Origin: Alphaproteobacteria bacterium
Lineage (GTDB): Bacteria; Pseudomonadota; Alphaproteobacteria; UBA9219; RFNS01
Length of the DNA: 64,000 nt
Direction: 5' to 3'
Assembly: GCA_016124955.1 (NCBI GenBank)
Contig: WGMR01000006.1
Coordinates: forward strand, 186,001-250,000
Below the pieces are notes generated by a model. The model was not told the DNA's origin and searched no databases. It was given only the letters and a program-made list of their open reading frames with translations. Shown one piece after another: positions 1 through 64,000 of the stretch; within the stretch, counting starts at the first letter, position 1; every line of letters starts with the position of its first letter. The translations under genes and the position numbers were made by a program.

Positions 1-333
1 TTCCTGCTGCGTATAGTCGGCCGCGGGTGGTAAAAATATAGAAATCTGCGTGAAAGCCAGAAGCATTAAGCAGGAAACGAAGCCCATCCAGATCAACCGC
101 CGGGTGCGGTTAAACCCGTAAACTTCGGTCAGAATATCGCCGAAAACGCAACTGAGCGGGTAAATCAATATGGATGCGCTAAGCACAAACGGCCCTGCCT
201 GAAACAGCTTGCCTGCCGTTACCCACGTTATCAGAAGGGCACAAATATATAGGGATCCGACAATCTCTATATAGCGCGGCTGCCATTGCTTGTCGTTACC
301 GGTTTCTTTCAGGCTTAAATCGCGCTCAAGCAT
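1..333 (-). CDS. yhhQ: Queuosine-precursor transporter, YhhQ/VUT family (partial)
   Basis: Only the first 111 residues are present; the C-terminus lies beyond the left edge. Members of this family (DUF165/YhhQ) import preQ0/preQ1 for queuosine synthesis across the inner membrane. I see hydrophobic segments and the family-like stretch FGDILTEVYGFNRTRR, an acidic/aromatic motif followed by basic residues in a cytoplasmic loop. The ATG at 331-333 is preceded by a clear GGAGG Shine-Dalgarno sequence, which fixes the start. It reads away from the EVE/gpsA group and is probably the last gene of that minus-strand run. Confidence 0.85.
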   Translation of the reverse strand, partial: MLERDLSLKETGNDKQWQPRYIEIVGSLYICALLITWVTAGKLFQAGPFVLSASILIYPLSCVFGDILTEVYGFNRTRRLIWMGFVSCLMLLAFTQISIFLPPAADYTQQE

Positions 334-361
334 ACCGAGCCTCCAGTTGTGTTTTTTAAGT

Positions 362-775
362 CTAGCCTTTTTGCTCACCCAGCGCCAGAACGCGCTTCCA
401 CTGCGCGGCCGTTACGGGCGAAACCGAAAGCCTGCCCTGCCGTACCAGCGCCATATCCTTCAGCGCCTTGTCGGCCTTGATCTGCGCCAGCGTGACCGGT
501 TTCTTCAACGCCCGCACGGGCACCACATCCACCATCACGAACTTGCCTGCCTTGTCGCTTTTGTCGGGATAGGCGGCACGGACGATCTTCATAATGCCCA
601 CAATCTCCTTCCCTTCGTTGGAATGGTAGAAGAAAGCCTGATCGCCCGGCGTCATCGCGCGCATATTGTTAGCCGCCTGATGGTTGCGCACACCGTCCCA
701 GCCGCCCTTGCCGTCACGCGCCAGCTCGGCCCACGGATAGACATGCGGTTCCGATTTCATCAGCCAATAGGCCAT
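362..775 (-). CDS. EVE domain-containing protein
   Basis: The protein has 137 residues, which is a single EVE (PUA-like, former DUF55) domain and little else. It opens with MAYWLMKSEPHVYPW and continues with WDGVRNHQAANNMR and GDQAFFYHSNEGKEIVG, which are the recognisable EVE signatures. EVE domains are thought to bind modified bases in nucleic acid; the substrate here is unknown. The ATG abuts the stop codon of gpsA with no gap, so the two are almost certainly co-transcribed and perhaps translationally coupled. EVE proteins next to gpsA are common in alphaproteobacteria. Confidence 0.9.
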   Translation of the reverse strand: MAYWLMKSEPHVYPWAELARDGKGGWDGVRNHQAANNMRAMTPGDQAFFYHSNEGKEIVGIMKIVRAAYPDKSDKAGKFVMVDVVPVRALKKPVTLAQIKADKALKDMALVRQGRLSVSPVTAAQWKRVLALGEQKG

Positions 776-1780
776 CTAGCGCGTTTCCTGCTTGATCGGC
801 CGTGCCAGCAGCGCGACGATGGTATCGTCCACATCGGCATCGCGGTTCAAAATGGCATCGACCGCAGCGATAATCGGCACATCAACCTTGTGCTTCTTCG
901 CAAGCTTCACGGCGGCGGCGGCGGTATAGACACCTTCGGCCACCGAGCGGCGCGCGCCCAGAATATCCTTCAGCTTCCTGCCCTGCCCCAGCGCGAAGCC
1001 CAGCGTCATGTTGCGGGATTGCTGCCCCGCGCATGTCAGCACAAGGTCACCGAGCCCGGAAAGCCCCATAAAGGTTTCGGCGCGCCCGCCGCACGCGACG
1101 CCAAGCCGCGCCAGTTCGGCAAGGCCGCGCGTGATGATGGCGGCGCGGCCGTTATCGCCCAGCTTGTGGCCTTCAACAACCCCGCTGGCGATCGCCAGCA
1201 CGTTCTTAACCGCACCGCCGATCTGCACACCAATAACATCGCTTGAAACATAGGGGCGCAGCGTGCGGCTGCCGATAGCCTTGGCCAGCGCGGGGCCGAG
1301 CTTTTTATCCTTGCAGGCCAGCGTCACGGCCGTGGGCATGTTCTTGGCTACTTCGGCCGCAAAGGTCGGCCCGGAAAGCACGGCGATGGGATGCTTGGGC
1401 AGCGTTTTGGTCACGACTTCGCTCATTAAACAAAGCGTTTTCTGCTCGATGCCCTTGGCACAGATGATAAGCGGAATTTTCGGTTTGATTTTTTTCTTCA
1501 GGTCAGCGCACACGACACGCATATGCTGCGCCGGAACCGCCAGCACCAGCGCATCGCATTTCTTGAAATCATCAAAATCGCCGCTGGCGTGAAGGCCGGG
1601 ATCGAGCGGGATTTTGGGCAAAAATACCGGGTTGCGATGCTGCTTGTTGATGGCGGCGATAATATCGGGTTCCCGCGCCCAGATCGTCGCCTGCCGCCCG
1701 GCGCGTATGAGCGAGAGCCCGAGCGCCGTGCCCCATGCGCCCGCGCCGATGATACCAAAATGCGAGAAAGTCGAAGCCAT
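776..1780 (-). CDS. gpsA: NAD(P)+-dependent glycerol-3-phosphate dehydrogenase
   Basis: The protein has 334 residues, normal for GpsA. It reduces dihydroxyacetone phosphate to sn-glycerol-3-phosphate for phospholipid synthesis in the cytosol. The N-terminal Rossmann motif GAGAWGTALG, the central VLSGPTFAAEVA block, and the catalytic-domain motifs GGAVKNVLAIASG and GLGDLVLTC are all present. It ends flush with the start of the EVE gene. About 70 bp separate it from the upstream ATPase gene, so a shared transcript is possible but not shown. Confidence 0.96.
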   Translation of the reverse strand: MASTFSHFGIIGAGAWGTALGLSLIRAGRQATIWAREPDIIAAINKQHRNPVFLPKIPLDPGLHASGDFDDFKKCDALVLAVPAQHMRVVCADLKKKIKPKIPLIICAKGIEQKTLCLMSEVVTKTLPKHPIAVLSGPTFAAEVAKNMPTAVTLACKDKKLGPALAKAIGSRTLRPYVSSDVIGVQIGGAVKNVLAIASGVVEGHKLGDNGRAAIITRGLAELARLGVACGGRAETFMGLSGLGDLVLTCAGQQSRNMTLGFALGQGRKLKDILGARRSVAEGVYTAAAAVKLAKKHKVDVPIIAAVDAILNRDADVDDTIVALLARPIKQETR

Positions 1781-1849
1781 GAAGCGCCTCCTGATGCGGG
1801 GAACACCATAACCATAACGGCCGCCGCAGGGAAGTCCGTGTTTGTCCGC

Positions 1850-2887
1850 CTAGCGCTTGCCGAGATCGAGCCCGGTGATGGAAGTGTTGGTGGGGCCGGG
1901 GCCGGCAAGAATGTTCATGCGGGCAATCAGCTTGTCCACATAGGTGTTGATCATGCCGATGCGGCCTTCGCGGATCAGGGCGCGCACCGGGTCGCCGTTA
2001 TGGCCGTCTTCCGTGGTGATATAGCGCAGAAACGGGCAATTGGTGCCGAGCGTCTGGTGCAGAACCGCCGTCAGGCCCTGCGCCAGCATGAAGTTGGCGG
2101 AATGGCCGATACTTTGTTCGGCAAGATGCACGAGCCCCATCAAACTTTCTTCTATCGAACCGGCATGGATGGTGGTGATGACAAGATGGCCCGTGGTGGC
2201 GGCGCGCAAAATCTGTTCCGCCGCGCGCGGGCTGCGCACTTCGCCAACCAGCATATAGCGCGGCGTCCAGCGCAAGGCGCGCTTGAGCGGCGTGACCCAA
2301 TCTTCGTTATCCTCGACCTGCACCTGATAGCAGTAGCCGTTTTCGCCCACCGGGCCATCGAGCATGTATTCGACCGGGTCTTCGATCGAGATCGCGACGC
2401 CGCCGTTGCGTTCGAGATAATCCTTGAGCAGCGCGAAAGAGGTTGTCGTTTTGCCGTGGCCGGTTGAGCCCGAGATCAGCACAAGCCCGTCGCGGCGCCC
2501 GAGCGAGCGCAGCATGTTAATGATCTGCGGCGCGTAGTTCAGATCTTCCAGCTTCGGCACCTTGGAGTTGATGCGGCGTAAAATCACCCATTCGGCGCCC
2601 GTGGCCAGCTTTTGGTAGGAAAGGCGGAAGCGCACGCCGTCATATTCGAACGCGCTGTCGGGCGTTGTAAAATCGGCACGGACCTTTTCCGCGATTTGTG
2701 CCGCTTCAGCCATATAGGCCGTTGGCAAGGGCCGCGACCATGCGTTGGATTCGTCGCGCGCCTGCGAACGGTAGCGGGCTTCCCCCGGCTTATCGATGCG
2801 CAGATACAAATCCATGAAGGCCAGATCGCGCAAGCGCGTGCTTTCCCGCCCGTCCTGCTGCCAATCATGTTGCCCGGGCGTTTGCAT
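1850..2887 (-). CDS. PilT/DotB-like secretion ATPase, second copy
   Basis: The protein has 345 residues and belongs to the GspE/PilT/VirB11 superfamily. It carries Walker A GSTGHGKTTT (about residues 140-149), a Walker B-like YMLVGEVR (about 211-218) and a His-box region ITTIHAGSIEESLMG (about 237-251). The N-terminal domain is short, more like DotB or PilT than GspE. Such ATPases form hexamers that power pilus retraction or type IV secretion. It starts 3 bp after the stop of its paralogue at 2891-3886. No pilin, platform protein or Dot/Icm gene is visible nearby. Retraction motor, type IVB-like ATPase and an uncharacterised use remain open. Confidence 0.85.
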   Translation of the reverse strand: MQTPGQHDWQQDGRESTRLRDLAFMDLYLRIDKPGEARYRSQARDESNAWSRPLPTAYMAEAAQIAEKVRADFTTPDSAFEYDGVRFRLSYQKLATGAEWVILRRINSKVPKLEDLNYAPQIINMLRSLGRRDGLVLISGSTGHGKTTTSFALLKDYLERNGGVAISIEDPVEYMLDGPVGENGYCYQVQVEDNEDWVTPLKRALRWTPRYMLVGEVRSPRAAEQILRAATTGHLVITTIHAGSIEESLMGLVHLAEQSIGHSANFMLAQGLTAVLHQTLGTNCPFLRYITTEDGHNGDPVRALIREGRIGMINTYVDKLIARMNILAGPGPTNTSITGLDLGKR

Positions 2888-2890
2888 GGC

Positions 2891-3886
2891 CTACCGTTTC
2901 CCCGTAGCCGCCGCCACGGGCATGCCCGGCGCGGCGGCGCCGAACGTGCCTTGCGTGTTAAGCTTGGCCGATATTTTGTCGATGTAGGTCGAAATCATGC
3001 CGATTTTGCGTTCACGGATCAGCGAGCGCACGGGATCACCGGGCGCGTTTTCTTCGGTGAACAGATAGCGGATATAGGGCCCCATTTCCCGCATGGTCTG
3101 GTAGATCACGGCCGTGAGGCTCGAAGACAAAATGTTTTCGACCCCCGGGCCCATCGCCTGTTCGGCAAGGTGGATAATGCCCATCAAAGCCTCTTCGGGC
3201 GCACCGGCATGCACGGTCGTAACGACAAGATGCCCGGTCGATGCGGCACGCAGCAATTGTTCGGCCGCCTTGGGTGTGCGGATTTCGCCCACGAATATGT
3301 AACGCGGCGCCCAGCGCAAAGAGCGTTTCAGCGCGGAGGCCCACTCTTCATCGGAACCCACTTCGACCTGAAAGCAGAAACCGCTGTCGCCGTGACGGCC
3401 CTTGATGATGTATTCGGTCGGATCCTCGATCGTCACCGCCGTGCCGCCATAGTGGCGCAGAAAATCGACCAGCAGCGCGGTCGCAGTCGTGGTCTTGCCC
3501 TGCCCGGTAGCGCCGGAAACAACGACCAGCCCGTCGCGCTGCCCAAGCTGACGCATGTGGTTGAGCAGCGTGGGCATCAACCCAAGCTTCTCGAGTTCGG
3601 GAATATCGGTATTGATGCGGCGGATACAGGCCCAGTGCGTGCCATCCGCCATATGTTGTTTGGAAAGGCGAAAGCGCAGCCCTTCGAAATCCATCGAACC
3701 GTCGCTGTCCTGCCGCTTGTTCAGTTCGGCCGCGAGGCGTTCCGTCACGGCCGCATATTCGGGCGGCACCTCAAGGTTGGCGTGCGTGCGCCCGGCCTTG
3801 CGCGGCAAATAGAGCGCAACTTCCTTCTGATCGAGCCTGACATACAGGTCCGAGAAATTGAGATCGCGCAGGCTGGCTTCGCTCAT
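2891..3886 (-). CDS. PilT/DotB-like secretion ATPase, first copy
   Basis: The protein has 331 residues and is clearly paralogous to the next gene along its whole length. It has Walker A GATGQGKTTT (about 125-134), YIFVGEIR (about 196-203) and TTVHAGAPEEALMG. The opening LRDLNFSDLYVRLDQK matches the paralogue's LRDLAFMDLYLRIDKP. Both copies keep nucleotide-binding motifs, so neither looks degenerate; a hetero-oligomer or two related motors are both plausible. It is the promoter-proximal gene of the pair, reading out of an approximately 400-bp AT-rich region that it shares with hisS on the other strand. Confidence 0.85.
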   Translation of the reverse strand: MSEASLRDLNFSDLYVRLDQKEVALYLPRKAGRTHANLEVPPEYAAVTERLAAELNKRQDSDGSMDFEGLRFRLSKQHMADGTHWACIRRINTDIPELEKLGLMPTLLNHMRQLGQRDGLVVVSGATGQGKTTTATALLVDFLRHYGGTAVTIEDPTEYIIKGRHGDSGFCFQVEVGSDEEWASALKRSLRWAPRYIFVGEIRTPKAAEQLLRAASTGHLVVTTVHAGAPEEALMGIIHLAEQAMGPGVENILSSSLTAVIYQTMREMGPYIRYLFTEENAPGDPVRSLIRERKIGMISTYIDKISAKLNTQGTFGAAAPGMPVAAATGKR

Positions 3887-4288
3887 AGCAGGCTCGTGCT
3901 CTCGCCGGCACAGACTGGCTGGCCGGGCATGTGTGGGTCCGAGTTAACCATAATCGCCTGAAAAGGCTAATTCGCAGTTAATTCAATGTCACAAAAACCG
4001 GGAAATTTTGTTATTTTCCAACATATTACCGATTCGGACACGAAAATCCCTGCCTGCCCTGCCTGTCCCCCCATACGGGCGGCTGCGATGGACAGCAAAC
4101 ATCGCATAAAGCCAAGCGGCGGCAGGGTTACCGGGTGACCACAGGTTTTAAAAAATACAATTATATTCAATAGGTTATACGGAAAGGCAAGCGGGTAAAA
4201 ATCTGCAGCGACTCATAGCTTTCTGCTTCATAAACCGCTAAAACGTCTGTCATTCCTTCATATTTTCTTGCCCGAACGCTGCTCATCG
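3887..4288. other. Divergent intergenic region between secretion ATPases and hisS
   Basis: About 400 bp separate two divergent transcription units and presumably carry both promoters. The stretches 3960-4020 and 4140-4220 are markedly AT-rich compared with the rest of the window. A short repetitive patch (CCTGCCTGCCC-like, near 4050-4070) lies between them. A 67-codon minus-strand reading frame spans part of the region but has no recognisable motif and no convincing ribosome-binding site. I could not place a convincing -35/-10 pair. Confidence 0.5.
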
Positions 4289-5644
4289 ATGTCGATCACC
4301 GCCCCACGCACCCCCGCCGGAACAATGGAACTGCTGCCGCGCGAGCAGATGGCGTTCCAGCACATGCTCGATACCATCAGGCGCGGCTATGAACGTTTCG
4401 GGTTCGTGCCCGTTGAAACACCGGCGTTCGAGATCAAGGATGTGCTGCTCACCAAATCGGGCGGCGAAACCGAAAAGCAGGTTTACTTCGTGCAATCTTC
4501 GGGCGCGCGCGAACAGGGGCACGATATCGATCTCGCGCTGCGTTTCGATCTGACGGTGCCGCTGGCGCGCTATGTGGCGGAGCACGAGCGCGAACTCGCC
4601 TTCCCGTTCCGCCGCTACCAGATCCAGCGCGTCTATCGCGGCGAGCGCGCGCAGAAGGGCCGCTTCCGCGAATTCTACCAGTGCGATATCGACGTGATCG
4701 GCAAAGACAAGCTCGATCCCGTCTTCGATGCCGAAATGCCCGCGATCATTGCGCAGATATTCGAAGAGCTGCAGGTCGGCGATTTCACGATCAATTTCAG
4801 CAACCGCAAAATATTGCTCGGCCTTGCGGCGGCGCTGAATGTCCCGGCGGACAAGCAGGGTCTTGTGCTGCGCGAAATCGACAAGATCGACAAAATCGGC
4901 GCCGACAAAGTGCGCGAAGCGCTTGGCACGCTTGGCATGGCGGAAAAGGATGCCGCGCGCATGCTGCGGCTCGTCGCGCTGAAAGGCAGCAAGCAAGATA
5001 TCGTCGCCGCGCTGCAGGCCGAGAAAATTGACAACCCGCTGTTCAAGGAAGGCTTCGATGAACTGACGGCCGTCGTCGCCGCTCTCGTGGCCTTGGGTGT
5101 GCCGGAAGAACGCGCGCGCCTCAACCTCGCGATCGCGCGCGGGCTCGATTACTATACCGGCACGGTCTATGAAACCTTTCTGGCGGACGCGCCACAGCTG
5201 GGCAGCGTATGTTCGGGCGGGCGCTATGAAAACCTCGCCAGCCACTACACGAAATCAAGCCTGCCCGGCGTCGGCATCTCGATCGGCGCGACGCGCCTGT
5301 TCGACCATTTGCGCGGCAACGGCTGGCGCGGGCTCGGCGCCAGCAATCTGCAGGTGCTTGTCGCGAACCTCGATCCCGCGCTGCGTGCCGATTACCTCGC
5401 GCTGGCCACGCAGCTGCGGCGCGCAGGCATCAACACCGAAGTTTATCTCGAAGCCGCCAAGCTCGACAAACAAATGAAATACGCCAGCCGCACCGGCGTG
5501 CCATATTGCATTTTGCTTGGCAGCGAAGAAAAGCAGCGCGGCATTGTCACGGTCAAGGATCTGGACGCCAAGCAGCAAGGCGACGTGCCTGCGGCAGACC
5601 TGCCGGCGCATATGGCGAAACTTCTGCAAGCGCGGGCGGGCTAG
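4289..5644 (+). CDS. hisS: Histidyl-tRNA synthetase
   Basis: About 451 residues from the ATG at 4289; an in-frame TTG at 4268 would add seven. It charges tRNA-His in the cytosol. Motif 2 reads [19 protein letters not shown] followed by [13 protein letters not shown], and the HisA-box region reads [11 protein letters not shown]. These spellings ([22 protein letters not shown]) look more like the archaeal/eukaryotic-type HisRS than E. coli's HERPQKGRYRQFHQ and YYNRTVFE. Some alphaproteobacteria are known to use such a variant HisRS together with tRNA-His lacking G-1. The gene is followed after 5 bp by the penicillin-binding protein gene. Confidence 0.93.
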
Positions 5645-5649
5645 GCGCG

Positions 5650-8600
5650 ATGCGTTCAATCAAACCCATATGGCTGCTGGTCATTCTGATGTTCATCAGC
5701 GGGATCGTCGCCGTCTGCATCTGGGCGGGCGAAGAAATGCGCAGCTCCCGCCTGCAGGCGCGCAACCTGTCACAAATGGCCGGATCCATGACGGTTGCGG
5801 TCGAAGATGGGCCGCAGCAATCCGCCTGGTTCCCAACCTACGGCCCCTATAACCAGCGGCTTGGCTATACCTACCTGCCTTACTTCATCAAGGCGCTGCG
5901 CGGCAGCAATTATGAAGTGAATGCACAGGCGCAGCCTTCCAAGGAATTTATGCGCTTCGTGCATTTCGGCGGCTTCCCGATTTACCGCGCCAAGACCACC
6001 GCCGGGCTTGCCATCTATGATCGCAACGGCGCGGCGCTGCACAGCATGCGCTACCCCACGCGCACCTTCGATAATTTCGACGCCATCCCGCCGGTGCTGA
6101 CCGGCACGCTTCTGTTCATCGAAAACCGCGAGCTGCTTGACCCCGATGCGTCGCCCACGCGTAACCCGGCGATCGAATGGGACCGTTTCATGCTGGCCGG
6201 GTTTGGCCACATCCTTGGCCTGTTCGTGCCCAGCGTCAACACCGGCGGCGGCAGCACGCTTGCGACGCAGATTGAAAAGTTCCGTTTTTCACCCGAAGGC
6301 CAGACATCAAGCGCGCGCGAAAAGATCAAGCAGATCATCTCCGCCAGCATGCGCGCCTATATGGACGGGCCCGATACTACCGGCACGCGCCGGCAAATCG
6401 TGCTGGACTATCTGAACGCCACGCCGCTTTCCGCCCGCGCGGGCTGGGGAGAAATCAACGGCGTGGGCGACGGGTTGTGGGCATGGTTCGGGCGCGAATT
6501 GCACGACACCAGCGCGCAACTGAACTTCGATGAAGATGACCGGGATTTGCTACGCGTCAAAGCGCAAGCCTACCGCCATGTGCTGGCGCTTATCCTTGCG
6601 CAGCGGCGGCCATCCTATTATCTGGCCACCAACCGCGGCGAGCTTGAGCAATTGATCGATATCACGCTCACGCAGCTCGCCCAGGCGGGCGTGATCACGG
6701 CCAAGCTGCGCGATGCGGCGGCGAAGGAAAAGCTTTTGTTCCTTGCCGCGCCGCCGCCGGTACCCGGCTATTCCTTTGTCGCACAAAAGGCCGTCAGCGC
6801 GGTGCGCATGCATTTGTTAAATCTTTTCGGCATCAAGAGCCTGTACGAGCTCGATCGCTTTGACATGCGCGCTTCCACAACGCTCGATATGCCGGTGCAG
6901 GAAAAAGTGACCGATTTCCTGCAAAAGCTGAAAGACCCGGATTTTCTCAAGGAAGCCGGGCTGCAGGGCTTCCGCCTGCTGGGTGAAAACAGTGACCCGA
7001 CCAAAATCAACTGGACCATCGTGCTGTATGAAAAAGGCGAAGGCGGCAACGAGGTGCGCGTACAGGCCGATAATCTCGATCAGCCGCTCGATCTGAATGA
7101 AGGCGCCAAGCTCGATCTCGGTTCCACCGCAAAGCTGCGGACCATGATCACCTATCTCGAAATTCTCAGCGAATTGCACAAGCGCTTTGCCGCCTTCGAC
7201 GACGACGCGCTGGCCGAGGTGACAGAAGACGCGCCGGATGCGCTGACCAAATGGACGATCACATGGCTGCGCGAACACAAGGACCGCAACCTTCAAGCCA
7301 TGCTGGATGACGCGATCCAGCGCAGCTATTCCGCCAACCCGCGCGAAACTTTCTATACCGGCGGCGGCGTGCATCGCTTCAACAATTTCGACCATAAGGA
7401 CGATCACAGGATCGTCCCGCTTGCGGAAGCCTTCCGCCATTCGATCAACCTGCCCTTCATCCGGCTGATGCGCGATATCGTCAATTACACGATCGCGCAG
7501 GGCCCGGAGCGCAAACAGGTCATACTTGGTGACCCGGATTACCCGGCGCGGCAGGAATATCTTGAACGCTTCGCCGATCAGGAAGGCAGCGTCTTTCTCA
7601 ATCGCTACTTCGTCGAATACAGCAAGCTGGACGAGGAAGAGTCGTTCGAGCGGCTGATCAAACGCAGCCGCAAAAGCATGACGGCGCTGACGACCGTTTA
7701 CCGTTCGGTCTATCCCGAACAGCCCGCGAGCGCGCTGGCGGAATTTCTGCGCGAACGCGTGCCGGGCCGCCGGCTGAGCGACGAACAGGTCGCGCGCTAT
7801 TACGTCAGCTACGGCACCGACGCCTATAACCTTGCTGACCGCGGTTATATCGCGGGCGTGCACCCGCTTGAACTTTGGCTGGTCGGATGGTTGCGCGAAA
7901 ACCGTGGCGTGGCGCGGCGCGACATGCTGAAGGCCAGCCGCGACCAGCGCTTGCAAACCTATAGCTGGCTTTTCCGCACGCGCCATAAATCGGCGCAAGA
8001 CAACCGCATCCGCATTTTGCTCGAACAGGATGCCTTCGATACCATCCAGCAGCGTTGGGCCCGGCTCGGTTATCCGTTCGGGCGGCTGGTGCCGAGCCTC
8101 GCGACCGCGATCGGCAGCTCGGCCGACAAGCCGGGCGCGCTGGCCGAACTGATGGGCATCATCGTCAATGACGGCGTAAAGCTGCCGACCGTACGGTTGA
8201 AATCGGTCGAATTCGCGCCGGGCACGCCCTACCAAACCGCCATGACCCGCAAAGACCGACCGGGCGAAAAGGTTTTGCCGCATGAGGTTGTTGCCACCGT
8301 GCGCACGGCGTTGATGGATGTGGTTGCGAACGGCACCGCGCGCCGCGTTTCCGGCGTGTTCAAGGATGCGGCGGGTAATTTGCTGCCCGTCGGCGGCAAA
8401 ACCGGCACGGGCGATCATCGCTTCGATGAATTCGCGCCCGGCGGACGGCTGATATCGTCGCGCGTCGTTAAACGCACGGCCACCCTCGTTTTCTTCATCG
8501 ACGACCGCCTGTTCGGCAGCATCACGGCCTATGTGGCCGGGCCCGACGCCGCAAAATACAGCTTCACAAGCGCCTTGCCAGCTCAGATGCTGACGGCGAT

Positions 8601-8688
8601 GGCCCCTATTTTACAACCACTTGTGGATGAAAAGCAGCCCGCCACGATCAGCGCGGTTGAAACCGCACGCGCAGCTTCGCTACCCTAG
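5650..8688 (+). CDS. Divergent bifunctional penicillin-binding protein (GT51 + transpeptidase)
   Basis: The protein has 1012 residues from ATG 5650; the frame is open further upstream but overlaps hisS. An N-terminal membrane anchor (about 7-28) is followed by a glycosyltransferase-51-like region: FIENRELL with candidate catalytic Glu158, GGSTLATQIEKF, and YLNATPLSARAGWGEINGVG. The transpeptidase shows SxxK at S492-TA-K495, SxN at S561-A-N563 and KTGTG at 917-921. It would polymerise and cross-link peptidoglycan at the periplasmic face. The glycosyltransferase motif is unusual: the typical EDxxFxxH is not kept, and the protein is longer than standard class A enzymes. It sits 4 bp before the IalB-like gene. 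Confidence 0.85.
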   Translation: MRSIKPIWLLVILMFISGIVAVCIWAGEEMRSSRLQARNLSQMAGSMTVAVEDGPQQSAWFPTYGPYNQRLGYTYLPYFIKALRGSNYEVNAQAQPSKEFMRFVHFGGFPIYRAKTTAGLAIYDRNGAALHSMRYPTRTFDNFDAIPPVLTGTLLFIENRELLDPDASPTRNPAIEWDRFMLAGFGHILGLFVPSVNTGGGSTLATQIEKFRFSPEGQTSSAREKIKQIISASMRAYMDGPDTTGTRRQIVLDYLNATPLSARAGWGEINGVGDGLWAWFGRELHDTSAQLNFDEDDRDLLRVKAQAYRHVLALILAQRRPSYYLATNRGELEQLIDITLTQLAQAGVITAKLRDAAAKEKLLFLAAPPPVPGYSFVAQKAVSAVRMHLLNLFGIKSLYELDRFDMRASTTLDMPVQEKVTDFLQKLKDPDFLKEAGLQGFRLLGENSDPTKINWTIVLYEKGEGGNEVRVQADNLDQPLDLNEGAKLDLGSTAKLRTMITYLEILSELHKRFAAFDDDALAEVTEDAPDALTKWTITWLREHKDRNLQAMLDDAIQRSYSANPRETFYTGGGVHRFNNFDHKDDHRIVPLAEAFRHSINLPFIRLMRDIVNYTIAQGPERKQVILGDPDYPARQEYLERFADQEGSVFLNRYFVEYSKLDEEESFERLIKRSRKSMTALTTVYRSVYPEQPASALAEFLRERVPGRRLSDEQVARYYVSYGTDAYNLADRGYIAGVHPLELWLVGWLRENRGVARRDMLKASRDQRLQTYSWLFRTRHKSAQDNRIRILLEQDAFDTIQQRWARLGYPFGRLVPSLATAIGSSADKPGALAELMGIIVNDGVKLPTVRLKSVEFAPGTPYQTAMTRKDRPGEKVLPHEVVATVRTALMDVVANGTARRVSGVFKDAAGNLLPVGGKTGTGDHRFDEFAPGGRLISSRVVKRTATLVFFIDDRLFGSITAYVAGPDAAKYSFTSALPAQMLTAMAPILQPLVDEKQPATISAVETARAASLP

Positions 8689-8692
8689 GGCC

Positions 8693-9247
8693 ATGAATCG
8701 CCCAGCCTTCATATTCCCGCTTCTTCTCGCGGTCGCTTTGGCCGCACCCGCAGCAGCCGAACAGCAACAGCTTCCACCCCTGCCCGCGCCGCCCGGCGCG
8801 CCCATGCTGCACGGCAGGTTCGGCGACTGGGCCGTCTATAGCTACAAGGAAAACGGCCTGCCGGTCTGCTTCATGAAGAGCGAACCGAAAAAACAGGCGC
8901 GCATGCGCGGGCGCGGCGACACGTACATTATGGTCACGCACCGCCCGGCGGAAAACAGCCTGAACGTTCTGCACATTACGGCGGGCTTCGATTACCTTGC
9001 GCAAAGCGATGTACGCCTGACGATCGACGGCAAGAATTATATTATGTTCACCGACAAGGACCATGCATGGGGGCGCGACGCGACGACCGACCGCATCATC
9101 GTCGCTGCCATGCGTGACGGTAAAAGCGCCCTGACGGTACGCGGGCGCGACCGCAAGGGCAGCAGCATAACCGACAGCTATAGCCTGAAGGGCGCCACGG
9201 CGGCCTGGAAGGCGCTGAACAAGGCCTGCAAGGTGGCCGCGCAGTAA
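8693..9247 (+). CDS. Invasion-associated locus B (IalB)-like secreted protein
   Basis: The protein has 184 residues with a signal peptide (hydrophobic core FPLLLAVALAAPAAA, cleavage after AAA). The mature part has the features of PF06776/IalB-like proteins: HGRFGDWAVYSY, a following Cys-Phe pair, YIMVTHRP, and a C-terminal KGATAAWKALNKACK with the second cysteine. Family members are periplasmic or envelope proteins of unknown biochemical function; the name comes from Bartonella and does not imply pathogenicity here. The ATG lies 4 bp past the penicillin-binding protein stop, so they are probably one transcript. Confidence 0.75.
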   Translation: MNRPAFIFPLLLAVALAAPAAAEQQQLPPLPAPPGAPMLHGRFGDWAVYSYKENGLPVCFMKSEPKKQARMRGRGDTYIMVTHRPAENSLNVLHITAGFDYLAQSDVRLTIDGKNYIMFTDKDHAWGRDATTDRIIVAAMRDGKSALTVRGRDRKGSSITDSYSLKGATAAWKALNKACKVAAQ

Positions 9248-9304
9248 GCCTTTATATTTGCCGCCAAAATGCGAAAGCTTTGACTTTGCGGCCCCGTTCG
9301 GGGC

Positions 9305-10507
9305 ATGACAACGCCCATGGATACCACGCCCGTACCAACGCAGCCCGCCGCCCAGGATGGCCGGCAAAACCTGATCGGCCTTTCGATGGACGAGCTGAAG
9401 GATGCGCTTGTCGCGCGCGGGCTTGAGCCGTTCCGCGCCAAGCAGGTCTGGTCATGGATGTATTGCTGGGGCGTGCAGGATTTCGAACAGATGACGACGC
9501 TGGCCAAACCCGCCCGCAAGGCGCTGGCGGAGCATTTCAGCATCGCGCGCCCGGGCATCACGCAAGACCAGCAATCGACCGACGGCACCCGCAAATGGCT
9601 TTTGCGCATGCCGGACGGGCAGGAAGTCGAAACCGTCCATATTCCCGAAGCGGACCGCGGCGCGCTGTGCGTTTCCAGCCAGGTCGGGTGTACGCTGACC
9701 TGCCGTTTTTGCCACACCGGCACGCAACGGCTTGTGCGCAACCTTACCTCGGCCGAAATTGTGGGCCAGATCATGCTGGCGCGCGATTGCCTCGGGGAAT
9801 GGCCTTCGACGAAGGACGAGCGCATGCTTTCCAACATCGTTATGATGGGTATGGGCGAGCCGCTGTACAATTACGACAGCGTCGCCAAAGCGCTCAAAAT
9901 CGCGATGCATGGCGAAGGCATCGCCATATCCAAGCGACGTATCACGCTTTCCACATCCGGCGTCGTGCCGATGATCGAGCGTTGCGGGGCTGAGCTGAAT
10001 GTCAATCTCGCGGTCAGCCTGCATGCGGTGACGGACGAGCTGCGCGACAAAATCATCCCGCTTAACCGCAAATACCCGCTGGCCGAGCTGATGGAAGCCT
10101 GCCGTAACTATCCCGGCCTTACCAATGCGCGCCGCATCACTTTTGAATATGTGATGCTGAAGGGCGTGAACGATAGCGACGCCGATGCGCGGGCACTCGT
10201 AAAACTTTTGGCCGGCATCCCGTCCAAGGTGAACCTTATCCCCCTCAACGCATGGCCCGGTGCGCCGTTCGAATGTTCAGACGACGCGCGCATCCAGCGT
10301 TTTGGCGATATCGTTAACGCCGCCGGCTATGCCAGCCCGGTGCGCACGCCGCGCGGGCGCGATATTCTGGCCGCCTGCGGGCAGCTAAAATCGGCCAGTG
10401 TGCGCGTTTCGGCCGCCGAGCGCGCGGCGATCGAAAAAATCATCGCCGAAAAAGACAGGGCGCAGGGGCTGGCGCTCGCGGCGGCGGAAGGCGGCGCGGC
10501 ATGCTGA
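9305..10507 (+). CDS. rlmN: 23S rRNA (adenine2503-C2)-methyltransferase, radical SAM
   Basis: The protein has 400 residues. RlmN methylates C2 of A2503 in 23S rRNA (and A37 of some tRNAs). The radical-SAM cluster motif CTLTCRFC has C129, C133 and C136. The methyl-accepting cysteines correspond to C122 in LCVSSQVGC and the C-terminal Cys in [21 protein letters not shown] and [14 protein letters not shown] are further family blocks. The frame overlaps the next gene by 7 bp, so the two are probably translationally coupled. Confidence 0.96.
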
Positions 10508-11220
10508 TCGTCTGGGATATCGATGGCACCTTGCTCGATAGCTACCCGCATTACGAAAGCGCCGCGCGCGCGCACTGCGCCGCGAACAACCTGAAATTCC
10601 CCGATCCGGCCCTGCTGAAACGCGGTTTCGGCCACCCGCAATGGTTCGATTACGGCTGGCCCGGCACGCATGCGCAACAAAACGAGATCAGGCGCGGTTT
10701 TTATGAACGCCTGCACGCACTTGACGCATTGCCGGAAACGCCGGTCAGGCTTTTTCCCGGCATTCCGCAAACGCTCGCACGCCTCACCGAAGCGGGGCAT
10801 CGCCATGCCATCATCACCAGCCGCCCGGATGCGCCGCTAATGCACGTTTTGCGGCGCGAACAGATGCAGGATCACTTCGCCTGCATCCTCGCCGACGAAA
10901 GCCGCAAACCGCTTGGCCTGAGAAGCAAACCATTCCCCGATCAGTTAAACTACGTCATGCAGCAGCTTGACGCCAAGCCGTTTGAAACCGTGATGGTGGG
11001 CGATACGGAAATGGATGTGGCGATGGGCCGCGGCGCCGGCACCGTTGCGGTGGGCGTGCAATGGGGCACGCATGATAACGATGTTTTGCGTGCCGCCGGC
11101 GCGCATTTTCTGCCAGCGACGCAGGACGAATTGTGCGCCATCATCGCCGAATTGCATGCGGGGCACTTGCCCTCCGATATGTCCTCCATCACTCCGCCCG
11201 TTTATCCGCAACCGCAATGA
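10501..11220 (+). CDS. HAD-family hydrolase, phosphoglycolate-phosphatase-like
   Basis: The protein has 239 residues with the HAD nucleophile motif DIDGTLLDS at the very N-terminus, motif II IITSR in the middle, and [16 protein letters not shown] as motif IV. The region between motifs I and II is a helical cap of class C1, as in Gph and beta-phosphoglucomutase. Substrate cannot be read from the sequence. It overlaps the end of rlmN (start codon inside the last codons), and its own stop overlaps the ATG of the next small gene (ATGA). Confidence 0.88.
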
Positions 11221-11468
11221 ACGCTTTTCTCCAACATCCAGTCACCGGGGCGCTTCTGTTCTGCGCGCTTTCGCTCTGGCCGTTGATGCGGATATTCCGG
11301 CGCGTGGGGCTACGGCCCGCCTGGGGATTGCTGATATTCGCCAACCTGCTGCTGCCGTTCCTCGGCATTGTGCTGGTGGCGGGTACGCTCGGTCACCGCG
11401 CATGGCCGCGCATCCCCAAAATCCCCCGCCCGGCAAAGCCGAACAAAAAAGACTGGAGCGCGGCATGA
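11217..11468 (+). CDS. Small membrane protein, first of a paralogous pair
   Basis: The protein has 83 residues with two hydrophobic segments separated by a short basic loop (RIFRRVGLRPAW), ending in a Lys/Pro-rich tail. The start ATG overlaps the HAD gene's TGA as ATGA and the end overlaps the next ORF, which argues for a real translated gene in an operon. It shares the pattern RxGxxPxWxLLI...LxxxAHxxWP with its neighbour. I do not recognise a named family; it faintly recalls small two-helix proteins with a G(R/K)PxWxxLI loop. Confidence 0.7.
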   Translation: MNAFLQHPVTGALLFCALSLWPLMRIFRRVGLRPAWGLLIFANLLLPFLGIVLVAGTLGHRAWPRIPKIPRPAKPNKKDWSAA

Positions 11469-11704
11469 TCGAGCTGCTCGATACGCTGCATGCGCCAACC
11501 GCATGGTTCTTCACGCTGCCGCCTTGGGCCGCCTTCACCCTGCTCGGCGTGATGATGACCTATGCAATCGGGCTGGCGGGTTTTATCCTCGCGCGCATGG
11601 GCATCAAACCGCTTTGGGCGCTGCTTATACTCGTGCCGTTCGCAAACGTAACCATGTTGTGGGTGCTGGCTCACAAAAAGTGGCCTGCCGAGCAAATCAG
11701 CTAA
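11465..11704 (+). CDS. Small membrane protein, second of a paralogous pair
   Basis: The protein has 79 residues and two predicted membrane helices. The loop [17 protein letters not shown] and the tail [11 protein letters not shown] parallel the RRVGLRPAWGLLIFANL and TLGHRAWP of the preceding gene, indicating tandem duplication followed by divergence. Start overlaps the preceding stop (ATGA type). The 3' end overlaps the end of parC on the opposite strand by 8 bp, so transcription converges here without room for a separate terminator. Function unknown. Confidence 0.7.
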
Positions 11705-13958
11705 ACTTGTTGCTGCGCGCGAAACCCGTCGGCGCAATGCGGCCCGCTTGCGCGCGCTCGCCCAGCCATGCGCGCAAATCAGCTTCGGTGCGCGTCTTAT
11801 CGCCCGCCTGCCAGCTAAGGCCTTCCTTCAGCGTAATACATTTCACGTCCGATAGCGCGCCATCCTTGTATTTCTGCAAGATCACGCCGCGCCCGCGCGC
11901 CATTTCCGGCAATTGCTCAAGCGGGAACACAAGCAGTTTGCGGTTGGTGCCGATCGCGGCGATATGATCGCCTTCCACAGGGGCGCATGCCGCAGCCTGC
12001 GCGCCGGCGCCGACATTCAGCACCTGCTTGCCGTTCTTGGTTTGCGCAAGCACGTCATCGATTGAAACGATAAAACCGCGGCCATCGCTTGAAGCAACCA
12101 CCAGTTTTTGCCCTTGCCGGTATTTAAACAGCGCCACGATTTCGGCTTCCTGCGGCATTTCCACCATCAGACGCACGGGTTCGCCCAAACCCCTGCCGCC
12201 CGGTAGCTTATCGACGCCAAGCGTATAAAAACGCCCGTTACCCGCGAGCATGAGCATCTTGTCGGTGGTTTCGGCATTGATAACGAAGCGTTCCTCGTCA
12301 CCCTCCTTGTATTTCACGGCGCCGCGCGCCGCCTTGTCTTCGGCGACATGCCCCTTCATCGCGCGCAACCATCCCTTGGCCGAACAAATAACCGTGACGT
12401 TTTCGCGTATGATCACGGCTTCCACCGGCACCAATATCTCGGGCGGCGCGTCCGCAATTTCGGTGCGGCGCGCGCCAAGCGGCGTGGTTTTGGCAAAGGT
12501 TTTCTTGAGCGCACCGACCTCATCTTCAATAGCCTGCCAGCGGGCCTTTTCGTCTTTCAACAATTTCTTCAGCGCCGCACGCTCGCCCTGCAAATCCTTT
12601 TCTTCGCGCCTGATTTCCATTTCCTCAAGCTTGCGCAAGCTGCGCAGCCGCATATTCAAAATCGCTTCCGCCTGCATTTCGGAAAGCTTGAAGGCCTTGA
12701 TCAGTGCAGGCTTGGGTTCGTCTTCGCGCCGGATGATTTTGATGACCCTATCAATATCGAGATAGACGATCAGATAGCCGGCAAGAATTTCAAGCCTCTG
12801 TTCGATATGCCCGAGCCGGTAGCGCGAGCGGCGCTCCAGCACTTCCATGCGGTGATCCAGCCATGCGCGCAAAACTTCGCGCAAATTCATCACGCGCGGC
12901 ACGCAATCCTTATCGAGCACGTTGAGGTTAAGTGCGAAGCGGCTTTCCAGTTCGGTTTGCCGGTACAGCGATTCCATCAGCACCTTGGGATCGACGTTGC
13001 GGCTTTTCGGCACCAGCACAAGCCTTATGTCGTCGGCCGATTCGTCCCGCACGTCATCAAGCAACGGCAGTTTCTTGTCGTTCAGCAATTCGGCGATTTT
13101 TTCGATCAGCCGCGCTTTCTGCACCTGGTAGGGAATTTCGGTGACAACAACCTGCCACATGCCCTGCTTCAGATCCTCAACTTCATACTTCGCGCGCACG
13201 CGGAAGGCGCCGCGCCCGGTTTTATAGGCTTCCGTCACGGCTTCGCGCGATTCCACCAGAATGCCGCCGGTGGGAAAATCGGGCCCCGGTACAAAACCCG
13301 CAAGCTTGTCGAACCCGGCATTGGGATAATGGATAAGGTGTTTCAACGCATCGCACAGCTCGGCCACATTATGCGGGGGAATGGATGTCGCCATGCCGAC
13401 CGCAATCCCGGCCGAACCGTTGGCAAGCAGGTTCGGAAAGGCAGAAGGCAGCACGGCGGGTTCCATACCGCTGCCGTCATAAGTGGGGCGGAAATCGATC
13501 GCGTCGTCGTCGATCCCTTCCAGCAAAAGCCACGCCACTTCCGTCAAACGCGCTTCGGTGTAGCGCATGGCGGCGGCGTTATCGCCATCGATATTGCCGA
13601 AATTGCCCTGCCCGTCGATCAACGGGTAACGCTGCGCAAAGTCCTGCGCCATGCGCACAAGCGCGTCATACACCGCCGTATCGCCGTGCGGATGGAATTT
13701 GCCGATCACATCGCCCACAACGCGCGCCGATTTTTTCGGCGGCAATCTGGGTTCGAGCTTCAGTTCGCGCATCGCGAACATCAGCCGCCTGTGCACCGGC
13801 TTCAGCCCGTCGCGCACATCGGGAAGCGAGCGCGACATGATGGTCGAAAGCGCATAGGACAGATAGCGTTCCGAAAGCGCGTCGGCCAGCTTCTTGTCGC
13901 TTATGGGCGCGGCGGGCGGCGGTGTTTTGGTTTTACGGGCTGCGGTTTTCTTGGGCAT
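11697..13958 (-). CDS. parC: DNA topoisomerase IV subunit A
   Basis: The protein has 753 residues. ParC is the DNA-cleaving subunit of topoisomerase IV, which decatenates sister chromosomes with ParE. The N-terminal breakage-reunion domain has [13 protein letters not shown], the quinolone-pocket region [13 protein letters not shown], and the catalytic tyrosine Y133 in [11 protein letters not shown]. At the positions matching E. coli ParC S80/E84 it has T94/D98. The length and the short C-terminal beta-pinwheel region fit ParC better than GyrA. The N-terminus carries a Lys/Thr/Pro-rich extension of about 20 residues. parE is not in the window. Confidence 0.93.
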
Positions 13959-14008
13959 GAATCACATATGTTTTGATGCGGCTGGTGTGACAGGCGGGCG
14001 CAAAAAGG

Positions 14009-14767
14009 TCAAGCCGTCGCGCGGTTATCGCCGGCGCGCCGCTCCAGCACATCGGCCAGCCTTTGCCTTGCGGCGGGCAGCGCGCCTGCGCGGGGCGCAT
14101 GGTCCGCCTGCCCTTTTTGCGCAAACACATGGCGCAAAAGAAAATGCCCGGTGAGCGCAAGGCCTTGCAGCACTTCTTGCGGTTCCCACCCGGCTTCGCC
14201 GAGCAAAAAGGGAGGCAGCATCAAAAGCCTTTCGCGGTAGGCGGCGCCTGCGCCTTGCGAAACTGCCCGCCCCGTGCGCGGGCTGACATACGCAAGGTTG
14301 ACGGCCGTTCCCTCCACCGCGCAGCGCGTGAGATCGAGCCCGTAGCCGAGCGCGGCGAGCAGCCCCAGTTCCCATTTCACATAAGCCGCGCCCCAGAGCG
14401 CGGAATCCTCGAGCGCCAAAAGCGCCAGCAGCGCGCCATAGACATGCGGCAAGGGTTGCCGTTCGGGCAGCGCGGCATCGGTCATCGCGCAGGCGCTTGA
14501 AATGGCAGCGAGCGCGAAGGCATCGTCGAACCATTGCGCGCCGCAGGTGGCAAGCAGATCGAGCGAGTAGTTGCCCAGATGTTCGGGCAGCCGTGCGCGC
14601 CAGCGCGCGCGCACATGGTTGCCGGGTTGCAGCAAGCCTTTTGCCTTCTGCCCGCCCGGCATAAGACCGGCATGGCGGCCATGGTCCGCCGTCAGCAGCA
14701 TGACGATCGTGGCATGTTCGCCATGCGCCCGCGCGCCAAGCACAATACCTTCATCAAGCCATTCCAT
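14009..14767 (-). CDS. recO: DNA repair protein RecO
   Basis: The protein has 252 residues. RecO helps RecR load RecA on SSB-coated DNA in the RecFOR pathway. It begins MEWLDEGIVLGARAHGEHA, typical of the N-terminal OB fold, followed by LTADHGRHAGLMPGG and an all-helical C-terminal part (PHVYGALLALLALEDS, KWELGLLAALGYGLDL). It lies 50 bp upstream of parC on the same strand and may share its transcript; its promoter should lie in the 100-bp gap to the divergent DUF305 gene. Confidence 0.93.
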   Translation of the reverse strand: MEWLDEGIVLGARAHGEHATIVMLLTADHGRHAGLMPGGQKAKGLLQPGNHVRARWRARLPEHLGNYSLDLLATCGAQWFDDAFALAAISSACAMTDAALPERQPLPHVYGALLALLALEDSALWGAAYVKWELGLLAALGYGLDLTRCAVEGTAVNLAYVSPRTGRAVSQGAGAAYRERLLMLPPFLLGEAGWEPQEVLQGLALTGHFLLRHVFAQKGQADHAPRAGALPAARQRLADVLERRAGDNRATA

Positions 14768-14866
14768 GGCAATTCCCGGGCGGTTGCATGATGACGGGGC
14801 AGGGCGGTATCTTCATGCCCTAGAATCTAGCGCCCCCGCCCCCCATGATGCAAAGGAGAAATCAGC

Positions 14867-15337
14867 ATGCCCATTATCCGCGCCTGTTCCCTCGCCGCCG
14901 CAATTCTACTGTTCACAGCCGTCAGCCCCGCCGCCGCCTGCATGCATGCGCAAAGCCGGTCATGCATCGTCGGCAAAATCAGCAATTGCAGCGGCGCCGC
15001 CTATGTCCAGAGCGGGCCGGAGGCCGCCCCGGCGAAAATGCCTGCACCTTCCACCAAGGCCTATATTGAATCGAACATGAAAATGCATCACGGCATGGCC
15101 ATCCCGTTCAGCGGCGATGCGGATGTGGATTTCGTGCGCGGCATGATCCCCCACCATGAAGGCGCGGTCGATATGGCCAAAATCGTGCTGGAATACGGCC
15201 AAGACAAAAAAATCCGCAAGCTTGCCCAAGGCATCATCAAGGCGCAGGAGCGGGAGATTAAAATGATGAACCAATGGCTTGCGGCCCATGCCGTGCCAGT
15301 GCAACCGGGTACGATGAACCCCGCACATCATCACTAG
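14867..15337 (+). CDS. DUF305 family secreted protein
   Basis: The protein has 156 residues with a signal peptide. The mature N-terminus holds several cysteines (CMHAQSRSC, SNC), and the C-terminal half has the DUF305 signature FVRGMIPHHEGAVDMAKIVL with EREIKMMNQWL. DUF305 proteins are four-helix, ferritin-like periplasmic proteins; characterised relatives bind copper through Met/His clusters. The MKMHHGMAI stretch and the terminal HHH fit metal binding. A good ribosome site (AAAGGAG) precedes ATG 14867. It stands alone between recO and a histidine kinase gene that reads towards it. Confidence 0.85.
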   Translation: MPIIRACSLAAAILLFTAVSPAAACMHAQSRSCIVGKISNCSGAAYVQSGPEAAPAKMPAPSTKAYIESNMKMHHGMAIPFSGDADVDFVRGMIPHHEGAVDMAKIVLEYGQDKKIRKLAQGIIKAQEREIKMMNQWLAAHAVPVQPGTMNPAHHH

Positions 15338-15342
15338 GACAT

Positions 15343-17532
15343 TTACATTTCCGGCTCTTTTTCCGGTTCTTCCGGCGGCGCGGCGGCCACGGTTCTTGCC
15401 TCCGCGGTCACGGGCTGCAACCGGTCCTTGGGGATGATCACGGTCACGGTGGTGCCGATGCCGAGCTGGCTTTGAACGTCAAGAATACCGCCATGCAGCT
15501 CGACCAGTGCCTTGGTGAGCGGTAATCCAAGTCCCGTGCCTTGCGTCTTGCGGCTGAGCGCGCTTTCGATCTGACCGAAGGGCGCGAGCGCGAGCGGGAT
15601 ATCTTCGGGCGCCATGCCGATCCCGGTATCTTCGATCGTGATGCAAAGCCGCCCCTTGCCGTCCATGCCCGCCGTAAGCGTCACGGCGCCGCCTTCGGGC
15701 GTGAATTTGATGGCGTTGGTCAGAAGGTTGGTCATTACCTGCTTGAGCGCACGCTCTTCCGCCCTTACATGCGGCAAATCTTTCGGCACGCGCGTGCTCA
15801 TGCGCAAACGGTGGGATTTGGCGCGCGCAGCCACCAGCCGCACGCAGGCATGCACAACCTTTTCCATATCCACAACGGTTTCGGAAAGCGCGCGCTTGCC
15901 CGCCTCGATCTTCGACATATCAAGGATGTCGTTGATCAGGGAAAGCAGCAATTCGCCGCTGTCATAAATATCCTTGGCGTATTCCACATATTGCGGCTGC
16001 CCCACCTGCCCGAACAGCTGGTCCTTGATGATTTCGGAAAAGCCGATGATGGCGTTAAGCGGCGTGCGCAGTTCGTGGCTCATATTCGCAAGAAACTCCG
16101 ATTTACTGCGGTTCGCGAAATCGGCCTGCTCCTTGGCGGCGATAAGGCCCAGCTCGGCCTGCCGGCGTTCGGTCACGTCATACATGGTGCATTCGTAGTA
16201 ATTCACTTGCCCGGCCTGGTCGCGCACCACGTGGCCGCTCATATTTACCCAGATGATCTTGTGATCCTTGGTAAAAAGCGCAATTTCGTGGTCGCGCTGG
16301 TTGCTTTCGCGCAGGCGCGTAAACCACGCGGCGCGCGCCTCCATGTCCACGAACAGCTTGCCGCGCAAATCGGGCTGCTCGGTCAGAATATCGGGCGGAT
16401 CAAGGTACCCAAGCGTCCGCGCCGCGGTTTTGTTGGCGTTCAGCCATTCGCCGTTGGCGGCGATCTGCACGATGCCGATGCCGGCATTCTCGAAAATATT
16501 GCGGTATTTGTGTTCGCTGTCGCGCAGCGCCCGCGCCATGCGCTCTTCGTCCACGATCTTGCGGTTCAGCTCGTCATTGGCGCGCTGCAGTGAAAGCGCG
16601 AGGTCGGCCACCGTTACGCTGCGCGTGCGCAGCGTGCGGATATAGACCATGGTGGCGATGGTCAGAAAACCGCCGATCAGCAATACAAGATAGGGCAAAA
16701 CCAGCACGGCGGCATAGTTGCCGCGCGGCTGCGCCGTATAATCGACCGCCCAGATCCTGTCGTTGAGCCGAATGATATCGTGGCCCGCCTGTTCCTCACC
16801 CAGCCAACGATGGTCCATCACCGGGCGACCGAGCAAAAAGAACGGGGTTTTGTTGAAATCCGGGTTTTCGATTGCGGCAAAGCTGGTCAGCACATCGTCG
16901 CGCACAAGCACGCCGATTGCCTCGAACAGCGGCGCGACCGGCGTTACGCTCAGGATATAACTATCCTGTTGTCGCGCGATCGCAAGCGCCACGAATAATA
17001 CATTGCCGTTATGCGCGCTGATCGTATCGCCGGGCAAAATCGCCGAGCTGATGCTTTTGGTCTCCCGCGTATGCTCCAGCAATGCTTCAAGCTTCGTGAC
17101 GGACGCAAGCAATTGCTGGTCGTTGAGGCGGAAATCTTTGTCAAGGATACTGCGCTCGATCACCATGCGGCCTTCGTGCACAATGATTTTGTATAAACCC
17201 GCTATCGCCAGCGCGTCGATGTTCAGCCGTTCGGTGAATTCCCGGATTTCCTCCTGCTGCAAATCGGGTTTGAGCCGGTAGGCGCCCGCGAGCGCGCTGA
17301 CAACATCCTGCGTCGCATGCACTTCGCGCTGCAGGCTGTCGATTGCCTTGAGCGCGGGCTTTTCAAGCTGGCGCGCGATAAACCAGTTGATCTCGCTGCG
17401 CACGAAATAGAAAAACCCGCTCGACGCCGCAGTGCCTACAATGATCACGCCGATCATCAGCCAGAAGTTTTTCGACTTCGGCAGGCTGAACAGCCAATTG
17501 ACCCAGCTTTTGATGGCGATGTGGCTAACCAA
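15343..17532 (-). CDS. Membrane-bound hybrid-less sensor histidine kinase (CHASE-like, PAS, HisKA, HATPase)
   Basis: The protein has 729 residues. A first membrane helix (about 22-45) and a second near residue 285 bracket a periplasmic region resembling CHASE sensors. A coiled stretch and a PAS domain follow ([15 protein letters not shown] onward), then HisKA with phospho-acceptor H486 in [16 protein letters not shown], then HATPase_c with N box [15 protein letters not shown]1 EDTGIGM and G2 GTGLGLPL. It would autophosphorylate in response to an unknown ligand and pass phosphate to a response regulator. No receiver domain or adjacent regulator is present, so it is an orphan kinase here. Confidence 0.92.
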
Positions 17533-17784
17533 ATGATGCGGCCCTTTTGCAGCGGAAGGATATGCGGGGCTTCAAGGTTAAAATTGTCCGCTGTTGATAC
17601 CTAAAAAGCCGTTAACTTATTGATCGGTGATGGTATTCGCCGTATTGCAGCATTTGTTCCGGTTAAGAAAAAATGCGTGGAAAACGTGGATTCCCGGGCA
17701 TTTTCTTAACTTTTTATTATAATTTTTGATAAATGCTTAACTTACAGAATTTAGTTAATTAGTTACGTATGAAAGGTACTTCAA
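17533..17784. other. AT-rich divergent promoter region
   Basis: About 250 bp lie between the minus-strand histidine kinase and the plus-strand pentapeptide-repeat gene. The half nearer the pentapeptide gene is very AT-rich. It contains a perfect TATAAT at 17718-17723, but I find no matching -35 at 16-18 bp. Several TTAA words occur, but none are spaced as a CtrA box (TTAA-N7-TTAA). Confidence 0.4.
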
Positions 17785-19146
17785 ATGGACGAAGAGCAGC
17801 AGTTAAAACGCCCCTCCCTGGAAGACGTTTATCACATCGTTGAAAAGCACCAAGCCTACCGAAGGCTGCAACGCGGCGGAGCGCGGGCGAACCTGAAGCT
17901 GATGGATCTTTCCTACTACGATCTCAGCGGCATCGATCTTTCAGAAGCGGATTTCAGCGGCTCCAAACTTTCCAACGCGCGGCTATCCGGCTCCAGCCTC
18001 GCAGGCGCCAACCTTTACGGCGTCGATCTTGAAAAGGCCGATATGATGCGCACCGATCTCAGCAAAGCCGATATGCGCGGCTCGGTGCTGCGCGGCGCCA
18101 AGATGAATTACGCCAAACTCATCCAGGCGGATTTGCGCGACGGCACACTGGTGCGATGGAACAAGAAAGGCGAGGTGGATTGGAGCGCGGCCAAGGCGCG
18201 GCGCGCGCCCGTCAACCCCGATGACCTGACAACCGCACATGGCGCGCAGCTGGAAGGTGCACGGATTTCCGGCAACTTCACGGTGCAAACCGATCTGACC
18301 GGCGCGGTGCTGCGCGGCGCGAAGATGGAGAAAGTGATGCTCAACAACGCCAACCTTACCGGCGTGGATTTGCGCGATGCCGACATGGCGGGCGCAAACC
18401 TGGCCGGGGCGGAGCTGCGCGGCGCCAACATGCTGCGCGCGCATCTTGAAAAAGCCATCCTTGATGAAGCCAAGATGATCGGCACCATCCTTGATAGCGA
18501 ACAGCTGGCGCACGCTTCGGCCAAGAATATCGTGGTCGCGAAAACGATACGCGAGCTGGGCGAAACGGTCGAACAGCTTTTGTCGCAACATAAGGAATGG
18601 ATCGAAACCAACGGCAAGCGAGGCAGGCGGCTCGATCTCGGCGGGATCGATCTTAGCGAACAGAACCTGAAGGGCCGCAACCTTGCGGGCGCGCTGCTTT
18701 CGGGCGCCAAGCTGGGCAAGGCGAACCTGCGCGATGCCTGCATGGTGATGGCCGATTTTTCGTACGCCGATTTGCGTAACGCGGATCTGCGGGGGGCCGA
18801 TCTGCGCGGCATCAAGCTTGAGCGCGCGACACTCACGAACGCCCTTCTGGCGGGCGCGCGGCTCAACATGCTGCAGATCATCGGCTCGCGCGAACTGGAA
18901 TGCCGGGCACAGCTTCCCTATGCCTGGCTCGATGGCGCCAACCTCGCCGGCGCCGATTTGCGCAAGGCGAACCTGATCGGGGCCGATCTTTCCGGCGCCA
19001 ATCTGCGCAACGCCTGTCTTGCTTCGGCCGATCTGACCTTCGGCAACCTTACGGGCGCCGACATCACCGATGCCGATATCGAAGGCACGGAAATGGGCAG
19101 CGCAAAGCTTGTGAACGTCACGGGCTATACGAAGCCAAAGGGCTAG
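17785..19146 (+). CDS. Pentapeptide-repeat protein
   Basis: The protein has 453 residues, most of it tandem A(D/N)LxX repeats. One block covers about residues 50-125 and a second about 150-230. A non-repeat linker (about 235-285, partly helical: IRELGETVEQLLSQHKEW) is followed by a third long block to the C-terminus. Such repeats fold as right-handed quadrilateral beta-helices. Some (Qnr, MfpA) mimic DNA and protect gyrase, but most have no known function, and the linker and length do not match Qnr. No signal peptide is seen. It is monocistronic, with an AT-rich upstream region. Confidence 0.9.
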   Translation: MDEEQQLKRPSLEDVYHIVEKHQAYRRLQRGGARANLKLMDLSYYDLSGIDLSEADFSGSKLSNARLSGSSLAGANLYGVDLEKADMMRTDLSKADMRGSVLRGAKMNYAKLIQADLRDGTLVRWNKKGEVDWSAAKARRAPVNPDDLTTAHGAQLEGARISGNFTVQTDLTGAVLRGAKMEKVMLNNANLTGVDLRDADMAGANLAGAELRGANMLRAHLEKAILDEAKMIGTILDSEQLAHASAKNIVVAKTIRELGETVEQLLSQHKEWIETNGKRGRRLDLGGIDLSEQNLKGRNLAGALLSGAKLGKANLRDACMVMADFSYADLRNADLRGADLRGIKLERATLTNALLAGARLNMLQIIGSRELECRAQLPYAWLDGANLAGADLRKANLIGADLSGANLRNACLASADLTFGNLTGADITDADIEGTEMGSAKLVNVTGYTKPKG

Positions 19147-19274
19147 AACGCCCGCTCCGTCAGCCGCTTGCCGCGATTCGTGGTTAATGCCGCGCACCCG
19201 CATCACAACTGAATACTTTCGGAAAAACCGGTTATTATCGGATCAAGAGCCTTTCATTTTGCAGGATTAAACAT

Positions 19275-19882
19275 ATGAACGTCCCCGACTACGATACGAA
19301 CAAGCCAATCTGGGATTCAGAGAACACCGCCGCCGTTGTCCAGGAAGCCGGAAAAACTTTGCAACGCAGGGCTGTCGAAGCGGACAAAATAATCAGCGAG
19401 CAGGATGCCCGTTTACTCCGCCTGGATATGCGGTCTTGCATATACAACATGCAAAACAATAGCACCGAAGAACTCAACAAAATTGGGCTACGGCAAAAAC
19501 ACGGCTTGCAGAGACCAGCTACGGCGCCGCCAACCAGATGTCCAAGTTTGCGGTTACCATTTCGAGCATGCATTTACATCTATTCGGGGGAAACTATTCA
19601 TCCGGCTTCAACCCCGGCGATGTGATTGGCGCTGAAGTCTTGTATAAAGACGCCTCCAAACAACTCACCGCATGGGCCGATACTCTTGTCAAAGACGGAA
19701 AACTGGAAGCGGCGGCAAGGATGCTGGCCCAGTTTCAATTATATATCAACCAAAACTATGCCGGCATGAGCGTCATGAACCCGCATTTTACGCCAGAGCG
19801 TGAAAGGTTTGAATCGACCTTGAGCAGCCAGCAAAAGCAGGAATTCCAGCGCCATTATACCGCTCACCTGAACGCTGGCTGA
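19275..19882 (+). pseudogene. Unknown gene split by a single-base frameshift
   Basis: Two frames look like one protein. The first (from ATG 19275) reads sensibly to ELNKIG near 19487. Sense then continues in the -1 frame with ATAKTRLAETSYGAANQ into MSKFAVTISSMH and on to the stop at 19882. Restoring one A in the A4 run at 19479-19482 gives a continuous frame of about 202 residues, reading ELNKNWATAKTRLAETSYG at the join. The product would be soluble and helical, without recognised domains. No slippery heptamer is present, so a mutation or an assembly error is likelier than programmed frameshifting. Confidence 0.6.
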
Positions 19883-19892
19883 ATTAGGAAAA

Positions 19893-20714
19893 CTATTCCG
19901 CCCAGCCGTGCAGCCACACGATCTCGAAGGTCGTGCGGATGCGCCCGCCGGCTTCCGCATAATCCCGCGCATAATATTCGGCCGCGCGCATGAAAACGGC
20001 GCGGCGTGTCGGGATTTTCAGCCGCGCAATCTGTGCGTTCGCTTCGCCCATGCCGCGCAGATCGCGCATCAGGGCAAACATGTCTTCGTATGTCACCTCT
20101 ATCGTCTCGCTGTCCGCCACCGGCAGCGCAAAATTCGCGCGCTGCAGGAGCGCGGCTGCATCGCGTAGCCCTGCGGCGGGTGAAACGCGCGGGCTTGCGC
20201 CGCCTGTTATATCCAGCTCGGCCCGCATCATGCAATCGCGCAATTCCCGCAGCGTCGCGCCGCCCGGCAGCGCGGCAATAAACAGCCCCCCCGGCTTCAG
20301 GCAGGCGCGCGCCTGCAAAAGTGTGCCGGGCAGGTCGTTGACCCAGTGCAGCGCAAGGTTGCTGGCGATCAGATCGAAGCTGCCGGACGCGAAGGGCAGA
20401 AATTCCTCGTCTGCCACAATTGCCCGAGCGCCTTCCGGCGGCGCAAGCCCTGCCGCAATCACCTGCCGCGTGCCCGCCCGCGCCGCGATTTGGCGCGCCA
20501 GCCCGGCTTCCCGGCAACCGAGATCGAGCACGCAAGGGAATTCCCGCTTGATATCACCGAGCCGTTCCATCAAACGTCCGCCCGTCTCTTCGAACAAAAA
20601 GCGATGCGCCGCAAGCCCCGGCGCGGCGCGCATGAAGCGGCGGCGCAGCAGCGCGCGATCGAACAGCCGGGCGGGCCCTGTTTCCGGCGAAGCGGCTTTG
20701 CGGGGAACATGCAT
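19893..20714 (-). CDS. Class I SAM-dependent methyltransferase, BioC/NDUFAF5-like
   Basis: The protein has 273 residues. The opening ARLFDRALLRRRFMRAAP resembles the NDUFAF5-like family. The SAM-binding motif I is VLDLGCREAGLARQIA, motif II-like DEEFLPFASGSFDLI, and ASNLALHWVNDLPG follows. A C-terminal helical part contains TYEDMFALMRDLRGMG. Mitochondrial NDUFAF5 hydroxylates a complex I arginine, and BioC methylates malonyl-ACP. No biotin gene is nearby, so neither role can be assigned. It is divergent from comF with only 42 bp between the starts, a neighbourhood common in alphaproteobacteria. Confidence 0.8.
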   Translation of the reverse strand: MHVPRKAASPETGPARLFDRALLRRRFMRAAPGLAAHRFLFEETGGRLMERLGDIKREFPCVLDLGCREAGLARQIAARAGTRQVIAAGLAPPEGARAIVADEEFLPFASGSFDLIASNLALHWVNDLPGTLLQARACLKPGGLFIAALPGGATLRELRDCMMRAELDITGGASPRVSPAAGLRDAAALLQRANFALPVADSETIEVTYEDMFALMRDLRGMGEANAQIARLKIPTRRAVFMRAAEYYARDYAEAGGRIRTTFEIVWLHGWAE

Positions 20715-20756
20715 TGCGCTATTATAAGGCCAACCCCTCCGCCCGGAAAAGCCTTG

Positions 20757-21506
20757 ATGGCAAAGCCGCTTGTCGCATCATTCATGAAACTGTGGGACGG
20801 CATGCTCGATGCCGTGCTGCCGCCTTTGTGCCTCGCCTGCCGCGCGCCGGTGGCGCAGCAACAGGCGGTTTGCGCCGATTGCTGGCGCAAGCTGAACTTC
20901 ATCGGTCCGCCCTGCTGCGACGGGTGCGGCATCCCCTTCGCCGTACCCGCGCTGGAAGGCAGCCGCTGCGGCCAGTGCCTCGGTTTTCCGCCCGCCTTTT
21001 CCGCCGCGCGCGCCGCGCTGGTGTATGACGATGCCAGCCGCGCGCTTATCCTCGGGTTCAAACATGCAGACCAGACCTTTGCGGCGCAGGCGCTGGCAGG
21101 GTGGATGAAACGCGCGGGGCGCGGATTGCTGGACGGGTGCGATATGATCGCGCCCGTGCCGCTGCATTATTTCCGTCTCGTGCGGCGGCGCTACAATCAG
21201 GCCGCGATTTTGGCAAGCGAGCTTGCCGGCATGAGCGGGAAAAAATGCGTGCCCGATCTTCTGATCCGCCACCGCGCCACGCCATCGCAAGGCACGCTGC
21301 ATCGCCGCGACCGCGCGAAAAACGTGAAAGACGCCTTTCGCATCAACCCGCGCCACGCGCCGTTCTTGCAGGGCATGCGCGTGCTGCTGGTCGATGACGT
21401 GCTGACCACCGGCGCGACCGTCAACGCATGCAGCCGCACATTGCTGGAAGAAGGCGCCGGGACGGTTTCCGTGCTCGCGCTCGCGCGCGTGCATAAGCTT
21501 TCATGA
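20757..21506 (+). CDS. comF: ComF family protein (phosphoribosyltransferase fold)
   Basis: The protein has 249 residues. An N-terminal zinc-ribbon-like Cys set (CLACRAPV, CADCWRK, CCDGCGIP, CGQC) precedes a PRTase domain with the PRPP motif VLLVDDVLTTGAT. Helix RRRYNQAAILASELA is typical of ComF/GntX. ComF acts in natural transformation in some bacteria, probably delivering single-stranded DNA to later steps; its role in others is uncertain. Start chosen at ATG 20757, which begins an ordinary ComF N-terminus; the frame remains open upstream antisense to the methyltransferase gene. Confidence 0.88.
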   Translation: MAKPLVASFMKLWDGMLDAVLPPLCLACRAPVAQQQAVCADCWRKLNFIGPPCCDGCGIPFAVPALEGSRCGQCLGFPPAFSAARAALVYDDASRALILGFKHADQTFAAQALAGWMKRAGRGLLDGCDMIAPVPLHYFRLVRRRYNQAAILASELAGMSGKKCVPDLLIRHRATPSQGTLHRRDRAKNVKDAFRINPRHAPFLQGMRVLLVDDVLTTGATVNACSRTLLEEGAGTVSVLALARVHKLS

Positions 21507-21556
21507 CACTGGCGCAAAGGGCGTATGGCGCGGTATAATGCCATAGGAGGAATCCT

Positions 21557-21820
21557 ATGCCTGATATTATTGTCTATAGCGGCCCGAACTGCCCCTATTG
21601 CTTGCGCGCCAAGGCGCTGCTTGAAAAAAAGGGCGTCACCTATACCGAACATAATGTGCAGGGCGACCCTGCGTTGTTGCGGGAAATGCTGCAACGTTCG
21701 GGCGGAAAACGCACGATCCCGCAAATATTCATCGGCGCGCAGCACATAGGCGGCTTCGACGATCTGTACGCGCTTGACCGCGCCGGCAGGCTTGATCCTT
21801 TGCTGCAAGGTGATCCATGA
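21557..21820 (+). CDS. grxC: Glutaredoxin 3
   Basis: The protein has 87 residues, normal for GrxC. It has the dithiol active site CPYC (about 12-15), the cis-Pro motif RTIPQIFI and the glutathione-binding IGGFDDLYALD. It reduces disulfides and glutathionylated proteins using glutathione in the cytosol. A good Shine-Dalgarno (TAGGAGGAA) precedes the ATG. The last codons overlap the start of the amidase gene by 4 bp, so the two are translationally coupled. Confidence 0.95.
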   Translation: MPDIIVYSGPNCPYCLRAKALLEKKGVTYTEHNVQGDPALLREMLQRSGGKRTIPQIFIGAQHIGGFDDLYALDRAGRLDPLLQGDP

Positions 21821-22638
21821 AGTTCCGCGCCGCCTGCATACAAATGAGCTCGGGGCCCGAAATCGCGCCCAACCTTGAAACCGCCGGCACGCTGGTGCGC
21901 ACCGCACACAAGGACGGCGCGCAATTCATCGCGCTGCCGGAAAATGTCGATATGCTGATGGCCGACCGCGCCAGAAAGCTTGCAGCCGCGCTGCCCGAAG
22001 ACAAGCACCCCGGCTTGCCCTTCTTCGCGGGCCTGGCGCGCGAAACCGGCACATGGATCATGTGCGGCAGCCTCGCCATCAAGCTGGGCGCAGAAAAAAT
22101 TGCCAACCGTTGCTATCTTTTCAACCCGGAAGGCAAGCGCGTTGCGGCTTACGACAAGATCCATATGTTCGATGTCGATTTGCCGAACGGCGAAAGCTAC
22201 CGCGAATCCGAAACTTGCGCGCCGGGGGATCGCGCCGTGCTTGCGCCGGTGCCGTGGGGCAAGCTTGGCATGACCATATGTTACGATATGCGCTTCCCGA
22301 TGCTGTACCGCGCGCTGGCGGAAGCGGGCGCATCGATCATCACCGTACCGGCTGCTTTTACGGTGCCGACGGGGCAGGCGCACTGGCATATTCTTTTGCG
22401 CACGCGCGCGGTGGAAACCGGCTGCTTTGTCCTCGCGCCCGCGCAATGCGGCACGCATGACGGCGGACGGAAAACATACGGCCACGCGTTGATCGTCAGC
22501 CCGTGGGGCAAAATACTCGCGGAGGCCGAAAACGAGCCCGGCTTTATTGCCGCCGACCTTGATATCGACGAGGTTGCGAAAACCCGCGCTTCGCTGCCCA
22601 GCCTGCAACACGGACGCAACTTCCAGTTGCCGAATTAA
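21817..22638 (+). CDS. Carbon-nitrogen hydrolase, Nit1-type (deaminated glutathione amidase-like)
   Basis: The protein has 273 residues of the nitrilase superfamily. The Glu-Lys-Cys catalytic triad is visible as LPENVD, KIHMFDVD and MTICYDMRFP. The second half shows TVPTGQAHWHILLRTRAVE and GHALIVSPWG, as in Nit1/YbeM proteins, which remove alpha-ketoglutaramate from deaminated glutathione. The gene overlaps grxC by 4 bp. The pairing with a glutathione-dependent redoxin makes a glutathione-repair role reasonable, though substrate is an inference. Confidence 0.87.
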   Translation: MKFRAACIQMSSGPEIAPNLETAGTLVRTAHKDGAQFIALPENVDMLMADRARKLAAALPEDKHPGLPFFAGLARETGTWIMCGSLAIKLGAEKIANRCYLFNPEGKRVAAYDKIHMFDVDLPNGESYRESETCAPGDRAVLAPVPWGKLGMTICYDMRFPMLYRALAEAGASIITVPAAFTVPTGQAHWHILLRTRAVETGCFVLAPAQCGTHDGGRKTYGHALIVSPWGKILAEAENEPGFIAADLDIDEVAKTRASLPSLQHGRNFQLPN

Positions 22639-22642
22639 ACGA

Positions 22643-23539
22643 TCAGGGCCACTTCGCTTCAGGCGGCATCGACATCAAGATCGCCTCGGTATTGCCGCCG
22701 GTGCGCAACCCGAATTGCGTACCGCGATCGTATAGCAGGTTGAACTCCACATAGCGCCCGCGGCGCACCAGCTGCGCTTCGCGCTGCTCCGGGGTCCACG
22801 TCTCGTTCATGCGGCGGCGCACCAGCGGCGCATAGGCGTCAAGAAACGCGCGGCCGATATCCTGCGTGAATGCAAAGTCGGCCTCCCAATCGCCCGTATC
22901 GTGATAGTCGTAAAAAATACCGCCCGCCCCGCGCGGCTCGCCCCGATGCGGCAAAAAGAAATATTCGTCGCAGGCCTGTTTGAAACGGGAATAAAAATCC
23001 GCACCATGACGGGCGCAAGCGCCCTCCAGCACGGCATGGAAATCGCGCGCATCCGTGCTTGCTTCGGGGCTTTGCGGGAACATCGGCGTCAGATCGGCGC
23101 CGCCGCCGAACCAATGGCGGCTGGTGACGATCATGCGCGTATTCATATGCACGGCGGGCACGAGCGGAGAGCGCATATGCGCGACAAGGCTGACGCCGCT
23201 TGCCCAGAAGCGCGGGTCGCTCTCGGCGCCCGGGATCTGTTTGCGGAAGGCGGGTGAAAATTCGCCGGACACGGCCGAAATGTTCACACCAACTTTTTCA
23301 AACACCCGCCCGCGCATGATGGATATTTCGCCGCCTCCGCCCTCGGGCCGGTCCCAAGGCGTGCGCTCAAACTTGCCTGCGGGTAATTCGCTATGCGTGC
23401 CGGTCAGTTCGGTTTCAATTTGCTCGAACGCCGCGCAAATTCTGTCGCGCAAGGCGCGAAACCAAACGACTGCGCGTTCCTTGTGCGCATCGGAGCAGAT
23501 AAAATTCTCGTTCGCGGTTTTTTCCGCCGGCTGTCCCAT
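22643..23539 (-). CDS. hemF: Oxygen-dependent coproporphyrinogen III oxidase
   Basis: The protein has 298 residues. HemF converts coproporphyrinogen III to protoporphyrinogen IX using O2, a late step of haem synthesis. Typical blocks are [55 protein letters not shown] and [18 protein letters not shown]. Its ATG overlaps the trmL stop as TAATG, implying coupled translation. Presence of the aerobic enzyme fits the bc1 complex encoded next to it. Confidence 0.96.
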
Positions 23540-24000
23540 TACGTTCCCCGTTCACGTCCCGTCTGGCGCAAGGCTTCCGCAAGCACGATGCCCGCCGCCA
23601 TCGCTACATTCAAAGATCGCGCAGGCGGCCGAAGCGGGATCACAACCCGCGCATCGGCCCTGTCATGCACTTCGGGCGGCACGCCTGCGCTTTCACGCCC
23701 CACCAATAACACATCGTCCTCATTATAGGCATGCTGCGTATAGGGTACCGCGCCATTAACTGTAAGCAATATCAGTCGTTTAGGACCAAGCTGGTCCAGA
23801 AAAGCCTGCCACGAGCGGTGCCGCGCCATCTGCAGCTGCTGGATATAATCCATAGCAACGCGCTTGATACGGGCATCGTCGGCCACGAAACCACAAGGCT
23901 CTATAAGGTCCATTCCGATGCCGAAACAAGCACACAGCCGCATCATGGCCCCGGTATTGGGTGGCATGTCCGGCTGATATAGAGCGAGGCGCAGAGGCAT
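23539..24000 (-). CDS. trmL: tRNA (cytidine/uridine-34-2'-O)-methyltransferase
   Basis: About 153 residues from ATG 24000 (a TTG at 24012 would add four). It is a minimal SPOUT methyltransferase: [20 protein letters not shown] at the N-terminus and the knotted C-terminal motifs [16 protein letters not shown] and [19 protein letters not shown]. TrmL methylates the ribose of the wobble nucleotide in tRNA-Leu isoacceptors. It is the first gene of a two-gene unit with hemF and is divergent from petA across about 220 bp. Confidence 0.93.
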
Positions 24001-24218
24001 TATGGTGGCCAAAGAAACGGGCCGCTAAGGCAGGCGCGCGAGCGCGCGCCATGGCGGGGATGTCACAAACCGCGCGGTTCAGGCGCGGATATAACCATAA
24101 CCCCTTGACGGAATTACACAAGCGGGCGCAAAACAGGCCTCGGTTATAGTGTTACGCGAATCCCTTCACGCGGCTTCCGCCGCCGGGATGATGGCGCATT
24201 TCTTCTGCGGGGTTTTTG

Positions 24219-24779
24219 ATGGCCGACAGCACCGATCAACTGGGCGAAACAAGACGCGATTTTATTCTGCTTGCGGGCACGGCGATGGCCGGCGTCGGCG
24301 CCGCCGTCGCGGCATGGCCCTTGATCCACAGCATGAACCCTTCGGCCGACGTACTCGCGCTGGCCTCAACCGAGGTTGATCTTTCGCCCGTGCAGGAAGG
24401 CCAGGCCATCACGGTCGTCTGGCGCGGCAAGCCGGTTTTCATCCGCCATCGCACGGCAACGGAAATAGAAGCCGCGCGCGCGGTGGATACCGGAACGCTG
24501 CGCGATCCGCAAACGGACGCAGAACGTGTGGAAAGTTCCAAGTTTGGTGACGAAGCCTTGCCGCAATGGCTGGTGATGGTCGGGGTATGCACGCATCTCG
24601 GTTGTATTCCGCTTGGCCAAAAACCGACCGACGACAAGGGTGAATTTAACGGCTGGTTTTGCCCGTGCCATGGTTCGGCCTACGATACCGCGGGCCGCAT
24701 CCGGAAAGGCCCGGCGCCGAAGAATCTTGCGATTCCGCCCTATACCTTCACCGACGCTTCGCGCATCCGTATCGGCTAG
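24219..24779 (+). CDS. petA: Ubiquinol-cytochrome c reductase iron-sulfur (Rieske) subunit
   Basis: The protein has 186 residues from ATG 24219. An N-terminal twin-arginine signal anchor ([20 protein letters not shown]) is followed by the Rieske domain with cluster ligands in [10 protein letters not shown] and CPCHGSAYD. It passes electrons from ubiquinol at the Qo site to cytochrome c1. It is the first gene of petABC, 23 bp upstream of petB. A TTG immediately before the ATG is an alternative start that would change only one residue. Confidence 0.97.
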
Positions 24780-24802
24780 GCCGCCCCTTAGGAGCATCTT
24801 TC

Positions 24803-26077
24803 ATGGCGCATAACAGCACCCGCACCCCGTTCAAAAATCCGCTGGTCGAATGGATCGACAGCCGCCTGCCCATCTTCACGATGATGCAGCAGGAATACGG
24901 CACGTTCCCGACGCCGCGCAATTTCAACTATCTCTGGAGCTTCGGCGGCATCGCCAGCTTCATGCTCGCGGTCATGATCGCGACCGGCATTTTCCTCGCC
25001 ATGCAATACACCGCATCGACCGACCACGCCTTCAATTCGGTCGAACGCATCATGCGCGACGTCAATTACGGCTGGCTGATCCGCTATCTGCACAGCAACG
25101 GCGCATCGCTGTTCTTCATCGCCGTGTTCATCCACGTATTCCGCGGGCTTTACTATGGTTCCTACAAGGCGCCGCGCGAACTTTTGTGGATTCTCGGCGT
25201 TGTCATTCTGCTTTTGATGATGGCCACGGCTTTCATGGGCTATGTGCTGCCTTGGGGACAAATGAGCTTCTGGGGCGCGACCGTGATCACCAACCTGTTT
25301 TCCGCCATCCCCCTGGTGGGCGACAGCATCGTCACCTGGCTGTGGGGCGGCTTCGCGGTTGATAACCCGACGCTTAACCGTTTCTTCGCGCTGCATTACC
25401 TGCTGCCCTTCGTCATCCTCGGCGTCGTCGTGCTGCACGTCGCCGCCATGCATGTGGTCGGCTGCAACAACCCGCTCGGGATCGATACCAAGGGCCCGCA
25501 GGATACGGTGCCGTTCAACCCCTATTACACGGTGAAGGATTTCTTCGCGATCACGGTCTTCATGATCTTTTATGCCGTGATGGTGTTCTACCTGCCCAAC
25601 CATATGGGCCACCCGGATAATTACATCCCCGCCAACCCGATGGTGACGCCCGCGCATATCGTGCCGGAATGGTATTTCCTGCCCTTCTACGCGATTCTGC
25701 GTGCCTTCACGATGGACATCACAATCCCCTTCACCAACATCATTCTGATCTCTTCCAAGCTGGGCGGCGTGATCTTGATGTTCGGCTCCATCCTCGTGCT
25801 GTTTGCGCTGCCATGGCTTGACCGTTCCAAGGTGCGCAGCGCGGTGTTCCGCCCGCTTTACCGCATCTTTTTCTGGGTTCTGGTCGCCGTGTGCATCCTG
25901 CTCGGCTGGGTCGGCGCCAACCCGCCCGAAGGCATGTTCGTGATCATCGGGCAGCTGTGCACCGCCTATTACTTCCTGCACTTCCTCGTCGTCCTGCCGC
26001 TGCTGCCACGGTTCGAAAAAACCCTTCCCCTGCCCGGCAGCATTTCCGAAGCCGTGCTTGCGGCCCGGAAAGCCTGA
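24803..26077 (+). CDS. petB: Ubiquinol-cytochrome c reductase cytochrome b subunit
   Basis: The protein has 424 residues and the eight-helix cytochrome b pattern. Haem-ligand histidines lie in helix B and D segments ([43 protein letters not shown]). The Qo-site motif appears as [15 protein letters not shown]. It catalyses quinol oxidation and quinone reduction in the inner membrane. ATG 24803 has a good AGGAG site. The next gene begins 11 bp downstream. Confidence 0.97.
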
Positions 26078-26088
26078 GGAGAAAAACG

Positions 26089-26868
26089 ATGCGCTTCAAG
26101 CCCGCCCTTTCGCTCGCCGCCCTTGCCGTTCTTGCGGCACTGACCGCACCGGCCTTCGCTTCCGAAGGGGCGCTCGAACCGCGCGAACCGCCGCACGGCT
26201 GGCACCATGCCGGGCCGTTCGGCACCTTCGACCGCGCGGCGCTGCAGCGCGGATTTCAGGTTTACAAGGAAGTTTGTGCCGCGTGCCACAGCCTGAAGCT
26301 GCTTTCCTACCGCAACCTTCAGGCGATCGGCTTTAACGAGGCCGAAGTCAAGGCAATCGCCGCGCAATATACCGTCACCGACGGGCCCGACGATAACGGC
26401 GACATGTATGAGCGCCCCGCGCGCCCGTCCGACCGCTTCGTGTCCCCGTTCGCGAACGATAATGCCGCGCGCGCATCCAACAACGGCGCGCTGCCGCCCG
26501 ATTTATCGCTGATCGCCAAGGCGCGCCATGGCGGCGAAAGTTATCTTTATTCGATCCTGACAGGCTATGCCGAACCGACCGAGGAAGATAAAGCCAAGAT
26601 GATGCCGGGCATGCATTTCAACAGCTACTTTCCCGGCCACCAGATCGCCATGCCCGCGCCGCTGGCCGAAGGCATGGTCAGCTATGCCGACGGCACCGAA
26701 GCCACGACCGAGCAAATGGCGGCGGACGTTGCCACCTTCCTTACCTGGGCGGCCGAGCCGAAGCTTGAAGAGCGCAAGAAAATGGGGCTTCAGGTTCTGC
26801 TTTTCCTGCTGGTTTTTGCAGGTATCATGTATGTGGCCAAACGCAGGGTGTGGGAAAAACTCCACTAA
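26089..26868 (+). CDS. petC: Cytochrome c1
   Basis: The protein has 259 residues. A signal peptide ending near PAFAS is followed by the haem c motif CAACH in VYKEVCAACHSLKLLSYR. The axial Met is probably in the MPAPL region, and a C-terminal anchor helix (VLLFLLVFAGIMYV) holds the haem domain at the periplasmic side. The protein accepts electrons from the Rieske subunit. It closes the petABC operon; the Shine-Dalgarno is GAGGAGAA. Confidence 0.97.
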   Translation: MRFKPALSLAALAVLAALTAPAFASEGALEPREPPHGWHHAGPFGTFDRAALQRGFQVYKEVCAACHSLKLLSYRNLQAIGFNEAEVKAIAAQYTVTDGPDDNGDMYERPARPSDRFVSPFANDNAARASNNGALPPDLSLIAKARHGGESYLYSILTGYAEPTEEDKAKMMPGMHFNSYFPGHQIAMPAPLAEGMVSYADGTEATTEQMAADVATFLTWAAEPKLEERKKMGLQVLLFLLVFAGIMYVAKRRVWEKLH

Positions 26869-26940
26869 TTGCCCGCCTGTTACGGCCCCGGACCGGTCCG
26901 GTAAGGTTTTGCTAACGACTAACCATTAGCGTAAACCCCT

Positions 26941-27489
26941 ATGAGCAAAATAACCGCCGAAGACATAGTCAATTTCTGGTTCATGGAAGTGGGCGAACAG
27001 AAGTGGTTCAAGCCCGCGCCGGAACTCGACCAGGAAATCACCAAGCGTTTCACCCCCCTGTATGAACAGGCCGCCAGCGGCCAGTTGAAGGAATGGGAAG
27101 AAACGCCCTCCGGCATGCTCGCGCTTTTGCTGCTGCTCGATCAGTTTCCGCGCAACATGTTCCGTAACACCGCCAAGGCGTTCGCGACCGACGATCTCGC
27201 GCTCGATCTCGCGCGCACGTCAATCATCAAGCATTTCGATGACCGCATCGACGTCAACTTCAAACTGTTTTTCTATCTGCCGTTCGAACATTCCGAAAAT
27301 ATGGGCGATCAACGGCTCGCGCTTTTCTATGTGCGCGAACGCACCAAAAACCCGGAATGGCTGGAATGGGCCGAACGGCACTTCAACACAATCCAGCAGT
27401 TTGGCCGCTTCCCCCACCGCAACGAAGCGCTGGGCCGCCAATCCACCGCGGCCGAGGAAGCCTTCCTGAAAAACGGCGGCGGTTTCTAG
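26941..27489 (+). CDS. DUF924 family protein
   Basis: The protein has 182 residues of all-helical, TPR-like DUF924. Typical segments are VNFWFMEVGEQKWFK, LLLDQFPRNMFRNTAKAFA, FYLPFEHSENMGDQ and FGRFPHRNEALGR. Function is unknown; the family is widespread in proteobacteria and cytosolic. It follows petC by about 70 bp and could be read from the same transcript. The metA promoter begins about 25 bp after its stop. Confidence 0.9.
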   Translation: MSKITAEDIVNFWFMEVGEQKWFKPAPELDQEITKRFTPLYEQAASGQLKEWEETPSGMLALLLLLDQFPRNMFRNTAKAFATDDLALDLARTSIIKHFDDRIDVNFKLFFYLPFEHSENMGDQRLALFYVRERTKNPEWLEWAERHFNTIQQFGRFPHRNEALGRQSTAAEEAFLKNGGGF

Positions 27490-27513
27490 CACTTCGCCCC
27501 TCCTTTGCCTTGC

Positions 27514-27543
27514 TTGACAGCAAAAAAGCGTTTTGCGTATTGT
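27514..27543 (+). promoter_or_regulatory. Sigma-70-type promoter for metA
   Basis: A perfect TTGACA at 27514-27519 is followed after 18 bp by TATTGT at 27538-27543. Transcription would begin near 27550, just upstream of the riboswitch aptamer. Confidence 0.65.
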
Positions 27544-27565
27544 ATGCGCGGGCGGCCTGCCGCCC

Positions 27566-27616
27566 TGCGGGAATTTGATGGGCAGCTTGCGCCGCATAAA
27601 AAACGCTAAAGCGCAC
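27566..27616 (+). promoter_or_regulatory. SAM-II (SAM_alpha) riboswitch
   Basis: The element lies 65-115 nt upstream of metA. P1 pairs TGCGG (27566-27570) with CCGCA (27592-27596). The loop contains AATTTG and GCTTGC, and after P1 come an A-rich stretch and GCTAAA (27605-27610). These are the conserved words of the alphaproteobacterial SAM-II class, a compact H-type pseudoknot that binds S-adenosylmethionine and lowers expression of methionine genes. Gene context and word order agree. Identification is by eye. Confidence 0.85.
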
Positions 27617-27648
27617 CGGGTACGGGCCAGACGCCCCGCGCTCCGGTG
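27614..27648 (+). promoter_or_regulatory. Hairpin between the riboswitch and metA
   Basis: CACCGG (27614-27619) pairs with CCGGTG (27643-27648). Inside it GGGC (27624-27627) pairs with GCCC (27633-27636). No U-run follows, so it is not an intrinsic terminator. It touches the 3' edge of the aptamer, so it could be part of the expression platform or compete with the pseudoknot. Confidence 0.5.
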
Positions 27649-27679
27649 AGGTCCAGAACCTTGACCGTGGAGCATTTCG

Positions 27680-28648
27680 ATGCCGCTCATTATTTCCGAC
27701 AACCTGCCCGCGCTGCAAACGCTGGAACAGGAACGCATATCCTTTATCCCCGCCAGCCGCGCGGCCAAGCAGGATATACGCCCCATCAGCATCGCCATTT
27801 TGAACCTGATGCCGGACAAAATCGCGACCGAAACCCAGCTCGCACGGCTGATCGGCAACACGCCGCTGCAGGTTTCGGTTTCGCTGCTGGTACCCGGGAC
27901 GCACAGCGTGAAAACCGCCGAGCCCGCCCACATCACCGCGCATTACCGCACATGGCAGCAGGCCCGCGACACGAACGAGCGCTATGACGCGCTGATCATC
28001 ACCGGCGCGCCGCTCGGTCACTTGCCGTTTGAAGAAGTGGGGTATTGGAAAGAGTTTACGGAAATCCTGGCATGGAGCCAAAGCCATGTTTTCACGACAT
28101 TGACCATGTGCTGGGCGGCCATGGCGGCCTTGCACCATTTTCACGGTATTCGAAGATACCCGCTGCCCGCCAAGCTGTTCGGAATCTACAACCACTATGC
28201 TTGTGCTGCGCAGAATGATTTGTTACGCGGCTTCAATGACGAATTCTATATCCCGGTTTCACGTCATACCGAAGTGAAACGGCAGGACATCCTTGATGCC
28301 GGGCTGGAGAGCCTGATTGATTCCGATGCCGCCGGCATTGCCCTGATCCGCGAACAGAAGCGGCGCATGCTCTATATGATCAACCACTGGGAATACGACA
28401 CACAAACGCTGGCGCACGAATACCGGCGCGATCGCAATGCCGGCAAGCCTATCGCCTTGCCGCACGATTATTTCACCGGCAACGATCCCGAAGCCGGAAT
28501 CAAGAACCGCTGGCGTTCCAGCGGGCACCTGTTTTTCGCCAACTGGGTCAACTATATCTACCAGAATACGCCCTACGATCTGGGCCAGCTCGCGGCGGAC
28601 GAACGGCCCACGCTGGCGCAATTTGCCGGCGCGCAACGCGCCGGCTGA
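27680..28648 (+). CDS. metA: Homoserine O-succinyltransferase (MetA family)
   Basis: The protein has 322 residues. MetA acylates homoserine in the first committed step of methionine synthesis. The catalytic Cys is C144 in TMCWAAMAAL, with His236 and Glu238 in INHWEYD. The acyl-CoA pocket reads TGAPLG with G113 at the position equal to E. coli Gly111; Glu there marks the acetyl-CoA enzymes, so succinyl-CoA use is likely. GGAG at 27669-27672 lies 7 nt before the ATG. Control by the SAM-II riboswitch upstream fits feedback from the end product. Confidence 0.94.
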   Translation: MPLIISDNLPALQTLEQERISFIPASRAAKQDIRPISIAILNLMPDKIATETQLARLIGNTPLQVSVSLLVPGTHSVKTAEPAHITAHYRTWQQARDTNERYDALIITGAPLGHLPFEEVGYWKEFTEILAWSQSHVFTTLTMCWAAMAALHHFHGIRRYPLPAKLFGIYNHYACAAQNDLLRGFNDEFYIPVSRHTEVKRQDILDAGLESLIDSDAAGIALIREQKRRMLYMINHWEYDTQTLAHEYRRDRNAGKPIALPHDYFTGNDPEAGIKNRWRSSGHLFFANWVNYIYQNTPYDLGQLAADERPTLAQFAGAQRAG

Positions 28649-28653
28649 ACTAA

Positions 28654-29499
28654 CTAACCCGCCGTGCGGGCCAGCACGGGCGCCAGTTCGCGCGCCAGAA
28701 GGGCCGCGATCTTTTCCCGCATTTCCGGCTGTTTCAAAATGGCTTCATCCTTGGCGTTCGAAAGAAACCCGGTTTCGATAAGGATCGAAGGCACATCCGG
28801 CGCGCGCAGCACCGCGAAATTGGCCGCACGCATGGGGTTTTCCAGCAATTTCCAGTCCTTGCCGATACCGTCGATCAGCGAAACCTTGGCGCGCTGCGCG
28901 GCGTTACGGGTGTGGCGGGCGGTCAGGTCCATCAAAATGGCGGTTACATCCTCGTCACCCACCGGCGGCAAGCCGCCCGCCGCGTCCGCAAGGTTTTCCT
29001 GCGCCGCAAGTGCCTTGGCAAAATCGTCGGAAGCGTTCTTGGAAAGCGTATAGGCCGAAAGGCCGCGCGCGGAAGCGTTGGGCGCGCTATCGGCGTGGAT
29101 CGAAACCAGAAAATCGGCCCGCGCCGAGCGCGCGGCGGCCACGCGATCGGCCAGCGGCAAAAAGGTATCGGAATCGCGGGTCAGCTTGGCCACGATATGC
29201 CGTTGCGCGGCAAGCTGCTCCACCAGCCGCCGGCCGATATCGAGCGTGATGTCTTTTTCAAGCGTGCCGCTGCGGCCAATGGCGCCCGGGTCGCGGCCGC
29301 CATGCCCCGGATCAATCATCAGCAGGCGCGGCGCCACCGGCTTGTGCGGCGGAAGCGGCAGGACTTGCGTGCTGGCAACGATGCGCGTGGCCGCCAGAAG
29401 TTCACGCGGCAGCGCGAGCGTTATGCTGAGTCCCGCAAGGCCAAGCGCGGCGCGCAGAAACAGTCTTCGAGTCTTTCTTTCGGGTGGCAAACTGGTCAT
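28654..29499 (-). CDS. amiC: N-acetylmuramoyl-L-alanine amidase, AmiC type
   Basis: About 281 residues from ATG 29499; a GTG at 29523 is possible. A twin-arginine signal (TRRLFLRAALGLAG) shows export by the Tat system, as for AmiA/AmiC. The Amidase_3 domain has zinc ligands in MIDPGHGGRDPGA, an acidic ligand after GTLEKD, the His in VSIHADS, and the catalytic Glu in ILIETGFLSN. It cleaves septal peptidoglycan between MurNAc and L-Ala in the periplasm. No AMIN targeting domain is present. It converges with metA with only 5 bp between the stops. Confidence 0.93.
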   Translation of the reverse strand: MTSLPPERKTRRLFLRAALGLAGLSITLALPRELLAATRIVASTQVLPLPPHKPVAPRLLMIDPGHGGRDPGAIGRSGTLEKDITLDIGRRLVEQLAAQRHIVAKLTRDSDTFLPLADRVAAARSARADFLVSIHADSAPNASARGLSAYTLSKNASDDFAKALAAQENLADAAGGLPPVGDEDVTAILMDLTARHTRNAAQRAKVSLIDGIGKDWKLLENPMRAANFAVLRAPDVPSILIETGFLSNAKDEAILKQPEMREKIAALLARELAPVLARTAG

Positions 29500-29706
29500 G
29501 GCCTGCAATATGGTTAGCGGCACGCATGCGAATCGGCCCTGATTTTAAAGGCAAACTTTGTCTTTCGCCAAGTCCGCGTTAACCACAACACCACTAACAT
29601 ACGGGAAAGTATGTCAAAAACGGGGTTTATTAATATATTTGTTCTAGCCTTTGTGCGTATAAAGGGTGTGTCTCTTTTATATTTTATTTATTGAACGAAT
29701 AAGCCC

Positions 29707-30516
29707 ATGAATCGCACGTTTGTCCTTCTGGCCTTATCGGCCGCGTTGCTTACGCCTGCCGCATCGGTTCCCGTTGCGGTGGCCGACGACGGCATTGGCG
29801 ATATCAACCCCAAAAGCCGATGTCTTCGCTACCGCGAACCTGTCGTCAAGATTGTCCCTATCCATTCGTCGGTTAGGATCGATGACCGCACACGGCTGGC
29901 TGAACTCGGCAGTCTCGCGAGCAACGGCAGCAGCAAGGCGATAAGATTTACCGATCATGACCCGAACGACCAGGTCGGCCAGGGTCGCGGGCATATCCCC
30001 GTCGGGCTTGCGACGTCCGAGCTGATCACCGACATACGCTACGATATATCGGTGGTCGATAACATGCGCGGCTACGCTTGCGGACAGATAACCTCGCTCA
30101 GGCTCGATGTAGGTTTTCGCGATAACACCATCTATGTCGCGCGCGAAATTCCGCGCCGGTCCTGTTCCTATAAGGAAGTCCTGGAACACGAACACAAACA
30201 CGTCACCACCGACGAACGCTTCCTGAGCGAAGCCATGCCGCGGATCAAGAAGTACATGAAGGCCGCGTTGGCCGAGATCGGCCATGTGCAAGCCGCTTCC
30301 CGCGCCGACATGGAAGAGATGTTCAACCAGAAAATGAACCTGTATATGAAAGAACTTATCAATAATATGAGCCGGGAGCGCCAAATTCTGCAGGGCAACG
30401 TCGATACGCCCGAAGAATACCGCCGCATAACCTATAGCTGCGACGGGCAGCTGATCGAAATTCTGCGCATGCGCTACGGCGCGAACTGGCTTGAAGAAAT
30501 CAATAAGAAGAAATAA
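29707..30516 (+). CDS. Secreted HExxH-type protein, putative zinc metallopeptidase
   Basis: The protein has 269 residues with a signal peptide (LLALSAALLTPAASVPVAVA). It contains EVLEHEHKHVTTDERF, an HExxH motif with a nearby acidic residue, in a setting that recalls DUF922-type proteins. Other cysteines (SRCLRY, YACGQ, RRSCSY, YSCDG) may form disulfides. The C-terminal third is helical and charged. Catalysis is not shown. The next gene, a glycosyltransferase, starts 12 bp later on the same strand, so it may be the first gene of the exopolysaccharide locus. Confidence 0.7.
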   Translation: MNRTFVLLALSAALLTPAASVPVAVADDGIGDINPKSRCLRYREPVVKIVPIHSSVRIDDRTRLAELGSLASNGSSKAIRFTDHDPNDQVGQGRGHIPVGLATSELITDIRYDISVVDNMRGYACGQITSLRLDVGFRDNTIYVAREIPRRSCSYKEVLEHEHKHVTTDERFLSEAMPRIKKYMKAALAEIGHVQAASRADMEEMFNQKMNLYMKELINNMSRERQILQGNVDTPEEYRRITYSCDGQLIEILRMRYGANWLEEINKKK

Positions 30517-30528
30517 CCTCCTGCCTGC

Positions 30529-31578
30529 GTGAAGAAAATCCTGCACATTACCGAGTCACTCGGGGGCGGCACCGCGACCGCGTTATTTGCCTATGTGCGC
30601 AATGCGCCGCAGGCGGAACACCATTTGCTTGCGGCCGTGCGCGCGGGCGACGATAACGGCCTTGCCTGGAAAAACACCGTCGCCGGGCTACATACCCTGC
30701 CGCGCGGGCTGTTCGCGCCTGTGCGGGAAATCCGCCGCGTTTACCGCCAGCTGCAACCCGATTGGATCCATCTGCATTCCTCCTTCGCGGGCGCCTGGGG
30801 GCGCATGAGCGGCCTGCCGCGCGCCAAAATTATCTACACGCCGCATTGCTATGCCTTCGAACGGCGCGATATAACCGCGCCGTTACGCGCCGCCTACTTC
30901 ATGATCGAACAGGGGCTTGCCTTCATGGGCGGCACGCTTGCGGCTGTCGGGCCGCATGAAGCGGCGCTGGGAAGGCGCATGCTGGCGCGGCAGCGCATCG
31001 TGCCGCTGCCTAACGCGGTGGCCGTGCCGCCGCATCTTGTCCAGCTCCGCAAAACGCGGCAGGCAAAGCAGGTGCCGCCGCTGCGCGTCGCTATGGTCGG
31101 CCGCGCAGCGCCGCAAAAAGACCCCGGTTTCTTCGCCGCCACCGCAGCGCTGGCGCGGCATAACAATGTACGTGCGTCCTTCGTCTGGCTCGGAGGCGGC
31201 GATACGGCAGCCGAGGCCGTGCTGCGCGACGCGGGAGTCGAGGTCAGCGGCTGGCTGAGCCACGCCGATATCCTGACCCGCCTCGCGGATTGCGATCTTT
31301 ATTACCACACCGCCGCATGGGAAGCCTGCCCCATGTCGGTGCTTGAAGCGGCGCAGCTCGATCTGCCCATCCTTGCGCGCGGCATACCGGCGCTTGCCGC
31401 CCTGCCGGTCAATGAAACGGTAAATACGCCCGCGGCGGCAACGGAGGTCATCGCCATGCTGGCGGGCGGGCAAGGATGGGAAGCATTCCGGCAAAACGCG
31501 CTTGTGCTGCGCGCCAATTATAACGAAGAGGCCCAGCGGCAAGCGCTGGCCGGGCTTTACGGGCTGGAACAAACCTAG
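30529..31578 (+). CDS. Glycosyltransferase family 4 (GT-B)
   Basis: The protein has 349 residues starting at GTG 30529. The N-terminal KKILHITESLGGGTATA is typical of GT4 donors' Rossmann half. The acceptor half has VAMVGRAAPQKDPGFFA, and the EX7E-like donor motif is in EACPMSVLEAAQLDLPI. It should add a sugar to the lipid-linked repeat unit on the cytosolic side. Its stop shares CTAG with the stop of the flippase gene on the other strand, a complete convergent overlap. Confidence 0.9.
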   Translation: MKKILHITESLGGGTATALFAYVRNAPQAEHHLLAAVRAGDDNGLAWKNTVAGLHTLPRGLFAPVREIRRVYRQLQPDWIHLHSSFAGAWGRMSGLPRAKIIYTPHCYAFERRDITAPLRAAYFMIEQGLAFMGGTLAAVGPHEAALGRRMLARQRIVPLPNAVAVPPHLVQLRKTRQAKQVPPLRVAMVGRAAPQKDPGFFAATAALARHNNVRASFVWLGGGDTAAEAVLRDAGVEVSGWLSHADILTRLADCDLYYHTAAWEACPMSVLEAAQLDLPILARGIPALAALPVNETVNTPAAATEVIAMLAGGQGWEAFRQNALVLRANYNEEAQRQALAGLYGLEQT

Positions 31579-32903
31579 GCCGGCGGACCGAGATCCCCCG
31601 GAATCGCGCCGCTGGCATGCTGTGTACGCGTCGCGCGCAAATACCACGCCTGCATAACGACAAGATAGATTGCCGTGATTGTTTGCGCCGCCACAGCGCC
31701 CCATATGCCCAGCAGCGCGACCAGCGCGATATTGGCCAGCCCCGAAAGCACGAGGCCGGAAACATTGGCGATCACCAGTTCGCGGTCGCGATGGCGCGCA
31801 TAAAGCGCGTAGTAAAGCGCGTCGGCTACGAATTTAATCAGAAAGGCCACGAGCATGAACCAGAAAACACCCACATAATCCCGCGCCAGCGGACGATCGA
31901 CAATCTCAAGCACCGGTAAAATCGCCGCAGCAGCGATGACACAGAAAAACGCGCCTGCGGCGGTGATCTTCGTGACCAGATCGCGCACCTGCGCCCAGAA
32001 AGCCGGCTCGTCGTTCGATTTATAGTGCTGGATCATCTTCGGATACGCGGTCTGCAGCACGCCCGCCTGTATCAAAACCTGCACAGCATTGCCAAACGAC
32101 CAGAACATCACCAGCACGCCTGCAATCTCGACCCCTTCGAACCATGTCACGACATAGCGATCGACATACATCGCGCCCTGCTGCCCGAGCAGCGCGAGAT
32201 AAAGCGGAAAGCTGCGCCTGATGGATTGCCCGATCCACGGCCAATCGGGCCGCACGCGCAGTGCCTGCGCGAACGGCAGCGGCGAAAGGATCACAAGCGC
32301 GACAACGCCGGCAAGCGCGGTGCCGATGATCCAGATATCCAGCACAACTTCCAGCGTGCGGAACGAAGGCCACAGGATCCCCACGGCGATCACCGCGAAG
32401 CCCCAGGCGCTGTTGAGAAACATGACAAAGTTCGCCGCCAATTGCCGGTGCAGCGCGATGATGGCCTGAAACAGTTCGACCACCTGATGGTTGATGATCA
32501 GCAGCACGATAAAATACACCAGATAGTGCCTGTGTTCCGGCGCAAGCAGCGGCCAGCCGCACATAAGCAGCGCGGCGGTGGCGGCATAGGTGAGAAAATA
32601 AACGATTTGCTGATCACGCAGAATTGCCGCCTGCCGCAGCGGCGCGCTGCCGACCATGTCGCGATTGGCAACGAAATAGAGCCCGAGACTCATGACCTTG
32701 CCGCCCACCACCGTCGCGGCCATAATCAGGCCGTAAACGCCGAGCTCCGCAAGACCGATATAGCGCGAGATATAGATAAGCAGCCCGAACTTGGCCAGCA
32801 GCGCAACGCCGCGCAGCCCAAGGCTAAGAAAAACCCCGGCGCTTTCCCGAATACGCGATTTACCCGGCATGGCCGTAACGGCGTTCGAGCCGCCGTTGCT
32901 CAT
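31575..32903 (-). CDS. Wzx-like polysaccharide flippase (MOP superfamily)
   Basis: The protein has 442 residues with about 12-14 hydrophobic segments and a basic N-terminus (KSRIRESAGVFLSLGLRGVALLAK). The pattern FGLLIYISRYIGLAELGVYG is characteristic of the polysaccharide-biosynthesis/MATE fold that flips undecaprenyl-linked repeat units. Its start lies inside the preceding polymerase-like gene (44-bp overlap), so the two proteins are produced together. Direction is opposite to the glycosyltransferase and export genes around it. Confidence 0.85.
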   Translation of the reverse strand: MSNGGSNAVTAMPGKSRIRESAGVFLSLGLRGVALLAKFGLLIYISRYIGLAELGVYGLIMAATVVGGKVMSLGLYFVANRDMVGSAPLRQAAILRDQQIVYFLTYAATAALLMCGWPLLAPEHRHYLVYFIVLLIINHQVVELFQAIIALHRQLAANFVMFLNSAWGFAVIAVGILWPSFRTLEVVLDIWIIGTALAGVVALVILSPLPFAQALRVRPDWPWIGQSIRRSFPLYLALLGQQGAMYVDRYVVTWFEGVEIAGVLVMFWSFGNAVQVLIQAGVLQTAYPKMIQHYKSNDEPAFWAQVRDLVTKITAAGAFFCVIAAAAILPVLEIVDRPLARDYVGVFWFMLVAFLIKFVADALYYALYARHRDRELVIANVSGLVLSGLANIALVALLGIWGAVAAQTITAIYLVVMQAWYLRATRTQHASGAIPGDLGPPA

Positions 32904-33927
32904 AGATCGCGAGCGCGGGCAGAAGATAGATAAACGTGCTCGATGTGTGGCGCATATAGCTGCCGAAATCCGGCTCGAACAAAATCGACACCATCAGATG
33001 CCCGATGAACAGGAAAATCAAATAACGCTTCGGCCCATCGACATACCGCAGCCCCGTAACGCAAAGGCTGAACCACAGCACGACGTTCGCGAACAAAATA
33101 AATTCCTTATAGGTCATGAAGCGCACGAACGGAAAATTCAGCACCACAAACGCATAGACATAATTGCATATGAAATGCCAGAAACTGTCGGGCGGATAAA
33201 GGTTGAAGAAAACGGTGCGAACCTCGAACATGCTCCCGGTGGTCAGGAAGTGCGCAACCGTATCGCGGCTGCCTTGCAACTGCATATAAACCTGGTCGGG
33301 CAAAAGCATCGCCACCGCAATACAGGCGAATACATACAGCACGCGCAGCATCGGCGTCGTACGTTCGATGATGATGAAGGATAACAGCAGCGCGAGCGTA
33401 ATGGCGTAATAGATGCGGATGAAGCAATAGGCCGCATAGAGCGCGACGATAATCCACAGAACCTGCGATGCGGCCCGCCTGGAATAGGCCGTCATCGCGA
33501 CAAACAGTGTGAGCAGAATGACAATGGTTTCCTTGGTCGGCGCCAGCATCGAGCTGAGCATCAAGGGCACCAGCAGCACGGGAATAATAGCCATGCCCCA
33601 CAGCGTGCGGATTGGCGAAAGCAGCGCGACGATGGAGACAATGCCGATAACGTTCACGACTATGTCCTGCAACGGCAACGGGATCAGGGAAAGGATTTGC
33701 GCCGTGTACATGAAGGAAGCGGAAGCTTCCCACCCGCCGCCGACAACCAGATCGGCGATTTTATCGGCGTCGCGCAAGAACGCGTCCGGAACGGCATCGC
33801 GGAACACGTGATAGACCATCAGGTAAATCACGCACCATAAAAGGGTATAAACGCGCCGCAGGTCGTTCGACACCCGCATCGGCGGCTTCTGATCGGGAAC
33901 GGACGAGATGATGGGCGGCTGTTGCAC
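32860..33927 (-). CDS. Wzy-like polysaccharide polymerase (multi-spanning membrane protein)
   Basis: The protein has 355 residues and about 9-10 hydrophobic segments. A larger soluble loop (ILSSMFEVRTVFFNLYPPDS-like region, about 230-250) sits between late helices, a layout seen in Wzy polymerases. Sequence identity within this family is too low for a motif-based call, so the assignment rests on topology and on overlap with the flippase gene. A second candidate of the O-antigen-ligase type lies at 45.9 kb. Confidence 0.6.
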   Translation of the reverse strand: MQQPPIISSVPDQKPPMRVSNDLRRVYTLLWCVIYLMVYHVFRDAVPDAFLRDADKIADLVVGGGWEASASFMYTAQILSLIPLPLQDIVVNVIGIVSIVALLSPIRTLWGMAIIPVLLVPLMLSSMLAPTKETIVILLTLFVAMTAYSRRAASQVLWIIVALYAAYCFIRIYYAITLALLLSFIIIERTTPMLRVLYVFACIAVAMLLPDQVYMQLQGSRDTVAHFLTTGSMFEVRTVFFNLYPPDSFWHFICNYVYAFVVLNFPFVRFMTYKEFILFANVVLWFSLCVTGLRYVDGPKRYLIFLFIGHLMVSILFEPDFGSYMRHTSSTFIYLLPALAIYEQRRLERRYGHAG

Positions 33928-33990
33928 GGTATGGCCTGATGGAAATGGCGGCTGCTTCTAGATACCCCGGCGGCACGGGTTGATGCAAGC

Positions 33991-35220
33991 TCAGCGCCCG
34001 CCGGGCGCGCCTTCTATGCCGGCCCCGAAACGGAGAATATCCTTGTCCGCCACGCCATGCACCGCATTGTCGGCAATTGTCACCCTGTCGCTGTAAACCG
34101 CCCTGATCCCGTGCCGGGTAGCCTTCGTGGCGGTGATTGTGTTGCCGGTAATGGTCACGTCGCTGTTTCTGTCATCGCGGCCGCTATGCAGCGGCAACCC
34201 TTGCAAATTGATACCGGCCAGCGCCGCGCCCGTCATTTTTATGGCGTTGCCCGCGACGGTCACGCCCCGGTTGCGGCCATACAGCATGATCCCGGCATAT
34301 TCCGGGTTATAACCCCAACCGGCTTTGTTATCCGGGTCGCGGTCAAACAAAACGCTGTTGCCCGTGATGGCGATGTTGCTGCTGCGGATCGAAGCGATAC
34401 CCCACCAGTTACCGCCCGCCGTGCTGTTGCCGTTGATCGCGCCGTGTGTCACGTCTTCGAACACGATCATGCGGCGGAACGGGCCGGTCACGATATTGCC
34501 TGTTGCCGTAAACATCTCGTTGCTGCGCGGCGGCGATGCGCGCTGCTGATCGCCAAGCCCTTCGGCATGGATGCCGATGCGGCAATCATGACCCGCCTTG
34601 CAGTTGATAACATTGCCGGTGATGGTTGCCTGCGCACCCCATACCGTGATGCCGTCGCCGCGATCCTCGCCGATATCGCCATCCGGGCCGCCGGTGCCCG
34701 CGCCCGTTACATCGCGAATGAAGTTGCCGCTGATGATGTGGTTCTGGTATTCGCCGCGCGAGGAAACCTGTATGCCGTTCTGGAACCGATCGATTGTGTT
34801 GTTGGTCACGCGGCTGTAATGCGCGGCGACAAGAATGCCGACATTACGGCCGCCCGCGCCGGTACCAAGCTCGTTCGGGTTCGATAGCCGCGCGCCGTCA
34901 ACCCACACACCGTCCGCTTTCACATGGATGCCGTAACCGTGTCTGATCCCGGCAACAAAGCGCAACTCGCCGCCCATGCCGGCAAGGCGCTGGTTTGGGG
35001 TATTCATTTCAAGCGTATCGGAAACGATGCACACGCCCGGCATCAGAAACAATGTGCCGCCGCTTGCCATCCATTTCTTCAGCGTGCCGGTATCGTCGGT
35101 CTTGCCGTCGCAAACCGCGCCATAATCATATTGCGTTGCGCCCACGATCCTGTCTGCCGCATGGGCGGCAGAAACGGCAGGCAGCAGCACTGCCAACAAG
35201 ATGATGGATCGCACTATCAT
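33991..35220 (-). CDS. Secreted right-handed beta-helix protein
   Basis: About 409 residues from ATG 35220, which opens directly into a signal peptide (IVRSIILLAVLLPAVSAAHA); an in-frame ATG at 35247 would add nine. The mature part opens with YDYGAVCDGKTDDTGTLKKW, typical of pectate-lyase-like folds, and continues with many NxIxxxxxGI-type coils (VTNNTIDRFQNGIQV, ITGNTITATKATRHGI). Members of this class include alginate epimerases, lyases and capsule depolymerases. The position next to wzx/wzy suggests polysaccharide modification or trimming. No catalytic residues can be named with confidence. Confidence 0.78.
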   Translation of the reverse strand: MIVRSIILLAVLLPAVSAAHAADRIVGATQYDYGAVCDGKTDDTGTLKKWMASGGTLFLMPGVCIVSDTLEMNTPNQRLAGMGGELRFVAGIRHGYGIHVKADGVWVDGARLSNPNELGTGAGGRNVGILVAAHYSRVTNNTIDRFQNGIQVSSRGEYQNHIISGNFIRDVTGAGTGGPDGDIGEDRGDGITVWGAQATITGNVINCKAGHDCRIGIHAEGLGDQQRASPPRSNEMFTATGNIVTGPFRRMIVFEDVTHGAINGNSTAGGNWWGIASIRSSNIAITGNSVLFDRDPDNKAGWGYNPEYAGIMLYGRNRGVTVAGNAIKMTGAALAGINLQGLPLHSGRDDRNSDVTITGNTITATKATRHGIRAVYSDRVTIADNAVHGVADKDILRFGAGIEGAPGGR

Positions 35221-35378
35221 AGCCACGGTTATTAAGCTGTCCGGCATGATGGTGCAATCGAATGCGCCCGGCTTTTGCAAACCACTCTTATTTCGTCTAA
35301 AAACATAATAATATCATATACATATATGGTAAATTTTTGGGTGACTCTGTGCCGCCTGCGCCGGTATGATGCCGGCGC

Positions 35379-36536
35379 ATGATCCTGCTAGCCCACGCCT
35401 ATAGCCGCGCAAACCAGGGCGATAGCCTTATGGTAGATCTTGCCATGGCGCTTATAAAGCGGGCCTTGCCCGATGCCGGCGTGATCACCGTGGGCGCCTC
35501 CGATGCCGCCTCGTTCAGCGACCTCCCCCATATTCTGCAAATCCCCGGTGTGACCGGCGCGCGCCGCGCGCGCGAAGCCGCCATCATTGCGCGCGATATC
35601 GCGTTCGCGCATGTACGGCGGCAAAAAATCCGCTACCCGCTCTATGACCGCTTGCGCAGCCAGGTACGCATGGTCGTCGGTGTCGGCGGCGGGTATCTGC
35701 GAAGCGGACGGGCAACCGAAAGCGGCAAGACGGCCATCGCTCATCTGCCGCAACTGATGTGGACAGTGGGCAGCGGTCTGCCGAGCCTCTATTTGCCGCT
35801 CAGCATCGGCCCGCTTGATGGCCCCGTCGGCAGCATGATCCGCACCGTGTTGCGCGGGATCGATTGCGTATGCCTGCGCGACGACCGTTCCGTCGCGGCC
35901 CTTGGCCCGCACAAAAACATGCTGCGTGCGCCCGATCTCACCATCAACGAACTTTTCCGCACGCAGGATTTGTATAACATGCCGCGCGCGGCCAAGACCT
36001 ATTTGATTGCCCGCGACCTGCCGCGCACACGCTTCGTGCGCGCGCAATACATTGCACGGTTGAAACAGTTGCGTGCGCTTTTACCGGAAATCGAAGTGAT
36101 CACGCAAAGCGCGGTGCGCAGCAATAATGACGAAAAATTCTACCGCGAACTTGGCTGGGGCGAAACTTTTCGCACCACGCAGCAGGTGATCGCCGCGCGC
36201 GATACCGGCGTTATGGTTTCCGTGCGGTTGCACGGAACGCTCATGGGGCTGCTCGGTGGCATGCCCGCCGTGCATCTTGTGTACGAACGCAAAGGTGTCG
36301 GCGCCTGCAACGATCTCGGTATCCCCGATTATGCGCACAGCGCAACGCATTTCGATCCGCGGCTTGTGGCGCGGCAGGTGCGCGCGCTGCAAAACGACGC
36401 CGGATCCTATTGGCTTGCTATTGCCGCGCGCCGCGGCTGGGTTGAGGAACAGGAAGACCAGATTATCGCAGCCATGCGCGGACTTTACGGAGTCGAGGAG
36501 CGCAGCAGCCAAACAGCCCAGCCCGCCAGCGCCTGA
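35379..36536 (+). CDS. Polysaccharide pyruvyl transferase family protein
   Basis: The protein has 385 residues of the PS_pyruv_trans family (PF04230). Characteristic parts are the N-terminal AYSRANQGDSLMVDLAMAL, the central MVVGVGGGYLRSG, the phosphate-binding-like LYLPLSIGPLDGPVG and the C-terminal VSVRLHGTLMGLLGGMPAV with SxRxHG. These enzymes place ketal pyruvate on sugars using PEP, giving the polymer negative charge. The gene follows an AT-rich gap of about 100 bp and reads divergently from the beta-helix gene. Confidence 0.87.
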   Translation: MILLAHAYSRANQGDSLMVDLAMALIKRALPDAGVITVGASDAASFSDLPHILQIPGVTGARRAREAAIIARDIAFAHVRRQKIRYPLYDRLRSQVRMVVGVGGGYLRSGRATESGKTAIAHLPQLMWTVGSGLPSLYLPLSIGPLDGPVGSMIRTVLRGIDCVCLRDDRSVAALGPHKNMLRAPDLTINELFRTQDLYNMPRAAKTYLIARDLPRTRFVRAQYIARLKQLRALLPEIEVITQSAVRSNNDEKFYRELGWGETFRTTQQVIAARDTGVMVSVRLHGTLMGLLGGMPAVHLVYERKGVGACNDLGIPDYAHSATHFDPRLVARQVRALQNDAGSYWLAIAARRGWVEEQEDQIIAAMRGLYGVEERSSQTAQPASA

Positions 36537-36779
36537 TTAACCATAATTGGTAATATTTCGGCTATGCTGCAAGTGCTAAAGAATCCAAGAGGTTACGTCC
36601 AACTATCTGGATTTAAAGAAGAAAAATAGATTGAAAGTATTTTTTAACTGGTTTTTTTTAGGCCACAAAACTACAGTCAGAAATTGGTTTGAAGGACGAT
36701 TTATTAACCTTTGTATTTATTGCCGGTTTGACCCAAGTTTGCTGTTAAAGACAGAATAAAGCGGAACCGAAAAACAACG
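36537..36779. other. AT-rich gap before the priming glycosyltransferase
   Basis: About 240 bp, strongly AT-rich with several T-runs (36640-36660). It follows the pyruvyl transferase stop and has no supported gene. It probably holds the promoter of the priming transferase, but no clean -35/-10 pair or Shine-Dalgarno precedes ATG 36780. Confidence 0.4.
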
Positions 36780-38288
36780 ATGAACCAGCTTGCACGCAAA
36801 ATCGACCTTGAGGCGGAAGCACACGCTATTGAGGCGCTCGCACAGCAACCCGAACTGCGGCTCGCGCCGCCGGCCGAGCCGTTGCCGCTGCGCGATATCC
36901 GCAAGCCGCTGCGCATGTTCATGGTGTCGGACGCGGTTGCGCTGACCGCTGGCTTTATCATTTCGTGGCTGGTCGCCGCCATCGTCAATCACATGTTTTT
37001 TGATCGCATGCTCGGCGATATGCTGTCGGCCGACGCGCTGCCGCGCTTGCTCAACTTCGCCGTCATTTCCTGTGGCACGATGCTATGGCTTGGCCACAAG
37101 GGCCATTACCGCAGCCGCCTGCCCTTCTGGAGCGAAGTGCAGCAAATTGCCGGCGCCGTATTCTTCTGCATCCTGATCGACGGCTTTATGCAGTTCGCCG
37201 CAAAGCAGGACCTTTCGCGCCTCTGGCTCATGAGCAACTGGCTGATGAGCGGCGTGCTTATGGTTGTGCTGCGTTCGCTGCTGCGCAGCGCGCTGAAGAA
37301 GAACGGCCGCTGGGAAGTGCGCACGCTGCTGGTCGGCATGGGCCCGACCGCAATCGACGCGCGCGCCGCGATCATGTCGGAACAGCATCTCGGCTACAAC
37401 GTGGTCGCGCAAATCGGCGATCTTGAAGGCCACCTCGATGATGCCGATGGTTCCTGGACGCGTCTTTGCAACTGGTACAAGGTCGATTACGTGCTGGTCG
37501 CGCTCGATGGGCCGGAACTGCAGAAAGCCGAAAGCGCGATTGCGGAGCTGACGCGCGAAGATATCCCGTTCGCGGTAAGCCCGCCGCTGCACGGCATTCC
37601 GGTGCTGGGCATGGAAGCGCAATATTTCTTCAATCACGATGTGATGCTGCTGACCCGCTGCAACCGGCTGGAAGAGCCGTTGCCGCGCTTCATCAAGCGC
37701 ACGTTCGACATTGCGCTCGCGCTCGGCGGCCTGATCGCGCTGTCACCATTGTTCGCTTTCGTTTCCGCCTGCATCAAGCGCGATGGCGGCCCGGCTTTCT
37801 ATTTTGACAAGCGTATCGGCGAAAACGGCAAGATGTTCAGCTGCATCAAGTTTCGCTCCATGGTGCTGAACGGCAAGGATGTGCTGGAAGCGCACCTGAA
37901 GGCCGATCCCGCCGCAGCGGCCGAATGGGCGCGCGACCAGAAGCTGAAGCATGATCCACGCATCACCAGGATCGGCGCCTTCATCCGCAAGACCAGCATC
38001 GACGAATTGCCGCAGCTGATTAACGTAATCAAGGGCGATATGAGCCTCGTTGGCCCGCGCCCGATCAACACCGGCGAAGTGGCGCGCTATGGCCGCGACG
38101 CCACCTTCTATCATTCGGTGCGTCCGGGCCTTACGGGTCTGTGGCAGGTCAGCGGCCGCAACGATGTTTCCTATGAACGCCGCGTGCAGCTCGATCGCTG
38201 GTATGTGCGCAACTGGTCGCTTTGGCACGATATCGCCATTCTCTGCAAAACCTTCCCGGTTCTGCTGTGCCGCAAGGGCGCGTACTGA
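36780..38288 (+). CDS. WbaP-like undecaprenyl-phosphate sugar phosphotransferase (priming transferase)
   Basis: The protein has 502 residues. A cytosolic N-terminus, four hydrophobic segments (about 45-150), a nucleotide-sugar-epimerase-like middle domain (LLVGMGPTAIDARAA) and a fifth membrane hairpin (RTFDIALALGGLIALSPLFA) precede the catalytic domain. That domain has YFDKRIGENGKMFSCIKFRS, TSIDELPQLINVIKGDMSLV and GPRPI. It transfers a sugar-1-phosphate from UDP-sugar to undecaprenyl phosphate, starting repeat-unit assembly. The donor is probably galactose or glucose but cannot be decided. Confidence 0.93.
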   Translation: MNQLARKIDLEAEAHAIEALAQQPELRLAPPAEPLPLRDIRKPLRMFMVSDAVALTAGFIISWLVAAIVNHMFFDRMLGDMLSADALPRLLNFAVISCGTMLWLGHKGHYRSRLPFWSEVQQIAGAVFFCILIDGFMQFAAKQDLSRLWLMSNWLMSGVLMVVLRSLLRSALKKNGRWEVRTLLVGMGPTAIDARAAIMSEQHLGYNVVAQIGDLEGHLDDADGSWTRLCNWYKVDYVLVALDGPELQKAESAIAELTREDIPFAVSPPLHGIPVLGMEAQYFFNHDVMLLTRCNRLEEPLPRFIKRTFDIALALGGLIALSPLFAFVSACIKRDGGPAFYFDKRIGENGKMFSCIKFRSMVLNGKDVLEAHLKADPAAAAEWARDQKLKHDPRITRIGAFIRKTSIDELPQLINVIKGDMSLVGPRPINTGEVARYGRDATFYHSVRPGLTGLWQVSGRNDVSYERRVQLDRWYVRNWSLWHDIAILCKTFPVLLCRKGAY

Positions 38289-38307
38289 AGCTTCGCCCGG
38301 CACTTAC

Positions 38308-38652
38308 CTACCGCCGCATATGCTCCAATATCGTCGCGCCAGCCGTGGCGATGTAGCCGGTTGTCGCGAAGCGGGTTAGCATAAGGGTTTGCGGTGAAAT
38401 CAGCGGCCCGCCAACTGCGCATGCAATGGCGGCGGCGAATGCAAGCGTCACCATTGTGGCCGTCGCCGGTCGATCGCCGCCATTTACGACCCAGGAAATC
38501 ATGGCCGTTGCAAGCGCGCCGCCGGCAACAATCGCAGCCACGCCACCCCATCCGGGAAAGCTTGTTACAAGCGTACATGCTGTTGCCGCGGCGCCAAAAA
38601 CAGCCGTCCATTTGGCGGCGTTAAAAGTGGCCCTTTTGATATATACGGGCAT
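38308..38652 (-). CDS. Small membrane protein of unknown function
   Basis: 114 residues from ATG 38652, which has an AAGG site 8 nt upstream; a GTG at 38661 would add three. Four hydrophobic, Ala/Gly-rich helices are separated by short loops (FGAAATACTLVTSFPGWGG, VAAIVAGGALATAMISWVV). I do not recognise the family. It converges on the priming transferase gene with 19 bp between stops. An opposing plus-strand frame overlaps it but lacks a plausible protein. Confidence 0.55.
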   Translation of the reverse strand: MPVYIKRATFNAAKWTAVFGAAATACTLVTSFPGWGGVAAIVAGGALATAMISWVVNGGDRPATATMVTLAFAAAIACAVGGPLISPQTLMLTRFATTGYIATAGATILEHMRR

Positions 38653-38886
38653 AAAAAACACCTTAAAAATAGCAGCGTCAAAATCGCAATAAATTCAATA
38701 CAGGCTTTCTAGTACACCCTCTAAAGCCCAATCAAGCACAGTTTACCTTCGATAAGGCTTTATTACCTAAAACTTTACGCAAATCCCGAAAACTCAAATT
38801 GCGAACATGATTAAGGCCACTTTAAGCCGTTAACCCTATCCTGAACTGGTGATTGATTTATCCGAATCATTTTGACCGGTGCAGAT

Positions 38887-39390
38887 ATGAAATTTTCGAA
38901 GGGTTTTTGTTTGATAGCGATGGCCACGCTGCTTATGGCCGCCCCCGCCAGGGCCGATGTTGATGATGGCACGAAAATTCAAGGCCCGCTGGCAAGCCAG
39001 CTTATGTCGTGGGTCGAGCGGGAAATGGGTGTGCGCGTCCCTTCCATGCCGAACATCGTCGCGAGCCGCAAAAAATTCAACATGGTCATGAACATGGCCG
39101 GTGTGCATTTTGCCGATGCGCGGTCGCTGTACATCCCGGGCACCGTGATCATGGATAATTACAGTTGGGACCCGGAAGACCCGGTTCAGCTCGGCCTTCT
39201 GGTGCACGAACTGGCGCACCATGCCCAGCTGTTTTCGAAGCGCAAATATCCCTGCCCCGATGCGCGCGAATATGAAGCCTACACGATCCAGAACAAATGG
39301 CTGACCAGCCAGGGCTATGCGCCCTTCGCCAGCCAGTACTGGATCAACGAAATGTCGCGTTGCCCCGCCGGCAGTGCGGGTGTGAGCTGA
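38887..39390 (+). CDS. Small secreted protein with an HELAHH motif
   Basis: The protein has 167 residues from ATG 38887 with a signal peptide (GFCLIAMATLLMAAPARA). The motif LLVHELAHHAQLF is an HExxH variant, followed by a conserved-looking YPCPDAREYEAYTIQNKWL in which an acidic residue could serve as third ligand. This is the layout of small bacterial zinc proteases of unknown substrate. It lies alone inside the exopolysaccharide locus and is followed by a terminator-like hairpin at 39427. Confidence 0.7.
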   Translation: MKFSKGFCLIAMATLLMAAPARADVDDGTKIQGPLASQLMSWVEREMGVRVPSMPNIVASRKKFNMVMNMAGVHFADARSLYIPGTVIMDNYSWDPEDPVQLGLLVHELAHHAQLFSKRKYPCPDAREYEAYTIQNKWLTSQGYAPFASQYWINEMSRCPAGSAGVS

Positions 39391-39426
39391 TCGCCAGCTA
39401 TTAACCAGGTAATTTAACCGTAATTC

Positions 39427-39459
39427 ACGGGCGGGGTATGTTCCCGCCCGTTAACTTTT
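39427..39459 (+). terminator. Terminator-like hairpin after the HELAHH gene
   Basis: ACGGGCGGG (39427-39435) pairs perfectly with CCCGCCCGT (39443-39451) across a 7-nt loop, followed by TAACTTTTG. The stem is strong but the U-run is short and interrupted, so termination may be partial. Confidence 0.6.
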
Positions 39460-39700
39460 GTTGCGCAGCCCGCCCCGGCGCGGCCTTCCCGCATGCCCCG
39501 CCAAACGGCATTTATGGTTAAGGCAAAAACCCCTCTAAAAAACAACTTTATGCCGATTTTTTGTGCATTTTTTCTTTGTGAATCGGCAGTGATTGTTCTA
39601 TACCACGGCAGGGTGCGATGTATAGATATCGGGCCTTCCGGACTATACAGGAAACGTCTTGCCGCGCAGCGGCAGGCAACACATGAAGGGGTTTAAGGCC
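39460..39700. other. Intergenic leader region before the secreted helical protein
   Basis: With the terminator, about 310 bp separate the HELAHH gene from the next start. The part 39500-39600 is AT-rich with T-runs. A 67-codon plus-strand frame (39493-39696) has no protein-like features. No clear promoter pair was found. Confidence 0.4.
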
Positions 39701-40273
39701 ATGAAGATTACAAAATTTTTGAGTGCAGCAATTATCGCTATTGGTTTGGCTGCGTCGCCGGCTTCAGCCGCCACGATTGCAGAACAGGTCGCCGGCGCGT
39801 TTTCAGGCAACAACGCTGATGCCTTTCAACAGCTGATCGCCAGCAACCCGGGCCAGGAAGGCGCGCTTGCCGTTGCCATTCTGGGCGGGGTCAAGGACAA
39901 CCTTGAAAGCAACTCAAGCCTCGCCGCCGCCGCGATGGGCCAGCTCGGTTCGCTGTTCAGCGCCGATCTGCCGCTCGAAACGGCCCAGCAGATGGCCGCA
40001 GCTTTGCGCGAAGTTGTTAACGCGGTGAAGTCCGCCAACGCCCAGGGCACCGGCAGCCAGTCGGACAACGGCTCGATCATCGCTGCCGCGCTGACCTATG
40101 CCAGCCAGCCCTCGATCGTTGCCGCTGATGCCGGCCTGTACGCCGACGTCCTTGCCGACGCTTCGGAATTCACGGGCGATGACGAAGTCCAGAAGCAGCT
40201 GAACTTCGCCCGTCAGATGGGCCTTCGCCCTAACAACAACCAGCAGCCCACGGTCATTCAGACTCCGGATTAA
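39701..40273 (+). CDS. Secreted Ala-rich helical protein of unknown function
   Basis: 190 residues from ATG 39701, which starts directly with a signal peptide (ITKFLSAAIIAIGLAASPASA). Upstream in-frame ATGs exist at 39659 and 39683, but would bury the signal. The mature part is Ala/Gln/Asn-rich and helical with no cysteine (EQVAGAFSGNNADAFQQLIA), ending in a polar Asn/Gln tail. No family is recognised. It sits just ahead of the structured leader and outer-membrane barrel of the polysaccharide export genes. Confidence 0.7.
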   Translation: MKITKFLSAAIIAIGLAASPASAATIAEQVAGAFSGNNADAFQQLIASNPGQEGALAVAILGGVKDNLESNSSLAAAAMGQLGSLFSADLPLETAQQMAAALREVVNAVKSANAQGTGSQSDNGSIIAAALTYASQPSIVAADAGLYADVLADASEFTGDDEVQKQLNFARQMGLRPNNNQQPTVIQTPD

Positions 40274-40572
40274 TCTCCGAGTTTGTTCCGGAAACGGTCC
40301 GATAAACCGAAAACCCGGACCCTGCATGGCTAAGTTGTTGTTCTTACATAGTTACAAGTGTGCAACAGGTGTGTTAAAAACCAGAGATTGCGTCATAAAC
40401 CCTCTTAGGGATTGACGCGGTCTCTGGTAAATATTTAGCGGTCGATTTTCGGGCCCAAGCGTCTGATTCTGTTTGGGCCTACTTGTCGATAGAAACAAAT
40501 TCAAACCTCCGGGCTTTATCATCCGAAGCCCGGTCAAATTCCCGCAAGGGGTCCAACGAGGGGAACCGTAAA
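40274..40572 (+). promoter_or_regulatory. Structured leader with three consecutive hairpins before the export genes
   Basis: No gene is supported in these 299 bp. Hairpin 1 (40381-40427): CCAGAGA pairs with TCTCTGG, continued inwards by TGCGTCA/TGACGC and a CCCT/AGGG tip. Hairpin 2 (40451-40480): GGCCCAA pairs with TTGGGCC. Hairpin 3 (40509-40533): CCGGGCTT pairs perfectly with AAGCCCGG. None is followed by a U-run, so they are not standard terminators. A weaker GGTCCG/CGGACC pair lies near 40296-40320. The ATG at 40573 has a GAGGGG site. Confidence 0.6.
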
Positions 40573-41919
40573 ATGAACAAGATTTCCATGCGCCTTAGCC
40601 TTGCCGTTGCCGTTTCGGTAATCGCGCTTGCAGGTACGGCGGTTCCCGCCCACGCTAACTACAACCAGCAGGGCATGTTCGGCGGCCGGCAAGATCCGGA
40701 CGGCGCCATCGTCGTCCGCGACCCGGTCGAGCCCTCGCGCGGTGCGGAGGCCGGCGTTTCGGTCGCAGGTCGTCCCCGCCCCGAATTTGATCCTATCCCG
40801 ATCAACATCGGTTCTTTCCAGATGTTCCCGTCGCTCGAACTCGGTGCGGTCTATGACAGCAACGTGTTTGCCGAAAACCTCGGCCAGAACGAAGGCGCCC
40901 ACGATGTGATCTGGACTGTGCGTCCGGCCGTTTCCTTCTTCTCCAACTGGAACCGCCACGCACTTTCCTTCGCCGGCCAGGGCGATATCGCCTTCTACAC
41001 CGACCGCGACAAGGAACAATATTCGGACGGCATCCTGACCACGCGCGGCCGCTTCGATATCCGCCGCGGCAGCTTCATCACCTATGGCGCGGACTACCAG
41101 CGCCTGACCGAACAGCGTTCGTCGCCCGACAACACCATCACCAACGAACCGAGCACTTTCAACTACTACCAGTTCCTGCTCGGTAACACGCACCAGCAGG
41201 GCCGTTTCGGCTTCAAGACCCACGTGCACGCCGAACGCTTCGATTTCGACCCCACTTCCTCCGCCACCGTTCCGGTCATCAGCCTCGATGCCCGCGACCG
41301 CGCGCAGTATGTGACGGAAGGCGAAGTAAACTATCAGGTGATGGGCTTCTGGAAACCGTTCATCCGCGGTTCCTATAACTGGCGCGATTACGACAACAAC
41401 GCCACCCGCAACTCGCAGGGCTACAGCATCGTCGGCGGTACCGGCTTTGAACTTTCCAGCGGCATCTTCACCGGCGAAGTATTCGTCGGCCACATGGCGC
41501 AGGATTTCCGCAACATCACTCCGGGCGGCGATACTTCTGCCGGCTTGCGTTTTGGCGGCAACGTGCTGTGGAACGTCACCAACCTGACCTCGATCGAAGG
41601 CAACATCAACCGCACGATCGAAGAAACCACGCTGACCGGCTTCCGCAGCTACACCGCGACCGGCGGCTCAATCACGGTTACGCATGAACTGATGCGCAAC
41701 CTGCTGCTCGAAGGCAACTTCGATATCGCCAACCACGATTTCCAGGGCGGCGTGACCCGTGTTGACGACAACTACCGCGCAGGCTTCGGCGGTCGTTACT
41801 TCTTCACCCGCAACTTCTACGGCGATCTGGAATACAACTACAGCGCGCGTACGTCGGATGTTTCGGGCGCCGAATATGATCGCCACACGGTTGCTCTGCG
41901 CGTTGGCGCGCAAATGTAA
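40573..41919 (+). CDS. Outer-membrane beta-barrel protein of the exopolysaccharide locus
   Basis: The protein has 448 residues with a signal peptide (LSLAVAVSVIALAGTAVPAHA). The mature part alternates aromatic and polar residues in antiparallel beta strands (FEGEVFVGHMAQDF-like, LEYNYSARTSDVSG) and ends VALRVGAQM, a barrel-type C-terminus close to an aromatic end. It resembles the BBP2_2-type putative beta-barrel porins seen in alphaproteobacterial polysaccharide loci. It could pass the polymer across the outer membrane with the Wza-like protein encoded 2 bp downstream. Confidence 0.82.
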   Translation: MNKISMRLSLAVAVSVIALAGTAVPAHANYNQQGMFGGRQDPDGAIVVRDPVEPSRGAEAGVSVAGRPRPEFDPIPINIGSFQMFPSLELGAVYDSNVFAENLGQNEGAHDVIWTVRPAVSFFSNWNRHALSFAGQGDIAFYTDRDKEQYSDGILTTRGRFDIRRGSFITYGADYQRLTEQRSSPDNTITNEPSTFNYYQFLLGNTHQQGRFGFKTHVHAERFDFDPTSSATVPVISLDARDRAQYVTEGEVNYQVMGFWKPFIRGSYNWRDYDNNATRNSQGYSIVGGTGFELSSGIFTGEVFVGHMAQDFRNITPGGDTSAGLRFGGNVLWNVTNLTSIEGNINRTIEETTLTGFRSYTATGGSITVTHELMRNLLLEGNFDIANHDFQGGVTRVDDNYRAGFGGRYFFTRNFYGDLEYNYSARTSDVSGAEYDRHTVALRVGAQM

Positions 41920-41921
41920 TC

Positions 41922-42683
41922 ATGCTTGTACGTCGCAAGGCAGCAGCTTCCTCTTCCTTTCTACGGCGCGCCGGCGTTTTTGCCGGCCTTGCCTTGGTTG
42001 CGCTGTCTTTGACGGTCACGCCTGCTTGCGCAGGCAAGCTATTCGGCGTTAACGCGCCGCATAACGCAAACCGCTATCAGGAAGACCCGCAGCCCGCAAC
42101 CCAGGCCACAGCCGCCATCCCGGCCGAGGCGCCCGTGCAAAAAGCAGCGCCCACGCCGCAAGAACCGGTCGCGCAGGTGCAGGCAGCCCAACAGCCCATG
42201 CAGCAGGCTTCCGGCGGCAGCGGACTTGATTACAGGCTCGGCGCCGGCGACCGTCTGCGCGTTACCGTGTTTGGCGAACCCGACCTTTCCGGCGATTTCG
42301 AGGTTGATAGCACCGGCCGTCTTTCCATGCCGCTGATCGGGCAGGTACAAGCGACGAACACAACCATTTCGCAAGTCAGCAAGGCAATCGAAAGCCTGCT
42401 CTCACAAGGTTATCTGCGCGATCCCAAAGTCAGCATCGATGTTTTGAACTACCGGCCCTTCTTTATTCTCGGCGAAGTCATGAAACCCGGCAGCTATCCT
42501 TATGTGAACGGCCTCACTGTTGTAAACGCCGTGGCGCTCGCCGGCGGCTACACCTACCGCGCCGATAAAGGCGATATCACCATCGTGCGCGCAGGCGACA
42601 CTTCAAAGACCGAATACAAGATCGATGAAGTCGGCGAAGTCATGCCGGGCGATGTGGTGCGGGTGCCCGAGCGATTCTTCTAA
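41922..42683 (+). CDS. Polysaccharide export protein, Wza family
   Basis: The protein has 253 residues. Signal sequence, then a Gln/Ala/Pro-rich linker (about 45-100), the Poly_export domain beginning YRLGAGDRLRVTVFGEPDL, and an SLBB domain (FFILGEVMKPGSYPYVNGLT). It ends MPGDVVRVPERFF, a typical Wza-family ending. No convincing lipobox is seen at the signal end (TPACAG). It is shorter than E. coli Wza and lacks the C-terminal outer-membrane helix, so the neighbouring beta-barrel may supply the outer-membrane pore. Confidence 0.92.
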   Translation: MLVRRKAAASSSFLRRAGVFAGLALVALSLTVTPACAGKLFGVNAPHNANRYQEDPQPATQATAAIPAEAPVQKAAPTPQEPVAQVQAAQQPMQQASGGSGLDYRLGAGDRLRVTVFGEPDLSGDFEVDSTGRLSMPLIGQVQATNTTISQVSKAIESLLSQGYLRDPKVSIDVLNYRPFFILGEVMKPGSYPYVNGLTVVNAVALAGGYTYRADKGDITIVRAGDTSKTEYKIDEVGEVMPGDVVRVPERFF

Positions 42684-42873
42684 GCGCCCCGGCAAAGAAC
42701 GCCCCAGCCCGCTTGGCGGGTGAAACAGGCAAAATAAAGTAATAATCGGATATTTATGGGCCATACGGCAGCTTCCGCGCCATGCTAATAATGTGTTAAA
42801 GATTAATGGCATACAAAGTATGTAAGGCCCCGACCCGCCCCCAGCCAACCGCCCCAGCCTTCAGGTGCTCCGT

Positions 42874-45084
42874 ATGACCGTCACCACGCCGCCCGCCACC
42901 GCAGCAAACGCGCCCGCAAAGGCCAGCGCCTCCATGGGCTTGCCCGGCTTCGGCGAAGAGCTTGATTTCCGCGCTATCACCCGGCTTATTAACCGTCGCA
43001 AGGCCGCCATTTTGCAAACCACGCTGGCGGTGATCGTATTCGCCATGCTGATGGCCTTTATTCTGCCGCCACGCTTTGAAGCGGAAGCGATCGTGATGCT
43101 CGATATCCGCCATACGCAAGTGGTGGATATGCAGCAGGTTATGTCCGGGCTCGCCCCCGATGCCGCCGTGGTGCGCAGCGAAATGGATATTCTGCAATCG
43201 CGCGCCATGATCGGCCGCGTGGTGGACAAACTCAGCCTCACCAGCGACCCGGATTATAACAAAAGCCTTGGCACCGGGCTGCTTAGCTGGCTCGATTTCT
43301 CTTCCACCAACCTTTCCGATGAAGAGCGCACGATTCGCGAACGCACCGGCGTGATCGACAAGGTCAGCGAACATCTTGAGCTTGAAAATGACGGGCGTTC
43401 CTATGGCATCCATATCCGTTTCACCGCCGACGACCCGGCCAAGGCGGCCCGTATCGCCAACGCTTTCGCCGACGCCTATCTCGTTGATCAGCTTGAAGCC
43501 AAGTACGAAGCGACCGAGCGCGCCAACAGCTGGCTGAGCGAACGGCTCGACAAGTTGAAAAGACAGGTCGAAATCGATGAGCGGGCGGTGGCCGAATTCC
43601 GCAGAGCCCACAACCTCACAGACGTAAGCGGCAGCACGCTGACGACCCAGCAATTGGGCCAGATCAACAGCCAGTTGATCGCGGCGCGGGCCGAACGGTC
43701 GCAGGCCGAGGCACGGCTGCGTGCGGCGCAATCCATGGTGCAAAGCACCGGCCGGGTCGATTCGTCGGCTGCCGTGCTGTCATCCGAACTTATCTCCAAG
43801 CTGCGCGAACAGGAATCGCAGGTCGAGCGTGAAATGGCCGATCTGGGCCAGCGCTATGGCGGCCGCCACCCCAAGATCATCAGCAAGACCATCGAATTGC
43901 GCGACCTGCGCGCCAAGATCAACCAGGAAGTACAGAAGGTCGTCCAAAGCCTCGCCAACGAAGTGGAAGTGGCCCGCGCCAAGGAAGGCAGCCTGAAGGC
44001 CGAGGTGGACAGGCTAGAAGGGCGCGCCGAAGGCGACAGCCAAACCAGCGTGACGTTGCACCAGCTGGAACGCGAAGCCGACGCCAGCAAGAGCCTGTAT
44101 GAAAGCTTCCTCAACCGCTTCAAACAGACATCGGAACAAGCGAACCTGCAGCAGGCCGACGCACGCATCATCGCCCGCGGCGAACCCCCGCTCGATCCGT
44201 TCTTCCCCGATCCGTTTGTCTTCCTGATCATCAGCATCTTCGGCGGCCTCGGCCTCGGCCTCGTGCTCGCCTACCTGATCGAATATTTCGACCGCGGCTT
44301 CCGCGGCGCCAGCCAGATCGAGCAGATGACCGGCCACGCCACCATCGGCATCATCCCCAGCCTGCGCGGCACAACGGACAAGGCGCCGGAAGACTACATC
44401 ATTGAAAAGCCGCTCTCATCCTACAGCGAAGCACTGCGTTCGGTCCGTACCGCGATCCACTTCTCGAATGTCGATCAGCCGCCCAAGATCGTCATGGTCA
44501 CCAGCGCGCTGCCGAACGAAGGCAAGACCACCGTCAGCATGTCGATGTGCCGTTCGCTGGCGCTTGCCGGCAACAAGGTTTTGCTGATCGAAGGCGATTT
44601 GCGCCGCCCGCGCCTGCGCAAGGCGATGGGCGCCCCGACCACGATCGGCGATATCGCCCAGCTGGTGGCGGGCGACAAAAAGCTCGATCAGGTCGTACAG
44701 GTGGATAAGCCCACGGGCCTGCATTACATCGTTTCCCACGGCGGCACGCCAAGCCCGCAAGATTTGCTGGGTTCGCAGCATATGGCCAAGCTTCTGAAAA
44801 GTTTCGCTGAAACCTATGATCTCGTGGTCGTCGATATGCCGCCGATTCTTGCGGTGTCCGATGCCGCGCTGGTCGGCCGTATCACCGATACCTGCGTCTT
44901 CGTCGTGCGTTGGGCCGAAACCCCGCGCGACGTCGTGTGCCACGCCATCAAGCAACTTACCTCGTTCAACGTACGGCTTGCGGGCGTTGTGCTCAGCCAG
45001 GTGGACCTTGAAGAGCATGCCAAGTACGGCTATGGCGATCAGGGCTACTATTACGGTCGCTACCGCGAATATTACAGCAACTAA
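42874..45084 (+). CDS. Polysaccharide copolymerase and tyrosine autokinase (Wzc/ExoP type)
   Basis: 736 residues from ATG 42874 (AGG site 9 nt upstream; a GTG lies at 42865). A Wzz domain with two membrane helices (about 55-75 and 450-470) flanks a long periplasmic coiled coil, and the GNVR-like/PIG segment includes GEPPLDPFFPDPF. The BY-kinase domain has Walker A SALPNEGKTTVS, Walker A' LLIEGDLRRPRL and Walker B DLVVVDMPPI. Eight tyrosines lie in the last 20 residues. Autophosphorylation cycles control chain length and export. No Wzb-type phosphatase gene is adjacent. Confidence 0.95.
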   Translation: MTVTTPPATAANAPAKASASMGLPGFGEELDFRAITRLINRRKAAILQTTLAVIVFAMLMAFILPPRFEAEAIVMLDIRHTQVVDMQQVMSGLAPDAAVVRSEMDILQSRAMIGRVVDKLSLTSDPDYNKSLGTGLLSWLDFSSTNLSDEERTIRERTGVIDKVSEHLELENDGRSYGIHIRFTADDPAKAARIANAFADAYLVDQLEAKYEATERANSWLSERLDKLKRQVEIDERAVAEFRRAHNLTDVSGSTLTTQQLGQINSQLIAARAERSQAEARLRAAQSMVQSTGRVDSSAAVLSSELISKLREQESQVEREMADLGQRYGGRHPKIISKTIELRDLRAKINQEVQKVVQSLANEVEVARAKEGSLKAEVDRLEGRAEGDSQTSVTLHQLEREADASKSLYESFLNRFKQTSEQANLQQADARIIARGEPPLDPFFPDPFVFLIISIFGGLGLGLVLAYLIEYFDRGFRGASQIEQMTGHATIGIIPSLRGTTDKAPEDYIIEKPLSSYSEALRSVRTAIHFSNVDQPPKIVMVTSALPNEGKTTVSMSMCRSLALAGNKVLLIEGDLRRPRLRKAMGAPTTIGDIAQLVAGDKKLDQVVQVDKPTGLHYIVSHGGTPSPQDLLGSQHMAKLLKSFAETYDLVVVDMPPILAVSDAALVGRITDTCVFVVRWAETPRDVVCHAIKQLTSFNVRLAGVVLSQVDLEEHAKYGYGDQGYYYGRYREYYSN

Positions 45085-45122
45085 AGCGCTTCGAGCTGGC
45101 GCAGCAAACCCGGGGTTCCCGC

Positions 45123-45884
45123 ATGCAGGCCATTGCCTCGTTCCTTCCCGCTCCCGCCAACGCCGCTGCCGCCACGCGGCAACGCTGGGCACTTGGTTTC
45201 GTTGCGCTCGGGCTCCTGCTTTCGCTGCTCTCCGCCCCGGCCATGGTGGCGGGCCTGATGCTGCTGGATGGCGACGTGCTGCGCGATAAAATGCTGGCGC
45301 GCGCCAACAGCAAGCTTTCCGCCGCCGATATCGAACAATTGATCAACAACCGCCTTGCCGTCCTCACTTTCTGGAAAAACGCCGATCTCTACGATGATCT
45401 GGCGCAGGCCTATATGCAAAAAGCCGAATTGGCGGGCGTAATGAAACCCGAAGGCCGCAAACAGATGGCGGACGTGATCCGGGTGGAAGAACAGGCATTG
45501 CGCCGTCACCCGGCCGATACTTTCGGTTGGGCGCGGCTGGCCTATGCGAGGCTGATCTATAACGGCCCTTCGGCGCTGGTGGCCGAGGCGCTGCAAAAAT
45601 CGATCGAAACCGCGCCGCATGAACCGGAACTGATGCCGTCGCGCATCGCGCTTATGGTCGCGCTCAAGCGTTACTGGACGCCGGAACTTAAAAACCGCTT
45701 CCACGAACAGATCAAGGGCGCATGGGAAGCCCAGCGCTGGGATCTGATGGAAGCCGCGCTGTATGGCGGTTTTGTTGACGACATTTACGCCGCTTTCGCG
45801 GACGACCCGGTCATGACCATCAAGGTTCATGTGCTTGAGCGCGAATGGAGCGCCAAGCTCGGTTTCCCGCAGCCGAAGAAATAA
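45123..45884 (+). CDS. Membrane-anchored helical protein of the exopolysaccharide locus
   Basis: The protein has 253 residues. One membrane helix (about 24-46: GFVALGLLLSLLSAPAMVAG) precedes an all-helical periplasmic part. That part has TPR-like helices (LAQAYMQKAELAG, FGWARLAYARLIY, SIETAPHEPELMPSR). It follows wzc by 38 bp on the same strand and is probably the last gene of the export operon. Similar anchored TPR-like proteins accompany Wzc/O-antigen-ligase genes elsewhere. Exact function unknown; it may organise the export complex. Confidence 0.75.
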   Translation: MQAIASFLPAPANAAAATRQRWALGFVALGLLLSLLSAPAMVAGLMLLDGDVLRDKMLARANSKLSAADIEQLINNRLAVLTFWKNADLYDDLAQAYMQKAELAGVMKPEGRKQMADVIRVEEQALRRHPADTFGWARLAYARLIYNGPSALVAEALQKSIETAPHEPELMPSRIALMVALKRYWTPELKNRFHEQIKGAWEAQRWDLMEAALYGGFVDDIYAAFADDPVMTIKVHVLEREWSAKLGFPQPKK

Positions 45885-45896
45885 ATCAGAAAAAAC

Positions 45897-47297
45897 TTAC
45901 AAGCGCGAAGAATAGCTCTGCGCCACGCCCATGCCCAGCAACACGGCATAGGTGGCGGCGATGGCCGGTATCTGCAGCGGGAAATCCACCACCGAATGCA
46001 CACACAGCATCGCCGAGCTGGCAAGGCCTATGGCCGGAAATATGCCGTCGCGGCGGCGCTTGAACACGCCCACGGCGCAGCGCCACACAAGCAATCCGAA
46101 GGCCAGCATCAGCAACGCGGCCATGGGAATCCCAAGATCAAGCGGAGTTTCGAGCCAATCGCTGTGCGCCTTATGGAACCAGCCGTGCACCGCTTCATCC
46201 CGGAACATGCGGAAGGCACTATCGAAATTGCCCCAACCGAAACCGATAAGCGGGTTGCTTTCGATCGCGCCCGCCGTGCGGTCGTAAACAACGAGCCGGG
46301 CTTCGGTATCGTCCGCCACCTGCGTATTGTGCAACCGGGCGTTGAGGCCGCTGCCGCCGATGACGAACAGCCCGGCAAGGATGCCGATAATCGCCGCCAG
46401 CATGATCGCAAGCTTCCATGCCCGCATATGCTGGTTGATGGCGAAAGCGAAGCCGAAAACCATCAGCCCGATCATGGCCGAAGCGAAGCCGGCGCGCGAT
46501 TCCGCCAGCAAAAGCGAAGCAAAAATCACCAGCGGCAGCGCGGCGAAAACCAGCTCGCGCACCACGAAAACCTGCAGGAAATCGCGCCACCATGCATGGC
46601 GGTCGAAGCGATCAAAGGCCATGCGCCAGCGCCGCGCCACATAGGCGGCCGCGCAAATCAGCCCCATTCCGGCATAGGAAGCGTAAGAATTGCGGTTGAT
46701 GAAGGTGGACGTAAGGTTATCGACATAGCTGACCTTGGGGAACCACAGGATCTGCCGCAGCCCCAGTGCTTCCAGAACCAGCCCATAAACCGCATACAAA
46801 AGCGCGGCGATAATAACCACGCGCAAAATAAGCCGCGCGCCGTCGCCGGCGGATGACAGAAAATAAGCAAGCCAGAAACAAGCGACATAGCCCAGAAAAC
46901 GCACGAGCGTTTTGTAACCGGCGGCGGGATCGACCGCGATGGCGCTATCGACGCTGCCTTCATAGCCGCCATGCGCGAGCACCGCTTGCGTTTCCGCCCA
47001 AAGCGGATGATGCATGCCGCCGGGCGTCAGGCCCGTGAATTGAAGCACGGCCCAAATAACGACGATACCGGCAAGAATGGCCGCCAGCTTCACCGGCGGC
47101 GTGATACGGGCGGTCGAAAGATCGGGCCGCAGCGCGAGGCATGCGCCATAGGCCGCGAGCATAAGGCCCGCAAGCAACGCGAACAGGTTCGCCGACCACA
47201 TGCGGTTGGCGCCGAACGGCAGCGGCAACAGCACGAGCAGCAGGCAAAACGCGATCAGAACGCCTTGGGTGATGGTATGCGCCATACGGTCGGTCAT
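45897..47297 (-). CDS. O-antigen ligase/polymerase family protein (Wzy_C)
   Basis: The protein has 466 residues with about 11-12 membrane helices. A long periplasmic loop contains LVVYDRTAGAIESNPLIGFG and GNFDSAFRMFRDEAVHGWFH, with the WxxxHxDWLE-like HKAHSDWLETPLDLG that marks the Wzy_C/O-antigen-ligase family. Such proteins either ligate polysaccharide to a carrier or polymerise repeat units. Given the other Wzy-like candidate at 32.9 kb, either one could be the polymerase. It converges on the helical protein gene with 12 bp between stops. Confidence 0.85.
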   Translation of the reverse strand: MTDRMAHTITQGVLIAFCLLLVLLPLPFGANRMWSANLFALLAGLMLAAYGACLALRPDLSTARITPPVKLAAILAGIVVIWAVLQFTGLTPGGMHHPLWAETQAVLAHGGYEGSVDSAIAVDPAAGYKTLVRFLGYVACFWLAYFLSSAGDGARLILRVVIIAALLYAVYGLVLEALGLRQILWFPKVSYVDNLTSTFINRNSYASYAGMGLICAAAYVARRWRMAFDRFDRHAWWRDFLQVFVVRELVFAALPLVIFASLLLAESRAGFASAMIGLMVFGFAFAINQHMRAWKLAIMLAAIIGILAGLFVIGGSGLNARLHNTQVADDTEARLVVYDRTAGAIESNPLIGFGWGNFDSAFRMFRDEAVHGWFHKAHSDWLETPLDLGIPMAALLMLAFGLLVWRCAVGVFKRRRDGIFPAIGLASSAMLCVHSVVDFPLQIPAIAATYAVLLGMGVAQSYSSRL

Positions 47298-47402
47298 TGG
47301 GGGCCTGCGAAATAACCTGAGGGGAAATCACGGGGAAAAACCAAGCAAGGCCATAAGGTTAGCATGCCGGGCGCGAGAAGCAAGCCGCGCGGGCGGGGCC
47401 GA

Positions 47403-48152
47403 TCAGGTCGTAAGAAAGCGCCGCTCCGCGCCTTCAAGCACAAGGCAGGTGAGGCGCGAGGTTGCATAGGCCCCCGTATCAATCCCGATACGGTTTTCCT
47501 TTACCTCGGGTTCGGGCGAAATGGTATGGCCGTGCACGATAACGCCGCCGAATTCCGCCATCGAGAAAAGAAATTCGTTCCTGATCCACATCAGATCGTT
47601 GGCGCTCTGCTTTCCGAGCGGCACGCCGGGCCTTACCCCGGCATGCACGAAACAATAATCCCCCGCGCGGTGCATCAATTGCAGCTTCATGAAAAAATCC
47701 ATATGCGCGGGCGGCAAAGTGGAAGAAAATTTCTTGCGCACGTCCTCGATCCCCTTCATGTCGCCGCCCGCGAAACCAACCTGTATGCCGTAGGAAAAAA
47801 GTGTTTCGCGCCCGCCAAAACCCAGCCAATCGAACCCGACCTCAAGATCGCCGCCAAGAAAACGCAGCATCGCATCTTCATGGTTGCCCTTCAGAAACAC
47901 GCCCGTAAAACCGGCGGGCAGCCCGGTCAGAAGCCGGTCGATTACCGCGCGCGATTCCATGCCGCGATCGACATAATCGCCCACGAACACAATCTGCTTG
48001 GGCAATTGCGTGCCCGCGCCGTCCGCCTTGATCTCGATCAGTATCTGATCGAGCAGATCGACGCGGCCGTGGATATCCCCCACCGCGTAAACGCGGTTCT
48101 GGCCCACGCTGGACGGCTCCTTCGGCGCTGATTTGGACAAAAACTTGAACAT
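47403..48152 (-). CDS. PPP-family metallophosphoesterase (protein-phosphatase-like)
   Basis: The protein has 249 residues. All PPP signature motifs are visible: GDIHGR (about 25-30), FVGDYVDRG, LKGNHE, then the later His in FVHAG and VHGHT. This is the pattern of bacterial serine/threonine phosphatases and ApaH-like enzymes. It is cytosolic, with no signal. It lies about 105 bp upstream of the O-antigen-ligase-like gene on the same strand and could be co-transcribed. A dinucleoside tetraphosphatase activity is an alternative. Confidence 0.88.
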   Translation of the reverse strand: MFKFLSKSAPKEPSSVGQNRVYAVGDIHGRVDLLDQILIEIKADGAGTQLPKQIVFVGDYVDRGMESRAVIDRLLTGLPAGFTGVFLKGNHEDAMLRFLGGDLEVGFDWLGFGGRETLFSYGIQVGFAGGDMKGIEDVRKKFSSTLPPAHMDFFMKLQLMHRAGDYCFVHAGVRPGVPLGKQSANDLMWIRNEFLFSMAEFGGVIVHGHTISPEPEVKENRIGIDTGAYATSRLTCLVLEGAERRFLTT

Positions 48153-48218
48153 GCAAGCAGCCTACAACAAAAAAGGTTAAGGTGTGAATGCTTGGCACAT
48201 AAATGGCCTATTTCGCTG

Positions 48219-48247
48219 TTGATAGTTTAACGATTCTGCGATATGAT
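48219..48247 (+). promoter_or_regulatory. Promoter placing the transcription start on the ATG of the metal operon
   Basis: TTGATA at 48219-48224, a 17-bp spacer and TATGAT at 48242-48247 form a good sigma-70-type promoter. The expected start about 7 nt downstream falls on the A of ATG 48254. No Shine-Dalgarno sequence precedes the ATG, so a leaderless mRNA is predicted. Confidence 0.6.
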
Positions 48248-48253
48248 CGACAC

Positions 48254-48622
48254 ATGCGCATTCTGAAAACTCTTGGCCTTTTCATGCTTTGCCTAAGCCT
48301 CATGGCCGGAACCACGGCAAATGCGGCCATGGCTTGCTGCTGGAATGGCAAAGCCCCCGAAGCGTCTGCAAAACAGAATGATGGTGCCGCCATGCCCTGC
48401 CACGATACGGGCGATGCAGCGTCGCAGAACAGCGCCAAAAATACCGCCAAGAACAGCAATTATAAGAGCTGCGATTGCAAATCTTGCATCAAAATGCCGG
48501 TGTTGTCGGCGCAACAGCCGACCGCCATAACAGAACCCTCGGCGCCCGTTATGTACACGCCGCCGCGCCTTGCCGCGCATCAGCCCGGCATCACATCACC
48601 GCCGCCCAAACGTATCTCCTGA
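48254..48622 (+). CDS. Secreted Cys/His-rich protein, putative metal-binding
   Basis: The protein has 122 residues from ATG 48254 with a signal peptide (LGLFMLCLSLMAGTTANA). The mature protein has clustered ligands: AMACCWNGK, AMPCHDTG and YKSCDCKSCIKM. It ends in a Pro-rich tail. The arrangement (CC, MPCH, SCDCKSC) resembles small periplasmic metal-binding proteins found beside heavy-metal genes (DUF2946-like), but I cannot name the family with certainty. It is the first gene of a run ending at 50137 or 50743. Confidence 0.72.
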   Translation: MRILKTLGLFMLCLSLMAGTTANAAMACCWNGKAPEASAKQNDGAAMPCHDTGDAASQNSAKNTAKNSNYKSCDCKSCIKMPVLSAQQPTAITEPSAPVMYTPPRLAAHQPGITSPPPKRIS

Positions 48623-48703
48623 ACACATGTGCCCCGCAAGGGGGGTGAAGGCGCGCGCGCCGCGCCAGCCCCTATGCGTTCCATGACATGACAGGAGAAG
48701 TTT

Positions 48704-49363
48704 ATGAGAAGGATTCAAAACCTGTGTTGCGCCGCGCTGCTCGCGGGCGCGGCATTGGCGATCGCAAGCCCGGCAGCGGCCCGCCCGGTATCCTACCCCG
48801 GCGGTTGGACCGTGATGCAGATGAACGATGCGGATACCAACAGCCTGCACATCCATTATTCCCCCACCGCACGTTATTCGGTCGGTTATAAGGGCGAATA
48901 CTGGCGTGCCGAAGAATGGCAGTTTCACGGCGTACAGGTGAACATTCTGGGCAAACGCTGGAACATGCCGCAAAGTCAGGCCAACTTTTACATCAAATCG
49001 GCTCTGGGCGCTGCACACAGCAATTACGGCGCGTTCAGCGGGCAAACGGAAGCGGCAGGCTTCACCGGCATCGCGCTCGATTGGGAAAACCGGCGCTTTC
49101 TTACGTCCTACGAAAACCGCGCGATGTATGCAGGCAAGATCGACAAATTCTTCATGCAAAAGGCGCGCATCGGCATTGCCCCCTATATCGGCGATTACGG
49201 CGACCTGCATACGTGGCTCATGCTTCAAGTCGATTACAACCCGTGGCGGAAACATGAAGTAACGGTTACGCCGCTGGTGCGCCTGTTCAAGGGCAATTAC
49301 CTCGCCGAAGCGGGCGCAGACAATAACGGCAATGTTCTGTTCAATCTGATCGCAAGGTTCTAA
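48704..49363 (+). CDS. Putative outer-membrane/envelope protein of the metal operon
   Basis: The protein has 219 residues with a signal peptide (CCAALLAGAALAIASPAAA). The mature chain reads as alternating amphipathic beta strands (RYSVGYKGEYWRAEEWQF, ENRRFLTSYENRAMYAGK, WLMLQVDYNPW, EVTVTPLVRLFKGN) and ends FNLIARF. A terminal Phe and strand pattern point to a small beta-barrel. A good AGGAG site precedes the ATG. Family not recognised. The position between the Cys-rich and HMA genes suggests a part in metal uptake or efflux at the outer membrane. Confidence 0.68.
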   Translation: MRRIQNLCCAALLAGAALAIASPAAARPVSYPGGWTVMQMNDADTNSLHIHYSPTARYSVGYKGEYWRAEEWQFHGVQVNILGKRWNMPQSQANFYIKSALGAAHSNYGAFSGQTEAAGFTGIALDWENRRFLTSYENRAMYAGKIDKFFMQKARIGIAPYIGDYGDLHTWLMLQVDYNPWRKHEVTVTPLVRLFKGNYLAEAGADNNGNVLFNLIARF

Positions 49364-49386
49364 CCATCAACCCAAGGAGAAAACCG

Positions 49387-49755
49387 ATGAAAAACGCACT
49401 TACAATCCTCACTTTCGCTGCCGTGCTTATCGCAAGCCCCGCTTTCGCCAACCACCAGGGCCACGACCATGCCGGAACACCCGTTAACACGGCCGCGCTG
49501 CATGAAGGGGTGAAAGCCGCGCAGTGTGCGGATACCATTAACGTAAAAGTTAACGGCCTCGTGTGCGATTTCTGCGCCCGCGCGCTTGAAAAAGTTTTCG
49601 GGGCACGGAGCGAGGTTACCGGCATCAATGTCGATCTCGATAACGGCAAGGTCGTGATCGCCACCATGCCGGGGCAAACCATCGACGACGATACGGTGGC
49701 GCAGCTGATCACCGATTCCGGCTACAACGTCACCGCCATCGACAGGGGTTGCTGA
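49387..49755 (+). CDS. Periplasmic heavy-metal-associated (HMA/MerP-like) protein
   Basis: The protein has 122 residues. A signal peptide ends at PAFA, followed by a His-rich NHQGHDHAG segment and an HMA domain whose loop reads NGLVCDFCARALEKVF. CxxC is kept as CDFC, although the usual GMTCxxC is altered to GLVCDFC. The domain continues with VTGINVDLDNGKVVIA and ITDSGYNV. It should bind a soft metal ion (Hg, Cu or similar) in the periplasm and pass it to the membrane protein encoded 1 bp downstream. It ends in an extra Cys (DRGC). Confidence 0.88.
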   Translation: MKNALTILTFAAVLIASPAFANHQGHDHAGTPVNTAALHEGVKAAQCADTINVKVNGLVCDFCARALEKVFGARSEVTGINVDLDNGKVVIATMPGQTIDDDTVAQLITDSGYNVTAIDRGC

Positions 49756-49756
49756 T

Positions 49757-50137
49757 ATGAAGGAACCATTCAAGCAAACTTTTCTGCCGGCGCTCGGGCT
49801 GTTCACATCGGTCGGCACATTGCTGTGCTGCGCGTTGCCCGCCTTGCTGGTAACGCTTGGCGCAGGCGCGGCCCTGGCCGGTCTGGTCAGCGCCGCGCCG
49901 TGGCTGGTAACATTGTCGCAATACAAGGTATGGACGTTCTGTGTGGCAGGCGCGCTGCTGCTCGCAGCCGGCCTCATGCGCTGGCGGGCCCGAAACGCGC
50001 CATGCCCCGTTGATCCGGCACAGGCCCGCGCATGCACAAGGTTACGGCAAACAAGCGCGTGGATATACTGGTCGGCGGTTCTGGTTTATGCGGTCGGGTT
50101 CTTTTTTGCCTTTCTGGCAGTAAAAATATTCGCCTGA
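49757..50137 (+). CDS. MerT-like membrane metal transport protein
   Basis: The protein has 126 residues and three to four hydrophobic segments. Helix 1 carries the vicinal cysteine pair in LLCCALPALLVTLGAG, as in MerT/MerC-type proteins. Further cysteines occur in APCPVDPAQARACTR, a loop expected to face the cytosol. The second half is AWIYWSAVLVYAVGFFFAF. No merA reductase or MerR regulator is present, so true mercury resistance is not implied; uptake or export of another thiophilic metal is equally possible. Confidence 0.8.
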   Translation: MKEPFKQTFLPALGLFTSVGTLLCCALPALLVTLGAGAALAGLVSAAPWLVTLSQYKVWTFCVAGALLLAAGLMRWRARNAPCPVDPAQARACTRLRQTSAWIYWSAVLVYAVGFFFAFLAVKIFA

Positions 50138-50215
50138 AGCCGCCACCCGGGTTGGCTGTACCGGCTTTTCTTGCTAGGGTCTTTGCATTGCAGGCTGCCC
50201 TGAAAGGACCCTCAC

Positions 50216-50743
50216 ATGGCCAAGAAAATCCTCCTCGCCCTCCTTGCCATCGTAGCCGTATTTCTTGTCGTTGTGTCCATGCAGCCGGATGACTTCAGCG
50301 TCACGCGCAGCGCGACCTTCGATGCGCCGTCACAAACCGTGTTCGCGCATGTGAATGACCTTGGAAAATGGGAAGCCTGGTCGCCATGGGCCAAGATGGA
50401 CCCGGAAGCGGAAACAGAATTTGAAGGCCCGGAAGCCGGAACCGGCGCGATTATGCGTTGGAAGGGCGAAAAAACCGGGCAAGGCAGCATGACGATTGTG
50501 GAAAGCCGGCCGGGCGAGTTTGTCGGCTTCGACCTTGCCTTTATCAAGCCATTCGAATCCAGCAGCGCCGCCAGCTTTACTTTCGAGCCCGATGGCGGCC
50601 GGACCCGCGTAACATGGACCATGGAAGGCAAAAGCAACTTTATCGGCAAGGCGATGGGGCTTTTCATGAACTGCGACAAGATGGTCGGCGACCAGTTCGA
50701 TGAAGGTCTGGCTTCGCTCAAGGAAATTGTCGAACAAGGCTAG
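50216..50743 (+). CDS. SRPBCC family protein (polyketide cyclase/dehydrase-like)
   Basis: The protein has 175 residues. An N-terminal hydrophobic segment (ILLALLAIVAVFLVVVSMQ) anchors or exports it. The START-like fold follows: ATFDAPSQTVFAHVNDLGKW, WSPWAKMDPEAE, MRWKGEKTGQGSMTI, then WTMEGKSNFIGKAMGLFM. Such domains bind hydrophobic ligands; the ligand is unknown. It lies 78 bp after the MerT-like gene on the same strand and may or may not belong to that operon. AAAGGACC precedes ATG 50216. Confidence 0.82.
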   Translation: MAKKILLALLAIVAVFLVVVSMQPDDFSVTRSATFDAPSQTVFAHVNDLGKWEAWSPWAKMDPEAETEFEGPEAGTGAIMRWKGEKTGQGSMTIVESRPGEFVGFDLAFIKPFESSSAASFTFEPDGGRTRVTWTMEGKSNFIGKAMGLFMNCDKMVGDQFDEGLASLKEIVEQG

Positions 50744-50754
50744 CCGCAAGGCGC

Positions 50755-51321
50755 CTACAGCGTCGCATCGATACCGACCGACCTGATAAGCCCGTAATAT
50801 CCGAAAAAGACCAGGATAAAGAACGCGGCCACGATCAGCCCATGCTTGAACTGATGGGAATGAAAGAAATCCCTGTCGCGATGATGGATAACATCCATCA
50901 ACTCGTCACCGAACCGTATCGACAGAAAAGTTCCGAGACAGGAAAGCAAGATCACGGCCCAGTATGGATAAGGCGTTACAAGGATTTTGTGCAGCAGCCT
51001 CGTGAGCACCGTCGTGTCATAGTAACGGGAAAACCACAGCAAAGCCGCAGTATTGATAAGAACCGCGATAACCCAGACCGCGATTTCCGAAAACACCATG
51101 CGCACGCCAAAAAGAACGCGGATGGGAAAATCGAGCAAAAACCCCGCATCCGCGACCGGCGTACACAGAACAAAGAAGCTCCATGTCAGCAAGGCCGCCA
51201 GCCCGCCGGTCAACAGATCATATTCATACGACAAATAGGCGAAGTACCCGGCCAGAAGGATGCACAGCAGCAGAAACTTGATCAACACCTGCCTGTGCGT
51301 TTTGACAGCCCATGTTTTCAT
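50755..51321 (-). CDS. Multi-spanning membrane protein of unknown function
   Basis: The protein has 188 residues from ATG 51321. Four to five hydrophobic segments (FLLLCILLAGYFAYLSYEY, LAALLTWSFFVLCTPVADAG, IAVWVIAVLINTAALLWF, YPYWAVILLSCLGTFLSI, LIVAAFFILVFFGYYGL) are joined by short loops. The segment LLDFPIRVLFGVRMVFSEIA looks conserved, and a His-rich loop (VIHHRDRDFFHSHQFKHG) precedes the last helix. I do not recognise a named family. The frame stays open through the tRNA-like repeats upstream, but translating those gives only tRNA-derived nonsense. Confidence 0.75.
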   Translation of the reverse strand: MKTWAVKTHRQVLIKFLLLCILLAGYFAYLSYEYDLLTGGLAALLTWSFFVLCTPVADAGFLLDFPIRVLFGVRMVFSEIAVWVIAVLINTAALLWFSRYYDTTVLTRLLHKILVTPYPYWAVILLSCLGTFLSIRFGDELMDVIHHRDRDFFHSHQFKHGLIVAAFFILVFFGYYGLIRSVGIDATL

Positions 51322-51324
51322 ACA

Positions 51325-51385
51325 GCACTCATGTAGCGAAGCGGTCGTGCATACAAAGATGGTGGACCCGATCGGGATCGAACCG
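51325..51385. repeat. Direct repeat copy 1: duplicated 3' half of tRNA-Ala plus flank
   Basis: These 61 bp match 51467-51527 with two mismatches, and 51335-51385 is identical over 51 bp. The copy contains the T-arm 3' part, acceptor 3' strand and CCA of tRNA-Ala(GGC) in the same orientation as the real gene, plus the 34 bp beyond the CCA. The offset between copies is 142 bp. The 5' half of a tRNA is absent. Confidence 0.9.
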
Positions 51386-51445
51386 CCGCGCGCCCAAGGC
51401 GCGCTCACATAAATTTTAGTCGGTTCGACCATCCCGATCCCACCA
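51360..51445. repeat. Palindrome built from two facing tRNA-Ala 3' ends
   Basis: The left arm (51360-51385) and right arm (51421-51445) are near-perfect inverted repeats; both read TGGTGG, GATCGGGAT, CGAACCG from their outer ends, differing by a small insertion in each. The centre holds another perfect hairpin (GCGCGCC/GGCGCGC, 51388-51404). An AAATTTT/AAAATTT hairpin lies just outside, near 51446-51464. As RNA or single-stranded DNA this could fold into one long stem. Confidence 0.8.
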
Positions 51446-51466
51446 AATTTTCGAGAAAAATTTCCC

Positions 51467-51527
51467 GCACTCAGGCAGCGAAGCGGTCGTGCATACAAAG
51501 ATGGTGGACCCGATCGGGATCGAACCG
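51467..51527. repeat. Direct repeat copy 2, overlapping the intact tRNA-Ala 3' end
   Basis: This is the parental-looking copy: 51502-51527 is the 3' part of the functional tRNA-Ala gene and 51467-51501 its downstream flank. The flanking 35 bp are duplicated as well as the tRNA part, so the duplication was of DNA, not of a tRNA transcript alone. Confidence 0.9.
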
Positions 51528-51577
51528 ACGACCTCCACAATGCCATTGTGGCGCTCTCCCAGCTGAGCTACGGGCCC
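51502..51577 (-). tRNA. tRNA-Ala (anticodon GGC)
   Basis: The 76-nt minus-strand sequence folds as a complete cloverleaf. The acceptor stem GGGCCCG/CGGGUCC includes the G3-U70 pair that identifies tRNA-Ala. The D arm is GCUC/GAGC, the anticodon stem CCACA/UGUGG with loop AUGGCAU gives anticodon GGC, and the T arm is GUCGG-UUCGAUC-CCGAU. CCA is encoded. Confidence 0.96.
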
Positions 51578-51708
51578 GTTACGTCAAGGACTGTGATCAG
51601 TAACCACTTGTCCTGTAAATGCAATAAAATTCCTGTCGCAGCGAGGCAGCCGCTAACATATTGACGCTGTTTTTCTTTTTCAAGCGGTTTTGGCGAAGCG
51701 GCAAGAAA

Positions 51709-52035
51709 TCAGGAAGCCTGACCTTCTTCTTCCGCAATATCGACCACATCCTCAAGTTCGGAATCCTCGTCGCCCAACTCGGCCGCATCCTCGATCACCG
51801 CGTCCTCGGTGGCAACTTCGCCTTCCTCGATATCGTCCTCAGGCGCCGGCTTAACGACTTCAGGCTTCTTTACCTTTACTTCTTCCGGGGCGGAGCGGCG
51901 GCGCTGGCGCAACAAGGCTTCGGGATCAAAAGCGGTTTTGCAACTCGGGCAAACCGGCGGGTTCTTGCGCATATCGTAGAAACGCGCCCCGCAGCCTGGA
52001 CACATACGTTTGACACCCCATTCTGCTTTTGCCAC
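51709..52035 (-). CDS. FYDLN-type acidic zinc-ribbon protein (TIGR02300-like)
   Basis: The protein has 108 residues, starting at GTG 52033-52035 with a strong GGAGG site 6 nt upstream. The N-terminal zinc ribbon (RMCPGCGARFYDM, PPVCPSC) has two CxxC pairs and the conserved FYD. A long acidic tail (EDDIEEGEVATEDAVIED onward) follows. The family is typical of alphaproteobacteria and lacks a known biochemical role. It is divergent from aroA, an arrangement often seen in this class. Confidence 0.9.
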   Translation of the reverse strand: MAKAEWGVKRMCPGCGARFYDMRKNPPVCPSCKTAFDPEALLRQRRRSAPEEVKVKKPEVVKPAPEDDIEEGEVATEDAVIEDAAELGDEDSELEDVVDIAEEEGQAS

Positions 52036-52231
52036 GGCCTGCCTCCAAAAATACTTATAAATCAACGTGTTAAAAGGCAACATGGCCGGGAATCCGGCCC
52101 GTTTTTTCTCTGGTTGGCGTGATTGCCATGAAAGTGCCCGGGTGTCAAACGGGTTTTGTATATAGCTGTGTTGACGCGGGCCAACTGCCGGGTTCCGGTG
52201 ATGCCATATTTGTGGTTTAAGCACAGGCATC

Positions 52232-53590
52232 ATGATCCTGAAACCCGGTAAAGCCGATACGCCAAAGCCCCTGACCGCCTGCAAAGCCGCGCCGCTGGCC
52301 GGCATTTTTGCCGTGCCGGGCGATAAAAGCATATCGCATCGCGCCATCATGCTTGGCGGGCTGGCCGAAGGCGTCACCACCGTGCACGGCCTGCTGGAAG
52401 GTGAAGACGTGCTGCACACAGCCGTTGCCCTGCGCCAGCTTGGCGCGAAGGCGGAACGGCAGGCAAACGGAAGTTGGCGGATCGAAGGCACGGGCGGCGC
52501 GCTGCGCGCCCCTTCGGGCACGCTCGATATGGGCAACAGCGGCACGGCGGCACGGCTGCTGATGGGGCTGGTGGCCACGCATCCCTTCGACAGCAAATTC
52601 GATGGCGATGCATCTTTGCGCAAGCGCCCGATGGCGCGGGTGATGGAACCGCTGGTGCGCATGGGCGCGAATTTCTTCAGCGCCGAAGGCGGCCGCATGC
52701 CGCTGACCATCATGGGGGCGCAAAAACCGCACGCCCTTGATTACCGCCTGCCGGTGGCGTCGGCGCAGGTGAAATCGGCTATCCTTCTCGCCGCGCTGAA
52801 CGCGCCCGGCACCACAACGGTGATCGAGCCCGCGTCAACCCGCGACCACACCGAAAACATGCTGCGCCATTTCGGCGCGGAATTACACATCGCCCCCGCC
52901 GAAGGCGGCGGCAGCGCCATCAGCATAACGAGCCCCGTCAAGCTGCGCGGCGGCACAGTGCAGGTCCCCGCCGATCCAAGCTCGGCTGCCTTCCCGCTTG
53001 TCGCGGCGCTGATCGGCGGCGGCACGCTGGCCTTGCCCGGCATCGGCATAAACCCCCGCCGCAGCGGGCTTTTCGTGACGCTTGCTGAAATGGGCGCGGC
53101 GCTGGAATTCACGAACACGCGCGACGCAGGCGGCGAACCGGTAGCCGATATCGCCGTGCGCCCAAGCACGCTGCAGGGCATAGACGTGCCGGCCGAACGC
53201 GCACCGAGCATGATCGACGAATACCCCATCCTCGCTGCCGCGGCGGCGTGCGCGGGCGGCACGACCCGCATGCGCGGCCTTGGCGAACTGCGCGTCAAGG
53301 AAAGCGACCGCCTCGCCATGATCGCCAAGGGGCTTGAGGTTTGCGGCGTGAAGGTCGAGATCGAAGGCGACGATCTGATCGTCCATGGCACCGGCAAGCC
53401 GCCGCAAGGGCCTGCACCCGGCGGCGCAAAGATCGAAACCGCGATGGATCACCGCATTGCCATGAGCTTCCTGGTATTGGGCGGCGTAACGGCGGAGCCC
53501 GTGCAAATCGATGACGGCAGCTTCATCGATACCAGCTTCCCGGGCTTCGTCGATGCCATGAACAAATGCGGAGCGAAAATCGGCGCATGA
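52232..53590 (+). CDS. aroA: 3-phosphoshikimate 1-carboxyvinyltransferase (EPSP synthase)
   Basis: The protein has 452 residues. It joins PEP to shikimate-3-phosphate in aromatic amino acid synthesis. PGDKSISHRAIMLGGLAEG, SAQVKSAILLAALN, TRDHTENML, PSMIDEYPILAAAA and LRVKESDRL resemble the class II enzymes of Agrobacterium type more than E. coli AroA. At the PEP/glyphosate site it reads GNSGTAARL: the residue matching Ala100 of the CP4 enzyme is Gly here. The stop overlaps the cmk start (ATGA). Confidence 0.96.
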   Translation: MILKPGKADTPKPLTACKAAPLAGIFAVPGDKSISHRAIMLGGLAEGVTTVHGLLEGEDVLHTAVALRQLGAKAERQANGSWRIEGTGGALRAPSGTLDMGNSGTAARLLMGLVATHPFDSKFDGDASLRKRPMARVMEPLVRMGANFFSAEGGRMPLTIMGAQKPHALDYRLPVASAQVKSAILLAALNAPGTTTVIEPASTRDHTENMLRHFGAELHIAPAEGGGSAISITSPVKLRGGTVQVPADPSSAAFPLVAALIGGGTLALPGIGINPRRSGLFVTLAEMGAALEFTNTRDAGGEPVADIAVRPSTLQGIDVPAERAPSMIDEYPILAAAAACAGGTTRMRGLGELRVKESDRLAMIAKGLEVCGVKVEIEGDDLIVHGTGKPPQGPAPGGAKIETAMDHRIAMSFLVLGGVTAEPVQIDDGSFIDTSFPGFVDAMNKCGAKIGA

Positions 53591-54267
53591 GCGGGAACAA
53601 GCCCATGATCATCGCCATCGACGGCACCACGGCTTCGGGCAAGGGCACGATCGCCAAGCGGTTGGCCGCGCATTACGGTTTTGCTCATCTCGATACCGGC
53701 TTGCTTTACCGCGCGGTCGGCATGGCGGTCGTGCGCGCGGGCGGCGACCCGGCTGACCCCCTTGCCGCCGCTGCGGCGGCAAGGGCGCTGAACGCCGCAG
53801 ACGCTACGCGGCTTTCCGAAGATACCGGGCTGCGCAGTTTTGCCGCCTCGGCCGCCTCATCGAAAGTGGCTGCGATCCACGAAGTACGAGCCGCACTCTT
53901 GAAATTCCAGCAAGATTTCTGCGCCAGCCCCCCGGGCGGCGCAAAAGGGGCCGTGCTGGACGGGCGCGATATCGGCACCGTGATTGCCCCGGATGCGGAT
54001 GTTAAGATATTCGTTAACGCCGCCGTGGAAACCCGCGCAGAGCGCCGGTTTAAGGAGTTGCAGGCCAAGGGTGAAGATGTTACAAAACCCGCCGTTTTGG
54101 CGGACTTGCAGGAACGGGACAAACGCGACGCCGCGCGTGCGGTTGCCCCGACCAAACCGGCCCCCGATGCCATCGCGCTCGATACCACCAACCTCACAAT
54201 AGAAGGTTCCGTGGCCGCGGCGCTGGCGATCGTGGAACCCAAAGCCGCAAGGCGGCAGGCCAGCTAG
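53587..54267 (+). CDS. cmk: Cytidylate kinase
   Basis: The protein has 226 residues from ATG 53587. It phosphorylates CMP/dCMP. The P-loop is AIDGTTASGKGTIAKRLA, LDTGLLYRAVG binds the nucleotide, LDGRDIGTVIAPDADVKIFV and the lid RRFKELQAKG follow. Start overlap with aroA (ATGA) shows translational coupling. aroA-cmk-rpsA is a conserved order in proteobacteria. Confidence 0.95.
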   Translation: MSGNKPMIIAIDGTTASGKGTIAKRLAAHYGFAHLDTGLLYRAVGMAVVRAGGDPADPLAAAAAARALNAADATRLSEDTGLRSFAASAASSKVAAIHEVRAALLKFQQDFCASPPGGAKGAVLDGRDIGTVIAPDADVKIFVNAAVETRAERRFKELQAKGEDVTKPAVLADLQERDKRDAARAVAPTKPAPDAIALDTTNLTIEGSVAAALAIVEPKAARRQAS

Positions 54268-54274
54268 AACAAAT

Positions 54275-54309
54275 GCCCGGCATGGTGCCGGGCGACAGGT
54301 CGCCCTGTC
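54275..54309 (+). promoter_or_regulatory. Two abutting hairpins between cmk and rpsA
   Basis: GCCCGGCA/TGCCGGGC (54275-54293, 3-nt loop) is followed immediately by GACAGG/CCTGTC (54294-54309, 4-nt loop). No U-run follows either. They sit in the 175-nt leader of rpsA, which in E. coli is autoregulated through leader hairpins, or they may protect the 3' end of the aroA-cmk mRNA. Confidence 0.5.
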
Positions 54310-54442
54310 ATTCCGTTTCTGCCCTTTCCGCTTTCGGCAGGATTTACGGGAACGGCGCGATCTGGAAGGGAACCTCCAGCTTCAAAAGCGGGCCATCCCT
54401 CCGAAAACATCAAACAACGAAAGCGGGGATGAGAAGTAAGTT

Positions 54443-56233
54443 ATGGCACGTAGTGCAGCCAAGCGCGTTTACCGCGAACAAATCGATACCGGGAATTCCC
54501 CCAAGAAATCAGGCGGCGAAGATTTCGCCACAATGCTCGATGCCTCGTTCGGCGAAGGCGCCGGCGAAGGCCGCGTCATCAAGGGCCGCGTGCTCGCGAT
54601 TGACGGCGATAACGTCATGGTCGATGTCGGCCTCAAATCCGAAGGCCATATCCCGCTCAAGGAATTTGCCATCGGCGGCCAGGCGCCCGAACTGAAGGCA
54701 GGCGACGAGGTTGATGTTTATCTCGAACGCATGGAAGACCGCGAAGGCAACGCCGTGCTTAGCCGCGAAAAGGCAAAGCGCGAGGAAAGCTGGGGCGTGC
54801 TCGAGAAGGCTTTCGAAAAGCAGCAGCATGTCACCGGCATCATCTTTGGCCGCGTCAAGGGCGGCTTCACGGTCGATCTTAACGGCGCCGTGGCCTTCTT
54901 GCCGGGCAGCCAGGTTGATATCCGCCCCGTGCGCGATATCACCCCGCTGATGGGCACGCCGCAGCCGTTCCAGATCCTGAAGATGGACCGCCAGCGCGGC
55001 AACATCGTGGTTTCCCGTCGCGCCGTGCTTGAAGAAAGCCGGGCCGAGGCGCGCAGCGAACTGGTTGCCAGCCTCAAGGAAGGCCAGGTGCTGCAAGGCG
55101 TGGTCAAGAACATCACCGATTACGGCGCTTTCGTCGATCTCGGTGGCGTCGATGGCCTGTTGCACGTGACCGACATTTCCTGGAAGCGCGTCAACCACCC
55201 GTCGGAAGCCTTGCAGATCGGCCAGCAGGTCACCGTGCAGGTGATCCGCTTCAACGCCGAAACACAGCGCATCAGCCTCGGCATGAAGCAGCTTGAAAGC
55301 GATCCGTGGGAAGGCATTGCCGCCAAGTTCCCCGTGGGCGCCAAGCTCAAGGGCCGCGTCACCAACATCACCGATTACGGCGCCTTTGTGGAGCTTGAAT
55401 CGGGCGTTGAAGGTCTCGTGCACGTTTCCGAAATGTCCTGGACCAAGAAGAACACGCATCCGAGCAAGATCGTGTCTTCGAGCCAGGAGGTTGAGGTCAT
55501 GGTGCTCGATGTCGATAGCACCAAGCGCCGCATCAGCCTCGGCCTCAAGCAGTGCCAGGATAATCCCTGGGCCAGCTTCGCCGAAACCTACAAGGCCGGC
55601 ACCATGCTGGAAGGCGAGATCCGCAACATCACCGAGTTCGGCCTGTTCGTGTCCATGCCCGGCGATATCGACGGCATGGTACACATGTCCGATATTTCCT
55701 GGAGCAAGGGCGGCGAAGAGGCGATCAAGGATTACGCCAAGGGCCAGAAGGTTGAGGTCAAGGTGCTTGACGTGGACGCGGAAAAGGAACGCGTCGCGCT
55801 CGGCATCAAGCAGCTCACCGAAGATCCGTTCGAACATGTCGCCGTCAACTTCAAGAAGGGCGACGTCGTTACCTGCACCGTTTCCGCCGTGCAGGACAGC
55901 GGGATCGAGGTCAATCTCGGCGACAAGGGCGATGGCTTCACCGGCTTTATCAAGCGCGGCGACCTGGCCCGCGACCGTTCGGAGCAGCGCTCCGACAGGT
56001 TCGCGGTCGGCGAAAAGGTCGATGCCAAGATCACCAACATCGACAAGGGCGTCCGCAAGGTCACGCTGTCGATCAAGGCCCGTGAAACCGACGAAGAGAA
56101 GCAGGCGCTGGCCGAATACGGCTCACAGGACAGCGGCGCTTCGCTCGGCGATATCCTTGGCGCGGCCATCAAGGGCGCGGCGGCCAAGAAAGCCGCTAAA
56201 AAAGGCGACAAGACCGAGGAACAAGCCGAATAA
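54443..56233 (+). CDS. rpsA: 30S ribosomal protein S1
   Basis: The protein has 596 residues, longer than E. coli S1 (557). It has six S1 (OB) domains. The last four are very regular, with repeats such as VVKNITDYGAFVDLGGVDGL, RVTNITDYGAFVELESGVEG and IRNITEFGLFVSMPGDIDGM, each followed by an H(V/M)xD/E(I/M)SW strand. It binds mRNA upstream of the start region for initiation. The extra length is an N-terminal extension and a Lys/Glu-rich C-terminal tail. It is followed by a strong terminator. Confidence 0.97.
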   Translation: MARSAAKRVYREQIDTGNSPKKSGGEDFATMLDASFGEGAGEGRVIKGRVLAIDGDNVMVDVGLKSEGHIPLKEFAIGGQAPELKAGDEVDVYLERMEDREGNAVLSREKAKREESWGVLEKAFEKQQHVTGIIFGRVKGGFTVDLNGAVAFLPGSQVDIRPVRDITPLMGTPQPFQILKMDRQRGNIVVSRRAVLEESRAEARSELVASLKEGQVLQGVVKNITDYGAFVDLGGVDGLLHVTDISWKRVNHPSEALQIGQQVTVQVIRFNAETQRISLGMKQLESDPWEGIAAKFPVGAKLKGRVTNITDYGAFVELESGVEGLVHVSEMSWTKKNTHPSKIVSSSQEVEVMVLDVDSTKRRISLGLKQCQDNPWASFAETYKAGTMLEGEIRNITEFGLFVSMPGDIDGMVHMSDISWSKGGEEAIKDYAKGQKVEVKVLDVDAEKERVALGIKQLTEDPFEHVAVNFKKGDVVTCTVSAVQDSGIEVNLGDKGDGFTGFIKRGDLARDRSEQRSDRFAVGEKVDAKITNIDKGVRKVTLSIKARETDEEKQALAEYGSQDSGASLGDILGAAIKGAAAKKAAKKGDKTEEQAE

Positions 56234-56263
56234 ACAGGCTTGCCCGGTTAACCATGAATATGA

Positions 56264-56292
56264 CCCCGCCGGCCCTGCCGGCGGGGTTTTTT
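56264..56292 (+). terminator. Rho-independent terminator of rpsA
   Basis: CCCCGCCGG (56264-56272) pairs perfectly with CCGGCGGGG (56278-56286) across a 5-nt loop and is followed by six T. It closes the aroA-cmk-rpsA unit 30 bp after the stop codon. Confidence 0.95.
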
Positions 56293-56378
56293 CTTGCAAA
56301 CACCCCGCATGACTGGTTTATAATAAGTTCATACTCATTATTCGTTGCTGCATATTTTATTGAATTGATAACGCCGCC

Positions 56379-56765
56379 ATGGCCCCGACAGAAAAACCGA
56401 AAACCGCGAAGCTGCGGAAAACCGTTGAAACACACACCCAAGCCATGGACCCCGTGGATGCGCCGACCTATGGCGCTGCCCTGATTGACGGGCTGCCGGG
56501 CATGAAGGTGGCTATTGTCAGGGATGCCAAGCAGCAGCTTATTAGCCGCGCGGCCATGGCCAAGGTCTTCCGGGAAGCTGCGCTTGAGAATGGCGCCTCG
56601 CTGACCACCGAATTCTCGCCTGAAAAAGTCGCGGCCTGGTTTGCGCAGCAGGATACCGCCTTTGCCTACCGCCTGTTCGCGCTCATGACCTATCTGAGGA
56701 CCGGGACCTTCCACACCAAGCGTCCCTCTGCGGAATCCGGCTATAATTTAAAATTCACCCCCTAA
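56379..56765 (+). CDS. Hypothetical protein
   Basis: The protein has 128 residues with a Lys-rich N-terminus (PTEKPKTAKLRK) and no signal or membrane segment. The middle part (LIDGLPGMKVAIVRDAKQQ) and helices RAAMAKVFREAALENGASL and VAAWFAQQDTAFAYRLFALM look like a small folded cytosolic domain. I recognise no family. Start ATG 56379 lacks a clear ribosome site. A TATAAT at 56319-56324 upstream, with TTGCAA at 56294, may be its promoter (19-bp spacing, so weak). Confidence 0.6.
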   Translation: MAPTEKPKTAKLRKTVETHTQAMDPVDAPTYGAALIDGLPGMKVAIVRDAKQQLISRAAMAKVFREAALENGASLTTEFSPEKVAAWFAQQDTAFAYRLFALMTYLRTGTFHTKRPSAESGYNLKFTP

Positions 56766-56894
56766 GCTTCGAGGCGACAGACCGGGCGTAGCGCGATTTT
56801 CCGGCCCCCTCCGATTCTTCCCTTGCGAAGGGGGGTGGAATTGTCATATTTGTCGGGAAAGGCATAGGGCGATCTCAGGCGGCTGGTCGGACAG

Positions 56895-57446
56895 ATGTTT
56901 CTCGTTCCCATAGAATTGCGGCCCACAATAGCCGGACAAGGCGTGTTTACGCTTGTCCCTATCGCCATGCTGCAGCCCGTCTGTTTTTTCTTCACGAATG
57001 CCGAGCTGATGCCGCGCCGGGAATATGACGCAAAACAGGAAAGCGGCGACATCAAGGTCATCCGCAGCGGCTGCCGCTATGTGCTCGACCACTTCGTTTG
57101 CAGCACCCTCGATACCGAAGAGCCTGAAAACTACATCAACCACGATGAAGCCGATCCCTCCATGCTTTATCATTGCGGTATCTGTTTCGCGCGGCGCGAT
57201 ATCCCGGCCGATACAGAACTTACCTTCAATTATGCTTATGTGATGTCTGAGAACGACAGCCAGACCTTCACGGACTGGCGCACGGGCCGGCAGGTGATCG
57301 GCATGCCCGGCCATGAAACGCTGGAGAAAAGCACCGCCGAACTGCTCGCGCTGTTCCGGGAAAAAGCATGCAGGCAGGGGCAAGACACCATGCCCGCGCC
57401 GATGGTCGCCGACGGGGCGGCCCGCAAAATCAAAGTTACTTCATAA
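56895..57446 (+). CDS. Small SET-domain protein (putative lysine methyltransferase)
   Basis: The protein has 183 residues. The N-terminal VPIELRPTIAGQGVFTLVPI matches the opening SET strand (GxGxF). The C-terminal SET signature is NYINHDEADPSMLYHCG, a variant of NHxxxPN, followed by ARRDIPADTELTFNYAYV, matching the ARRDIxxGEELTxDY block. No post-SET cysteines are seen. SET proteins methylate lysines using SAM; bacterial ones are rare and substrates mostly unknown. It converges on hss with 24 bp between stops. Neighbour at 56379 may be co-transcribed. Confidence 0.75.
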   Translation: MFLVPIELRPTIAGQGVFTLVPIAMLQPVCFFFTNAELMPRREYDAKQESGDIKVIRSGCRYVLDHFVCSTLDTEEPENYINHDEADPSMLYHCGICFARRDIPADTELTFNYAYVMSENDSQTFTDWRTGRQVIGMPGHETLEKSTAELLALFREKACRQGQDTMPAPMVADGAARKIKVTS

Positions 57447-57470
57447 GGCCCGCTTCCGGACCCGCGCCGG

Positions 57471-58991
57471 TTACTTGACGCTCTTGAGCCGTGGCGGAGC
57501 CTGAACCGACAAGGCGCCGGTATAGCTGCCGTCGGTCACAAGCACGTTCGAGAACTGCCACGGGTCGCTGGTATCGACATCTTCCGAGAACAGCTCGTTG
57601 CGGTGCTTGAGCGGCGTCCAATCCGTATAGACGCCGATAACCGGGCCAAGATAGGGCATCTGCACCTCAAGGCAGCGGCGGAAATCGATCTCGTCGGCGT
57701 CGATGATACCCTTTTCCGGGTTTTCAAGCGCCCAGGTCATGCCCGCAATGATCGCGGAAGTCACCTGCAGCCCGGTCGCGTTCTGATGGGGCGCAAGGCG
57801 GCGGGTTTCCTCGATCGACAGCTGTGAGCCGTACCAATAGGCGTTCTTGGCGTGGCCGAACAGCAGCACACCCAGCTCGTCGATGCCGTCCTCGATCTCG
57901 TTCTCGTCCAGGATCTTCCACGGCGTTTCCTTAAGCCATTCGGTCGTCGCGGTCTGTGCCTTCCAGCCGCCGCCCGCAACTTCGTGGATCGAAAGCACGG
58001 CGTCGTCGCAGGGATGGTAGGCATAGTGCACCGTGGGGCGGTACACGACCTTATCCCCCTGCCGTACCGTGAAGAAATCGGCGATCGAGATGGATTCGTT
58101 GTGCGTCACAAGGAACCCGTGCTGCGCCTGCGCCGTCGGCGTCCAGCTGCGCACACGCGTGCCGATGCCGGGCTGGGTCATATAGATCGCGGCATCGCAG
58201 CCGGTTTCATGCCGCCGCCCGGTCGCGGGCATGGTCTTTTCGTGTGTACCCCAGCCAAGCTCGGCCGGCTGCAGGCCTTCGGAAATAAAGCCATCGACCG
58301 ACCACGTATTGACGAAGTTGCCGATCACCTTCTGCGGGCTTTTGGCGCGCTGGGTGTCGCGTTCGGCGATATGAATGCCCTTGACGCCGGCACGCTGCAT
58401 CAGCGCCGCCCATTCTTCGCGCGTCTTCGGCTCCGTGTAATCGAGCTTCAGGTCGTTTGCGATATTCAGCAACGCCTGCTTGGCGAACCACGAAACCATG
58501 CCGGGGTTGGCGCCGCAGCAGCTGATCGCGGTCGGGCCGCCGGGCTTTCTGCGCCGCAATTCAAGCAGTTCCTCGCGCAGCACATAATTGGTGCGCGCCG
58601 CCAGCGGCGCGTTGGTGTCGGTATAGAAACCGAGCCACGGTTCGACCACCGTATCGATATAAAGCGCCTTATGTTCGGTGCAGAAAGTGATCATATCGAC
58701 CGAAGAAACATCGACCGACACGTTCACAAGGAAGGGCCTGCCCGGACCCTTGAAATAGGGGGTTAGCAGTTCGCGGTAATTGTCCTTGGTAACGCCCGCT
58801 TTTTCAAACTTGATGCCTTCTTTTTCGGCCAGCTTGCGGTCCTTGTCGTTGGGAGCAATAACAACCATGCGCGAACGGTCGCATTCGAAATGCCGGAGAA
58901 TAAGCGGCAGGACGCCCCTTCCGATTGAGCCGAAGCCAAGGATGATAACGGGGCCATCGATTTTCCCGTAGACGGGCCATTTCTGTGTCAA
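57471..58991 (-). CDS. hss: Homospermidine synthase
   Basis: 506 residues from TTG 58989-58991, which has AGGAG 7 nt upstream; no ATG fits as well. The NAD-binding motif IILGFGSIGRGVLPLI opens the protein, followed by NVSVDVSSVDMI, SCCGANPGMVSWFA, TWSVDGFISEGLQPAELGW and YHPCDDAVLSIHEVAGGG. It condenses two putrescines to sym-homospermidine, the characteristic polyamine of many alphaproteobacteria. The gene lies 110 bp downstream of the ornithine decarboxylase gene, which supplies putrescine, so they form a two-gene pathway. Confidence 0.93.
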   Translation of the reverse strand: MTQKWPVYGKIDGPVIILGFGSIGRGVLPLILRHFECDRSRMVVIAPNDKDRKLAEKEGIKFEKAGVTKDNYRELLTPYFKGPGRPFLVNVSVDVSSVDMITFCTEHKALYIDTVVEPWLGFYTDTNAPLAARTNYVLREELLELRRRKPGGPTAISCCGANPGMVSWFAKQALLNIANDLKLDYTEPKTREEWAALMQRAGVKGIHIAERDTQRAKSPQKVIGNFVNTWSVDGFISEGLQPAELGWGTHEKTMPATGRRHETGCDAAIYMTQPGIGTRVRSWTPTAQAQHGFLVTHNESISIADFFTVRQGDKVVYRPTVHYAYHPCDDAVLSIHEVAGGGWKAQTATTEWLKETPWKILDENEIEDGIDELGVLLFGHAKNAYWYGSQLSIEETRRLAPHQNATGLQVTSAIIAGMTWALENPEKGIIDADEIDFRRCLEVQMPYLGPVIGVYTDWTPLKHRNELFSEDVDTSDPWQFSNVLVTDGSYTGALSVQAPPRLKSVK

Positions 58992-59101
58992 TGTACGTCT
59001 CCTGCTTGGGGTTGCAGGCCCAATAAACCAGCACGAACTATATGATGACAAGCATTATCTGCCGCCGCGGACGCAGCATGCCTGGTTAAAACCGCAAAAA
59101 A

Positions 59102-60349
59102 TCAGATAAAATAGGTCGCGAGCGGCGCAAAACCGTTGAAACCGACCGACGCATAGGTAGTTGTGTAGGCGCCGGTGGCCTCGATCAGCACTTCATCCCC
59201 GATCTCAAGCGACACGGAGAGCGGGTACATGTTCTTTTCATAGAGAACGTCAACCGAATCGCAGGTCGGGCCCGCGATCACGCACGGCGTCTTTTCACCA
59301 TCGTCACGCGAGGTCGTGATCGGGTAGCGGATCGATTCGTCCATGGTTTCGGCAAGGCCGCCGAACTTGCCGATATCGAGGTAAACCCAGCGCACAGGGT
59401 CGTCCGCCGCCTTGCGCGAAATCAGCACAACTTCGGCCTTGATGATGCCGGCATCGCCGACCATGCCGCGGCCGGGCTCAATCACGGTTTCGGGGATCTG
59501 GTTGCCGAAATAGCGGCGCAGCGCGCCGAAAATGGCGGTGCCGTAGCTCTTCATGCCCGGCACGTCTTTCAGATACTTGGCCGGGAAGCCGCCGCCCATA
59601 TTCACCATCGTCAGCTTGATGCCGCGTTCGCCCAGCGCGCGGAAAATTTCCGCCGTGGTTTTCAGCGAGCGGTCCCAAGCCTTCAGGTTGGCCTGCTGCG
59701 AGCCGACATGGAACGAAATGCCGTGTGGCACGAGCCCGAGACGCTGCGCGGTTTCAAGAACCTCGATCGCCATGTCGGGCACGCAGCCGAACTTGCGGCT
59801 AAGCGGCCATTCGGCGCCGTCGTTATCGACAAGGATGCGGCAGAATACGCGCGCGCCGGGGGCGGCGCGGGCAACTTTTTCAACCTCTTCCACGCTGTCC
59901 ACCGCGAACAGGTCGATGCCGTATTCGTGGGCGCGGGCAATATCGCGCCCCTTCTTGATCGTGTTGCCGTATGAAATGCGGTCGGGCGTGGCGCCGGCTT
60001 CGAGCGCCATTTCGATTTCCGCCAGCGAGGCGGCATCGAAGCTGGAGCCGAGCGAGGCGAGCAGGCGCAGGATTTCAGCCGCCGGGTTGGCCTTGACGGC
60101 GTAATAAATGCGCGAATCGGGCAGCGCCTTGGTGAAACCAAGATAGTTCTGGCGCACGGTTTCGAGATCGACAACCAGGCAAGGGCCTTCCGGCTTGCGG
60201 TTGGCAAGAAAATCGGTGATGCGCTGCTTCGCGTTCTTGGCACCCTTTTTCGAGGTGTAGGCGCGCGCAAGCGTGCTGGCGGCAACAACCGGCGTCAGCA
60301 GGTTGCCGTTGGCAAAAGAGGTATCCTTCATCAAAGGCATCTTACCCAT
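59102..60349 (-). CDS. Ornithine decarboxylase, alanine-racemase-fold (fold III)
   Basis: The protein has 415 residues from ATG 60349 (GGGAG site 8 nt upstream). PLP lysine is K86 in YYAVKANPAAEIL. Other motifs are VDNDGAEWPLSRKFG, SFHVGSQQ, MVNMGGGFPAKY, EPGRGMVGDAG and the active-site GPTCDSVDVLYEKN near the C-terminus. It decarboxylates ornithine to putrescine, and lysine use is possible. A 35-40-residue N-terminal extension precedes the typical start of the fold. Expression is probably controlled by the long structured leader upstream. Confidence 0.93.
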   Translation of the reverse strand: MGKMPLMKDTSFANGNLLTPVVAASTLARAYTSKKGAKNAKQRITDFLANRKPEGPCLVVDLETVRQNYLGFTKALPDSRIYYAVKANPAAEILRLLASLGSSFDAASLAEIEMALEAGATPDRISYGNTIKKGRDIARAHEYGIDLFAVDSVEEVEKVARAAPGARVFCRILVDNDGAEWPLSRKFGCVPDMAIEVLETAQRLGLVPHGISFHVGSQQANLKAWDRSLKTTAEIFRALGERGIKLTMVNMGGGFPAKYLKDVPGMKSYGTAIFGALRRYFGNQIPETVIEPGRGMVGDAGIIKAEVVLISRKAADDPVRWVYLDIGKFGGLAETMDESIRYPITTSRDDGEKTPCVIAGPTCDSVDVLYEKNMYPLSVSLEIGDEVLIEATGAYTTTYASVGFNGFAPLATYFI

Positions 60350-60865
60350 GCCCCGTACTCCCTGTTCAGGAGCCGCACCTTCGTAGGCCTATGCCGAATG
60401 TGTCCCAAAAGCGTTGCGGCGCCCCCATGCCTTACGCATTGGGGCGCGAGAACGGTCTTGCGTGGCTCTACCAAGCCACTTTCCGTTCCTTTACAACTTG
60501 TCTGGCGGTATCGCGCTTGCCTGCACTGTTGCAGTACGACCCGACCCCAGAACCCTTTCAGGTCCGGCAGCAGATTCATAAACCGTAAGGTTTGTGAACC
60601 GACCGCCTTCTTACTTTGCCATCAACTGCAAAGCCACACTCTTCATTGTCGGGCCCTAACTCACTTGGCCCTTGCCAACAAAAGGCAGACTCCTTGGTTG
60701 CATACCACCACTCCCGCCGGCCGGGAGGCCTTTGGGAGCGCAAAGCGTCGTTACATAAACCAACGTGGGGGACCTGCGGGTGGTATTCCGTTCGGTCCTT
60801 TTGGGGCCAGTGGCACGTGCGCTTCAATCACAGATTTAAGGTAAGAATTTTGAACATACAATTAA
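60350..60865 (-). ncRNA. Long structured leader of the ornithine decarboxylase gene (speF-like)
   Basis: About 500 nt upstream of the decarboxylase have no protein-like frame but many helices: GCGCCCC/GGGGCGC with ATGC/GCAT (60421-60450 region), CATAAACC/GGTTTGTG (60577-60596), CTGCA/TGCAG (60530-60545 region) and GTGGCT/AGCCAC (60460-60480 region). A speF RNA motif of about this length is known upstream of ornithine decarboxylase genes in alphaproteobacteria. The assignment rests on position, size and dense pairing; the consensus was not compared. Confidence 0.6.
60656..60703 (-). CDS. Putative 15-codon leader peptide inside the decarboxylase leader
   Basis: The frame reads MQPRSLPFVGKGQVS, starting at ATG 60703 with GGGAG 10 nt upstream, about 300 nt before the decarboxylase start. 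Translation of a leader peptide controls the E. coli speF operon in response to ornithine; this peptide is unrelated in sequence to SpeFL. A chance ORF of this size is quite possible. Confidence 0.3.
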   Translation of the reverse strand: MQPRSLPFVGKGQVS

Positions 60866-61208
60866 TTTTTTGACCCGAAGGGCAAAAAAACGCGCGAAGA
60901 GTCTGGAAGAGTCACATAGAGAGCACAGTTTTCGCGCCGCGCACGCCGCGCGAAGCTTGTATGTGCCGCCAAAAACTTCTCGCGATGCCGCAAGCACGCG
61001 CCGCTGCGCGGCGGCGCAAAAAATGGGGCGGCAATTTCCCGCCACGGCACGCCGGATCGGGCCGCCTGCAAGCGGCGCGAAAAGACTTTGCACCCCAAGG
61101 ACTTACCCTGAAAGACGGCTTGACTCGCTTCGCCCCCTTTGGCAACCTTTGCAAGATCAAGCGGGCGACTCGTCAAGAAAAGCCCGGTCCCAAGGAGCGA
61201 ACAAGCCC
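60866..61208. other. Intergenic region before ihfB with hairpins, no gene supported
   Basis: The region starts with a T6/A7-flanked stem (CCC-GAA-GGG, 60866-60890), which reads as a weak terminator in both directions. Next come the GC-rich palindromes GCGCCGC-TGC-GCGGCG (near 60989-61016) and GGCCGC/GCGGC (near 61060-61076). The ihfB frame is open back to 60870, but that extension is Arg/Ala-rich and not IHF-like. Promoters for the decarboxylase leader (minus) and ihfB (plus) should lie here; I could not place them. Confidence 0.45.
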
Positions 61209-61505
61209 ATGACCAAATCCGATCTCATCTTGCGCCTCGCGGAACGGCACCCCCACCTGCTGCAGCGCGATATCGAGCGCATCGTCGGCACCGTCTTCAA
61301 CGAAATCACAAATGCCCTCTCGCGCGGCGATCGCGTGGAATTGCGCGGCTTTGGCGCCTTTTCGGTGAAGCGCCGCGAAGCCCGTCAGGGCCGCAATCCC
61401 CGCACCGGGGACGCCGTCCAGGTGGCCGAAAAATGCGTGCCTTTCTTCAAAACCGGCAAGCAGCTGCGCGACCGGCTGAACGGGATTGAAGGCACCAGCG
61501 ACTAG
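61209..61505 (+). CDS. ihfB: Integration host factor subunit beta
   Basis: The protein has 98 residues from ATG 61209 (AAGGAG 12 nt upstream). It is a DNA-bending HU/IHF protein: [19 protein letters not shown], then [19 protein letters not shown] and [11 protein letters not shown] with the DNA-intercalating Pro. It pairs with IhfA to shape nucleoid DNA, promoters and recombination sites. It opens the conserved ihfB-lapA-pyrF-trpF run. Confidence 0.95.
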
Positions 61506-61529
61506 GCCCGCGCGCCTCGCTGACCCGCT

Positions 61530-61889
61530 ATGCACCGCCTGTCCTGGCTTATCACACTGCCCCTTATCGCCCTTGCCGTATGCTTTGCCGTCGGCAACCG
61601 GGAACCCGTCATCGTTAACCTTTGGCCGCTCGGCTACGAAGTCGCGCTGCCGATCTACATGCTTGCGCTGGTGCCGTTGGCGATCGGGCTCGTGCTTGGC
61701 GGTCTGGTCATCTGGTTCGGCGGCCTGCGCCACAAGCTGCAGGCACGGAAGCTGGCGCGCGAGGTTGGCAAGCTGCGCGATCAGGTGGGCGACCTGCAAA
61801 CCAAGCTGGAAAGCCGTGCGGCGGCAACCGATCCCGGCCATGCCCCGCCGCTGCTGAGCCGCTGGCGGCAGGCGCTGCCCTGGACATAG
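61530..61889 (+). CDS. LapA family protein (DUF1049), membrane anchored
   Basis: The protein has 119 residues. Two membrane helices (LSWLITLPLIALAVCFAVGN and PIYMLALVPLAIGLVLGGLV) are followed by a coiled-coil cytosolic tail (KLAREVGKLRDQVGDLQTKL). In E. coli LapA works with LapB in regulating LPS synthesis. In alphaproteobacteria the gene is routinely found after ihfB, but its role there is not established. It starts 24 bp after ihfB. Confidence 0.87.
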   Translation: MHRLSWLITLPLIALAVCFAVGNREPVIVNLWPLGYEVALPIYMLALVPLAIGLVLGGLVIWFGGLRHKLQARKLAREVGKLRDQVGDLQTKLESRAAATDPGHAPPLLSRWRQALPWT

Positions 61890-61978
61890 GGTTTATGTTT
61901 TCCGGGGCCCGCCTTTAGCCGTTTATTCTTGATGCCGCTTCGGACTAAGATCGGCCCCGCAACAGGGAAGCCACGACC

Positions 61979-62674
61979 ATGACAGACACCCGCGTTTTCT
62001 GCGCCATCGATACGGCCGATACGGCCCGCGCAACCGGCCTTGCCGGCCAGCTCAAAGGGCTTGCCGCGGCCAAGATCGGCCTTGAATTCTTCATGGCCAA
62101 CGGTCCGGAAGGCGTCCGGCAGGTGGCAGCGGCGGCGGGGCCCATTTTCCTCGATCTCAAGCTGCACGATATCCCGAACACGGTGGCCGGGGCGGTCACG
62201 AGCCTTCTGCCGTTGAAGCCCGCCTTCCTGAACGTCCATGCCGCAGGCGGTCCGGCCATGATGCAGGCGGCCCGCGCGGCAGCCGACAAGGCGGGCGCGG
62301 CGCGGCCCAAAATGCTCGCGGTCACCGTGCTAACCAGCCTTGATGCCGGGGATCTGAAAAAAACCGGCCAGCACCCCGACACGCTTGAACAGGTAGCGCG
62401 GCTTGCCTTGCTGGCCAAGGAACAGGGCATGGACGGCGTGGTGTGCGGCCCGACCGAGATTGCCCGTCTGCGCCAGCTTTGCGGACCCGATTTTATCCTG
62501 ATGGTCCCGGGCATCCGCCCAAGCTGGGCCGAGGCAAACGACCAGAAACGCGTACTAACCCCGCGCGCGGCGATCGAGGCGGGCGCCAGCTATCTGGTGA
62601 TCGGCAGGCCGATCACCGGCGCCGCCGACCCGGCTGAAGCGGCGCGGCGCATCAATGCGGAACTGGCGGCGTGA
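61979..62674 (+). CDS. pyrF: Orotidine 5'-phosphate decarboxylase
   Basis: The protein has 231 residues. It makes UMP from OMP. The catalytic Asp-Lys-Asp array is in IFLDLKLHDIPNTVAGA. AVTVLTSLD, FILMVPGIRP and YLVIGRPITGAADP are phosphate-binding and barrel motifs. The stop overlaps the GTG start of trpF (GTGA), so translation is coupled. Confidence 0.96.
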   Translation: MTDTRVFCAIDTADTARATGLAGQLKGLAAAKIGLEFFMANGPEGVRQVAAAAGPIFLDLKLHDIPNTVAGAVTSLLPLKPAFLNVHAAGGPAMMQAARAAADKAGAARPKMLAVTVLTSLDAGDLKKTGQHPDTLEQVARLALLAKEQGMDGVVCGPTEIARLRQLCGPDFILMVPGIRPSWAEANDQKRVLTPRAAIEAGASYLVIGRPITGAADPAEAARRINAELAA

Positions 62675-63315
62675 CGATCGAGGTAAAAATTTGCGGCCTG
62701 ACAACACGGGAGGCGGTAGCCGCCAGCGCCGCCGCCGGGGCGCGTTATGGCGGGCTGGTGTTCTATCGCCGCTCTCCGCGTTTTCTGACAACCGCGCAGG
62801 CGCGCGAACTGGCCCTTGCCGCGCCTGCAAACCTGACCACGGTCGGCCTGTTCGTTGACCCGCCGGACGACGAGCTGCACGGCGTGCTCGATTATGTGCC
62901 GCTGCGCATGATCCAGTTGCACGGCAGCGAACCGCCCGCACGCGTCGCCGATATCAAAAACACTTTCGGCTTGCCGGTGATGAAAGCAATCCCGGTCGCG
63001 GCAGCGGAAGACCTTGCGGCGGCCGATGCCTATTTGCCGGTGGCGGACCGGCTTTTGTTCGACGCCAAGCCGCCCGCAGGAACGGAAGCCATGCCCGGCG
63101 GGAACGCGCGGGCTTTTGATTGGCGATTGCTGGCCGGGCTCGACTGGGCAAAACCATGGATGCTCGCGGGCGGGCTGACGCCGGAAAACGCGGCCGAGGC
63201 TGTGCGGATCAGCGGCGCTAAGGGTATCGATGTTTCTTCAGGCGTCGAAGACCGCCCGGGCCACAAAGATATCAACAAAATCAAGGCATTGATGCAGGCC
63301 GTCGCCGCGCTTTGA
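62671..63315 (+). CDS. trpF: Phosphoribosylanthranilate isomerase
   Basis: The protein has 214 residues from GTG 62671. It isomerises PRA to CdRP in tryptophan synthesis. The N-terminal VKICGLTTREA has the catalytic Cys, MIQLHGSEPP and DRLLFDAKPP the acidic residue, and LAGGLTPENAAEA with GIDVSSGVEDRPGHKD the phosphate site. Overlap with pyrF and proximity to trpB place it in a mixed pyrimidine/tryptophan operon typical of the class. Confidence 0.96.
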   Translation: MTIEVKICGLTTREAVAASAAAGARYGGLVFYRRSPRFLTTAQARELALAAPANLTTVGLFVDPPDDELHGVLDYVPLRMIQLHGSEPPARVADIKNTFGLPVMKAIPVAAAEDLAAADAYLPVADRLLFDAKPPAGTEAMPGGNARAFDWRLLAGLDWAKPWMLAGGLTPENAAEAVRISGAKGIDVSSGVEDRPGHKDINKIKALMQAVAAL

Positions 63316-63362
63316 TTAGCGGCTTCAACATGCTTTATTGTGCGGCCCTGAAAGGAAGATGA

Positions 63363-64000
63363 ATGCCCAACGCCGCCCATAAGCCCAATTCCCTGCGCGC
63401 AATGCCGGATGCCGAAGGACATTTCGGCGATTATGGCGGGCGCTTCGTTGCCGAGACCTTGATGCCGCTCATCCTCGAGCTGGAAAAGGCCTATACCGCC
63501 GCCAAGGCGGATCCTTCCTTCCGCAAGGAGCTTGATTATTATCTTAAGTACTATGTGGGGCGCCCCTCGCCGCTTTATTATGCACAGCGCCTGACGGAAA
63601 AACTTGGCGGCGCCAAAATCTATTTCAAGCGCGACGAGCTGAACCACACCGGCGCGCACAAAATCAACAACTGCATCGGCCAGATATTGCTGGCGCGGCG
63701 CATGGGCAAAAAACGCATCATCGCCGAAACCGGCGCAGGCCAGCACGGCGTGGCTACCGCCACGGTCGCGGCGCTGTTCGGTCTGCCTTGCGTCGTCTAT
63801 ATGGGCGCGCTCGATATCGAACGGCAAAAGCCGAACGTGTTCCGCATGAAATTGCTGGGCGCGGAAGTGCGACCCGTGCAAAGCGGCTCGCGTTCGCTCA
63901 AGGATGCGATGAACGAGGCGCTGCGCGACTGGGTCAGCAATGTCGAAGACACCTTCTACATCATCGGCACCGTGGCGGGGCCGCACCCCTACCCCGCGCT
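63363..64000 (+). CDS. trpB: Tryptophan synthase beta chain (partial)
   Basis: The first 212 codons are present; the gene runs past the right edge. [17 protein letters not shown] opens the COMM/N-terminal region, and the PLP lysine is K100 in [30 protein letters not shown] and [19 protein letters not shown] follow. It condenses indole with serine. A strong GGAAG site precedes ATG 63363. trpA is expected next. Confidence 0.97.

Follow-up and report, generated by a model that had tools for sequence, protein, structure and literature searches.

What does the long leader in front of an alphaproteobacterial ornithine decarboxylase (ODC) gene control, and by what step? In the window, the whole 64,000-nucleotide stretch of DNA that was analysed, ~480 nt of leader (minus strand, ~60832-60350) lie upstream of ODC, and homospermidine synthase (HSS) follows closely downstream on the same strand. 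The first-pass annotation had read this region as a helix-rich leader of the speF kind, with a short ORF that might encode a leader peptide, placed so as to set the whole homospermidine pathway. The two enzymes were as it named them, both being supported by Pfam and by solved structures: the best PDB match of ODC is the lysine/ornithine decarboxylase 5gjm, and HSS scores 753 bits against homospermidine synthase 4plp. Compared with other alphaproteobacterial ODCs, this one is extended at the N-terminus by ~40 residues, and an 82-codon ORF (60579-60331) overlaps the start of its gene. The genes and translation signals are:

57471-59051, minus strand: homospermidine synthase (Pfam and solved-structure match)
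59102-60349, minus strand: ornithine decarboxylase, fold III, PF02784/PF00278 (Pfam Orn_Arg_deC_N and PDB match)
60358-60372, minus strand: CUCCUGAACAGGGAG hairpin with the ODC ribosome site AGGGAG (sequence and fold of 60340-60400)
60703-60656, minus strand: 15-codon leader ORF, ATGCAACCAAGG...TAG, translation MQPRSLPFVGKGQVS, with GGGAG 7 nt upstream

The leader (~500 nt) was predicted to fold at -209 kcal/mol (z = -4.2), as low as none of 100 shuffles, which bears out the long helix-rich leader; short segments of it folded no better than shuffles, and the stretch 60340-60400 with the ODC ribosome-site hairpin was not beyond shuffle stability (z -0.63). The 15-codon ORF with its ribosome site was also borne out, and ODC starts 307 nt past its stop. 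A candidate promoter picked by eye (TTGTAT-16 nt-TTAAAT) lies ahead of the leader; a strict promoter scan found none. An inverted repeat, TTTTTTGACCCGAAGGGCAAAAAA, is present just 5' of the proposed promoter (window 60865-60890). Only the 5' part of the leader is kept in relatives: a DNA search recovered leader positions ~33-125 in 21 of 59 genomes.

Assignment to speF was examined with the Rfam covariance models. RF00518 (speF; gathering cut-off 37 bits) gave no match in the window at the gathering threshold or at E<=10, and none in 59 relatives, while as a positive control the same model matched 8 of 240 class genomes; membership of the window leader in RF00518 was therefore ruled out on score. 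RF02347 (ar45; cut-off 40 bits) also had no window match at E<=10, its best match in the window's own genome being at an unrelated place with 14.9 bits, and membership was likewise ruled out on score. Above its cut-off, ar45 was found in 8/240 class genomes, exactly the 8 speF-positive ones, and in all eight (L028-L035) the ar45 match ended ~8 nt 5' of the speF match. Since the two co-occur adjacently in every positive genome, Rfam speF and ar45 are adjoining pieces of one ODC leader. Their adjacency agrees with the extended speF element, a 5' stem followed by a ~80-nt block (Corbino et al., 2005; PMC1273637). A COG0019-type ODC lies downstream of the window leader, as expected of the RF00518 position, and its nearest orthologues (67-75% identity) are ODCs behind Rfam-speF leaders. 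The proposed likeness to speF thus stood in the ODC position, the similar leader length and a homologous 5' domain (the ar45 half of extended speF), but not in an RF00518 match.

The homology of the 5' domain was seen with models built across orders. Upstream regions of further alphaproteobacterial ODC genes carry both of its strands, GCACGUGCC..GGCCC and GGUUAUGCAACGACG, placed ~10-20 nt 3' of a -10-like box. Covariance model R1, made from 26 leaders of other alphaproteobacterial orders with the window's order excluded, had a single match in the 64 kb window (33.7 bits, E=7.8e-8); in the whole genome the window leader came top (E=2.4e-6; runner-up 0.58), and 26/26 loci of the window's order were matched. 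Model R2, built from the window's order, matched 18 class loci at the same place and, within the order, a compact form in family f2, directly 5' of the decarboxylase. By sequence comparison, the first ~100 nt of the leader share ancestry with the 5' half of the extended speF element, which is ar45 in Rfam. The R1 element was present in 79 of 385 alphaproteobacterial genomes, against 8/240 for each Rfam family. All 12 positive genomes of a phylum-wide sample, the make-up of which is only partly listed, were Alphaproteobacteria, and viral contigs searched with the core pattern gave no match. Shorter look-alike ODC leaders in L072 and L086 (CCACGUGCC..GGUAACGAGGUAACGGUGCG), missed by the regular pattern, are possibly another branch or the odc1 motif. 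The best reading of these results is that the window leader is a diverged version of the orphan speF/ar45 element, the order-specific form of a class-wide one.

The elements of the 5' domain and of the start region, all on the minus strand, are:

60732-60832, minus strand: 5' domain, class-wide polyamine-gene leader element, a relative of ar45 (5' half of extended speF) (model R1)
60824-60820/60747-60743, minus strand: P1, AAGCG/CGCUU (alignments A1, A4)
60817-60813/60754-60749, minus strand: core helix, CGUGC/GU(A)ACG (alignments A1, A4)
60808-60805/60761-60758, minus strand: P2, GGCC/GGUU (alignments A1, A4)
60770-60798, minus strand: P3 hairpin, GGACC/GGUCC, with loop AUACCACC at 60786-60779 (separate fold prediction)
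60702-60786, minus strand: span of the proposed pseudoknot helix, loop AUACCACC (60786-60779) with GGUGGUAU (60709-60702) (covariation)
60711-60738, minus strand: hairpin predicted to sequester the leader-ORF SD, GGGAG (60715-60711) with CUCCC (60738-60734, or 60727-60723) (predicted fold)

P1, the core helix (CGURC/GY(A)ACG) and P2 were formed in 24/24 aligned loci of the window's order. Changes in core pairs include a double change from U-A to C-G in L002 and an A-U/G-U/G-C series at the adjoining pair. RNAalifold on the class alignment recovered almost nothing; the class core helix was placed by hand and then counted, and class-only covariation of the core is weak because the core hardly varies. 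The order's inserts, folded separately, gave a hairpin of variable stem sequence with AUACCA in or beside the apical loop. In this order the conserved loop AUACCAC is complementary to GUGGUAU in the leader-ORF start region (GUGGUAUG), and the proposed helix would cover the AU of the leader-ORF AUG. Across 24 loci 96.4% of its cells were paired, and two pairs had double changes (for example ACCAU/AUGGU in L008); loop and partner were both altered in L018, L026 and L027. For the whole structure, the count of doubly changed pairs was reached by 1 of 500 shuffles, a figure that is not a probability because related sequences share ancestry. The outermost loop/AUG pair was missing in 5 of the 24 loci, and the AUG was missing at that place in L012 and L015 and shifted in L008. 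The 50-nt stretch with the SD hairpin has a predicted stability of -21.5 kcal/mol. As read from the alignment, anti-SD/SD hairpins occur at the same place in class relatives, their sequences differing by lineage while complementarity stays. Pairing of the P3 loop with the leader-ORF start, with hairpins that would hide the ribosome sites, is supported by covariation, and the leader is apparently built to hide or expose the leader-ORF start signal.

Is the start or the encoded peptide the conserved feature of the leader ORF? The window AUG lies at +42 after the core, with its GGGAG. An SD plus AUG at +38..+90 after the core was found in 46/58 class loci (shuffle mean 3.2, max 8) and in 13/27 loci of the order (shuffle mean 2.7, max 8). 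Leader ORFs of the order ranged from 6 to about 150 codons and shared nothing past MQ[QP]R, which itself overlaps paired RNA. Of the leader-ORF conservation that the first-pass annotation proposed to check, the position of the start site was kept, while peptide and stop vary in the window's order; a conserved leader peptide was ruled out there by this variation in length and sequence, and its possible role as an arrest peptide is not supported. The start codon opens the enzyme itself in L084, L085, L111 and L119, and also in family f2 (L149-L151) of the window's order, with a long N-terminal extension; such decarboxylase extensions are long and variable in L084, L085 and L149-L151. Because the start begins the enzyme itself in some loci, control would act on the start rather than on any one peptide.

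The regulon was defined on 38 class loci chosen mainly as not already known to precede ODC. Two were cut by contig ends, and in 33 of the 36 usable loci the first downstream gene was a polyamine gene; the exceptions were L103, L115 (a weak match) and L137 (glutamine amidotransferase). Genes behind the element in class loci are ODC, a divergent fold-III decarboxylase (28-32% identical), HSS and SpeD, to which the window's order adds carboxynorspermidine synthase, a deoxyhypusine-synthase-like enzyme, SpeD and a putative agmatinase (called by eye). From these associations we conclude that the regulon is polyamine synthesis. In the genus-level group g11 (L021, L025/L041, L040, L052), the element precedes a DUF736-family protein rather than a polyamine enzyme (Pfam for L041; by similarity for L021, L025, L040 and L052). 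An elongation factor P-like gene, so called from the sequence reading only, lies downstream of the element's operon in L046 (about 5559-6122) and in L052. At other loci the element stands at the head of HSS-ODC operons, or immediately before HSS; as to the suggestion that the leader sets the whole homospermidine pathway, it is plausible that one leader serves ODC and HSS together.

The ODC and its leader have different distributions within the order. Among its 33 genomes this ODC type occurs in the window's alone (899 bits, against <=131 elsewhere), and in order relatives the same leader type is followed by a decarboxylase of ~30% identity. The window leader is the order's own type (77 bits with R2, the same as in sister genus G001), and sister genera carry this leader type ahead of non-orthologous decarboxylases. 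Replacement of the coding gene with retention of the leader appears to be the simplest reading of this distribution. If the leader was kept across such an exchange, the element would read the state of the pathway rather than one enzyme.

With a confidence a little above even, we favour polyamine feedback at the level of translation, with the 5' domain controlling whether the leader-ORF start is accessible. The 5' domain would begin at the transcription start and act in cis as a control RNA of polyamine synthesis. With plentiful polyamines, it would be held in a fold that hides the leader-ORF start, and the leader ORF, followed by ODC (and HSS), would be translated less; with scarce polyamines the start would open, the leader ORF would be translated and downstream expression would rise. 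The deciding event would be initiation at this start, not the peptide made from it. At the level of sequence, this proposal stands on established features: the element's homology, position and gene associations, its conserved core helix, and the SD and AUG conserved downstream. Speaking against it are the 307 nt between the leader-ORF stop and the ODC start, the loci in which the outermost loop/AUG pair or the AUG itself is missing or shifted, and the shuffle-level stability of short segments.

How polyamines would be sensed admits several answers. Direct binding is the leading one, although we hold it only tentatively and below an even chance: the 5' domain may be a metabolite riboswitch, its aptamer recognizing a polyamine such as homospermidine and controlling start-site access. 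The core is small and strongly conserved, with near-invariant unpaired bases, the 5' domain shrinks to about 62 nt in its smallest forms (compact L064 and L074), and the regulon consists only of polyamine genes, HSS and SpeD among them. Against this, six pathway metabolites tested on the A. tumefaciens speF RNA showed no binding (Corbino et al., 2005; PMC1273637), although homospermidine was not one of the compounds listed; the element could also just as well be read by the ribosome or by a protein that binds RNA. Sensing by the leader peptide, with the nascent chain stalling on ornithine or a polyamine as in gammaproteobacterial SpeFL, is quite improbable. Some other alphaproteobacterial leader ORFs do end alike (GRKNPLSS[MI], SSM, TSI), and the GRKNPLSS stretch changes mainly at the third codon position (18 vs 6 and 2), a coding signature at the peptide end seen only in a small group outside the window's order (L064, L073, L083). 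However, a 14-codon candidate peptide before HSS had no third-position excess, and the variable ORFs of the window's order, described above, also speak against stalling. Leader ORFs of L064, L070, L071, L074, L080, L083, L088 and L060 often end near [ST]S[MI], written AGU-AU, which may be a peptide or an RNA constraint.

Control could instead act on transcription, the 5' domain, or Rho acting where the leader ORF is left untranslated, stopping the polymerase before ODC, so that the ar45 'sRNA' is the stopped transcript. GGGCUUUUUU follows P1 in the ar45 branch, and in Bartonella ar45 was detected separately from the speF leader immediately 3' of it; a premature stop is plausible in that branch. 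In the window there is no U-run after P1 and no intrinsic terminator or terminator-like site on the minus strand of the leader, and we consider attenuation unlikely here. It is very improbable that the 5' domain is a separate gene for a trans-acting sRNA (ar45 sense) that stands before ODC by chance: ar45 has been described as an independently expressed, Hfq-bound sRNA, but the element keeps its place and its orientation ahead of many different polyamine genes, and its spacing to the ribosome site and AUG is conserved. Feedback on initiation at the leader-ORF start remains our preferred reading.

More broadly, speF, ar45 and the window leader may be branches of one ancient alphaproteobacterial polyamine sensor over ODC, HSS, SpeD, carboxynorspermidine-pathway and deoxyhypusine-synthase-like genes. 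Such a sensor would act by making accessible, or not, a start codon that lies ~40-70 nt downstream and with which, in the window's order, its own loop would pair. Its ligand would be a triamine, for example homospermidine, that is missing from the reported binding tests; taken whole, this is a speculative proposal that we rate as rather unlikely. No description of the loop/AUG pairing, of the extended regulon, or of ar45 and speF joined with each other and with a wider family was found in the literature examined; the 2018 work of Greenlee et al., which reportedly updated the speF consensus, and that on odc1 may cover parts. That one leader contains both speF and ar45, the 5' piece being the widespread one and also present before HSS and SpeD, shifts which RNA and which ligands to test. 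The compact ~62-nt forms would serve as small constructs for binding assays, and the loop/AUG pairing of the order offers a precise mutational test.

Among known leaders, speF has counted as an orphan, lacking a ligand, since 2005. The window leader shares with extended speF (PMC1273637) and RF00518 the ODC neighbourhood, the leader length, the homologous 5' domain, conservation from near the transcription start and a stem with a large insertion; it lacks the ~150-position RF00518 block, and its downstream part differs in having the P3 loop/AUG pairing and the SD hairpin. With RF02347 it has in common the core strands GCACGU[GA]CC and G[CU]AACGACG and their pairing, but it scores below the cut-off, is apparently part of an mRNA leader, and continues after P1 with CUUUGCGCUCCC in place of the U-run of the ar45 branch. 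The odc1 motif (uORF-25-1; PMC8632094), compared by its description only, is also an alphaproteobacterial ODC leader with a short uORF, an SD in a stem and a pseudoknot; as described, it has two UUG starts 2 nt apart and a constant 11-residue uORF, whereas in the window both starts are AUG, 354 nt from each other, and the short ORF has 15 codons. No UUG..UUG arrangement at the ODC start was found in the sampled element-negative leaders. The enterobacterial SpeF decarboxylase has a different fold from the window ODC. The SpeFL-speF system is alike in placing a short leader ORF before an ornithine decarboxylase; in the window's order, in place of a conserved peptide and stop, it is the RNA domain that is conserved.
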